41,911 nt of DNA, taken from Bacteroidota bacterium. Lineage in GTDB: Bacteria; Bacteroidota; Ignavibacteria; Ignavibacteriales; Melioribacteraceae. Where the stretch lies: NCBI GenBank assembly GCA_018818165.1, contig JAHISP010000096.1, forward strand, positions 1 to 41,911, given 5' to 3'. The position numbers were made by a program, and so were the translations under genes. Within the stretch, counting starts at the first letter, position 1, and each line of letters starts with the position of its first letter. The notes under the pieces were generated by a model. That model did not search any database. It had not been told where the DNA came from and saw only the letters and a program-made list of their open reading frames with translations. Shown in pieces: positions 1 through 41,911 of this stretch.

Positions 1-916
1 CAACTATTGAGTGGTTTAAGTTCGATACTGATAAGCTGTTTTTAAAAATATCAAATAACAATTAGAAAGCAAATCACAACAGATGGTGGAAAAGTTCACA
101 ATGGACGCAGGCTGTTTTTAAAAATATCAAATAACAATTAGAAAGCAAATCACAACGATAATGAATTAAACAAAATAATTGATGATGCTGTTTTTAAAAA
201 TATCAAATAACAATTAGAAAGTAAATCACAACGCGTTAGCCCATGTTAGAGCAAATATTGTAGCTGTTTTTAAAAATATCAAATAACAATTAGAAAGCAA
301 ATCACAACTGTCTTTTATTTTACATCAATATTTCATTTGCTGTTTTTAAAAATATCAAATAACAATTAGAAAGCAAATCACAACACAAAGCGGAAGGTTT
401 AAGCAACCAGGCTTGCTGTTTTTAAAAATATCAAATAACAATTAGAAAGCAAATCACAACTAACAGACTGGTCTTTAACAATATTGTTTGGCTGTTTTTA
501 AAAATATCAAATAACAATTAGAAAGCAAATCACAACCAAGCCGAATTTGCTGTGTAAGTGCCAGTGGCTGTTTTTAAAAATATCAAATAACAATTAGAAA
601 GCAAATCACAACATAATACAATTATTGCTCCAAAACTACAAGGCTGTTTTTAAAAATATCAAATAACAATTAGAAAGCAAATCACAACATTTATCTTTAT
701 ACAATTACTACAAAGATAGCTGTTTTTAAAAATATCAAATAACAATTAGAAAGCAAATCACAACGTAAGCAAGAAATTATTAAAAGCATATGAAGCTGTT
801 TTTAAAAATATCAAATAACAATTAGAAAGCAAATCACAACAGGTCACAAATTGTGACCTCAAAGTTTCTGGCTGTTTTTAAAAATATCAAATAACAATTA
901 GAAAGCAAATCACAAA
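1..916 (-). CRISPR. CRISPR array, type II-C-like 46-nt repeat, 12 spacers
   Basis: Twelve full 46-nt repeats start every 76 nt (35, 111, 187, 263, 339, 415, 491, 567, 643, 719, 795, 871), and the last 4 nt of another repeat sit at 1-4. All 12 spacers are exactly 30 nt. On the + strand the repeat begins GCTGTTTTTAAAAAT and ends AAGCAAATCACAAC; read on the - strand it begins GTTGTGATTTGCTTTC and ends AACAGC, the form known for Bacteroidota type II-C (Cas9) repeats. The repeats are identical except a C-to-T change at 222 and a degenerate final base at 916, which suggests that the right end is the old, leader-distal end. The strand is inferred from the known crRNA orientation of type II repeats. 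The array continues off the left edge, and no cas gene lies in the window. Confidence 0.97.
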
Positions 917-1184
917 ATTTTTATGACTGTAATAGTAGTCATATGACTAAAATATAAGTCGGTGAAAAAATAAAAATAAATATTTATGACTGGCAAACTA
1001 ATTTTATATAATTTCATTGCAAGTAAAACGGAAAGAGTTGAGCTTTTATCTTTTGATTACGAAAACCAATTAATAAAATCCGTTGCAATCCGTGTAATCC
1101 GTCCAAGTAAGCTCGGATGACACAGATGTTATGAAATGATGGTACAATAATTTTTCACAAAGTTATTTAGGACTATTTTTAATG
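917..1184. other. Non-coding flank of the CRISPR array
   Basis: No gene was found here. Just outside the last repeat is a short inverted repeat, ATGACT (923-928) and AGTCAT (937-942), with further ATGACT copies at 943-948 and 986-991. At 1078-1101 ATCCG occurs three times in 24 nt, with an inverted CGGAT at 1114-1118; this resembles the degenerate ATCCGTGTAATCCGT-type intergenic repeats common in environmental genomes. A tracrRNA was looked for next to the terminal repeat, but no AAGG-type nexus or terminator hairpin follows it. Confidence 0.5.
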
Positions 1185-1215
1185 TTGCAAATGTTATTGA
1201 ATTCTGCTAATTTTA
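1185..1215 (+). promoter_or_regulatory. Candidate Bacteroidota-type promoter of the MNT-HEPN operon
   Basis: TTG at 1185-1187 is followed after 20 nt by TAATTTTA at 1208-1215, matching the Bacteroidota -33 TTG / -7 TAnnTTTG layout except for the last base. The expected transcription start falls inside the tandem palindrome at 1215-1254, about 50 nt before the ATG. Confidence 0.4.
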
Positions 1216-1254
1216 TGGATACTAAAGTATCCACATGGATACAATTGTAGCCAT
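1215..1254. promoter_or_regulatory. Tandem 20-bp palindromic operator
   Basis: Two adjacent 20-bp units are seen: ATGGATACTAAAGTATCCAC (1215-1234) and ATGGATACAATTGTAGCCAT (1235-1254). Each is a near-perfect inverted repeat, and both start with the same 8 bases, placing two dimer sites exactly two helical turns apart. They overlap the predicted transcription start and end 18 nt before the start codon of a protein with an N-terminal winged helix. Autorepression by that protein is an inference. Confidence 0.6.
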
Positions 1255-1272
1255 AGAATAAAGGATAAAATA

Positions 1273-1884
1273 ATGATAGTAAATAAATTTTTAAATTATT
1301 TGTTTACTTCTCCTAGTATTATAGCTGTATTAAGAGAATTAGACATGAGAACAGTTGGTATAAGTGGCAGAGAAATTTCGCGTTTAACAAATGTTACACA
1401 TAAAACTGCATTAAAAGCATTAGATAACCTTGAAGCGTTGAAACTTATTAAAAGAAATGTTGTTGGCAAGTCATATTATTTTACACTAAACCGCGAACAA
1501 TTTATTTATAAAAATATAATTTCAGTCATTTTTAAAAATGAACTTGAGTATAAACAGAAATTAATAGACAACTTAAAAAAATTGAAAAATGATAATGTTG
1601 TAAGCCTAATTATCTTTGGTAGTGTTGCCAGAAAAGAAGAAACGTACGAAAGTGATTTTGACCTATGTATTGTTTATCAAAATAAAAAAACTGAAATTGA
1701 AGAAAAAATTGATGTTCTACAAAGTAAACTTTATGAGGAATTTGGTGTTACTTTAGCTCCTTTTTATATAATGGAAGGTGATTTTAAGAAAAAAGCAAAC
1801 ACCATGAAACCTCCTGTAAATAATATTTTAAAAGAAGGAAATGTTATTTGGGGCAAATCAATAAATAGGATAATTCATGGCTAA
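1273..1884 (+). CDS. Winged-helix / MNT-type nucleotidyltransferase fusion (putative antitoxin)
   Basis: 203 aa. Residues about 15-72 form a MarR/ArsR-like winged helix (ISGREISRLTNVTHKTALKALDNL, with the helix-turn-helix near 30-53). Residues about 108-160 form a minimal nucleotidyltransferase domain with GSVAR at 116-120 and SDFD at 127-130, the metal-binding GSx(10)DxD-type signature, which looks intact. The ribosome site AAAGGAT lies 7 nt before the ATG. The gene overlaps the downstream HEPN gene by 8 nt. MNT proteins paired with HEPN proteins (MntA/HepT) act as antitoxins by adding AMP to the HEPN partner; here the fused DNA-binding domain would add autoregulation. The domains are clear; the toxin-antitoxin role is an inference. 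Confidence 0.85.
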   Translation: MIVNKFLNYLFTSPSIIAVLRELDMRTVGISGREISRLTNVTHKTALKALDNLEALKLIKRNVVGKSYYFTLNREQFIYKNIISVIFKNELEYKQKLIDNLKKLKNDNVVSLIIFGSVARKEETYESDFDLCIVYQNKKTEIEEKIDVLQSKLYEEFGVTLAPFYIMEGDFKKKANTMKPPVNNILKEGNVIWGKSINRIIHG

Positions 1885-2287
1885 AAAAAAATCCAGAAGA
1901 AGAATTGAATATCACCGATTCAAGGATTTTAAACAAGTTGCTATTAGTTTTTACGAAGGGGCAAAGATTGCTCAAGAATTTGATTACCAGCAAGCTGCAG
2001 GATTATTGATAATTCATTCAGCAATTGCTTTTGCCGATGCTATTACTGTTAAACTTCGATCCGAAAAATGTACTGGTGAAAATCATTACGAGATAATAAA
2101 CTTATTGGAAGAAACTGTTCCCCAAAGTAAGGAACGCGATCAGTCAATAAAACACTTTAAAATTCTAATTGATCATAAAAATTTAGTGTCATATACTGGT
2201 GATATTTATTATAAAAAAGATGTTGATAAACTACTGAAACACTTTGAACGATTCTTTAATTGGGCAAATACAATACTTGAGCAATAA
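1877..2287 (+). CDS. HEPN-like protein, partner of the MNT protein
   Basis: 136 aa with a basic N-terminus (KKKSRRR), then a helical HEPN-like domain: an AAGLLIIHSAIAFADAITVK helix at about 40-59 and a conserved tail, LIDHKNLVSYTG (97-108) ... DVDKLLKHFERFFNWA (115-130). Catalytic HEPN RNases carry R-x4-H, often followed by x-Y. Aligning on Y106 puts D99 and V104 at the R and H positions, so the RNase pair is missing while the tyrosine that MntA modifies in HepT is kept. The 8-nt overlap with the upstream gene implies translational coupling. It may be a non-catalytic HEPN subfamily whose target or mechanism differs. Confidence 0.75.
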   Translation: MAKKKSRRRIEYHRFKDFKQVAISFYEGAKIAQEFDYQQAAGLLIIHSAIAFADAITVKLRSEKCTGENHYEIINLLEETVPQSKERDQSIKHFKILIDHKNLVSYTGDIYYKKDVDKLLKHFERFFNWANTILEQ

Positions 2288-2594
2288 TTATTATTTATCA
2301 TGACAGGAACACAAATTTCATCCGATTATTAGATTGTCAAAGCAAAGAAAATATGTTAATACACGGTGAAACACTTAGTAATGAGCTTTAATGGTACTAA
2401 TGTAGAATTGAAATTGCTTGCAGTCTTGTAGTTACTAAATCAAATTACAGATTGTTTTTAATGGGAATAATATTATTCCTTCTTCATTGATGTTTCTATC
2501 GAGATATAACAATCCAATATTTTTAATCATTAAAAAATTTGATTTACTAACCAGATAGGATATATTTATATTTTCATTTAGAGATTTTTAGTAT
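2288..2594. other. 307-nt intergenic region
   Basis: No gene or RNA was recognised. It holds one perfect 16-bp palindrome, GGAATAATATTATTCC, at 2464-2479, about 115 nt before the next start codon. In DNA this rich in A and T it could be chance, or an operator. Confidence 0.4.
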
Positions 2595-3413
2595 ATGATT
2601 GAAAGTATAATAACAATTTTATTAATTGGCTTCATTTCCGGCTTTGTTTTCTCAATGCCAATTGCTGGTCCCATCAGTATTCTTATTACTTCAAACGCTC
2701 TTAAAGGAAATAAACGATTTTGTATTAGAACCGCACTAGGCGCAACAATTGTAGAATTTGTTTTTGTTCTAGTTGCGGTTTATGGAATGACTATTATTTT
2801 TTCTGCATACAGTTCAATAATACCTTATTTACTAATAATTGGGGCATTGTTTCTATTTTTTGTGGGTGTCAAAGTCTTTTCCAGCAAAATTAAATTAGAG
2901 GATTTAACCGAATCTGAGCACGATACAAATGGTGTTTCTTCAGAAGATAAAGGTGGTTTGCGAGCAGGACTGATTATTAATTTATCTAACCCCTCTTTGT
3001 TTTTCGGAATTTTGGCATCTTCTTTTCTTGTCCTTTCATTTGCATCGTCAATTGGATTAAACACTGGCGGACTTGATCTTTTACTTCAAGAAAATGTTAC
3101 TTCCATTCAAGAAATAACAGGCGATTCTTTAAAAAATATCGATTCAGCATTTGTTAAGTCTCATCAGTTAAGCGAAGATGCTGAACACAATTCATATACG
3201 CTTTTGTTAAGTGTTGTCTATGCATTTTCATTAGCTTCGGGTGGCTTTGTTTGGCTCTACATTCTTATGTTTTTATTAATTAAATATCGAACAGTAATAA
3301 AAATATCCCTTCTAAATTTAATTATACGTGGTTTAAGCATTGTGCTATTCGGAATAAGCTTCTATCTTCTATGGACAGCTATTAACATAGTTATAAGTCA
3401 AATAAGTTCTTGA
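2595..3413 (+). CDS. LysE/RhtB-type inner-membrane exporter
   Basis: 272 aa with about six hydrophobic segments (roughly 4-26, 46-68, 74-94, 123-150, 203-230, 240-268). The N-terminal block GFVFSMPIAGPISIL (17-30), then NALKG and a conserved GA, together with INLSNPSLFF (128-137), match the LysE-type translocator fold (GPxxxL near the N-terminus and NP in the middle helix). A longer than usual polar loop lies at 155-200. The substrate cannot be read from sequence; family members export amino acids or related small amines. It sits 76 nt upstream of an aminotransferase/CDP-alcohol/cytidylyltransferase cassette on the same strand, so export of an intermediate or control of amino-substrate supply is possible. 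Confidence 0.75.
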   Translation: MIESIITILLIGFISGFVFSMPIAGPISILITSNALKGNKRFCIRTALGATIVEFVFVLVAVYGMTIIFSAYSSIIPYLLIIGALFLFFVGVKVFSSKIKLEDLTESEHDTNGVSSEDKGGLRAGLIINLSNPSLFFGILASSFLVLSFASSIGLNTGGLDLLLQENVTSIQEITGDSLKNIDSAFVKSHQLSEDAEHNSYTLLLSVVYAFSLASGGFVWLYILMFLLIKYRTVIKISLLNLIIRGLSIVLFGISFYLLWTAINIVISQISS

Positions 3414-3445
3414 CATAAACTTTTTTTAGTATGCAATTTATTTGT

Positions 3446-3453
3446 TATTTTTG
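3446..3453 (+). promoter_or_regulatory. Possible -7 promoter element before the aminotransferase
   Basis: TATTTTTG at 3446-3453 matches the Bacteroidota TAnnTTTG -7 element and lies 36 nt before the ATG at 3490. No TTG stands at the ideal upstream distance, so this is weak. Confidence 0.25.
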
Positions 3454-3489
3454 TTTCACAATTAAATAAATTAGTTAAAAAGGTTAATT

Positions 3490-4527
3490 ATGGAAACAGT
3501 TTATCTTGATAGAAATGAAAACAATTACGGTCCCTCACCAAAATGTCTAGAAGTATTAAAATCCGCAACTCCAGATTTGTTTTATATGTATTCAACTGAT
3601 TATAAAAATGGCTATAAAAGTGCGCTATCCAACAGACTTGCAACAGAGTTTAGCATAACCGAAGATCGCGTTTTACTTGGCTATGGTGCCGAAGATTTAT
3701 TAAAGCAAGTTGTTCAAACATATTTAAATAGAAAAAAGAAAAAGCTATTAATCCCTGATCATTCATGGTGGTACTATAAAGAGATAGCCAATGAGGTTAA
3801 GGGAAAAAGTGTTGAATACCCAATAGTTGAAGGCAAAGATTCATACCAATATGATATTGATAAGCTAATGGAAATTTATAATGAATCAAATCCAGAAGTA
3901 GTATTTTTAGCATCTCCCAATAATCCTACCGGAAATTCTATATCGGATGAACAGTTAACTTATGTGCTTGATAGAATGACAAAATCAATTGTCGTACTTG
4001 ATGAAGCCTATTGGTTTAGCAACGGCAATGAAAAAACAACTGAACTTGTAAACAAATACTCAAACCTTATTATCATTAGAACTTTCTCAAAACTTTATGC
4101 ACTTGCCGGCATTAGAATTGGTTATGCGTTGGTTGGTTCTGGATTGAAAAGAATTAAAAAATTATCGAACCGCTATCTAGGTTATAACAGACTATCTGAA
4201 AAAGTTGCAATTGCAGCTATGGATTCTTTTGAATATTACAATGACATTTCTAAGAAAATGGCGGCTGATAGAGAACTTTATTTTACAGAATTAAGCAAAG
4301 TGGAAAACATAAAAGTTTTTAAATCGGATGCTAATTTTGTGCTAGTTAAAATTCCAAAAGAATCAATTAGTTCTTTAAAAGAACTTTTTGTTGGAAAAGG
4401 ATTAGTAATTAAATTTATGAACGAAGAAATTGTAAACTCTCACCTTCGTATTTCATTAGGCACTCAAGAGCAAAATAGAAGAGTAATTGATGCAATTACA
4501 GAATTTTACAAAACATATAATTCATGA
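3490..4527 (+). CDS. HisC-like PLP-dependent aminotransferase (class I/II)
   Basis: 345 aa, a full-length fold type I aminotransferase. SPNNPTG is at 142-148, the cofactor-contacting DEAY at 171-174, TFSK with the Schiff-base lysine K201, and GIRIGYA at 207-213 with a phosphate-contacting arginine. Overall similarity is to histidinol-phosphate aminotransferases and L-threonine-phosphate decarboxylase relatives. No other histidine gene is near. Its stop overlaps the next start as ATGA (4524-4527), tying it to a CDP-alcohol phosphotransferase and a LicC-like cytidylyltransferase. It therefore probably makes a phosphorylated amino alcohol or amino acid (for example a serinol-phosphate or similar C3 amine phosphate) for CTP activation. 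The fold is certain; the substrate is an inference. Confidence 0.85.
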   Translation: METVYLDRNENNYGPSPKCLEVLKSATPDLFYMYSTDYKNGYKSALSNRLATEFSITEDRVLLGYGAEDLLKQVVQTYLNRKKKKLLIPDHSWWYYKEIANEVKGKSVEYPIVEGKDSYQYDIDKLMEIYNESNPEVVFLASPNNPTGNSISDEQLTYVLDRMTKSIVVLDEAYWFSNGNEKTTELVNKYSNLIIIRTFSKLYALAGIRIGYALVGSGLKRIKKLSNRYLGYNRLSEKVAIAAMDSFEYYNDISKKMAADRELYFTELSKVENIKVFKSDANFVLVKIPKESISSLKELFVGKGLVIKFMNEEIVNSHLRISLGTQEQNRRVIDAITEFYKTYNS

Positions 4528-5402
4528 AATGGTTTAATGAGTATAAAGCCTCGCTAAAATTAGTTGAGGTAGAAGAATTGTTGGATTTGGTTTTCTACCG
4601 TCCGCTGGCGTTTTTATTTGTAAAGGCAGTTTATAAAACAAATTTAACTCCAAATCATATTACAACAATTGCATTAATTGTTGGAATGATTGGCGGTGCA
4701 TTTTATTTTTTGAACACACATATTGCAATATCAATTGGGGCAGTTTTATTAATTATTTATGATGTGCTTGATTGCAGCGATGGAATGATTGCACGCTTAA
4801 AAAAGAATGGTACTTTTTTTGGAAGAATACTTGATGGAATTGCCGATTATTTTGTGACCGTTACTGTTTACATGGGCATTGGATTTGGCTTTGCAAGTAA
4901 TTCTGAAAATCCTTTATACTTTTGGATTCTTTTAGGCGCAGCCGGCGCAAGTAATATTGTTCACGCCATTACTTTGGATTATTACCGAAACAAGTTTTTG
5001 GATTATGCATTTAACCGCGATTCCACGCTTGGCGAAAATCTAGAAGAATTTGAAACAGAATTGATTAAACTAAAGAAAGATGGAGGCAAGTATTTTCAAA
5101 GATTAATTATTTGGGTTTACTTAAAATATTCTGCCTTACAAGTTAAAGCTTCATCCAATGATTCACAGAAAACAAGAATCAATTATAATAAAGAAGACTA
5201 TTTAAAAAAGAACAAACGAATACTTCATCTTTGGACTTACCTTGGGCCAACTACTGAACTTACTTTAATTATAATTGCGTCATTTTTTAACAGACTTGAT
5301 TTATTTATGTGGACAATGATTGTTGTTGCTAATTTATACGCTCTTACACTTTTTATTATTCAAACCAACATTAACAAAAACACAAAACTAGACGAGATTT
5401 AA
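4524..5402 (+). CDS. CDP-alcohol phosphotransferase (membrane)
   Basis: 292 aa. The family signature DxxDGxxARx8GxxxDxxxD is complete: D83, D86, G87, A90, R91, G100, D104, D108, the residues that bind the two metals and the CDP moiety. Several membrane helices flank it (about 46-63, 67-82, 110-130, 132-150, 240-257, 263-282). Proteins of this family move a phospho-alcohol from a CDP-alcohol onto an alcohol acceptor in the inner membrane, or the reverse with CDP-diacylglycerol. The polar region 160-235 is longer than in minimal phospholipid synthases. It overlaps the upstream aminotransferase by 4 nt and the downstream cytidylyltransferase by 1 nt (TAATG), so the three genes are translated together. 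Confidence 0.9.
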   Translation: MKWFNEYKASLKLVEVEELLDLVFYRPLAFLFVKAVYKTNLTPNHITTIALIVGMIGGAFYFLNTHIAISIGAVLLIIYDVLDCSDGMIARLKKNGTFFGRILDGIADYFVTVTVYMGIGFGFASNSENPLYFWILLGAAGASNIVHAITLDYYRNKFLDYAFNRDSTLGENLEEFETELIKLKKDGGKYFQRLIIWVYLKYSALQVKASSNDSQKTRINYNKEDYLKKNKRILHLWTYLGPTTELTLIIIASFFNRLDLFMWTMIVVANLYALTLFIIQTNINKNTKLDEI

Positions 5403-6133
5403 TGAAGGCTGTTATACTTGCTGCTGGTGTGGCTTCGCGATTAAGACCACTTACAAACAATACTCCAAAATGCTTATTAAAAGTTGGCGATAAGTCAATA
5501 CTTGAAAGAACAATTGATAACTTGGTTAAAAATAACATAAGTGAAATAATTGTAGTTACTGGATTTTTGAGAGAAATGATTGAGGATTTTCTAACTCAAA
5601 ATTATCCAAAGCTTAAATTCACATTTATTTTTAACGAAAAGTATGATTCCACCAATAATATTTTCTCTCTTTGGCTGGCTAAATCTGAAATGCTTGGTTA
5701 TGAAATGTTGCTTATGGATAGTGATATTATTTTTGATAGCAGAATAATTGGACAATTAGTTTCATCTAAATATGAAAATAATCTCGCTTTGCGCTCAGAT
5801 AAAAATATGGGTGAAGAAGAAATTAAGTGTTTACTAAATGATGACGGAAGTATTAAAGAAATTGGTAAACATATTAATCCATTAGCAGCAATTGGAGAAT
5901 CAATTGGAATTGAAAAATTTTCGAAGGAATTAGTTTTTAGTCTTTATACGATTTTGGATAGAAAAATTTTAGACGAAAAAGCTGTAAATATATTTTATGA
6001 AGCAGCATTTCAAGATGCAATGAATAGTGGCGCAAAAATATTTCCAGTTGATGTTGCTATGTATAAATGTATGGAAATTGATACGATTGAGGATTTTGAA
6101 ATTGCGGCTCAAGTTGTAGAAACAATGATGTAA
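5402..6133 (+). CDS. LicC-like CTP:phospho-alcohol cytidylyltransferase
   Basis: 243 aa. The N-terminus MKAVILAAGVASRLRPLT, with PKCLLKVG following at about 23-30, is the nucleotide-binding signature of sugar/alcohol-phosphate nucleotidyltransferases. YDSTNNIFSLWLAK (about 81-94) resembles the choline-phosphate-binding region of LicC, and MDSD near 108 supplies the catalytic aspartates. These features favour an amino-alcohol phosphate over a sugar phosphate substrate. The gene starts in the stop codon of the CDP-alcohol phosphotransferase. The likely reaction is CTP + phospho-amino-alcohol giving CDP-amino-alcohol and pyrophosphate; the exact alcohol is unknown. Confidence 0.85.
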   Translation: MKAVILAAGVASRLRPLTNNTPKCLLKVGDKSILERTIDNLVKNNISEIIVVTGFLREMIEDFLTQNYPKLKFTFIFNEKYDSTNNIFSLWLAKSEMLGYEMLLMDSDIIFDSRIIGQLVSSKYENNLALRSDKNMGEEEIKCLLNDDGSIKEIGKHINPLAAIGESIGIEKFSKELVFSLYTILDRKILDEKAVNIFYEAAFQDAMNSGAKIFPVDVAMYKCMEIDTIEDFEIAAQVVETMM

Positions 6134-6742
6134 TTATTCCTTTCTGTAATCAAATCGTGGGAGAGATAATTTTTTCTTCAATGCAAAAAGTCTTAATCCA
6201 AATCCTAAAAGGACACTTAAAATCATTCCCAAATTAGTGGAAATATTGAGTGATTCAGTTACATAAAATAAAATTCCACTTAAAAGTGCAATTGTTGCGT
6301 ATAGTTCCTTTCTAAATATAAGTGGAATTTCATTACTCAGCACATCACGTGTAATTCCACCAGCTACTCCGCTAAGCATTCCCATTATAATTGATATCCA
6401 AGCACCATGCCCCAACATTATTGATTTCTGAACACCAAGAACTGCAAAAAGCGTAAGTCCAAAAGCATCTGCTACAACAAGAACTTTATACGGAAATTTT
6501 ATTTTATTAGAAATTAGCAGCGTTATAAAACTTGTTACTATTGATAGAATTATGTATGTAGGATTTATAACCCAAAAAACTGGTGTGGAACCAAGTAGAA
6601 GATCTCTAAGAGTTCCGCCACCAAGCGCAGTCACAATTCCCAAAATAATAGCACCAAACGGATCCATCTGTTTTTTGCCGGCAGCTAAAACTCCAGAAAT
6701 TGCAAACACTGAAACACCAAATAAATCTAGCCAATAAAGCAT
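6134..6742 (-). CDS. UPF0126/TRIC-like membrane protein (YicG/YadS family)
   Basis: 202 aa with seven hydrophobic segments and two copies of the UPF0126 repeat. The first contains GIVTALGGGTLRDLLLG near 35-51, the second SGVAGGITRDVLSNEIP near 124-140; each has the GG-x-RD signature. Relatives have been described as glycine transporters or TRIC-like cation channels. The stop codon abuts the stop codon of the convergent cytidylyltransferase gene with no base between. Length and topology are normal for the family. Confidence 0.88.
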   Translation of the reverse strand: MLYWLDLFGVSVFAISGVLAAGKKQMDPFGAIILGIVTALGGGTLRDLLLGSTPVFWVINPTYIILSIVTSFITLLISNKIKFPYKVLVVADAFGLTLFAVLGVQKSIMLGHGAWISIIMGMLSGVAGGITRDVLSNEIPLIFRKELYATIALLSGILFYVTESLNISTNLGMILSVLLGFGLRLFALKKKLSLPRFDYRKE

Positions 6743-6766
6743 GGTTTAAGCAACTTTTGATAGTGA

Positions 6767-8029
6767 TTAATAGATTATGTAATATGCTTTCGCCTGTCTA
6801 TAAACAGTTGAAATAACAACTTTAAATATTACAATTGTCGGAATTGCAAGAAGTACACCCCAAAAGCCAGCTATAATTGAGCCGCCAGTTACTCCAATAA
6901 CCACCACAAGAGGATGAAGGTTTACAGCTTTGCCTAAAACTAATGGTTGAAAAATTGCGTTATCTAAAAATTGAGCTATTAAAACAACAAGTAAAACTCC
7001 AAAAATAGGATTATCCGGCAAAAATGGTAAAACAGGATCGATGCCTTCAACAATCATTGCATATAGTATTCCTGTTCCAAGACCGATAACCGGTCCTAAA
7101 AATGGAATTGCGTTAGAAATGCCGGCAATAATTCCAATTAAAATTGCAGCTTGAATTTTAAAACCAATAAGCAATAAACCAAGAAAAATTGTTAAACCCA
7201 CTAGTGAAGATTGCATTAATGTTCCGCGCAAATAATTACCAATTGCTTTATCAACATTTGCAAATGTTGTAAAAGCCATTTCAAAATATCTGTTTGGAAC
7301 AATGTTGAGAAAGAAACTTTTAATTTCACCTTCATCAATAAGGACGAAGATAAAAATAAATGGCATAATAATCCAAGTAGAGATTGCACTTAGAAATAAA
7401 GCAATTTTTGAATCTGATTTGCCATCAGAAATACTTGGCAGCAACTCATTATTATATGCTTTGCTATCGTCATTTTTAAGGATTGGAAGAATAGGATGTT
7501 TTAAGTTCTCATTATAAAAAAAAAGAATTCTACTAGATACTTGCGAACTATCAATATAGCTTTGAAATTCTGCAACTTCAATTTCATTAAATGCCAGATA
7601 AGAACTTAGCCCTTGGAACATTTGATAAAGTTCATCTCCAAACAAATCGTCAAATATATTTCCTTCACTTGCATAATCCTTTTTACCAAGAAAGGATAGA
7701 AAGTTTTGATCCAATTTATATTGAAGTTGTATTCTTAATTCAAGATTCTCTTTTTCATTGGGAATTACGGATACAACTTTTTGACCAATAACAAAAATTA
7801 TAATTGAAAAAGCGCCAAGTAAAATTAAAATAGCTAAACTTTTTGGAATTCCTTTTCTCCATAAATAATTTATTACGGGTAGGGAAATATAAGCTGCCAG
7901 AATTCCCATTAAAATAGGCAATACTAAATCTTGAAGAACAACCAAAAGTAACCCAATTACAGCAACAGAAAATATAAAGAGGGTAAAATAGAAAACTCTG
8001 GACCTAACTATGCGATCACTGTTTTTCAT
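6767..8029 (-). CDS. AI-2E/PerM-family permease
   Basis: 420 aa. Two or three N-terminal membrane helices (about 12-80) are followed by a soluble region (about 90-205) and a C-terminal set of helices, the usual AI-2 exporter (PF01594) layout. The conserved core is GISNAIPFLGPVIGLGTG (about 302-319) and the end of the family, GxxxxGFWGVLLAIP. Members export AI-2 or act as Na+/H+ antiporters or permeases of unknown substrate. The start overlaps by 14 nt the end of the upstream cyclic-nucleotide-binding gene, so the two are translationally coupled and may be functionally linked. Confidence 0.88.
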   Translation of the reverse strand: MKNSDRIVRSRVFYFTLFIFSVAVIGLLLVVLQDLVLPILMGILAAYISLPVINYLWRKGIPKSLAILILLGAFSIIIFVIGQKVVSVIPNEKENLELRIQLQYKLDQNFLSFLGKKDYASEGNIFDDLFGDELYQMFQGLSSYLAFNEIEVAEFQSYIDSSQVSSRILFFYNENLKHPILPILKNDDSKAYNNELLPSISDGKSDSKIALFLSAISTWIIMPFIFIFVLIDEGEIKSFFLNIVPNRYFEMAFTTFANVDKAIGNYLRGTLMQSSLVGLTIFLGLLLIGFKIQAAILIGIIAGISNAIPFLGPVIGLGTGILYAMIVEGIDPVLPFLPDNPIFGVLLVVLIAQFLDNAIFQPLVLGKAVNLHPLVVVIGVTGGSIIAGFWGVLLAIPTIVIFKVVISTVYRQAKAYYIIY

Positions 8030-8573
8030 TTAATAAATCCTTAAGATTGTTTATTTCTTTCTCCATTTGCATAACATGATTAGTGGTTGCTTTTAAGCGT
8101 TTTCCAGTAATTATTGCAAGATGCATCATTATTTTTCCACCAATTTCAGGATGTGTTTTTAGAAGATTATTCAAGTCCTCTCTAAAAATTGCAATCGTTT
8201 TTGTTGGTTTAGAAACTAATGCACCAGCAGAACGAGGAGAACTATCTAATAATGCTAATTCACCAAAAATATCACCAGCTTCTAATAAAGCAATTTCAAT
8301 AAATTCATTATTTTCATTTTGCTTTACAATTTTAACCTCGCCTTCTTTTATAATAAACATTGCGGCACCAGGTTGGTTTGTTTCAAAAACAAATTCATTT
8401 ACTTCAAAAGTTCTTTCATAAGCAAATTTTGAAATTATTTTCAATTCTCGTCTGCTTAATTCACTTAAAAGTGGAATTTTCTTTAAAATATCAACAAGAG
8501 TTTGGCTTTTACTTGTTAATATCTCCTTGCTAAAATCTTTCCATAGGGTCTTTGTTTTTACTAAATCTTCCAT
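8016..8573 (-). CDS. Single-domain cyclic-nucleotide-binding protein
   Basis: 185 aa. A cNMP-binding fold spans about 28-150, with the phosphate-binding cassette FGELALLDSSPRSA at 103-116; the Glu and Arg that contact cyclic nucleotides are both present. No helix-turn-helix follows: the C-terminus (about 155-185) is a short, probably coiled-coil tail. It is therefore a Crp-fold sensor without a DNA-binding domain. It overlaps the AI-2E/PerM-like permease gene by 14 nt, which suggests that it senses a cyclic nucleotide and acts on or with the permease; that link is an inference. Confidence 0.85.
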   Translation of the reverse strand: MEDLVKTKTLWKDFSKEILTSKSQTLVDILKKIPLLSELSRRELKIISKFAYERTFEVNEFVFETNQPGAAMFIIKEGEVKIVKQNENNEFIEIALLEAGDIFGELALLDSSPRSAGALVSKPTKTIAIFREDLNNLLKTHPEIGGKIMMHLAIITGKRLKATTNHVMQMEKEINNLKDLLNEKQ

Positions 8574-8676
8574 AAATTCTTCAATTAGAAATATAAAATA
8601 ATTATGATAATTTATAATATAATAGACATTAATCCAAAATATTTGATTTTATTTTGCTGGACGAAAACGGGAGGAA

Positions 8677-9600
8677 TTAAATTACTGTAACAATCCACCA
8701 TCTAAAAACAGCAATTAATACAATAACTACACCTTCAAATTTTGTAACTCGCCAACCAATTCTCATAAAGATAAATAGGAAAATTAGATATACAGCCAAA
8801 ATTATTAAACTATAAAAATCACTTTGGGAAATAGTTAATGGACGAATAATAGAAGCAGTACCAAGTACACCAAGCATATTAAAAATATCACTTCCAATTA
8901 AATTACCTATTGAAAGACCATATCTACCCTTAAAAAGTGCTACTAGTGATGTTGCAAATTCTGGAACAGAAGTACCGGCAGCAACAATTGTAATTCCAAT
9001 CATCCATTCAGAAATACCAAATTCACGAGCAATTGATGAAGCAGACATAACAAGGAGATGAGCACTTCCAATTATTACAGAAACTCCAACAATTAATAAA
9101 GGAATATCAAACCATTTAAAATCTCCTCCTGGCAAATCTTCATCCAAATCAGTTTTAGAGCGAATTAGAATAATTACATAACCAATAAGAAGAAGCACTA
9201 GTATAATTCCTTCAAAAGAGGAAAGAACTAAATCGTGAAAGGAAAAAAGTAATATTAATCCAGTTAATACAAGCGCAGAGCCATCACGATATAGTAAAGT
9301 TTTATTAGTTTTAACTAAACCGAAAATTGCTACAGTGCCAAGAATAATTCCAAGATTAAAAATATTGGAACCAACAACATTTCCAACAGAAATTGCCATT
9401 TTGTTAGCCATAGCTGCCGAAACGGTAACAGCAAACTCGGGTGCAGATGTAGCAAAAGCAACAATGGTAAGTCCAATAACCAGCTCAGACATTCCAAGCT
9501 TTTTGGCTATTTTAGAAGCAGATTCAACAACTAGATGAGCACCGCCCCAAAGACATGCAATAGTTCCTAAAATGATTAATATATTTACGAGCATGGGCAT
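8677..9600 (-). CDS. Calcium/sodium antiporter, CaCA family (YrbG-like)
   Basis: 307 aa with about ten membrane helices and the two alpha repeats typical of the family: VAFATSAPEFAVTVSAA ... GNVVGSNIFNLGIILG in the first half, and VAAGTSVPEFATSLVAL ... GNLIGSDIFNMLGVLG in the second. The acidic residue in each TSxPE motif and the GSN/GSD residues that line the ion path are all present. It would exchange Ca2+ (or a similar cation) for Na+ or H+ across the inner membrane. ATG codons at 9600 and 9594 are both possible starts; the first is listed. Confidence 0.92.
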   Translation of the reverse strand: MPMLVNILIILGTIACLWGGAHLVVESASKIAKKLGMSELVIGLTIVAFATSAPEFAVTVSAAMANKMAISVGNVVGSNIFNLGIILGTVAIFGLVKTNKTLLYRDGSALVLTGLILLFSFHDLVLSSFEGIILVLLLIGYVIILIRSKTDLDEDLPGGDFKWFDIPLLIVGVSVIIGSAHLLVMSASSIAREFGISEWMIGITIVAAGTSVPEFATSLVALFKGRYGLSIGNLIGSDIFNMLGVLGTASIIRPLTISQSDFYSLIILAVYLIFLFIFMRIGWRVTKFEGVVIVLIAVFRWWIVTVI

Positions 9601-9680
9601 AATTCAATTTATTAATAAAAACGAAGTGCAAGTAACATAAATACTGCTACTAATTCAAGTACGATTTTTAAGAAGAGAAT

Positions 9681-9700
9681 AGCCCGAATTAAATCGGGCT
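9681..9700 (-). terminator. Hairpin terminator of the 72-aa gene
   Basis: AGCCCGA (9681-9687) pairs with TCGGGCT (9694-9700), a GC-rich 7-bp stem with a 6-nt loop. On the - strand a pyrimidine-rich run (ATTCTCTTCTT) follows. It lies 6 nt past the stop codon of the leftward gene at 9707. Confidence 0.55.
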
Positions 9701-9706
9701 TGAAAA

Positions 9707-9925
9707 TTAGGATTCTGGGTTATAAGATAGTTCTATTTTGATATGAAAATCGGCACCGCTAAACATTGTATATTTAACATCGCCAATTGTACATTTGTAA
9801 TCTTCGCCAACAAGTTCGCTAACAGTTTTTGCTACACCTGCTTCAATATCCGCAATGCTAACTGCTTTAAGTTTATTTTGTAGCAACTTGTTTACGTCAA
9901 TTGTTCTTTCATTGTTTTCAGCCAT
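9707..9925 (-). CDS. Small conserved-looking hypothetical protein, 72 aa
   Basis: Not recognised. It is acidic and soluble with no signal peptide or membrane segment. The N-terminal half looks helical (VNKLLQNKLKAVSIADIEAGVAKTV) and the C-terminal half looks like beta-strands (CTIGDVKYTMFSGADFHIKIELSY). A strong ribosome site, GGAGAG, stands 5 nt before the ATG, and a hairpin terminator lies just past the stop, so it is very probably a real, separately transcribed gene. Confidence 0.75.
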   Translation of the reverse strand: MAENNERTIDVNKLLQNKLKAVSIADIEAGVAKTVSELVGEDYKCTIGDVKYTMFSGADFHIKIELSYNPES

Positions 9926-10012
9926 TTTATCTCTCCAATAAATATTATCTATATAAGACGTATTAACATCTTCTTTGTTTGCATTACAATTTAATAAAAA
10001 TAATCCACAAAG

Positions 10013-10522
10013 TTACTTAATGGGTATAAGCACTAAAGTTTTGAGGTCATTTTTTTTAGTCTCTTTTGGATCATTAAGGTAAAACTCTATTGAAATATTT
10101 TCTAATTCCAAATTTTCGTTCTTTGCCCATATGTACATACTTTTATATGTCTTTCCAACTTTTTGGTATGGACCCATGTGAGTTGTTTGAACATATTTTT
10201 TCTTCTCAAAAAATTTATGCTTAATATTTCCACTTTGCTCTAACTCTCTTTGTGTTGGAAAACCAACAGTGAAATGCCATTTTTTCGTAAACACATCAAT
10301 CATATCGGCAAGCAAACCTTTTTTCATTTGAGAATCCCAATCAATATCAAGGTATCTACCATAGGGTGCCTCCTCTGGAGTTACATTCTTTTCCTTCATA
10401 TAATCCAGAATAAGAGTTAAATCTTTGCCCATTAAAGATGGAAGTTTTAACATGGAGGCATTTTCTTCAATCTCTAAAACATGTCCAATTTCTTTTTCCA
10501 CAATCTCTATCTTTTGTGCCAT
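10013..10522 (-). CDS. Stand-alone GyrI-like small-molecule-binding domain protein
   Basis: 169 aa, made of one GyrI-like/effector-binding (AraC_E_bind, SRPBCC-unrelated) domain. The recognisable parts are the THMGPYQKVGKTYKSMYIWAK segment (about 114-134), the acidic EFYLNDP (about 146-152) and the closing TLVLIPIK. In BmrR and Rob this domain binds hydrophobic cations next to a DNA-binding domain; here no DNA-binding domain is present, as in SbmC/GyrI and the hydrolase-like stand-alone members. GAGAGTGAG precedes the ATG. It lies 36 nt downstream of the phosphohexomutase gene on the same strand and could be co-transcribed. Confidence 0.82.
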   Translation of the reverse strand: MAQKIEIVEKEIGHVLEIEENASMLKLPSLMGKDLTLILDYMKEKNVTPEEAPYGRYLDIDWDSQMKKGLLADMIDVFTKKWHFTVGFPTQRELEQSGNIKHKFFEKKKYVQTTHMGPYQKVGKTYKSMYIWAKNENLELENISIEFYLNDPKETKKNDLKTLVLIPIK

Positions 10523-10558
10523 AACTCACTCTCAATTTGTTTTTTATAAATTATAACT

Positions 10559-11905
10559 TTAGTTTCTAATTAATGCAAGCAATTCTTCTGTTTTTGCTTT
10601 CATAAGTTCTGCATCACCTTTCGATTCAACATTTAATCTCAATAGTGGTTCTGTATTGCTCATTCTTACATTAAATCTCCATGTATCATATTCCACACTT
10701 ACACCATCAATTTCGTCAAGTTTTCCATCAGAATATTTTGCTTTTAATTCAGCAATTTTTGCTTTTGGATTTTCAAGCGTAGTATTTATTTCGCCAGAGC
10801 ATGGATATTTGGCAATCATATCACCAACTAATTGCGAAAGTGTTTTGCCTTCTTCTGCCATTAATTGTAAAACTAGTAGAAATGGAATCATTCCACTATC
10901 CGAATAAGCATTTTCACGGAAGTAATGATGTGCTGACATTTCGCCGCCATAAACAGAATTTACTTCGCGCATTTTTTCTTTTATAAATGCATGTCCACTA
11001 ACAGAAACTACAGCTTCGCCGCCGGCTTTTTCAACAACATCAAGTGTATTCCAAATTAATCTTGGATCGTGTACAATTTTGCCACCAGGAAAACTTCTGA
11101 GAATTGATTTTGCTAATAATCCAACAATGTAATATCCTTCAATAAATTCGCCATTTTCATCAAAGAAGAAACATCTATCGTAATCGCCATCCCAAGCAAC
11201 TCCAAGATCAGCTTTATGTTCCTTTATTGCATCTATTGATGGCTGTCTATTTTCTGGAAGTAATGGATTTGGAACTCCATTTGGAAATGATGAATCTGGT
11301 TCGTGAAAAACTTTAATCATTTTTATTGGAAGTTTATCCTCAATTGCATCCAGTGCAGGACCAACGCAACCATTTCCAGCATTAACAACAACTTTAAGAG
11401 GCTGCATTTTTTTAGCATCATAAAATTGACTTAAATGTTCAATAAATAAACTCATAACATCTTTGTTTTCAACTTTACCTTTTTCTGAAGCAAGTTCACC
11501 TAAATCGTTATTAAGAATCATTTGCTCAACTTCGCCTAAGCCAGAAGCCAAACCCATTGGAACTGAGCCTTTTTTTACAAATTTTAATCCGTTATATTCT
11601 GGAGGATTGTGACTTGCAGTAATCATAACACCGCCATCGGCATTAAAATATGGAGTTGAAAAATATATCATTTCAGTTCCACACATTCCTAAATCAATTA
11701 CGTCACAACCAGCATCAGTTAAACCACTTGCAAGTGCTGTTGAAAGTTCTGGAGACGAAGTTCTAATATCCATTCCAATTACAACTTTTTTAGCGTTGTT
11801 TAACTTAACAAATGCTCGTCCAACTTTATATGCTATATCTGTGTTTAATTCTGAAGGAACTTTTCCTCTTATGTCGTATGCTTTAAATCCTGGAATATTT
11901 GCCAT
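10559..11905 (-). CDS. manB: Phosphomannomutase/phosphoglucomutase
   Basis: 448 aa alpha-D-phosphohexomutase. Near the N-terminus is FKAYDIRG; the catalytic phosphoserine loop is TASHNPPEYNGLKF (about 96-109); the metal-binding loop is DGDYDR (about 239-244); a sugar-binding GEMSAHH follows near 320; and the phosphate-binding RMSNTEPLLRLNVE is at about 415-428. It interconverts hexose 6- and 1-phosphates, feeding nucleotide sugars for envelope glycans. The ATG at 11905 is chosen over one 24 nt upstream because AGAGG lies 7 nt before it and the protein then starts MANIPGFKAYDIRG. Whether it prefers mannose or glucose cannot be seen, so the symbol is tentative. Confidence 0.9.
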   Translation of the reverse strand: MANIPGFKAYDIRGKVPSELNTDIAYKVGRAFVKLNNAKKVVIGMDIRTSSPELSTALASGLTDAGCDVIDLGMCGTEMIYFSTPYFNADGGVMITASHNPPEYNGLKFVKKGSVPMGLASGLGEVEQMILNNDLGELASEKGKVENKDVMSLFIEHLSQFYDAKKMQPLKVVVNAGNGCVGPALDAIEDKLPIKMIKVFHEPDSSFPNGVPNPLLPENRQPSIDAIKEHKADLGVAWDGDYDRCFFFDENGEFIEGYYIVGLLAKSILRSFPGGKIVHDPRLIWNTLDVVEKAGGEAVVSVSGHAFIKEKMREVNSVYGGEMSAHHYFRENAYSDSGMIPFLLVLQLMAEEGKTLSQLVGDMIAKYPCSGEINTTLENPKAKIAELKAKYSDGKLDEIDGVSVEYDTWRFNVRMSNTEPLLRLNVESKGDAELMKAKTEELLALIRN

Positions 11906-12151
11906 TGTTTTTCCTCTGTGAAAGTTCACAATTAATTATTTAAGTAGTCTCAAAATATTGGTAATTGGAATAAATTACAAGAAAGGTTTTGTAATTACGT
12001 TGCATTTAGTATAGAATAATTTAAGAAACCTAGATGGCGCAAGGATGCAAAGGAATAATAAATAAACAACTTTATAAGTAGTGAATGGAATTAAAAGAAA
12101 ACTGTTACAAGGTAGGAAAAATGTTTTTATTTCTGGTTCTTAGTAAATATT

Positions 12152-12174
12152 AAAAGACAACCCAGCGGGTCGCC
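12152..12174 (-). terminator. Rho-independent terminator of gmhA
   Basis: On the - strand GGCGACCC, a GCT loop and GGGTTGTC form an 8-bp stem (two G-U pairs) followed directly by TTTTA. It begins 9 nt past the gmhA stop codon. Confidence 0.65.
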
Positions 12175-12182
12175 TCTACTAA

Positions 12183-12746
12183 TTAAAAATTATCATCAAT
12201 TATTTGGCAGATTATATGCCCAATTAAAATATGCATTTCTTGAATGCGTGCGGTATCGTTTGAAGGAACAATAATATTCAAATCACAATTACCCGAAAAT
12301 TTACCACCGTTTTTTCCGGTTAATCCAATACTTTTACATCCAAGTGCTTTGCCAATTTCAAAACCACGCAAAACATTTGTGCTATTACCAGAAGTAGAAA
12401 TACCAATTAGTAAATCGCCTTTGTTAGCAAGTGCTTCAACTTGTCTATCAAAAACTCTATTGTACCCGTAATCGTTACTAATAGCAGTTAATGCGGAAGT
12501 ATCTGTAGTTAAAGCAATAGCTGGAAGAGCTCGTCTCTCAGTTTTGTATCTTCCAGAAAACTCAGCAGCAATATGTTGCGCGTCAGCGGCGCTTCCGCCA
12601 TTTCCGAAAAGTAAAATTTTGTTGCCAGATTTAATTGTTTCAACAACTAATTTACAAGCAAGTTCAATATCATTTTGCAATAAATCAATTACGCTATTAA
12701 TTGTTTCTCTGTGAGCGTTAAGCTCTTTTAGAATTGTATTTTTCAT
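12183..12746 (-). CDS. gmhA: Sedoheptulose-7-phosphate isomerase
   Basis: 187 aa SIS-domain protein. [23 protein letters not shown] (about 45-67) and TSGNSTNV are the GmhA signatures; H and E residues expected for the metal site occur in AAEF and near the C-terminal QEMHILIGH. It converts sedoheptulose 7-phosphate to D-glycero-D-manno-heptose 7-phosphate, the first step to ADP-heptose for the lipopolysaccharide core. An ATG seven codons upstream (12767) lies inside a repeat element and is not preferred; the ATG at 12746 has GGA 10 nt before it and gives the usual family N-terminus. Other heptose genes are not in the window. Confidence 0.9.
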
Positions 12747-12761
12747 AATATATTTTTCCAA

Positions 12762-12847
12762 TGTCATTACGAGGAGTCCTTTTTTTTAGGACGACGAAGT
12801 AATCTGCTAATAAAGATTGCTTCGGCAAAAGATGCCTCGCAATGACA
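12762..12847. repeat. REP-like palindromic repeat element, 86 bp
   Basis: TGTCATTACGAGG (12762-12774) is matched at the other end by CCTCGCAATGACA (12835-12847), a 13-bp inverted repeat with one mismatch. Nested inside are GTCCT/AGGAC (12776-12780 and 12788-12792) around a T-run, and GACGAAGTAATCT / AGATTGCTTCGGC arms. The GTCATTGCGAGG and AGATTGCTTCG words are typical of dispersed palindromic repeats found in many bacteria. It fills the gap between glyS and gmhA and includes an in-frame ATG upstream of gmhA. Confidence 0.8.
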
Positions 12848-12876
12848 TTTGTATTCATAATTTCAAAAAAGTACTT

Positions 12877-14355
12877 TTACTTTAATTTATTTAATAAATA
12901 AACAAGCAACGAATCAGTGCTAACTCTAACTTGTTCCATTGAGTCGCGTTCTCTAACAGTAACTGTTTTATCTTCAATAGTTTGGTTATCAACCGTAATG
13001 CAAAAAGGAGTTCCGTTTTCATCTTGCCGTCTGTATCTTCTTCCAACAGCACCTTTTGAATCATAAAACACTTTAATAAATTGGCTTAATTCAGCTTCAA
13101 TTTCTTTTGCAATTTCTGGCATTCCGTCTTTATTAACCAAAGGAAAAATGGCTGCTTTAATTGGTGCTAATTTTGGATGAAATTTTAATACAACACGAAG
13201 TTCGCCATTAACCTCTTCTTCGTGATATGCGTTTACTAAAAATGCCATAAAAGAACGACTTGCACCTGCTGAGGTTTCAATTATATAAGGAATAAATTTT
13301 TCTTTTAATTCATCGTCAAAATACTGTTGCGATTTACCCGAAAACTGCTGATGGCGTGTTAAGTCAAAATCAGTTCTGTTGTGAATTCCTTCAATTTCGC
13401 CCCAACCGAATGGAAATTTATATTCCACATCTGTAGCTTCTTTTGCATAATGTGCCAATTTATCTTTTGGATGATCGTGAAAGCGGAGGCTCTCTGTGTC
13501 CATTCCAAGATTTTTGTACCAGTTAATTCTTCGTTCTTTCCAAGCATCGTAATGTTCTTTGTCATTACTTGGATTTACAAAATACTGCATTTCCATTTGT
13601 TCAAATTCTCTTGTTCGGAAAAGGAAATTTTTAGTGTTAATTTCATTTCTAAAAGCCTTGCCAATTTGAGCAATTCCAAAAGGAAGCTTTTGACGGCTTG
13701 AATTTTGCACATTTTGGAAGTTTACAAAAATTCCTTGAGCCGTTTCTGGACGAAGGAAAACTACGTTGTCTTCACTTTCAATAGGTCCAACAAAGGTTTT
13801 AAACATTAAGTTAAAATTGCGTGGTTCGGTAAATTCACCTTTTGTTCCACAATTTGGACAGTTTGCTTCTTTTAACAATTGAAAAGCTAATTCTTTCTTT
13901 TCCAAAATGGCTTCAAATTTGGCATCAATTTCTGGATGAATTTGAGTAATGTTTTCAAGTAAAACTTTATTTTCTTCTGAAAGATTTAATTCGAAATCTT
14001 CAAGAATTTTCTTTTTCTTTTTCTCTGCAATTGAGTCGCCAAGAGTATCAACGCGAAAGCGTGATTTACATTGTTTACAATCAATCATTGGGTCGGTAAA
14101 ATTTTCAACGTGACCAGAGGCTTCCCAAACTTTAGGATGCATCAAAATTGCCGCATCTAAACCTTCAACATCTTCGCGGTAAGTCATTGCTTTCCACCAT
14201 TCTTCTTTTATGTTACGAAGAAGTTCTACACCTAATGGACCGTAATCCCAACAACCATTTAATCCACCATAAATTTCACTGGATTGAAAAACAAATCCTT
14301 TCCTTTTTGCTAATGAGACAATTTTCTCAACAACATTTTTTTCATTCTGTGCTAT
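12877..14355 (-). CDS. glyS: Glycyl-tRNA synthetase, apparent AUA start
   Basis: 492 aa class II dimeric-type GlyRS (alpha2). If begun at the first in-frame ATG (14187) it would lack 56 residues that are clearly GlyRS: the upstream reading frame encodes [20 protein letters not shown] then DYGPLG. The open frame runs up to a TGA at 14407-14409 and contains no ATG, GTG or TTG in that stretch. GAGG stands 6 nt before an ATA codon at 14355-14353, giving (M)[11 protein letters not shown]. Motif 2 is [19 protein letters not shown] and motif 3 is GASRSFMAF; two CxxC pairs (CKQC, CPNC) lie in the insertion. It charges tRNA-Gly. Family and extension are certain; the AUA start is inferred. Confidence 0.93.
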
Positions 14356-14434
14356 GATAAACCTCGAGACAATTATTATTAAAAATATTAGTGCAAATAT
14401 ATATAATCAGGCAATAAAATAACTCAACAACTTG

Positions 14435-16270
14435 CTATTTAAGTAGAATCATGCCTTTTGTTTGTGAATATGTATCCGTAATTAGTTGGTAATAATAAAT
14501 TCCACTCGAAAGATTATTTTTGTTGGAACTAAAAATAACCTCGTGATTTCCTTTACCCAAATTATCATTAACCAACGTTTCAACCAACTGTCCTAACGAA
14601 TTGAATATGTTTAGTTTTACATTTTCGGCGTTTTTAAGTTTAAACTTTATGGTTGTTGTTGGGTTAAATGGATTTGGATAATTTTGGAACAATTCAAAAG
14701 TTTCAGCAATTTGGTTATCCTTAACGCCAACAACAGGTCCACGATAAATTACTCTAATAGCATCTGCCACAACAGTTCCATTAGCTTCATCTGTTAAAGT
14801 AATTTCTATTTTGGAAGTATCAAATAATTCAACATTAGATAAAAGATTCCACTGACCGCCTTTAGTTTGTTGAGATTTCTCAATTATGTTTTCATTGCCA
14901 TTACTGCCAATAACAAATTTTGCATTTGTAGCGTTAGCCGAGTTTGAAGTCCACCAAGCATAAACGTCGTAAATTCCACTTTCAATAATTTCAGTTTGGA
15001 ATGTAATTTTATTATCGCCAAATCCAGAATTTATGTAATAAAAGTCATTTCCATAAAAATCTTTTCCAGAATCGGTTGAGTTCCAAAAGCCAGAAGCTTG
15101 GGCGGAATTGTTATCAAGAATAATCCGTTGTGAACTGGAAAGTTCAAGAAACTCCGCAATTCCATAAACGGTTGTAGCTCCAAATTGAAAAAGATTTTCG
15201 TTTGTAACCCATTCGCCATTGGAATATTGGTCGTAAGGCGTTTCGTAAGTTAAGGCAAGAATTTCATCGCCGTAATTACTCCACATAAATCCTTCGGGAA
15301 AATAACTTTGAAGGTTCGATTCACGGTAATCAGATTTAATAAAATAAGGTAAATCAGAAATAGCAAGATTTGTAAATTGATATTCGCGACGATAAAAATA
15401 AGCCGAAGTTGAACTTGCTGTGTGAATCCAAAAAGTTGGATAAGGAGCAGCTTGCGAATGAAGATTTAGTGCAACCGAAATAACTTTTTCATCATTTATT
15501 TGCTTCATTCTATTTTTGAGCAATAAAACTGCCGAAGTTGTTTCGTTATCTGGAAAATTCCAATCGCGTTCTTGGTCAACTCCATAATAATTTGTCCGCG
15601 AGCGACCATAATAAACGCCTTCGGGATTGTTAAAAGGATATAAATAAAAGATAATATTCTTTCTGTAATAATCAATTGCCTCATCATTTTTAAGCAATTC
15701 TTGCATAATTCCATCAAAATGCCACGAACTTGGAGTTTCACTTGGGTGAGTTCTTGAATGAATCCAAACACGCAATTTATTTTCGTCAGGAACTGAAGAA
15801 TCGGTTAAAACAATTTCTTGAACTGGAAAATTATGTTCGGTAAAACCCAAAGTATCAATTTTTACAAATTCGCTGTTTCCCCATTCAGCCAATCTTTCTT
15901 GAAGATAATTGTAAGAATATGGTGTGTAATATGCTACAAAGACAGTATCGTTTTCGAATAATTTTTCAAAATAATTGACTTTTGGTGATTCAGTTTCGGA
16001 AAAACGGACAAAATCCAAATTATTGTAGGAATACATTGGTCTGTTTACATCGCTATTTGTAATTGTAACTTTTATTAATTTGTCCTTAACTCCGCTAATT
16101 CTAAAATAAAACCATCTTCCGCCAATATCTTCAACTGATTTAACTGTGTATGAAATTGAATCGGTAGTTGAAACCGAAGCAAGGTTTCCGCTATCAAAAT
16201 TGGCATCAAACGTAATTTGTGCTAAAATAACGGTATTTAATAGAATATATATAAGAATTTTAAGTTTCAT
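14435..16270 (-). CDS. Secreted M14 zinc carboxypeptidase with T9SS sorting domain
   Basis: 611 aa. A signal peptide (1-17) is followed by an N-domain like that of cytosolic-carboxypeptidase-type M14 enzymes (about 20-150), then the M14 domain: zinc ligands H175 and E178 in HPSE, H271 in LNLHS, and the catalytic Glu E343 in TYETPY. Residues about 385-512 form a golvesin-like beta-sandwich (GIYDVYAWW, then VADAIRVIY). The C-terminus, FELFQNYPNPFNPTTTIKF to KGMILLK (527-611), is a type A sorting domain of the type IX secretion system. The mature enzyme should be outside the cell or on its surface. Its stop lies 79 nt upstream of the glyS start on the same strand. Confidence 0.9.
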   Translation of the reverse strand: MKLKILIYILLNTVILAQITFDANFDSGNLASVSTTDSISYTVKSVEDIGGRWFYFRISGVKDKLIKVTITNSDVNRPMYSYNNLDFVRFSETESPKVNYFEKLFENDTVFVAYYTPYSYNYLQERLAEWGNSEFVKIDTLGFTEHNFPVQEIVLTDSSVPDENKLRVWIHSRTHPSETPSSWHFDGIMQELLKNDEAIDYYRKNIIFYLYPFNNPEGVYYGRSRTNYYGVDQERDWNFPDNETTSAVLLLKNRMKQINDEKVISVALNLHSQAAPYPTFWIHTASSTSAYFYRREYQFTNLAISDLPYFIKSDYRESNLQSYFPEGFMWSNYGDEILALTYETPYDQYSNGEWVTNENLFQFGATTVYGIAEFLELSSSQRIILDNNSAQASGFWNSTDSGKDFYGNDFYYINSGFGDNKITFQTEIIESGIYDVYAWWTSNSANATNAKFVIGSNGNENIIEKSQQTKGGQWNLLSNVELFDTSKIEITLTDEANGTVVADAIRVIYRGPVVGVKDNQIAETFELFQNYPNPFNPTTTIKFKLKNAENVKLNIFNSLGQLVETLVNDNLGKGNHEVIFSSNKNNLSSGIYYYQLITDTYSQTKGMILLK

Positions 16271-16319
16271 TTTATTCCAGAATTAGAAAATTGAGCCCAA
16301 ATTTACAGAATCTTTGGAC

Positions 16320-16333
16320 GTGATGCACGTCAC
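16320..16333. promoter_or_regulatory. CRP/FNR-like palindrome
   Basis: GTGA-N6-TCAC (GTGATGCACGTCAC) lies in the divergent gap between the M14 peptidase gene (49 nt from its start) and the small membrane gene at 16447. The half-sites and spacing match the CRP/FNR-family site TGTGA-N6-TCACA, with the outer bases differing. It is listed as a candidate site only. Confidence 0.35.
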
Positions 16334-16446
16334 TATCAAACGAATTAATTTGTATTGAGACTATTTTTCCTTTAAGTTCTTACTATTGTTTTTTAGTAAT
16401 ATTTATTTTGTAACGATTTATTAATAGTTATAAAGGCGAGGGAAAA

Positions 16447-16725
16447 ATGAAAGATATTTTGGCTAATAACATTGAACTAAACAAAAAAAACAGAAAAAAG
16501 TGGGCTTCATCTGCAAATAATTATTTATGGGAACCAATTAAATCGGGGATTTATGGTTTCGCAATTTTTATAACCATTCTAATTTTTATAAAATTTTTCA
16601 GCTATCTCATTGGCAGTTACAGCTATTTTGAAATTGAAATAACTGATATACAATTATCTTTAATCGGATTTGTGCTACTTTTTTTAATCCGATTTTTAGA
16701 AAATTTTAAAGAACCAGAACACTAA
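16447..16725 (+). CDS. Small membrane protein, 92 aa, unknown
   Basis: Not recognised. The basic N-terminus (KKNRKKW) is followed by two hydrophobic helices at about 33-55 and 68-84 with a short polar loop, ending in a charged tail. A good ribosome site, GCGAGGG, lies 5 nt before the ATG. Its stop codon abuts the stop of the convergent prfA with no base between. Confidence 0.7.
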   Translation: MKDILANNIELNKKNRKKWASSANNYLWEPIKSGIYGFAIFITILIFIKFFSYLIGSYSYFEIEITDIQLSLIGFVLLFLIRFLENFKEPEH

Positions 16726-17793
16726 TTAATTTTTTAATTTTTCAGTAGTATCTGCTATTTGTAATTTTTCGATAATTTCAGTTAAATCTCCTTCCATAAT
16801 ATTGGTAAGATTATATAAAGTTAAACCAATTCTATGGTCGGTAACACGATTTTGCGGATAGTTATATGTTCTAATTTTATCGCTTCTATCACCACTTTTA
16901 ACTATTGATTTTCGAGCAGCAGCAGTTTCGCTGTTTTGCTCACGCTGTTTCAAATCGAACAAACGCGATTGTAAAACCTTCATAGCTTTAATTTTGTTTT
17001 TTAACTGTGAACGTTCATCTTGGCATTGAACAACAAGCCCTGTTGGAAAGTGTGTAATTCTGATAGCAGTTTCAACTTTGTTTACATTTTGTCCGCCGGC
17101 ACCACCACTGCGAAAAACATCAATTCTAATATCATTTGGGTCAATTTCAAATTCAACATCTTCAACTTCTGGCATAACAACTACAGATGCAGCAGATGTA
17201 TGTACTCGTCCGCTAGCTTCAGTTGTTGGAACTCTTTGAACTCTATGTACACCGCTTTCATATTTTAGCATTCCATAAATTCCGCTGCCACGAATAGCCA
17301 TAACTGCTTCTTTTACTCCACCCATTCCAGCTTCACTTAAATCCATTAGTTCGTGTTTCCATCCTTTAAGCTCAATATAGCGAGTGTACATTCTAAGTAA
17401 ATCGCCAGCAAAAAGGCTTGCTTCTTCGCCACCAGTACCTGCGCGTATTTCTAAAATAACATCTTTTTCATCATTTGGATCTTTAGGCACAAGAAGAAAT
17501 TTAATAGTTTCTTCTAGATTCAATTTTTTCTCTTCTAATTCTTCTAGTTCAATTTTTGCCATTTCGCAAATTTCTGCATCTTCTTTTGCCAAAATAATCT
17601 CTTCATTTCCTTTTATGTTGGAAATAACGGAATTATACTCGTCAAATTTGTTAACTATTGGCTCTAATTCGCTTCTATCTCTACTTAGCTGTATAACAGT
17701 TTTCTGACTAGATTGAATTTCTGGGTCGGACAACTTTTCGTTTATCAGTTCGTATTTTTCTTTAATTTCTTGTAATTTTTTGATGAAATCCAT
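16726..17793 (-). CDS. prfA: Peptide chain release factor 1
   Basis: 355 aa. The codon-recognition tripeptide position reads PTT (189-191, in RVPTTEASGR), the PxT form of RF1 rather than the SPF of RF2. GGQ, which triggers peptidyl-tRNA hydrolysis, is at 233-235 in RSGGAGGQNVNKVE. Length is normal. RF1 ends translation at UAA and UAG. No prmC methyltransferase gene adjoins it. Confidence 0.97.
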   Translation of the reverse strand: MDFIKKLQEIKEKYELINEKLSDPEIQSSQKTVIQLSRDRSELEPIVNKFDEYNSVISNIKGNEEIILAKEDAEICEMAKIELEELEEKKLNLEETIKFLLVPKDPNDEKDVILEIRAGTGGEEASLFAGDLLRMYTRYIELKGWKHELMDLSEAGMGGVKEAVMAIRGSGIYGMLKYESGVHRVQRVPTTEASGRVHTSAASVVVMPEVEDVEFEIDPNDIRIDVFRSGGAGGQNVNKVETAIRITHFPTGLVVQCQDERSQLKNKIKAMKVLQSRLFDLKQREQNSETAAARKSIVKSGDRSDKIRTYNYPQNRVTDHRIGLTLYNLTNIMEGDLTEIIEKLQIADTTEKLKN

Positions 17794-17854
17794 ATAAACT
17801 CTTTTATTTTAATGTGCAAATATAGAAAAGTAGTTATTCATTTACTAAAGTGTG

Positions 17855-19168
17855 TTATGCAATTTCCCTTAGCTTGGTTAAATATTCTTTTTGAATTTCA
17901 ATTGAGGGGATATTTTGGTTAACATTTTTGTGTTTGAACGAAACATCCATATTCGAAAATAATTCGTCCAAAGCGTTAAACATATTTATTGTTTTAAATT
18001 CTACATCTCGTAAATAATGAATTAATTTGAGAGTTCGGAAACCATCAAACCAAAGATGTTTTTGGTTTTGTAGTTGCTTTGCAGTTGATGAATTTGCTGC
18101 AATTTTATTCCAGTTATAAGTAAAATTATTATCAATTAGAAATGTGAATAATGAATTGTTTATTTTCTTAGCCTTAGCTAAATATTCTTCTGCTGAAAAG
18201 ATACTGTCAGAATAAAATATGAAAATCCAATCTTTTAAAACAGCAAATGATTTTGGTGAATATAATAAGTATTCATTTTGAATTTTATCTAAAAAGCGAT
18301 TCACTCTTTGTCCAGTTCCAAAAGGAACGCGCCACGAACCACGACTTGAAGGAAGCACAGAGGTGCCGTCAATTTTTTGAATCTTTGTTATTTTGGATAG
18401 CTTTTCCATAAAGTAAAAATCTTCAGCAGCTTTTCGCTTGTTCATTCCCTGAACTTTTACATAACTTTCAACATCGCAAATCATAGTTGAACCTATTGAG
18501 TGATAAGCATAATGCGAGTTTGCAAATTTGAGTCCAAGAACATAATATCGAAGAAAAATTTCATAATTTATTATTGCTCTTTCATTTTCAATATCATCTG
18601 TAAAAGTGTGTTTAAAATTTACATATCCAGCAGAGATTGAATTATTGTTGAAGTAATTTCTAATTGTAGTTATGTAGTTTTCTTCTACCGTACAATCAGC
18701 ATCGAGACAAACAATAATATTCTTAGATTCTGTTTCGTAGTTAAATAAATTTAAGGATAAATCCATACCTATTTTACGTGCCAAACCAACTCCGCCATTT
18801 TTATCATCTAATTCAAAATTATTTGATGAAGCATCAATTAAATTTATATTTAATTTGGGAGTAATTTCAGACAACAATTTGTCTGCTAGTTGCTTAAGAT
18901 AGTTTAAACTTTTATGGTTATCTATTAAAATTTCAGATGATGCGTTTTTTTGATTATTAATTACAAACAGAAAAAGTGTTTCGTTAAAGTATGTAGAATC
19001 ATTTTCAGATAGTGATTTGATAAGTGCTTTTATATTCTCATATTCAGCTATTGCAGGAATTACTACAATAGTTTTAAATTTTTGGGTTTCTTTAGAATAA
19101 AAATCCCATTTATTGTAGGAATGCTTGTTCATATATTTTTGAGCGTAATTTGGCAAATTATAATTCAT
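17855..19168 (-). CDS. Family 2-like (GT-A) glycosyltransferase, cytoplasmic
   Basis: 437 aa. The nucleotide-sugar-binding start TIVVIPAIAEYENI (33-46), DxD as CLDADCT (DAD at 156-158) and the ED pair at 249-250 (KAAEDFYF) mark a GT-A fold inverting enzyme. No membrane helix is evident. The C-terminal 150 residues are not recognised and are richer in aromatic and charged residues. The gap to the upstream miaA gene is only 7 nt, so the two are probably co-transcribed. Donor and acceptor are unknown. Confidence 0.78.
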   Translation of the reverse strand: MNYNLPNYAQKYMNKHSYNKWDFYSKETQKFKTIVVIPAIAEYENIKALIKSLSENDSTYFNETLFLFVINNQKNASSEILIDNHKSLNYLKQLADKLLSEITPKLNINLIDASSNNFELDDKNGGVGLARKIGMDLSLNLFNYETESKNIIVCLDADCTVEENYITTIRNYFNNNSISAGYVNFKHTFTDDIENERAIINYEIFLRYYVLGLKFANSHYAYHSIGSTMICDVESYVKVQGMNKRKAAEDFYFMEKLSKITKIQKIDGTSVLPSSRGSWRVPFGTGQRVNRFLDKIQNEYLLYSPKSFAVLKDWIFIFYSDSIFSAEEYLAKAKKINNSLFTFLIDNNFTYNWNKIAANSSTAKQLQNQKHLWFDGFRTLKLIHYLRDVEFKTINMFNALDELFSNMDVSFKHKNVNQNIPSIEIQKEYLTKLREIA

Positions 19169-19175
19169 AAAAAAG

Positions 19176-20090
19176 TCACTTTAAAAAATTATTAATTAGT
19201 GTCTCAGCTTTAATAATTTCGTCAAATTTTAGCCAGTTTATATTTATTCCTTCTTTTTCCATTTTTCTAAACCAAGTCATTTGTCGTTTTGCAAATTGAT
19301 GAATTGAAGTGTTAAGTCTCTGAAACATATCATTATAGTTGGATTCACCTTTAATAAATCTTCCAATATATTTATACTCTAATCCAAAATAATCTAATTT
19401 TTCGTATGTAATTCCACTTTCAATAAGCTTATTTACTTCTTCAATCATTCCATTTTCTAGCCTATTTTTCAATCGAGTTGTAATTCGTTCCCTAATTATT
19501 TCTCTGCTTTCACCAATTCCAATAACAAGAGTTTCAAAATTAAAATCTGGAAGATTAGTTAAATATTTTTTTTCGGCTTTATTTTCGGCAACCAAAATTG
19601 CTCTTAATAATCTTTCTTTATCAGTACTATCAGTTACATTATGGAGAGTAATATTAAGGCTATTCAAAATTACTTCCAGTTGTTCTTCAGCAAGTGTTTC
19701 TAAAAACTTAGCCCGTTTGGAATTAAAATCAACTTCTTCTAATTTATAATTTTTTAGGATGGAATGAATATAAAGTCCAGTTCCTCCCGTTAAAAAAGGG
19801 ACAGTCTTATTTTTAACAATTTTATTTATAGCATTATAAAAATCATTTTGGAAAGAAAATAAATTATATTCTTGGTTTGGATTTACTATGTCTATTAAAT
19901 GAAAGGGTATATTCGAATTCTCAATTGTGTATTCGGCTAAATCCTTTCCAGTTCCAATATCCATTGTTTTGTAAACTTGACGGGAATCGGCAGAAATTAT
20001 TTCGCCATTAAATTTATGAGCTAATTGCACAGCAAATTTAGTTTTTCCAACCGCAGTAGGACCTAGAATAACAATTAATTTTTGTAACAT
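19176..20090 (-). CDS. miaA: tRNA dimethylallyltransferase
   Basis: 304 aa. The P-loop GPTAVGKTK is at 9-17, followed by the ISADSRQVY substrate-recognition segment (33-41) and TGGTGLYI (about 100-107). The C-terminal half contains the tRNA-binding FAKRQMTWFRK motif (about 266-276). MiaA adds a dimethylallyl group to A37 of tRNAs that read codons beginning with U. It lies 5 nt from the upstream sensor gene and 7 nt from the downstream glycosyltransferase gene. Confidence 0.97.
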   Translation of the reverse strand: MLQKLIVILGPTAVGKTKFAVQLAHKFNGEIISADSRQVYKTMDIGTGKDLAEYTIENSNIPFHLIDIVNPNQEYNLFSFQNDFYNAINKIVKNKTVPFLTGGTGLYIHSILKNYKLEEVDFNSKRAKFLETLAEEQLEVILNSLNITLHNVTDSTDKERLLRAILVAENKAEKKYLTNLPDFNFETLVIGIGESREIIRERITTRLKNRLENGMIEEVNKLIESGITYEKLDYFGLEYKYIGRFIKGESNYNDMFQRLNTSIHQFAKRQMTWFRKMEKEGININWLKFDEIIKAETLINNFLK

Positions 20091-20095
20091 AATTT

Positions 20096-21895
20096 TTAAG
20101 CAACAGGAAGAATAATTGTTATAGTTGTTCCATTTCCAAGATCACTAGTTGCCGAAATACTTCCACTATGTTCTTCAACAATTTTCTTTGTAACAGAAAG
20201 ACCAAGTCCAGTTCCTGTTCTTTTACCATAAGACATAAATGGTTCAAAAATTTTCTCATTAAATCCAATAGGAATTCCAACGCCATTATCTTTAATAATA
20301 AGTGAAACCTTATCGTTTACTATTTTTGTGAAAAGTGAAATATCGCCACCGTTTGGCATTGCTTCGCAAGCATTTTTAATAATGTGTTTAAATCCCTGAT
20401 AAAACTCTTTAGAATCTATATTTACACGAACATCAGCTTCATAATTTGTAACAATTTTGCATTTCATTGATTGCACATACGAATCAACTCTTTCAATAAA
20501 TTCGTTTAATGCTTCTGAAAGATTTACAATATTACTGCGCAAAACTGATTTCCCTTCAGAATAATTGGAAGTGGACTGTACTAAATCGGCAATATTGTTT
20601 AGTTGTTCAAGAAGCATATCAACAACATTAATAACATCTGGTGAAAGCTCCTTTTTCTTTAAATGTTCTGTATATCTTTTACTTACAAGAATTGGCTTTT
20701 TAATGTCTTCTATCAAGAAATTAGCCATTTTGCCCAATGAAGAAATTCTTTCGGTTTTTAACAACTGTTCAACCAAATCAGCATTTTGTAATGCTAAAGC
20801 AGCATTTGTTGACAAAGCATATAAAAAGTTTTCATCCAAATTTGAAAAAATACCATTTTTACTATTTAATAATTGCAAAACACCAAGAACATCATCGTTC
20901 TTGTTTTTAATAGGAAAACATAGAACACTTTTAGTAGTGTAACCACTTTCTTTATCGAAAGTGCTGTTAAAACGAGAGTCAGAACTAGCTTCTTTAATAT
21001 TTACTATTTCCTTATTTGCAGCCGCCCAACCTGCAAATCCATCACCAATTTTAAGTGTAATTCTTCTAGGTTCATTTCCTTGCAAAACTTTTGACCAAAG
21101 CTCGTTTTTGCTTTTATCAACCAAATATAAAGTACCTCTATCAGCTTCGCAGATTGAAACTGAAACATCAACAATGTTTTTTAAAACATCATCTATTTTT
21201 ACGTTTGAGTTAACTAAATGTGCTGCTTTATTAATTCTATCTAATTGATCAAAAGTCATTCCAATATGAGTTGATTTAAGCTCATTTTCTTTCATATTAT
21301 TTTCAATAATTGGCATTTCCGATTGAACATCAGTTTTAAGCTCTGGTTCATTAGTTAACAAAACATTTTCATTAATTTCATTTTCATCAATTAAATCATC
21401 GCTAAAATTATTTTCATCATTTATTATTACTTCATTTTCTTTAATGTCCTTTTTTTCATTTTCCCCAATGTTAAAATTAATATTCAAATTATTTTCTGTC
21501 TGTTCTGAACTTGAGTAAATTGCTGTTAAAATTTCATCACTTTGTTTTAGTAGTTCGTTTATTTCTACTTTTGAAAACACTATAAGATATGTTTCACGAA
21601 TTGCAATTGCAGTTTCACTTCTAGGCATATCCGAAATAAATTCATTTATACCAAAAAAATCATTATCTGAGTAAATAATTGAATTGTTAACAGAATTAAA
21701 CTGACTTGGGATCAAATTAATTTCGCCATGAACTATAAGATAAATTGCATTATCGCGTTCCCCTTGGCGGTACAATAATTCTCCTTGATTTAAAATACGA
21801 ACACTTCCTGCTATGTCATTAAATATCAATGAGTCGAAGTCTATATTCTGAAAAAGCTTATTGTTTCTCAGTTCTTCTTTAACTATTGGGTCCAT
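20096..21895 (-). CDS. cNMP-GAF-histidine-kinase-like sensor lacking the H-box histidine
   Basis: 599 aa, soluble. The order is a cNMP-binding-like domain (about 15-127), an acidic Asn/Glu-rich linker (135-205), a GAF domain (about 225-373), a dimerisation helix pair (about 380-445) and an HATPase domain (about 495-599). The ATP site looks whole: N-box HIIKNACEAM (N508), G1 DNGVGIP (536-542), G2 GTGLGLS (561-567). In the H-box (ISSLGKMANFLIEDIKKPI, 384-402) Glu396 stands where the phospho-accepting His is expected. The cNMP-like domain also lacks the clear GE...PR cassette seen in the protein at 8016. It may be a kinase-dead scaffold or phosphorylate another protein; no response regulator is adjacent. 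Confidence 0.85.
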   Translation of the reverse strand: MDPIVKEELRNNKLFQNIDFDSLIFNDIAGSVRILNQGELLYRQGERDNAIYLIVHGEINLIPSQFNSVNNSIIYSDNDFFGINEFISDMPRSETAIAIRETYLIVFSKVEINELLKQSDEILTAIYSSSEQTENNLNINFNIGENEKKDIKENEVIINDENNFSDDLIDENEINENVLLTNEPELKTDVQSEMPIIENNMKENELKSTHIGMTFDQLDRINKAAHLVNSNVKIDDVLKNIVDVSVSICEADRGTLYLVDKSKNELWSKVLQGNEPRRITLKIGDGFAGWAAANKEIVNIKEASSDSRFNSTFDKESGYTTKSVLCFPIKNKNDDVLGVLQLLNSKNGIFSNLDENFLYALSTNAALALQNADLVEQLLKTERISSLGKMANFLIEDIKKPILVSKRYTEHLKKKELSPDVINVVDMLLEQLNNIADLVQSTSNYSEGKSVLRSNIVNLSEALNEFIERVDSYVQSMKCKIVTNYEADVRVNIDSKEFYQGFKHIIKNACEAMPNGGDISLFTKIVNDKVSLIIKDNGVGIPIGFNEKIFEPFMSYGKRTGTGLGLSVTKKIVEEHSGSISATSDLGNGTTITIILPVA

Positions 21896-22043
21896 AAATT
21901 TACCTTTTTGTTTTAGAGAACAACATCGTTTTAGTCTTACAATATAAAAATAGGATATTTTCGGAAAAATTGTCTAAATATATTTCATTTCAATAAGTTA
22001 TGATTATTAATTATATTTCGGGTTCCATTTTTTGAGGATATTA

Positions 22044-22919
22044 ATGATAGAAAGTATGACAGGTTATGGTAGTTCAAGTCTATTATCTAATAGATTTACT
22101 ATTGAAGCAGAAATTAAAAGTATAAATAGTAGATTTTTGGATATTTCGTTACGATTGCCCAGAAGTTTGAATGATAAAGAAATTGAAATTCGTAATTTAA
22201 TTAAGCAAAATATTAATAGAGGAAAAGTTACCCTTAATATTTTTCTTAAAAAAGATGGCGTCGAAAATGGAATTCCAAGCTATGATGAAAAAATTCTTTT
22301 GGGAATTGCTAAATTATTAAGAAAAATTAAATCTGATTCAGATTTAAAAGAAGAAATACAACTTTCGGATATTTTATCCTTCCAAAATATTTTATTTAGT
22401 GATTCTTCGGAATATAGCGAGGAAGAATATGAATTGACCAAAAGTGTAATATTAGATTCTATTAAGAAACTGAAAATAATGAGAGTTGAAGAAGGTGAAC
22501 AACTTGTTATTGACCTTCAAGAAAGAGTTTCCAAAATTGAAAAGTTAGTTGACGAAATAGCAGAAATTGGCAGAGAGTCAGTTAAAACTTATTTTGATAA
22601 ACTAAAAGAACGTGCAAAAGAATTAATCGAAAATCTTTCTGATTATACAGACAGGCTAAATGTGGAGCTTGCTTTATTATCAGAAAAATATGATATAACA
22701 GAAGAAACTGTACGCTTAAAGAGCCATATAAATCAGTTTAAATTAACATTGAAAAGCAATGTGGAAGTTGGTAAAAAATTAAATTTTGTTGTTCAAGAAA
22801 TGAACAGAGAAGCAAATACAATTAATAATAAATCAGTTTCGCTTGAAGTTTCTAACAGAGGTCTTATAATAAAGGAAGAGTTAGAAAAAATTAGAGAACA
22901 AGTTCAAAACATAGAATAG
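22044..22919 (+). CDS. yicC: YicC-family endoribonuclease-like protein
   Basis: 291 aa. The N-terminus MIESMTGYGSS and the NSRFLDISLRLPRSL segment (about 32-46) are signatures of the YicC family; the C-terminus VVQEMNREANTINNKS ... EELEKIREQVQNIE also matches. E. coli YicC is reported to be an RNase that acts on small RNAs. An upstream in-frame TTG is possible, but GAGG lies 7 nt before the ATG at 22044, so that start is chosen. The gene leads a yicC-gmk-rpoZ run, a common arrangement in this group. Confidence 0.92.
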   Translation: MIESMTGYGSSSLLSNRFTIEAEIKSINSRFLDISLRLPRSLNDKEIEIRNLIKQNINRGKVTLNIFLKKDGVENGIPSYDEKILLGIAKLLRKIKSDSDLKEEIQLSDILSFQNILFSDSSEYSEEEYELTKSVILDSIKKLKIMRVEEGEQLVIDLQERVSKIEKLVDEIAEIGRESVKTYFDKLKERAKELIENLSDYTDRLNVELALLSEKYDITEETVRLKSHINQFKLTLKSNVEVGKKLNFVVQEMNREANTINNKSVSLEVSNRGLIIKEELEKIREQVQNIE

Positions 22920-22928
22920 TAATAATTT

Positions 22929-23492
22929 ATGAGTAAAATATTTGTTGTCTCAGCTCCAAGCGGTGCAGGTAAAACAACTGTTGTGAGAAATGTTCTAGAA
23001 AAATTTCCAGAAATTACTTTTTCAATTTCTGCAACTACGCGTAGCCGCCGCGATTTTGAAGTTGAAGGTGTTGATTATTTTTTTATGAGCGAAAATGAAT
23101 TTAAAAAGAAAATAGATGCTAATGAATTTGTTGAGTGGGAAACTTTTTATGGCTATTATTATGGAACATTAAAAAGTTTTATTAATTCTGAAATTGAGAA
23201 AGAAAATTCTGTACTTTTGGAAGTTGATGTTAAAGGTGCTGTTAAAATAAAGGAAGTATATGCAAATGCGATTATGATTTTTATTTTACCTCCAAGTATT
23301 GAAGAACTTCAAAAAAGATTGCTAAAAAGAAACACTGAAACAGAAGATGATTTACAAAAAAGAATTGAAAGAGCTAAAATGGAAATAGATTTTCAAGATC
23401 ATTTTAAATACAAAGTAGTTAATGATGATATAGAAAGAGCAAGAGAACAAGTTTACAATATTTTAAAAAGCGAATTAATCAAGGAGAAATAA
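22929..23492 (+). CDS. gmk: Guanylate kinase
   Basis: 187 aa. The P-loop SAPSGAGKTT (8-17) is followed by SISATTRSRR (33-42) and GVDYFFM, the GMP-binding region, and by VLLEVDVKGA. It phosphorylates GMP to GDP. Its stop codon touches the rpoZ start, and the rpoZ ribosome site AAGGAG lies inside its last codons. Confidence 0.97.
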   Translation: MSKIFVVSAPSGAGKTTVVRNVLEKFPEITFSISATTRSRRDFEVEGVDYFFMSENEFKKKIDANEFVEWETFYGYYYGTLKSFINSEIEKENSVLLEVDVKGAVKIKEVYANAIMIFILPPSIEELQKRLLKRNTETEDDLQKRIERAKMEIDFQDHFKYKVVNDDIERAREQVYNILKSELIKEK

Positions 23493-23795
23493 ATGGCCAT
23501 TCAACCAATCGACTTAAGAAAACTAGACAACAGATCTGATAATGTTTACGAAGCTATAATAGCAGCTGGAAAAAGAGCTCGTCAAATTAATGATGAAAAC
23601 AGATTAGAATTTAATCAACTTGTTAGTACAATAATTCCAGCTGTTGAAGATGAGTTTGAAGAACGTGGAAATCCAGATCAAGAAAAAATATCTCTTCAAT
23701 TTGAAAAAAGAGAGAAACCACATCTTAGAGCATTGAAAGAACTAATTGATGGTGAGCTAGAATACCGTTATAAAGATGATGAACCAATAATATAA
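23493..23795 (+). CDS. rpoZ: RNA polymerase omega subunit
   Basis: 100 aa. The conserved NVYEAIIAAGKRARQIN segment (17-33) is the omega core, with the AAGKRARQI that contacts the beta-prime subunit. Omega helps assemble RNA polymerase. The C-terminal half is charged and variable. It directly follows gmk with no gap, the usual order in this group. Confidence 0.93.
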   Translation: MAIQPIDLRKLDNRSDNVYEAIIAAGKRARQINDENRLEFNQLVSTIIPAVEDEFEERGNPDQEKISLQFEKREKPHLRALKELIDGELEYRYKDDEPII

Positions 23796-23816
23796 TTAAG
23801 TTTTTAAAAACTAAAT

Positions 23817-24578
23817 TTGAATATTAAAGATAGTATCATAGAGTCACTTCAGAATCAAAAAGAAATTTTTGGTGATGAGTTATATACTTTTATAAAATTA
23901 AGTGAAATTAAATATAACAAGGAAGCAGAAAACACGGTGGATTTAGCCAACAAAACTATTCCAAAAATTGAAAAAAGCGAAAAAATTCCACTGGTTCAAA
24001 ATATATCTAAATTTGACGATATTACCGACCTTGAGGAGTTTAATAATAAAATAAATACTTGCATGTTGTGTGGACTTGGTGAAACAAGAAACAAATTCGT
24101 TTTTGGAGATGGAAATCCAAATGCTGATTTAATGATTATTGGCGAAGCTCCTGGGGCAGAAGAAGATAAAAGTGGAATTCCTTTTGTTGGCAGAGCTGGC
24201 AAGCTTTTAAATGATATTTTAATAGCAATTGGTTTTAATAGAGAAGATGTTTTTATTGCTAATATTCTGAAATGTCGTCCCCCAAATAATCGTGATCCTT
24301 TGCCTGCTGAAAGGGAAGTTTGCAAACCATATTTATATAAGCAAATAGATTTAATAAAACCGAAAGTGATTTTGTGTCTTGGAAAAATAGCAGCAAATGT
24401 TTTATTAAATAATAACGATTCCCTTACAAAAATGAGAGGAAACGTTCATGAAATTAGTGGAATTAAAACAATGGTAACATACCATCCTGCTGCTTTATTA
24501 AGAAACCCTAATTGGAAAAGACCAACATGGGAAGATGTTCAAAAAGTAAAAAAACTTTATGACGAATTACTCAAATAA
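23817..24578 (+). CDS. Uracil-DNA glycosylase, family 4 (Fe-S)
   Basis: 253 aa. Motif A GEAPGAEED (109-117) and the HPAALLR motif (223-229) mark family 4. Four cysteines that would hold a [4Fe-4S] cluster are C82, C85, C153 and C169. The core occupies about 75-253; residues 1-75 are a less conserved extension. The listed start is TTG without a clear ribosome site, and no ATG lies in the first 80 codons, so the N-terminus is uncertain. The enzyme removes uracil from DNA. Confidence 0.9.
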   Translation: MNIKDSIIESLQNQKEIFGDELYTFIKLSEIKYNKEAENTVDLANKTIPKIEKSEKIPLVQNISKFDDITDLEEFNNKINTCMLCGLGETRNKFVFGDGNPNADLMIIGEAPGAEEDKSGIPFVGRAGKLLNDILIAIGFNREDVFIANILKCRPPNNRDPLPAEREVCKPYLYKQIDLIKPKVILCLGKIAANVLLNNNDSLTKMRGNVHEISGIKTMVTYHPAALLRNPNWKRPTWEDVQKVKKLYDELLK

Positions 24579-24662
24579 ACAAATTCTGCATAGGGACTAA
24601 TCTTTTTAAGCTCTATGCTACCAAAATATTTATTATTAATAAAATGGATTAAGAGCAATTAA

Positions 24663-26099
24663 ATGGATTCGGAAAAAGAGAATTTTAATTTTGAAAATTT
24701 AAAATCATCTTCAAAGCAGCCACCAGCGGTTGTTGAAGTTGAAAAAGAAATTCTTGGTGCAATGCTAATGGATAATGATGCAATTCCAAAAGTATTTGAA
24801 ATTTTGAAACCAGATTCTTTCTTTGATCCAAAACACAAAGTAATATTTCTTGCAATCCAATCTTTATATGAATCTAACGAACCATTAGATACTGTAACTC
24901 TTTACGAAGAATTACAGAAGCAAGGCAAAACAGAAGAAGCTGGCGGTGCGGCTTATATAAGTAAACTTGCACAAGATGTTTCATCAGCTGCAAATGTTGA
25001 ATACCATGCTCGAATTGTTTTGGAAAAATGGATTCTTAGAAAATTAATTTCTACTTCACTAGGTGTGGCTACTTCTGCCTTTGATGCAAAAGAAGATGTT
25101 TTTGATTTGCTTGATGAAGCAGAACAAAAGATGTTTAATATTTCTCAAGAAGGCACAAAGGAATCCTTTACTTCAATGAAAACTGCAGTAAAAGATGCTT
25201 GGGAAATGATTGAAGCAATTAAAGGAAATAAGCTCGGTTCGGTTGCAGTTCAAACCGGATACTTTCAATTAGACGATATGCTTGGTGGATATCAAAAATC
25301 TGATTTAATTATTATTGCCGCTCGTCCTTCAATGGGCAAAACAGCTTTTGCACTTTCATTTATGAGGAATGCAGCAATTGATTATAATGTTCCCGTTGCT
25401 TTTTTTAGTCTTGAAATGTCAACTGTTCAACTTGCAACAAGACTAATTTCTGCCGAAGCTAAAATGGATGCACACAGCCTAAGAACGGGCAGTTTTAGAG
25501 ATTCTGACGGACAGAAAATAAGCAGAACTGTTCATAAATTAAGTTCAGCACCAATTTATATAGATGATACTCCAGGCCTTTCAATACTTGAGATGAGAGC
25601 TAAATCGCGTAGATTGCACAAAGAGAAAGGTATTGGATTAATTGTTGTAGATTATCTTCAACTAATGAACGCTGGTAGCAAAGTTGAAAGTAGAGAAAGG
25701 GAAATATCTCTTATTTCTCGCTCGCTTAAAGCGCTTGCAAAAGATTTAAATGTTCCAGTAATTGCTTTATCCCAGTTGAACAGAGCAGTTGAAGCAACTT
25801 CAGATAAAAGACCAATGTTATCGCACCTTAGAGAATCGGGTGCAATTGAGCAAGATGCAGACGTTGTTATTTTTCTTTATCGCCCAGAATATTATGGAAT
25901 TACACAATTTTCTAATGGTGACTCTACAGAAGGTGTTGCAGAAATAATTATTAGTAAACAGCGTAACGGACCAGTTGGAGACGTAAAACTTAGGTTTATT
26001 AAAGAGTATGCGCGTTTTGAAAACTTGGATTTATTTCACAATGATATGTCTGCTCCTTATATTAGTGAGCAACCACCACAAATGGATGATATGATATAG
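24663..26099 (+). CDS. dnaB: Replicative DNA helicase
   Basis: 478 aa. The N-terminal DnaB domain (about 20-125) begins with VEKEILGAMLMD; the RecA-like motor follows, with Walker A ARPSMGKTAF (about 220-229), Walker B LIVVDYLQLM (about 332-341) and the SQLNRAVE / DKRPMLSHLRESGAIEQDAD region (about 375-405). No intein interrupts it. It unwinds DNA at the replication fork. Confidence 0.97.
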   Translation: MDSEKENFNFENLKSSSKQPPAVVEVEKEILGAMLMDNDAIPKVFEILKPDSFFDPKHKVIFLAIQSLYESNEPLDTVTLYEELQKQGKTEEAGGAAYISKLAQDVSSAANVEYHARIVLEKWILRKLISTSLGVATSAFDAKEDVFDLLDEAEQKMFNISQEGTKESFTSMKTAVKDAWEMIEAIKGNKLGSVAVQTGYFQLDDMLGGYQKSDLIIIAARPSMGKTAFALSFMRNAAIDYNVPVAFFSLEMSTVQLATRLISAEAKMDAHSLRTGSFRDSDGQKISRTVHKLSSAPIYIDDTPGLSILEMRAKSRRLHKEKGIGLIVVDYLQLMNAGSKVESREREISLISRSLKALAKDLNVPVIALSQLNRAVEATSDKRPMLSHLRESGAIEQDADVVIFLYRPEYYGITQFSNGDSTEGVAEIIISKQRNGPVGDVKLRFIKEYARFENLDLFHNDMSAPYISEQPPQMDDMI

Positions 26100-26237
26100 T
26101 ATAATTGATAATCAATAATTATTTATTCATAAAATTGTAGCTATATTTAGTTCGAAACATATTCTGATATAAATTTAATTGTGAAAGATAAAATTACTAT
26201 TTTAGAAAAAAATAAGAAATGATTTTTGGGGATAATT

Positions 26238-27422
26238 ATGAAAAAATTACTTGAACTTGCTAATAAAGAAGTAAAATATGTTATTGGATTAATGTCAGGA
26301 ACTTCACTAGATGGTGTTGATGTTGCGTTAGTTGAAATAAGTAATAATTGGATTGATACAAGAATAAATCTTCTGGGATTTATCGAATACCCTTTACCCG
26401 ATGGATTAAAAGCACTTATATTAAAAAACTCTGCTCGTGAGACAAGCAATGTGGAAGATATTTCACAGCTCAATTTTTTAATTCCCCAAATTTATGTTGA
26501 AGCAATTGATACCTTGTGTAAAGAAATTAATTTTGATAAAGATAAGATTGATTTAATAGGCTCACACGGACAAACAATTCATCATCTTCCAAATTCAACA
26601 GAATATTTGGGATATAAAGTTTCTTCATCATTGCAAATTGGTGATCCATCCGTTTTAGCCAAACTTACTGGAAAAATTACAGTTGGAGATTTTCGTCCAA
26701 GCGATGTTGCTTTGGGTGGTCAGGGTGCACCACTCGTTCCTTATTTCGATTTTTTATTGTTTCATTCAAATGAAAAAAATAGGGGATTGTTAAATATTGG
26801 TGGAATATCTAACATCACAATTCTTCATAAAGAAATGGGACAAAATAATGTGCTTGCTTTTGATGCTGGACCAGGAAACATGATGATTGATATTTTGATG
26901 AAAAGATTTTATGATAAAGAGTTTGATGAAAATGGTGATATTGCAAATTCTGGAAAGTTGAATGAAGATTTATTAATAGCATTAATAACTAAAGACAATT
27001 TCATTGAATCTGAACCTCCAAAATCAACTGGTCGAGAATATTATGGTATGGAATTTCTCGTCTCATTTTTTGATGAATTTAAAGATGTTCCAAGCGAGGA
27101 TTGGCTGCATACAATTACTAAATTTACTGCCTATTCGGTTTATCGTAATTATGAAAAATTTGTTGAAAAAGAAACCAAACTAGATGAACTTTTCATTAGT
27201 GGTGGTGGTGCAAAAAATAAATTTTTATATCAATCCTTAGCGCAATACTTTGAAAATGTTGAAGTTAAAGTAATTGATGAAATTGGTGTTTCGTCCGATG
27301 CCAAAGAAGCAATATGTTTTGCTGTATTGGCAAATGAAACAATAAGTGGAAATCCCTCAAATATTCCAAGAACTACTGGCGCAAGTAAATCCACAATTTT
27401 AGGTAAGATTTGTTTGCCGTAA
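26238..27422 (+). CDS. anmK: Anhydro-N-acetylmuramic acid kinase
   Basis: 394 aa. The ATP-binding GLMSGTSLDGVDVAL lies near the N-terminus (about 16-30), with GSHGQTIHH, VGDFRPSDVALGGQGAPLVPYFD and NIGGISNIT following, all AnmK signatures. It phosphorylates 1,6-anhydro-MurNAc from recycled peptidoglycan. An in-frame TTG 12 nt upstream is less likely; GGGGA lies 6 nt before the ATG at 26238. Confidence 0.95.
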   Translation: MKKLLELANKEVKYVIGLMSGTSLDGVDVALVEISNNWIDTRINLLGFIEYPLPDGLKALILKNSARETSNVEDISQLNFLIPQIYVEAIDTLCKEINFDKDKIDLIGSHGQTIHHLPNSTEYLGYKVSSSLQIGDPSVLAKLTGKITVGDFRPSDVALGGQGAPLVPYFDFLLFHSNEKNRGLLNIGGISNITILHKEMGQNNVLAFDAGPGNMMIDILMKRFYDKEFDENGDIANSGKLNEDLLIALITKDNFIESEPPKSTGREYYGMEFLVSFFDEFKDVPSEDWLHTITKFTAYSVYRNYEKFVEKETKLDELFISGGGAKNKFLYQSLAQYFENVEVKVIDEIGVSSDAKEAICFAVLANETISGNPSNIPRTTGASKSTILGKICLP

Positions 27423-27998
27423 TTAAATAGTATTTATTAATTTCTGCTTTACTAAATTATTTTTTCATTGAAAAACTGTGTTTTTCAAAACATCATTTAT
27501 TATTCAATCCAAATTAATGGCTACATTACCTCCGTATCAACTAAAATTATACAAAATATTTAATTATTATAAATTACATCTTAAACCATTTAGTCTTTGC
27601 ATTCATAAAACGGCATAACTTAAACTAGAGTCAAGTTTTTATACATCCATTATTAACTTGCAAATAAATTGTCAGTGGCAAGCTTATTTGTATTAAACTA
27701 ATAATATAATGTAAAAGCAAAGCATATTAAACCCTATCTAGATAAGGCAAATATTCAATAACAAAGACAACCTAACAAAATACTCTTATAAATATTGGCG
27801 CTTATTAGTATAAAAATAATAATTGCATTTAGTAATTTCAATTATTAGTTTAAAAAATATATTATCAAATTTTAAGAAAAAGAAAGGAATGGTCTATAGA
27901 AAATAATTTTACAATTTTATCTTCACATAATTGTTAATAGCATAAATTATCTTCTATTTAATTGCCATCTCCTTACTCTAAAATGGAGAAACATAGGT
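27423..27998. other. 576-nt intergenic region before the TonB receptor
   Basis: No gene was found. A perfect 9-bp stem with a 3-nt loop, TTGAAAAAC and GTTTTTCAA, lies at 27468-27488, but no U-run follows on either strand. The rest is AT-rich with stops in all frames. The length suggests a regulated promoter for the four-gene cassette, but no clear element was seen. Confidence 0.45.
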
Positions 27999-30900
27999 AT
28001 GAAGCATTTAAAAATTGTTGTTGCTGTTTTACTTTTACTTGCTACCTCCATCTTTGCAGGTACCACTGGAAAAATATCTGGAAAGATTACTGATAAAGAA
28101 ACAGGAATGCCTTTGCCAGGCGCTAATATTATAATTGTAGGGACAAATATTGGAACTGCTTCCGATATGGATGGAAATTATTCAATATTGAATATTTCTC
28201 CAGATTCCTACGATCTTAGATTTTCTATGATGGGCTATGGAGATGTTTTTGTAAAAGATGTAAAAGTTGAAATTGATTTAACAACAAAAATTGATGTGCA
28301 ACTTTCAATAACCTCAATTAATAGTGAAGAAGTAATTATAGTTGCTGAGGCTCCTGTAGTTGCTCGTGATGTTTCTAACAGCCAAATGAATATTACTGGA
28401 AAGAGCATAGAATCTCTTCCTGTAACTACCGTTGAGCAGGTTATTTCTCTTCAGGCTGGCATTCAACAAGGAAGTAGTGGAATTATTGTTCGTGGAGGAA
28501 GTGCGAATCAAACAGTTTTTATGGTTGATGGTTTTTCACAGAACGATGAAAGGGCAAATCTTCCGTATTCTACTGTTAGTTTAAGCTCAATAAAAGAAAT
28601 TAAAGTTCAAACCGGTGGTTTTAATGCCGAATATGGAAATATTAGATCAGGTTTGATAAATGTTGTTACGAAAGAAGGAAGCCAATCAAGTTATAATGGT
28701 GCTGTTAATTTTAAGATTTCACCTGCTGCATCAAAACATTTTGGAAATTCTATTTACGACCCATATTCATATTTCAATCGTCCATATAATGACCCCGATG
28801 TGATGTGGAATGGAACAAATAGTGGTGCTTGGAGTAGCTTTATGCAACGACAATATCCACAATTTGAAGGCTGGAATTCTGTTAGTGAAAACACTTTGGA
28901 TAATGCCGATGAATCAAAACATTTAACAGCTGCTGGTGCTAAACAGCTTTATGATTGGCAACATCGCAGAACTGGTGATATTGAAAAACCAGATTATACT
29001 GTTGATCTTGGTTTTGGAGGACCTGTCCCATTTATAGGTAAACTATTAGGAAACCTTCGCTTCTTTTTCTCATATTTTAATACAACCGAAATGTTCGTCT
29101 TTCCTCTTTCAAGAGATGCTTATAAAGAAGATTATGGTCAGATTAAATTTGTTTCTGACATTTCTTCTTCACTTAAGCTTACAATAAATGGTATGTATGG
29201 TGAAATTAACTCCGTTTCTGCATATAACTGGGATATCCCAAATGGTCAAGTTTTACGTTCAACTAGTGGAATTGCAAATTTGGTAAATATTGAAAACCTT
29301 TATATGCCAGGTTATTATAGTCCTTCAGATATTTATAGAAGTTCTTTTGGAGCAAAACTTTCTCATGTTATATCTGCTGAAACATATTATGAAATAAAAA
29401 TACAGCATAAACGCAATGAATATAAAACTTTTGAATTGCCAGGTAGAGACACGAGTAAAATCTATGAAATTGTTCCTGGTTACTTTGTTGATGAAGCTCC
29501 TTATGGATATTGGGGCTCAGGTGTTAGTGGTGTTGAGGGAATGTCTTTAGGCGGTTGGATGAATCTTGGGCGTGACCAAAGTGTTAACTCAACTACATCG
29601 TTACAGTTTGACTACACTAGTCAAATAAATTCGAATAATATGATTAAAGCTGGATTTGAGGCTGTTTATAATGATTATAATATTAATGCAGGAACTTACA
29701 GTCCTTCAATGACCACATGGACACGAAGCCAAATTTACGAACTTACACCATATAGAATTTCAGCGTATGCTCAAGATAAATTGGAGTACGAAGGTTTTGT
29801 TATGAATGTTGGATTACGTGCTGATTATTCTGCTCCTAATTCTGATTGGTATCAATTAATGGATTATGATCAGTATTTACAAGCTGGGTACGGTACAACC
29901 ATTGAAGATAATGTAGCAACCGAAAAAGTTCCTGGTAAAGTATATTTAAGTCCTCGACTCGGAATATCGCACCCAATAACAACAAACTCAAAGCTGTATT
30001 TCAATTATGGACATTTTATGTCGGAACCATCTTCATCTTATCGTTTTCTACTACAAAGAGAATCGAATGGAATGATTAAATTTATTGGTAATCCATTTAT
30101 GGAACCCGAAAAAACGATTGCATATGAGTTAGGATATTCACAGAGTATTGAAGATTTGTTTTTACTAAATGTTGCAGCCTATTATAAAGATGTTACAAAT
30201 CAACCTGGTTGGATTTTTTATCAGAATACAAATTCTTCTGTTTCATATAACACCTCGGCAAATAATAATTATGCTGATATCAGAGGATTTGAACTTACTC
30301 TTTCAAAAAATAGAGGAGATTGGGTAAGAGGATTTGTTAATTATACTTATGATGTTAGAACATCTGGTTATTTTGGATTAACTAAATACTACGAAGATCC
30401 AAGAAAACAAAGAGATTATTTAGCCTTAAACCCTCAGCAGTCAAAACCGCACCCACAACCATATGCTAGATTGAATCTAGAATTTTTTACTCCTGATGAA
30501 TTTGGTAAAGAGGTTGGAGGCATTTATCCATTTGGCAGTTGGAGTTTCAATATACTTGCCGACTGGCATGCCGGAGCATATGATACATATAATCCCAAAA
30601 GTATAGCAGGAATTGTTGATAATGTACAATGGCGTGATTGGTTTAATATTGATATTCGCCTCTCCAAAACAATTATTATGGAAGGTTTTAATTTGCAATT
30701 TTATCTCGACGTTTCAAATGTGTTTGATTTAAAACATCTTAGTTCTGCTGGATTTTCTGATAGATATGACGAATTTGATTACAAAGAATCACTCCATTTC
30801 GATTGGGAAGAAGGTGCTGAAAAAGGTAACGATAATCTTGGTGATTACAGAGCGCCTGGAGTTGAGTATGTTAGCATAAAATCAGTTACAGATATTAATC

Positions 30901-31109
30901 AAGTAGTTCAACCAGATGCAGAAAGTCTTTATTACGATTCTAATTCCGAAAGATATTATCAATACGAAAACAATACTTGGCAGAAAGCCAATGAAGCATT
31001 TGTTTATAATACAATTAGTAACAAGGCATATATAGATAATCCAAATATTCAATCATTTACGTTTTTGAACCCACGCATAATTACGCTTGGAATCAAAATT
31101 GATTTTTAA
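27999..31109 (+). CDS. TonB-dependent outer-membrane receptor (SusC/CarboxypepD-reg type)
   Basis: 1036 aa. A signal peptide (1-20, ending ATSIFAG) is followed by a carboxypeptidase-regulatory-like beta-domain (about 24-108, GKISGKITDKETGMPLPGANI), a plug (about 120-225, with VRGGSANQTVFMVDG and AEYGNIRSGLINVVT) and a long beta-barrel that ends in a hydrophobic IITLGIKIDF with a terminal Phe, as needed for outer-membrane insertion. It should import a substrate too large or scarce for porins, using TonB energy. No SusD-type lipoprotein is present; the three downstream genes on the same strand look co-transcribed with it. Confidence 0.93.
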   Translation: MKHLKIVVAVLLLLATSIFAGTTGKISGKITDKETGMPLPGANIIIVGTNIGTASDMDGNYSILNISPDSYDLRFSMMGYGDVFVKDVKVEIDLTTKIDVQLSITSINSEEVIIVAEAPVVARDVSNSQMNITGKSIESLPVTTVEQVISLQAGIQQGSSGIIVRGGSANQTVFMVDGFSQNDERANLPYSTVSLSSIKEIKVQTGGFNAEYGNIRSGLINVVTKEGSQSSYNGAVNFKISPAASKHFGNSIYDPYSYFNRPYNDPDVMWNGTNSGAWSSFMQRQYPQFEGWNSVSENTLDNADESKHLTAAGAKQLYDWQHRRTGDIEKPDYTVDLGFGGPVPFIGKLLGNLRFFFSYFNTTEMFVFPLSRDAYKEDYGQIKFVSDISSSLKLTINGMYGEINSVSAYNWDIPNGQVLRSTSGIANLVNIENLYMPGYYSPSDIYRSSFGAKLSHVISAETYYEIKIQHKRNEYKTFELPGRDTSKIYEIVPGYFVDEAPYGYWGSGVSGVEGMSLGGWMNLGRDQSVNSTTSLQFDYTSQINSNNMIKAGFEAVYNDYNINAGTYSPSMTTWTRSQIYELTPYRISAYAQDKLEYEGFVMNVGLRADYSAPNSDWYQLMDYDQYLQAGYGTTIEDNVATEKVPGKVYLSPRLGISHPITTNSKLYFNYGHFMSEPSSSYRFLLQRESNGMIKFIGNPFMEPEKTIAYELGYSQSIEDLFLLNVAAYYKDVTNQPGWIFYQNTNSSVSYNTSANNNYADIRGFELTLSKNRGDWVRGFVNYTYDVRTSGYFGLTKYYEDPRKQRDYLALNPQQSKPHPQPYARLNLEFFTPDEFGKEVGGIYPFGSWSFNILADWHAGAYDTYNPKSIAGIVDNVQWRDWFNIDIRLSKTIIMEGFNLQFYLDVSNVFDLKHLSSAGFSDRYDEFDYKESLHFDWEEGAEKGNDNLGDYRAPGVEYVSIKSVTDINQVVQPDAESLYYDSNSERYYQYENNTWQKANEAFVYNTISNKAYIDNPNIQSFTFLNPRIITLGIKIDF

Positions 31110-31124
31110 TGGGAAAATAATAAA

Positions 31125-33218
31125 GTGAAAAATAATTTTAAGTACATATTATTAGGAATAATGGTTGCAACTCAACTGTTTTCACAAGTACAATCTTCAG
31201 ACAGAAGATATGTAAGAATTGGTTCACTCCAAAGTCATTTCTCATCTTATGGTTCAGAGCGTGCTTGGAACAGTTCATATTATGAAGGAATGAAATGGCC
31301 TGCAGATTATTCATATCAAGATAATGCAGTTATTAAACGTGCATGGATTGGCATTGATGATTTTACGGATGCAAAAGGAAAATATTGGGAAAAGTATGCA
31401 ACATATTTAACTGCAGATTATGTTGGCGAAGGAATATATCCTGTTGTGCTAAATCAAACAGCAAAATTTAAACCTCCCACTGTTTTAGTTGATGGCAATA
31501 GTCTCTATGATTTGTATCTAAATGATATTGATGATTATGATGCAACTATTCCTTCAGATAGAGTAATAACTAATGTTGTAAATACTCATATGGGATTAAC
31601 AGTTTCTAGAACAGTTTATGCTTTTAGTCAGCAATATCATGACAACTATTTTATTAAAGTTTTTACATATACAAATACTGGAAATGTTGATTACGACGAT
31701 GAAATTGAATTGACAACACCAATAAAAGGTTTAAGAGTTGGCTGGGGAACCAGATATAGTGCTTCTTGGGAAGGTGCAATGAACATTGATGGTGCTACTG
31801 CTTATGGTCAGCATTTCTGTGTTACCAAACGTGGTGAAGATTATCCACTGCACCAAAATGATGTTATTAACGAAAACAACCCAATTGTGAATTGGATTCG
31901 TTGCGGTTTTGGTTGGGCAGGTCAATATGGAGGTAGTGGCTTCAATAATATTGGTGGTCCAGCAAGAACAAAAGATGGAAGGCTAACAGCAATTCAACAT
32001 GTTGGTTCTGCTATTTTGCATGTTGATAAAAGTTCAACCGATAAAAGTGATGACCCAAATCAACCAGTGACTCTTGGCTGGCACGCTGGTGATACTTATC
32101 CAAAATTGGGTAATTTACATGATGTTGCACCAATGATTCAAGTTTATGATATGTTAAGTGGAAATGCATATGGTGGACTTGGTGGAACTGACCGTTTTGA
32201 CGAAACTAACCTTGGAACACCAGGCTCTGATGCTTATTTACTTAATACTCTTGATCCATATACTGTGCATAATGATGGTGGTGGAACAAATATTTGGGTT
32301 AATTATGGACCATTCGATTTAGCCCATGGAGAAAGTGTAACAATAGTTGAAGCAGAAGGTGTTGCTGGCTTAAATAGAGAAATGGCTGAATTAATAGGTG
32401 CTAAATGGCTAAATTCAACTGGCAGTGAAACATTTAATTTGCCTGACGGTAGTACTACAACAAATAAAGATATATATAAAAATAGTTGGGTTTTTACAGG
32501 TAAGGATTCTTTGCTTCAAACATTTGGAAGAGCTAAGAGAAATTACGATTCTGGATTTGGAATTCCAACAGCCCCACAACCCCCAACATTTTTTGAAGTT
32601 AAATCACAAGGTGATAAAATTAACTTAACATGGTTAGCTTCCGAATCAGAATCGGAATCTAATTTTAAGGGTTATAGAATATTTAGAGCTATTGGTAAAT
32701 CAGATACAACTTATCAGGAAATACATTTCGCTCCTTTAGGGGAATATGAGTATAATGATACTTCTGCCGCTCGTGGATTTTCTTACTACTATTATATTGT
32801 ATCTGTAACCGATGGAAGCAAAAATAGTTCTGGAGATACAAATCCAACTGGTGAGTTAATGAGCAGTAGGTTTTACACAAAAACAACTCAAGCAGCATTT
32901 TTAAGAAGAAAACCAGGTGAAAAACTAAGCGAAATACGCGTAGTTCCAAACCCATTTAATATTAGAGCTAACAAATTACAATATACTAGTGAACCAGATA
33001 AAATTATGTTCTTAGATGTGCCTGGTTATTGTACTATTAAAATTTATACAGAGCGTGGAGATTTAATTAAAGAGATAAATCACGATAACGGAAGTGGAGA
33101 CGAAACTTGGAATTCTGTAACTTCTTCTAGGCAGGTTGTAACAAGTGGTGTTTATATAGCCGTATTTACAACACCTGAAGGAGAAAAAGCAATTAGAAAA
33201 TTTGTAATTATCCGCTAG
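31125..33218 (+). CDS. Large secreted protein with FN3-like domain and C-terminal sorting-type domain
   Basis: 697 aa starting at GTG, 15 nt after the receptor gene. A signal peptide (1-22) precedes an unrecognised N-terminal 460-residue region rich in Trp, Tyr and Gly. Residues about 487-570 resemble a fibronectin type III domain (APQPPTFFEVKSQ ... INLTWLAS ... YYYYIVSVTD). The C-terminus (about 605-697), with IRVVPNPFNIR, CTIKIYTERGDLI and SGVYIAVFTTPEG, resembles FlgD/type IX sorting-type domains. It is probably exported to the cell surface. Substrate and role are unknown; the context suggests a partner of the receptor. Confidence 0.75.
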   Translation: MKNNFKYILLGIMVATQLFSQVQSSDRRYVRIGSLQSHFSSYGSERAWNSSYYEGMKWPADYSYQDNAVIKRAWIGIDDFTDAKGKYWEKYATYLTADYVGEGIYPVVLNQTAKFKPPTVLVDGNSLYDLYLNDIDDYDATIPSDRVITNVVNTHMGLTVSRTVYAFSQQYHDNYFIKVFTYTNTGNVDYDDEIELTTPIKGLRVGWGTRYSASWEGAMNIDGATAYGQHFCVTKRGEDYPLHQNDVINENNPIVNWIRCGFGWAGQYGGSGFNNIGGPARTKDGRLTAIQHVGSAILHVDKSSTDKSDDPNQPVTLGWHAGDTYPKLGNLHDVAPMIQVYDMLSGNAYGGLGGTDRFDETNLGTPGSDAYLLNTLDPYTVHNDGGGTNIWVNYGPFDLAHGESVTIVEAEGVAGLNREMAELIGAKWLNSTGSETFNLPDGSTTTNKDIYKNSWVFTGKDSLLQTFGRAKRNYDSGFGIPTAPQPPTFFEVKSQGDKINLTWLASESESESNFKGYRIFRAIGKSDTTYQEIHFAPLGEYEYNDTSAARGFSYYYYIVSVTDGSKNSSGDTNPTGELMSSRFYTKTTQAAFLRRKPGEKLSEIRVVPNPFNIRANKLQYTSEPDKIMFLDVPGYCTIKIYTERGDLIKEINHDNGSGDETWNSVTSSRQVVTSGVYIAVFTTPEGEKAIRKFVIIR

Positions 33219-33243
33219 AAGAATAAAATTTTAGGAATATAAA

Positions 33244-34296
33244 ATGAAAAATAATACTACTAATGTATTAACCAGAATACTCTTATTTATCTTTTTGGTA
33301 AGTTCAAATACATTTGGACAAGATAATCAAAAGCTTGCGCAAACAGGTTTTCAATTCTTGACTGTTGGAACAAGTGCACGCTCTGCTGCTTTGGGTGAAG
33401 CATTTACCACTCAGGATGGAACTTCAATTGCCATGTTTCATAATCCGGCAGGATTATCACGCATGACTTCTTCTTCTGAAGTAAACATAAGTCAAATGAC
33501 TTGGATTGCTGATATTAATTACTATTCTGGAGCCGTTGCGTTAAACCTTGGTTCATATGGTGTTTTTGGACTTAGTTTGAAATATGTTGATTATGGTGAA
33601 TTTCTTTGGACGCAAGTTGATCCAACTTCTGAAAAAGGCTATTCTGATTTTGAAGGTTGGGGGATGCCAACTTCCTACATGGCTGGAATTAGTTATGCAA
33701 AAGATTTATCGGATAAATTTGCTGTTGGTGGTACAATAAAATATGCCAATCAAAATTTAGGTACTAGCTATGTTCCAATAGATCATATTGTGCATGAAGG
33801 TATTTTAGGTATAGATGGAAAAGATTCAATAGAAACTATAATAGGTACACAAGAATATATAAAAGGAGTTTTTGCTTTTGATTTTGGTACAATTTACAAA
33901 ACTGGATTTAAGAGCTTGGCTTTTGGAATGTCAATTAGAAACTTTGCAAGCGAGCAAAAGTATGTAAAAGAGAGCTTTCAACTTCCATTAGTATTTAGAA
34001 TTGGTATTTCAATGAATGTTTTGGATTTCTTTGATTCAATTAGTGATGTAAACAAATTCAATGTTTCAATTGATGCAGTCCATCCGCGGTCATTTCCTGA
34101 GTATCTTTCTATAGGGGGAGAATACAATTTTAGTGATTTGTTATATCTTAGACTTGGTTATATCACTTCACAAAGTGATTACAGTTATTCACTTGGCGCT
34201 GGTATAACTCATTTTGGTGTGTCTTTTAATTATGCTTATACGCCTTTTGATACATTTAGTGATGTTAATAGATTTGCTGTTGGATTTGCATTTTAA
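33244..34296 (+). CDS. PorV/PorQ-family outer-membrane beta-barrel protein
   Basis: 350 aa. A signal peptide (1-25, ending NTFGQ) precedes FQFLTVGTSARSAALGEAFTTQDGTSIAMFHNPAGL (about 37-72), the hallmark N-terminus of PorV/PorQ/UPF0164 proteins, then alternating beta-strands to a terminal Phe. PorV carries T9SS cargo to the attachment complex. It follows a gene whose product has a sorting-type C-terminus, consistent with a dedicated or specialised export partner. AGGA lies 9 nt before the ATG. Confidence 0.85.
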   Translation: MKNNTTNVLTRILLFIFLVSSNTFGQDNQKLAQTGFQFLTVGTSARSAALGEAFTTQDGTSIAMFHNPAGLSRMTSSSEVNISQMTWIADINYYSGAVALNLGSYGVFGLSLKYVDYGEFLWTQVDPTSEKGYSDFEGWGMPTSYMAGISYAKDLSDKFAVGGTIKYANQNLGTSYVPIDHIVHEGILGIDGKDSIETIIGTQEYIKGVFAFDFGTIYKTGFKSLAFGMSIRNFASEQKYVKESFQLPLVFRIGISMNVLDFFDSISDVNKFNVSIDAVHPRSFPEYLSIGGEYNFSDLLYLRLGYITSQSDYSYSLGAGITHFGVSFNYAYTPFDTFSDVNRFAVGFAF

Positions 34297-34348
34297 TATT
34301 TAAGAAAATTTTATAAAAAATAAAAAAATTATCTCAAGGAGATATACA

Positions 34349-35599
34349 ATGTCAGAGAAAATAAAAAAGCTGTTTCTCTTATCTATATATTGTGGATTAG
34401 GTTTAATAATTTTAACACAATGTACAAATGATTATCCTGATAGTTTTTACAATGCGAATGTTGTTGCTAGAGCAACTCCAACAATATCTCACATAGAACC
34501 AGATATTGCACTTGCTGGTGTTGATATTATTACAATTATTGGTAATAATTTTTCAGAAAAACCTGATGAGAATACAGTTTATTTTAATAGTGAAAAAGCT
34601 ACTGTAATTTCTTCAAGTATAAATAATATTGTTGTTAAAGCACCAAATTTACCCTTAGATTCAATAAAAGTGAAAATTGATGTAGCTGGTGCATTAAATT
34701 ATAGTAATATTGAGTTATATAAATTATATCCAGCTGTTGAAGAGGTATTTCCATTTGAAACTTATCAAGAGCCATATACAGTTACTAGTGATGGAATGGG
34801 TAATCTTTATTTTTCTTTTATAGAAGATGCAGCGGGTAAAGGAATTTATAAAACATCTGTTGATGGAGTTTTATCTGAGTTTGCACCTAGAGGTGGAGAA
34901 ACTACTTTTAGTGATTTGAAATATAATTCCGAAGGCTATTTAATAGGTGTTTATGGTAATAAAGCAATCTTTAAAATTGAAGCTGGAGTTAAACCTGCTG
35001 TATTTGTTAATACAAATAACAATAGCATAAAGCTTTTTGCACTAGATTATGATAAGGATAAAAATATTTGGGCAGCAGGGAAAGGTGGTAAAATTGTTTG
35101 TGCTAAGCTAGATTTATCATTCAAATTGTTCGATTATGCTGATGATATTTCAGGACTTAGAGTTTTTAATGACTATCTTTACGCAATTTCTGGTAAAGAT
35201 AATGCACAAAGTATTGTTCGTTTTCCCATAGTATCTGCAGATAGTTTAGGTAACGTAGAAGCCATTTTTAATTTTTCAGGCAATGTTGATGCAGATGTTG
35301 TTGCAAATTCAATTACATTTTCAGCTGAAGGACAAATGTATATTGCAACTACAGCTTCTCCTAAAAATGAGGCACCTGTTGATCCAATTATGGTGGTAAA
35401 GAGTGACGGTTCTTTTAGTACTTTGTATGCAGGAGTAATTTCTTCATCCTCTTCAAGATTATCCTGGGGAAGTGGAACAGAAATGTTTATAATAAAAGAA
35501 AGATTTCCTATTGACAGAGCCCTATCCGCAATATTTTCACAGAATATTTTAAAGCTAAATATGGTTAAAGCAGGAGCACCAGAATTTGGTAGGGATTAA
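34349..35599 (+). CDS. IPT/TIG-domain lipoprotein with beta-propeller-like region
   Basis: 416 aa. LTQC (lipobox, Cys near 26) after a hydrophobic stretch marks a lipoprotein. An IPT/TIG domain follows at about 45-125 (PTISHIEPDIALAGVDIITIIG). Residues about 130-416 carry repeated short sheets with SDGMGNLYFSF, SEGYLIGVYG, DKDKNIWAAGKGG and SAEGQMYIA, spaced like blades of an NHL/SMP-30-type propeller. The ribosome site AAGGAG is strong. This is the last gene of the cassette; in its place next to a TonB receptor it could act as a surface ligand-binding partner, but no SusD-like fold is seen. Confidence 0.78.
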   Translation: MSEKIKKLFLLSIYCGLGLIILTQCTNDYPDSFYNANVVARATPTISHIEPDIALAGVDIITIIGNNFSEKPDENTVYFNSEKATVISSSINNIVVKAPNLPLDSIKVKIDVAGALNYSNIELYKLYPAVEEVFPFETYQEPYTVTSDGMGNLYFSFIEDAAGKGIYKTSVDGVLSEFAPRGGETTFSDLKYNSEGYLIGVYGNKAIFKIEAGVKPAVFVNTNNNSIKLFALDYDKDKNIWAAGKGGKIVCAKLDLSFKLFDYADDISGLRVFNDYLYAISGKDNAQSIVRFPIVSADSLGNVEAIFNFSGNVDADVVANSITFSAEGQMYIATTASPKNEAPVDPIMVVKSDGSFSTLYAGVISSSSSRLSWGSGTEMFIIKERFPIDRALSAIFSQNILKLNMVKAGAPEFGRD

Positions 35600-35615
35600 T
35601 ATAAACATTTAAATA

Positions 35616-35660
35616 ACAGTTGTTAAAACTTTATGTGTAGTGTAAAGTTTTAACAACTGT
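35616..35660. terminator. Perfect 18-bp hairpin at the end of the receptor cassette
   Basis: ACAGTTGTTAAAACTTTA (35616-35633) pairs without mismatch with TAAAGTTTTAACAACTGT (35643-35660) around a 9-nt loop. It lies 16 nt past the stop codon of the lipoprotein gene. No U-run follows, so it may be a Rho-related terminator, an mRNA-stabilising hairpin or a protein site; the position favours transcript end formation. Confidence 0.5.
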
Positions 35661-35922
35661 AAGTGTTTGATAGATAATAAATCAAAATCTTATTAATATA
35701 TTTAAGCGAAAAAGTGCTCTATAATTCATTCTCAAAACAATTTGGGCTTTATTCCTTCTTGCAGTAATATTATAACTCTTATCTCCTTTTATTCTATCAA
35801 ATTTATTACATTACTAAATATTTATAATAGGATTAATTTTTCATACTAAAGTTTAAGCGAATTACGTTATAATTTGATAACTTACGCACTGTTAAAATTT
35901 AATTATTGGTTAAAATCTTTTT
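35661..35922. other. Intergenic region before the beta-barrel gene
   Basis: No gene or clear promoter was seen in this AT-rich stretch. The following gene has no obvious ribosome site. Confidence 0.4.
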
Positions 35923-36651
35923 ATGCAAAAAATTCTATTAGCACTCTTTTTATTTACCTCAGTCTCCTTTGCTCAAATTAGTAGTCAGGTTGGATGGATG
36001 AGTAAGTTTGGATTAGCTGGTGGTGTAACTACATCCTGGATGTTTCCCAATTATGATGAAATCAACAAACAACTTCCCACATTTGGAATTAATGAAGAAT
36101 TTAGCGGCGGAATTTTAACGTTGGGTGGAAGTGGTTATGTTTACTTAATGTTAATAGATGATTTAAGAATTGGTGGAATGGGCTTTGGTGGAACAAGATC
36201 TGCTTCTTCAACTAACAATGGTGTTAATAAAGAAGTTAGATATACATTAAGTGGTGGTGCTTTTACAATTGAATATACTCTCCCATTTGTAAAAAGAGTT
36301 GCAATTTCGGTTGGCACAAGCATTGGTGGAGGAAAACTTACAATTGAACAATTCCAAAATGATGAAAACTTTTCATGGCAAAATACTTGGGATGAGTTTA
36401 ATAATTTAAGTGGAACCCAAAATATTAGTCGTAAAATGGAAAATAATTACTTTACAATTACTCCAACAATAAATATTGATGTTCCACTAAATAGATTTTT
36501 TGCAATAAGAGTTGGAAGTGGCTACCAATTTGCAATTAATGAAAACTGGACAATTGAAAATGAAAAAACACTCACAAATGTTCCTAGTTCAATTAATGGA
36601 AATGCCTTTTTTATTCAAACTGGAATTTATTTGGGCTTTTTTGCTTATTAA
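35923..36651 (+). CDS. Predicted outer-membrane beta-barrel protein, unknown family
   Basis: 242 aa. A signal peptide (1-17, ending VSFAQ) is followed by glycine- and aromatic-rich amphipathic strands (for example GILTLGGSGYVYLMLIDDLRI, VAISVGTSIGGGKLTI) ending in FIQTGIYLGFFAY, consistent with a small barrel. No family was recognised. No Shine-Dalgarno sequence precedes the ATG. It lies 113 nt upstream of the SLBB export gene on the same strand and may belong to that locus. Confidence 0.68.
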   Translation: MQKILLALFLFTSVSFAQISSQVGWMSKFGLAGGVTTSWMFPNYDEINKQLPTFGINEEFSGGILTLGGSGYVYLMLIDDLRIGGMGFGGTRSASSTNNGVNKEVRYTLSGGAFTIEYTLPFVKRVAISVGTSIGGGKLTIEQFQNDENFSWQNTWDEFNNLSGTQNISRKMENNYFTITPTINIDVPLNRFFAIRVGSGYQFAINENWTIENEKTLTNVPSSINGNAFFIQTGIYLGFFAY

Positions 36652-36764
36652 AAATCAGTAATAAATGTGTTTAAAACATCCAATTGAATTGTTAGTAGCA
36701 AATTAATAATTAAGGATTGGAAATAATTAAAAATTTTGAAAATGCTCTAAAAGGAAAATAAACA

Positions 36765-38171
36765 ATGAAATTAAAAATTCTATTTTTGGCAATAATTTTA
36801 ACCACAGCGTCAACAGCTCAAGATATGAACGATATACAGCAGAGTTCATTTGCGGCTTTAAACAAAATATCAGTTACAATTGGTGGAGATTTTATTACAA
36901 ATGGAACTTTTCCAGCTGCTACTACTGAGCGTGTAGATGAGTTTATTACTAGATATTATAACCAATTTCGTTTAGCTTATCTTACAAGTTCAACTGATGC
37001 CCGCTCACTTGCTCAAATGAAGGCGGAAATTGATGAATATGCAGAACGTGGTATTATTCTCAAACATGTAGATGGAACAAAACAAATAATTGATTTGCAA
37101 AAATTTCGCTTAACAGCTGATTATGTTGAAAATCCATATTTACTTAATGGTGATGTTTTGATTTTTCCTCAAGTAGATTGGCAAAGAAATTTTGTTGAAG
37201 TTGAAGGTGCAGTTAACAAGCCAACACAATTTCAATTTGTAGATGGTGACAGACTATCTTGTGCAATTTTATTTGCTCGTGGAATAAATCCATCATATGA
37301 AAATGCTGATAGTATTGAAATTACTCGTTTAAGTTATGATGGAATGAATGAAGAAATTATAAAAACTAACGTAAATGAAAATCCTGAACTAAAACGTGGT
37401 GATAGAGTTAGAGTAGTTGCAGCCGAAACTCAAAGACGCGATTTTAAAGTTCTTGTTGAAGGTGAAGTTAATAAACCCGGGTATATATTTATAACCAAAA
37501 ACCAGACTACAATTAAACAAATAATTGAAAAAGCTGGTGGTTTTAAAAATACTGCTGATTTATCAGGTGGTGAATTGATTAGAAGTAATGCTATCACTAA
37601 TACTACAAATACTCCATTTCAAGATAGAAAAAGAGCTTTTAATTTACGTGCCCTAAATAAAGAAACCGATTTGCTAATGATGGTGCGTATGGCAGATATT
37701 GAGGCAGAAGATTCATTAAGTCTTATTTATGATAACCAATTACGTAATGCTAAATCTATTGTAACTGTTGATTTTACTAAGGTGCTTGAGGATACCTCCG
37801 AAAACAGTAAATTTATTGTTAAAGATGGTGATATTATTTATATACCTGAAATTACAAATTTAGTAAATGTTTTTGGACAAGTTATGAATCCAGGATTTGT
37901 TGATTTTGTTAAAGGACAAGATTACAATTATTATATTTCAAAATCGGGTGGATTTGGCGGTAGAGCAAAAGATGCAGTTTTCCTTGTCAAAAATAAAACA
38001 CGCGCTTGGATTGATATGACAGATGATGATAATAATTACACAATTGAATCTGGAGATTATATTTGGGTTCCCAAAGATATTCCTCGCGATTTTGACCATT
38101 ACCTAACAAGAGTTTCAAAAATTGCAGCCGTTGTTTCTGGAGTTGCAACACTATATTTAATATTTAAGTAA
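36765..38171 (+). CDS. SLBB-domain polysaccharide export protein
   Basis: 468 aa. A signal peptide (1-18) precedes an N-terminal region, then three SLBB-like units: FVEVEGAVNKPTQFQF (143-158), FKVLVEGEVNKPGYIFI ... IIEKAGGF (227-260) and LVNVFGQVMNPGFVDF ... SKSGGFGG (about 363-398), and a hydrophobic C-terminal segment (about 449-467). This is the architecture of polysaccharide export (Wza/GumB-like) proteins, although the canonical N-terminal export domain is hard to place. AAGGA precedes the ATG. It likely forms the outer part of an exopolysaccharide exporter with the Wzz-like protein at 39944. Confidence 0.82.
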   Translation: MKLKILFLAIILTTASTAQDMNDIQQSSFAALNKISVTIGGDFITNGTFPAATTERVDEFITRYYNQFRLAYLTSSTDARSLAQMKAEIDEYAERGIILKHVDGTKQIIDLQKFRLTADYVENPYLLNGDVLIFPQVDWQRNFVEVEGAVNKPTQFQFVDGDRLSCAILFARGINPSYENADSIEITRLSYDGMNEEIIKTNVNENPELKRGDRVRVVAAETQRRDFKVLVEGEVNKPGYIFITKNQTTIKQIIEKAGGFKNTADLSGGELIRSNAITNTTNTPFQDRKRAFNLRALNKETDLLMMVRMADIEAEDSLSLIYDNQLRNAKSIVTVDFTKVLEDTSENSKFIVKDGDIIYIPEITNLVNVFGQVMNPGFVDFVKGQDYNYYISKSGGFGGRAKDAVFLVKNKTRAWIDMTDDDNNYTIESGDYIWVPKDIPRDFDHYLTRVSKIAAVVSGVATLYLIFK

Positions 38172-38174
38172 AAA

Positions 38175-39794
38175 ATGATTGTTGAAAACCAAAATATAGA
38201 GAATAAAAGTGTTTGGAAAGATGAATACTTAAAATGGGTTTGTGGGTTTGCAAATGCCAAAGGGGGAACTATATTTATTGGAATTGATAATTCTGGAAAT
38301 GTCGTTGGAGTTCAAAATTATAAAAAGTTGTTAGAAGATTTACCTAATAAAATTGCAAATATTTTAGGAATTTCTGTTGAAGTAAATCTTCTATCTGAAA
38401 ATGATAAGTATTTTATTGAAATTAAAATAGATTCTTATTCTAATCCTATTTCTTATCAAGGTCGTTTTTATTTCAGGAGTGGAAGTACTATTCAAGAATT
38501 AAAAGGAAATGCTCTTGAAAAATTATTATTGAAAAAAATTGGAAAAAAATGGGATTCTATTACTGCTGATGGATTTACAATGGAAGATTTGTCTGAAACT
38601 GCCATTAATATATTCCGTAAAAAAGCTTCAAAAAGTAAACGTGTGCCAATTGAAGATATAAATGAAAATAATGAAAATCTTATAAAACTATTAGGATTAA
38701 CTAACAACAACGAGTTAAAACGTGCTGCAGTAATTGCTTTTGGAAAAAATCCTGAGCAACTAATAACAGGTTCATACGTTAAAATTGGTTTTTTTAGAAC
38801 TCACTCCGATTTGCTTTATCAAGATGAGATATACGGAAGCTTATTTGAACAAGTTGAAAAGACAATGGATTTGCTTACAACAAAATATATGAGAGCAAAT
38901 ATTGCTTACGAAGGGTTAACTAGAACAGAGACTTATGATTATCCAGAAGAAGCATTACGTGAAGCCCTTTTAAATGCTTTAATACATAAAGATTATACAA
39001 GTTCTAATCCGGTTCAAATAAGTGTTTATGGTAGTTGGATGATGATATACAATAACGGCGAATTACCCGAGAATTGGACTATTAAAACATTGACTGATAA
39101 GCACACTTCTGAACCTGCTAATCCAGATATTGCTAAAGCCTTTTTTCGGGCTGGATATATTGAAATTTGGGGCAGAGGTATAAGAGATACTATTGATTAT
39201 TGCATAAATGCAGGGTTACCAAAACCATATTATAAAAAAATGGGACCTGGTTTAGCAATAGTTTTTGAAAAAGAAATAGGTGCTAGTAATTTTGGAATAA
39301 TTGAAGACGAAACACCACCAAAAACTTCGGAGAAAACTTCGGAGAAAACTTCGGAGAAAACTTCGGAGAAAATTCTTGATGCTATTTTTTCTGATAAGAG
39401 AATTACTATTTTTGAACTTGCCAGAAAACTTGGAAAAACTACAAGAGCCGTTGAAATGAGCATTATGAAGCTTAAAAGTGATGGTGAATTAGTAAGAATT
39501 GGCTCTGATAAAACAGGTTATTGGGAATTAAAAAGCGACTATAAAATTTCGGAACGATTCGGAAAGGACTTCGGAACGATTCGGAAAGAATTTCGGAATG
39601 AATTTTCTCCAGATGAGCTACAAACATTACAACTAATAGGTGATGATCCTAAAATAACGGCAAAAGAAATTGCAGATGAATTAAATAAAAGTTCAAGAAC
39701 TATTGAAAATTATATTAGCAAATTTAGAAAATTTAAAATTGTTAAGAGAGTTGGTCCCAAATTAGGTGGTTATTGGGAAATAGTTAAAAAATAA
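38175..39794 (+). CDS. AlbA_2 / COG2865 ATPase-like regulator with two winged helices
   Basis: 539 aa. FANAKGGTIFIGIDNSGNV (25-43) belongs to an AlbA_2 (Schlafen-like) domain at about 12-125. EALREALLNALIHKDY and VYGSWMMIYNNGELP mark an HATPase_c_4-like region (about 255-370). A KTSE repeat linker (about 383-398) then leads to two winged-helix units (about 400-455 and 478-539). Members are annotated as putative transcriptional regulators or ATP-binding proteins; no target is known. The start lies 3 nt after the SLBB gene, so it is embedded in the exopolysaccharide operon. Confidence 0.82.
   Translation: MIVENQNIENKSVWKDEYLKWVCGFANAKGGTIFIGIDNSGNVVGVQNYKKLLEDLPNKIANILGISVEVNLLSENDKYFIEIKIDSYSNPISYQGRFYFRSGSTIQELKGNALEKLLLKKIGKKWDSITADGFTMEDLSETAINIFRKKASKSKRVPIEDINENNENLIKLLGLTNNNELKRAAVIAFGKNPEQLITGSYVKIGFFRTHSDLLYQDEIYGSLFEQVEKTMDLLTTKYMRANIAYEGLTRTETYDYPEEALREALLNALIHKDYTSSNPVQISVYGSWMMIYNNGELPENWTIKTLTDKHTSEPANPDIAKAFFRAGYIEIWGRGIRDTIDYCINAGLPKPYYKKMGPGLAIVFEKEIGASNFGIIEDETPPKTSEKTSEKTSEKTSEKILDAIFSDKRITIFELARKLGKTTRAVEMSIMKLKSDGELVRIGSDKTGYWELKSDYKISERFGKDFGTIRKEFRNEFSPDELQTLQLIGDDPKITAKEIADELNKSSRTIENYISKFRKFKIVKRVGPKLGGYWEIVKK
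39321..39368 (+). repeat. Four perfect copies of a 12-bp in-frame repeat
   Basis: AAAACTTCGGAG is repeated exactly four times, encoding KTSE four times in the linker of the AlbA_2 protein. The unit is a multiple of three, so changes in copy number alter linker length without a frameshift. Confidence 0.95.
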
Positions 39795-39943
39795 TTTTAA
39801 TTTGAAATGAGTGGAGAGAACTATTTGTGAAATTTTGGAATATTTTCAGAAAAGAAGTATAGTAAAAAGCTAAATTGGTAAATAGGATTAAATAATTTAT
39901 TAAAAAATACGGATTAATATAAATCCATAATTGAGAAAAATAT

Positions 39944-41149
39944 ATGTCAGAAATTAAAGAAAAAAGAGAAGTTTCATACACAGATTATCTTTCAATTTTA
40001 TTAAAATGGAAGAAATTTTTAATTATAAATTTATTAGTTGTTGCAATAATTACTACCGTAATTACTTTCTTAATTCCAGAAAAATTTAAAGCTGATTCTA
40101 CTATTATGATTCAAGAGGATGATAATATGGGATTGTTAAATAGCGTAATGTCAAGTGCAGGATCGTTATTAGGTGGTGCTTTGTTCGGATCTGGAGGAAC
40201 TTCAATGGATAAAATATTTGGTTATCTTGAGAGTAGAAAGATACTTCTTAATGTAATTAACAAATTTAAACTAATTGATTATTATGGTTATTCAGATTAT
40301 AAAACCGAAAAAACACTAAAAGCTTTTAGAGATGACGTCAAGTTTGATTTAACGCAAAATGGTCTTATTGAAATAAGCATGGTTCATGAAAGTCCAGATA
40401 CTGCGAAGGAAATAGTTAAATATTTTATACTAACCCTCGATTCACTAAATAAACAGTTCACATCTGCACATGCAAAGAGTTATAGACAGTTTATAGAAAG
40501 AAGATATTTGAAAAATTTGGAAGATATGAAAAATGCTGAAATTGAATTCAAAAATTTTCAAAAAAAATACAAAGTATATGTTATTCCTGAGCAATTACAA
40601 GTTGCATTTGAGGTAATTGCGGGTCTTGAAGGAGAATTAGCTAAAAAAGAGTTAGAAGCTGATTTACTCAAACTTTCTCAGGGAGAGAAATCACCAAACG
40701 TTAAAGTAGCATTTGACCAAGTTAAGTTACTAAGAACCAAAATAAATGACATAACGAATGGTAATTCAGCCACAAATGAATCAATTATTTATTTTCCATT
40801 TAAAGATATACCAGAACTTCAAGTAGAGTATTTTAGATTATACCGCGAAATTGAAATACAAAATAAATTATTAGAATTTACACTTCCAATGTATGAACAA
40901 GCTGTCATGGAAGAACAAAAAGATGTACCTACTATAATTGTCTTAGACGAACCACTTACGCCAGAATTAAAGGATTCACCTAAAAAGGCGTTTATTATAC
41001 TTGGAATAGGGTTTCTGTTTTTCTTTTTGCATGTCTTTTTTGTTTTTCGTGCTGAGTTGATATTACTAAAAAGGAGTGACCTAAATTTAATTGAAGGAAA
41101 AGAGTATAATTTTTATTCAAAGATTAAATCAAGATACAGTATCAAGTAA
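39944..41149 (+). CDS. Wzz/GumC-like polysaccharide chain-length determinant (no kinase domain)
   Basis: 401 aa. The Wzz N-domain starts with SYTDYLSILLKWKKFLIINLLVVAII, membrane helix one at about 29-50, then a Gly/Ser-rich loop (MSSAGSLLGGALFGSGG, about 65-85), a long coiled-coil periplasmic region (about 165-300) and helix two at about 350-372. No tyrosine-kinase domain follows, so it is a short PCP-type protein that should work with the SLBB exporter and the polymerase downstream. Its stop overlaps the next start (TAATG). Confidence 0.85.
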   Translation: MSEIKEKREVSYTDYLSILLKWKKFLIINLLVVAIITTVITFLIPEKFKADSTIMIQEDDNMGLLNSVMSSAGSLLGGALFGSGGTSMDKIFGYLESRKILLNVINKFKLIDYYGYSDYKTEKTLKAFRDDVKFDLTQNGLIEISMVHESPDTAKEIVKYFILTLDSLNKQFTSAHAKSYRQFIERRYLKNLEDMKNAEIEFKNFQKKYKVYVIPEQLQVAFEVIAGLEGELAKKELEADLLKLSQGEKSPNVKVAFDQVKLLRTKINDITNGNSATNESIIYFPFKDIPELQVEYFRLYREIEIQNKLLEFTLPMYEQAVMEEQKDVPTIIVLDEPLTPELKDSPKKAFIILGIGFLFFFLHVFFVFRAELILLKRSDLNLIEGKEYNFYSKIKSRYSIK

Positions 41150-41911
41150 TGATTTTTATTATTTTGTCAATATCATTTTTTCTATCCCTATTATTGGGAA
41201 AATATTATTTTAAAAAGCATATAAATCCAATTTCCATCTATTCGTTTATTTGGACTGGTTTACTTACTTTTTTCCACTTAAAACTAATCAAATATGATAA
41301 TCTTTCAATATATGCTTGGATTATTATATTGTTTGCCTACCTTTCTTTTATCCTTGGAATATTAGTATACTTTACTGCTATTCGAATTTTTAACAGTAAC
41401 ACTAATCAGACACAGGAAATGAAAATTTCTGCAATTTTTTCATTGGATGGTAAAATTCTAATATATTTGATTGTTTTTTTCTCCGTCTTGGGATTAATTG
41501 GAGCTTTACAACATTGGAATATTTTAATTAATAAATTTGGCAGTTTAGTTGAGGTTTTTTTACATCTAGGATTAATAAGACAAATGACCGTTCGTGGAGA
41601 AATAGAAGGAATACTTCCATATATTTCTGCATTTTCATTTGTGGCAATATTTTTTGCAGCTCTTTATAGTGCTTGGAAAAGGAGAATAACTCTTATTTCC
41701 TTTCTTCCATTAGTTGCAATTATTCTTAAAGATACTGCGGCGGCAGGGCGAGTTGGAATACTAATTGGGTTTCTTGAATTTGGATTAACCTATGTATTTA
41801 CTTCATACTACTTGAATAATTTTAGAAATAAAGAAAAGAAAAAACATAACTTCAATATATATTTTTCAATAGTACTAGTTGTAGTAATATTTTTAACAAG
41901 TATATTTTTTA
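41149..41911 (+). CDS. Polysaccharide polymerase, Wzy-like (partial, cut by window end)
   Basis: The first 254 codons of an open frame that runs off the right edge, starting at an ATG that overlaps the Wzz-like stop codon by 1 nt. It is strongly hydrophobic with at least six membrane helices (MIFIILSISFFLSLLL, then IYAWIIILFAYLSFILGIL, ILIYLIVFFSVLGLIGAL, ISAFSFVAIFFAALY and ITLISFLPLVAIIL). A charged loop with RQMTVRGE and the segment AAAGRVGILIGFLE resemble oligosaccharide repeat-unit polymerases. The family call rests on topology, these short motifs and the Wzz/SLBB context. Confidence 0.75.
   Translation, partial: MIFIILSISFFLSLLLGKYYFKKHINPISIYSFIWTGLLTFFHLKLIKYDNLSIYAWIIILFAYLSFILGILVYFTAIRIFNSNTNQTQEMKISAIFSLDGKILIYLIVFFSVLGLIGALQHWNILINKFGSLVEVFLHLGLIRQMTVRGEIEGILPYISAFSFVAIFFAALYSAWKRRITLISFLPLVAIILKDTAAAGRVGILIGFLEFGLTYVFTSYYLNNFRNKEKKKHNFNIYFSIVLVVVIFLTSIFF

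Follow-up and report, generated by a model that had tools for sequence, protein, structure and literature searches.

How translation of a glycyl-tRNA synthetase begins when its frame offers none of the usual start codons is the question raised by a 41,911-nucleotide stretch (hereafter the window, meaning this stretch at its full length) of a Bacteroidota bacterium of the family Melioribacteraceae (contig JAHISP010000096.1, assembly GCA_018818165.1). The minus strand at 12877-14355 encodes the dimeric glycyl-tRNA synthetase (GlyRS, gene glyS), of 492 codons when counted from an ATA and with the stop included, and the whole protein scores above the curated cut-offs of both NCBIfam models for glycine--tRNA ligase, NF003211 (672.9 bits, cut-off 312) and TIGR00389 (541.4 bits, cut-off 243.3), that is, as a dimeric, bacterial-type enzyme.

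The glyS frame and its start site

From the in-frame TGA at 14409-14407 down to the ATG at 14187-14185, this frame contains no ATG, GTG or TTG, as the first-pass annotation had stated and as reading the frame bears out; after the TGA its codons are TTA TAT ATA TTT GCA CTA ATA TTT TTA ATA ATA ATT GTC TCG AGG TTT ATC ATA GCA CAG. A GAGG (14365-14362) lies 6 nt before the ATA at 14355-14353, the letters TTTATC intervening, exactly as had been noted. The same annotation had assigned the 56 codons preceding the first in-frame ATG to the enzyme, and this stands, since the alignment to the solved GlyRS chains 8u2q, 8sld and 1ati starts at query residue 6-9. The features of the locus are as follows.

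12877..14355, minus strand: glyS, dimeric GlyRS (profile scores, solved-chain alignment)
14353..14355, minus strand: ATA, the putative start; the homologous codon is ATC in most of the family and ATG or GTG in some (relatives)
14356..14358, minus strand: ATC codon adjoining the start on its 5' side, 3 nt from GAGG, variable in relatives (relatives)
14361..14365, minus strand: Shine-Dalgarno (SD) core GAGG with a conserved T (GAGGT), positions -10 to -6 (46 leaders)
14394..14401, minus strand: TATATTTG, which fits the -7 element TANNTTTG, 38 nt 5' of the start codon (leader motif count)
14407..14409, minus strand: in-frame upstream stop TGA (sequence)
14185..14187, minus strand: first in-frame ATG, within the conserved part of the enzyme and unusable as a start (frame, solved chains)
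14336..14345, minus strand: ATG followed by A7 in a different frame, which would join that of GlyRS only with A8 or after a frameshift (sequence, relatives)

Two AUH codons (AUU, AUC or AUA) thus stand side by side behind the SD. The codon preceding the start varies among relatives (GTC, ATC, ACC, AAC, AAA, GCC), which marks the ATC or ATA that follows it as the conserved unit, and by this comparison the ATA at 14355-14353, rather than the ATC at 14358-14356, appears to be both the homologous and the better spaced codon (6 versus 3 nt). The ORF upstream ends at 14435, and the gap of 79 nt that separates it from glyS contains TATATTTG at 14401-14394. This neighbour (14435-16270, minus strand) ends in LFQNYPNPFNPTTTIKF..., a C-terminal end that presumably resembles a T9SS secretion sorting domain. 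Directly past the glyS stop, at 12761-12847, there is an imperfect inverted repeat with TGTCATTGCGAGG at its start and CCTCGTAATGACA at its end (minus strand).

The start in relatives and the marks of selection

Of 97 genomes searched for GlyRS, 94 yielded it. For the window's own family (f1, Melioribacteraceae) 57 genomes were searched and one was added (G258); six in which the gene or its 5' end is missing (G013, G019, G022, G040, G048, G056) were dropped, and 52 remain. In 46 of these 52 readable genes, belonging to 28 of 32 genera, the start column holds ATC (42) or ATA (4: G000, G001, G002, G036) behind an SD, a core of at least four bases having been required of every AUH start counted (all 46 in this family). 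The retention of the site in so many members, among them the second genome of the window's genus (L002), which carries the same ATA and a protein 98% identical, points to more than chance. Of the remaining six, four have ATG (genera g24 and g34), one has GTG, and G006, with an ATC two codons 5' of an ATG, is ambiguous. The proposal of AUA as the glyS start, for which the first-pass annotation had advised a comparison of close relatives, is therefore supported, as the ATC, ATG and GTG starts of relatives occupy the homologous column; a conserved ATG elsewhere, which would have spoken against it, was looked for in the window's family and is not found there.

Outside this family the start is ATC in all five glyS genes of f2, and in f3 it is ATC in 12 of 34, ATG in 15 and GTG in 7 (one genome, G077, locus L170, was left out as the anchor motif is missing). 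In more distant families of the class, 39 of the 40 glyS 5' ends fetched were read, and an SD followed by ATH occurs in ten (f19, four; f24, four; f5, one; f16, one); these were not counted as AUH starts because an in-frame ATG lies closer to the conserved block. The arrangement of an SD and ATC or ATT 5' of an in-frame ATG can be seen at loci L346, L348, L356, L358, L372, L373, L378, L381 and L382 (f19, f24 and one f5). A tree of 51 full-length GlyRS proteins calls for at least five changes between ATH and a canonical start, being a quick tree in which 17 of 48 inner branches are weak. The weak glyS start may predate the order, or it may have arisen repeatedly.

When the 46 leaders are aligned on the start, positions -10 to -6 read G (45), A (43), G (44), G (44) and T (45), the start itself has A and T in all 46 at +1 and +2 and C (42) or A (4) at +3, and G follows at +4 in 44; conservation 5' of -10 is limited to weak positions rich in A or T (0.99 bit at most). 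Among 34 same-genus pairs free of indels, drawn from 63 leaders of f1-f3 and not independent of one another, the differences from codon 2 onward fall 83, 38 and 499 times at codon positions 1, 2 and 3, a third-position bias which is the mark of coding, and in the region from -45 to -13 of the same pairs 491 of 1122 sites differ. The start codon is exclusively ATC in 26 of the 28 genera; ATC makes up 82 of 731 Ile codons (11.2%) in 27 glyS bodies and 44 of 1050 (4.2%) in 31 ORFs of the window, and the p-values computed for this contrast, which take no account of relatedness, are given no weight. A four-base SD core is found in just 8 of these 31 ORFs, scored at the first start codon of the ORF list, not necessarily the true start. 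The position of the glyS start is thus well supported by sequence comparison, and the AUH start itself appears to be real, conserved and kept by selection.

Two readings would restore an ordinary start. That a canonical codon elsewhere is used, either an upstream TTG or GTG or an internal one, is very improbable. An in-frame canonical codon does occur upstream, and upstream only, in 22 of the 52 family genomes (in one more, a TTG lies further downstream), and in 19 of the 22 it is a TTG or GTG at -12 beside the SD, in the form TTG AGG. However, such a codon is absent from the window, and 23 of the 52 have none between the upstream stop and the conserved block; the base counts at -12 and -11 (T or G in 39 of 46; T in 20 of 46) predict about 17 cases by chance, so that 19 give no sign of conservation; and after a start at -12 the GAGG would fall within the message. 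At L018 and L023 a stop codon separates GAGG from ATC, which refutes the upstream start there, and at L021, L114 and L135 a stop codon lies directly at the SD. Initiation at the internal ATG 14187, for its part, would remove 56 residues. The other reading, an assembly error or frameshifting at the ATG and A7 (14345-14336), by which an extra A or slippage would open an in-frame MKKNVVEKI, is scarcely credible: both the ATG and the A7 are present in the window, but the identical sequence recurs in the second genome, L002, and among the loci read the ATG is found in these two genomes alone, the remaining family loci retaining the SD with ATC or ATA without it. A start of this homopolymer or frameshift kind was consequently rejected.

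The same kind of start in other genes

The first-pass annotation had likened the glyS start to the AUU start of infC, and the likeness proves closer than was claimed, for the infC genes of the same genomes use AUC or AUU behind GAGG, mostly with the same spacing of 6 nt. Of 58 genomes, 55 gave an IF3 locus, and the start was read at 49 of these loci (in the range L171-L249); in 47 of the 49 the start is ATC (38) or ATT (9), behind GAGG, GGAG or GGAGG, as typed by script in 34 (26 ATC, 8 ATT) and by eye in 13 (12 ATC, 1 ATT). The two ambiguous loci belong to one genus (L193, L194); the infC of L235 has an additional in-frame ATG directly after AGG, and that of L234 a TTG there. In the window's own genome infC (L231, G000:C101:40400-43600) reads GAGGTTTACC-ATC-GGT, nearly matching the GAGGTTTATC-ATA-GCA of glyS. 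Three traits of infC-type genes with an AUH start recur in glyS: the AUH codon (AUU, AUC or AUA) with no usable canonical start, a strong SD at normal spacing (in the window, GAGG and 6 nt), and a start codon conserved between species. For glyS the weak start is dispensable, as shown by the ATG or GTG of several lineages, some of which, such as G027 (glyS L119; infC L200), have ATG in glyS yet keep AUC in infC.

The other synthetases seem to start in the ordinary way. Seven genomes supplied 52 loci from two synthetase families for this comparison (in one search, 30 of 36 matches became loci); five of them are GlyRS genes with SD and ATC, and the remaining 47 represent 46 distinct ORFs, named by our own reading as the Thr, Ser, Pro, His, Asp, Lys and Asn enzymes. 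Where a start would be expected, 45 of the 46 have an in-frame ATG, GTG or TTG; in the ambiguous remaining one, the presumed AsnRS of G078 (L318), the frame opens directly after a TGA and offers no canonical codon before a TTG, its eighth codon. For the enzyme read as lysyl-tRNA synthetase (L308-L312 and L314) the likely start is TTG or GTG.

A wider use of AUH starts was sought in G012, in twenty 20-kb stretches (400 kb, 335 ORFs) that deliberately included infC and glyS as positive controls. A survey by hexamer score was dropped, as it missed even glyS. An SD and ATH without a nearby SD-supported canonical codon were found for 31 of the 335 ORFs, against 16, 21 and 23 for three control sets of triplets; the 31 candidates were judged by eye and two were followed up besides infC and glyS. 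One of these, L270, was rejected as a spurious frame. The other (L261:2049-2564, plus strand) has GAGGTGCGAC-ATC-GGA at L261:2061 and encodes a protein of 167 codons that contains a helix-hairpin-helix domain (PF12836) and that we take to be ComEA-like. It has homologues in 57 of 58 genomes, and the starts of 29 of 30 loci were read (L384-L413), 21 in f1 and 8 in f2 and f3. No ATG, GTG or TTG precedes the conserved N-terminal segment in 10 of the 21 f1 loci, and five of these ten have an SD with ATC, ATA or ATT; a canonical codon is present in all 8 loci of f2 and f3, and the G012 copy (L261) has a TTG at -12. This is likely a third gene with weak starts in the family, and the view that AUH starts are confined to infC and glyS is contradicted by it; such starts appear to extend beyond the two genes in the window's family, if less uniformly. 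The narrow motif GAGGN6ATCGCNNAR gave 22 matches in 15 genomes, where the reversed pattern, used as control, gave 13; seven of the 22 are, by position, glyS (6) or infC (1), which leaves 15 against 13, and no additional targets stand out by this motif.

Probable control of glyS through the start codon

The sequence TANNTTTG, which we take to be the Bacteroidota-type -7 promoter element, occurs in 46 of the 63 leaders (mean of shuffled leaders, 4.7) and ends 23-45 nt 5' of the start in 45 of these 46 and 71 nt in the other, so that the leader beyond the promoter-like element measures about 25-45 nt. The structure of the region from -35 to +40 does not exceed that of shuffled sequences (mean z +0.65 over 63 leaders), and a search of 14200-14700 against Rfam gave no match up to E 1; neither the structured leader nor the Rfam match expected of a T-box or another leader RNA is seen. 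A folded leader is thus unlikely to exert control, and the start codon itself becomes the plausible site for it. A special initiator tRNA was sought in 30 of the 38 tRNA matches of the window's genome, among which there are three CAT tRNAs, in one of which, L226, the anticodon stem shows three G-C pairs by eye, and no tRNA-Ile with GAT was seen in the same 30. The 16S rRNA, whose 3' end holds the anti-SD, was not found in the available sequence of G000, G002 or G012, a genome of a single contig.

The reading that we favor, and consider probable, is that glyS has a weak AUH start which is served by an SD and is subject, like that of infC, to discrimination by IF3, glyS following free IF3 alongside infC. 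The ordinary initiator tRNA would start glyS with fMet at the AUA (14355-14353; AUC in most relatives), with the third base mismatched; what would render this weak codon usable is the GAGGU at a distance of 6 nt, within a leader that is short, unstructured and equipped with a promoter of its own. Such a codon would reduce the translation of glyS and make it dependent on IF3, which rejects codons of this kind, and glyS would most likely rise and fall with free IF3, in step with infC, given the same kind of start and site in the infC of the same genomes. The cells may in this way match GlyRS to their initiation capacity, or may merely hold its output low.

The discrimination of glyS by IF3, sharing the logic of infC, is inferred by analogy with a few precedents, taken here from the available parts of their sources. 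IF3 represses non-canonical starts, infC itself having ATT as its start in E. coli and, in Streptomyces, ATC, and the GTC start of sigR is repressed by IF3 as well (PMC5472188); in Staphylococcus aureus infC has AUA, cvfC1 AUU and ccpN AUA, with about 10% of the AUG output in poor medium (PMC13009471); and in vitro more IF3 disfavors weak third-base pairs such as AUU/CAU (PMC10158994). As these sources describe them, sigR resembles glyS as a gene other than infC with a lineage-conserved non-canonical start overlooked by gene finders, but differs in codon and gene and in that its IF3 control was tested, glyS being known from sequence; ccpN and cvfC1 likewise have conserved AUH starts aided by a strong SD, but encode a regulator and a small protein rather than a synthetase, and the SD of glyS (GAGGU) is shorter. 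With infC (AUU, AUC or AUA, under autocontrol by IF3) glyS shares the AUH start, the strong SD and a place in the translation apparatus. However, GlyRS, unlike IF3, does not inspect start codons, hence any effect of IF3 on glyS would be control in trans and not self-control, and unlike infC glyS has the AUH start in some lineages only.

An alternative with some claim to attention, although we think it unlikely, is that AUC or AUA is the true start and simply sets a constant low output, or reflects a relaxed stringency that tolerates AUH codons in general, IF3 playing no regulatory part. The sequence evidence for the start fits this equally well, as does the ATG or GTG at the same site in some lineages, and general tolerance is possible given the third gene, whose loci without a canonical start would carry AUH use beyond translation genes. 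What it leaves unexplained is why AUC alone was kept in 26 of 28 genera instead of the commoner AUU or GUG and UUG, and why nearly all the other synthetase ORFs have canonical starts. Feedback specific to the enzyme, in which GlyRS or tRNA-Gly would bind the leader and block initiation, has a precedent in the autogenous control of a synthetase, thrS of E. coli. Here the shortness of the leader, its structure no greater than that of shuffles, the weakness of all positions 5' of -10 and the absence of Rfam matches speak against it, and we regard it as most improbable; the same grounds make control based on IF3 the more probable of the two.

In the open-access literature searched no AUC or AUA start was found for a bacterial glyS or another synthetase, though an arXiv survey by Gvozdjak and Samanta could contain one, and the available parts of PMC9845219, PMC10783764 and PMC11497404 add nothing on glyS. 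In that literature, then, glyS joins the kind represented by infC and sigR as a case undescribed for an aminoacyl-tRNA synthetase. Conserved natural AUH starts are few, infC being the textbook case, and an AUC start of a synthetase across 28 genera provides a second, tractable example: its AUC, AUA, AUG and GUG alleles form a natural series in one gene, and it offers a concrete test for targets of IF3 beyond infC. Gene finders restricted to ATG, GTG and TTG would misplace the glyS start in this group.

Beyond the single gene, it is nearly as likely as not, and we put it forward tentatively, that Melioribacteraceae and their relatives possess a small IF3 circuit operating through AUC-class starts (infC, glyS and probably others, for instance the helix-hairpin-helix gene), in which the output of GlyRS tracks the supply of initiation factor. 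If this is true, glyS would be the first known case among aminoacyl-tRNA synthetases of a start codon discriminated by IF3.
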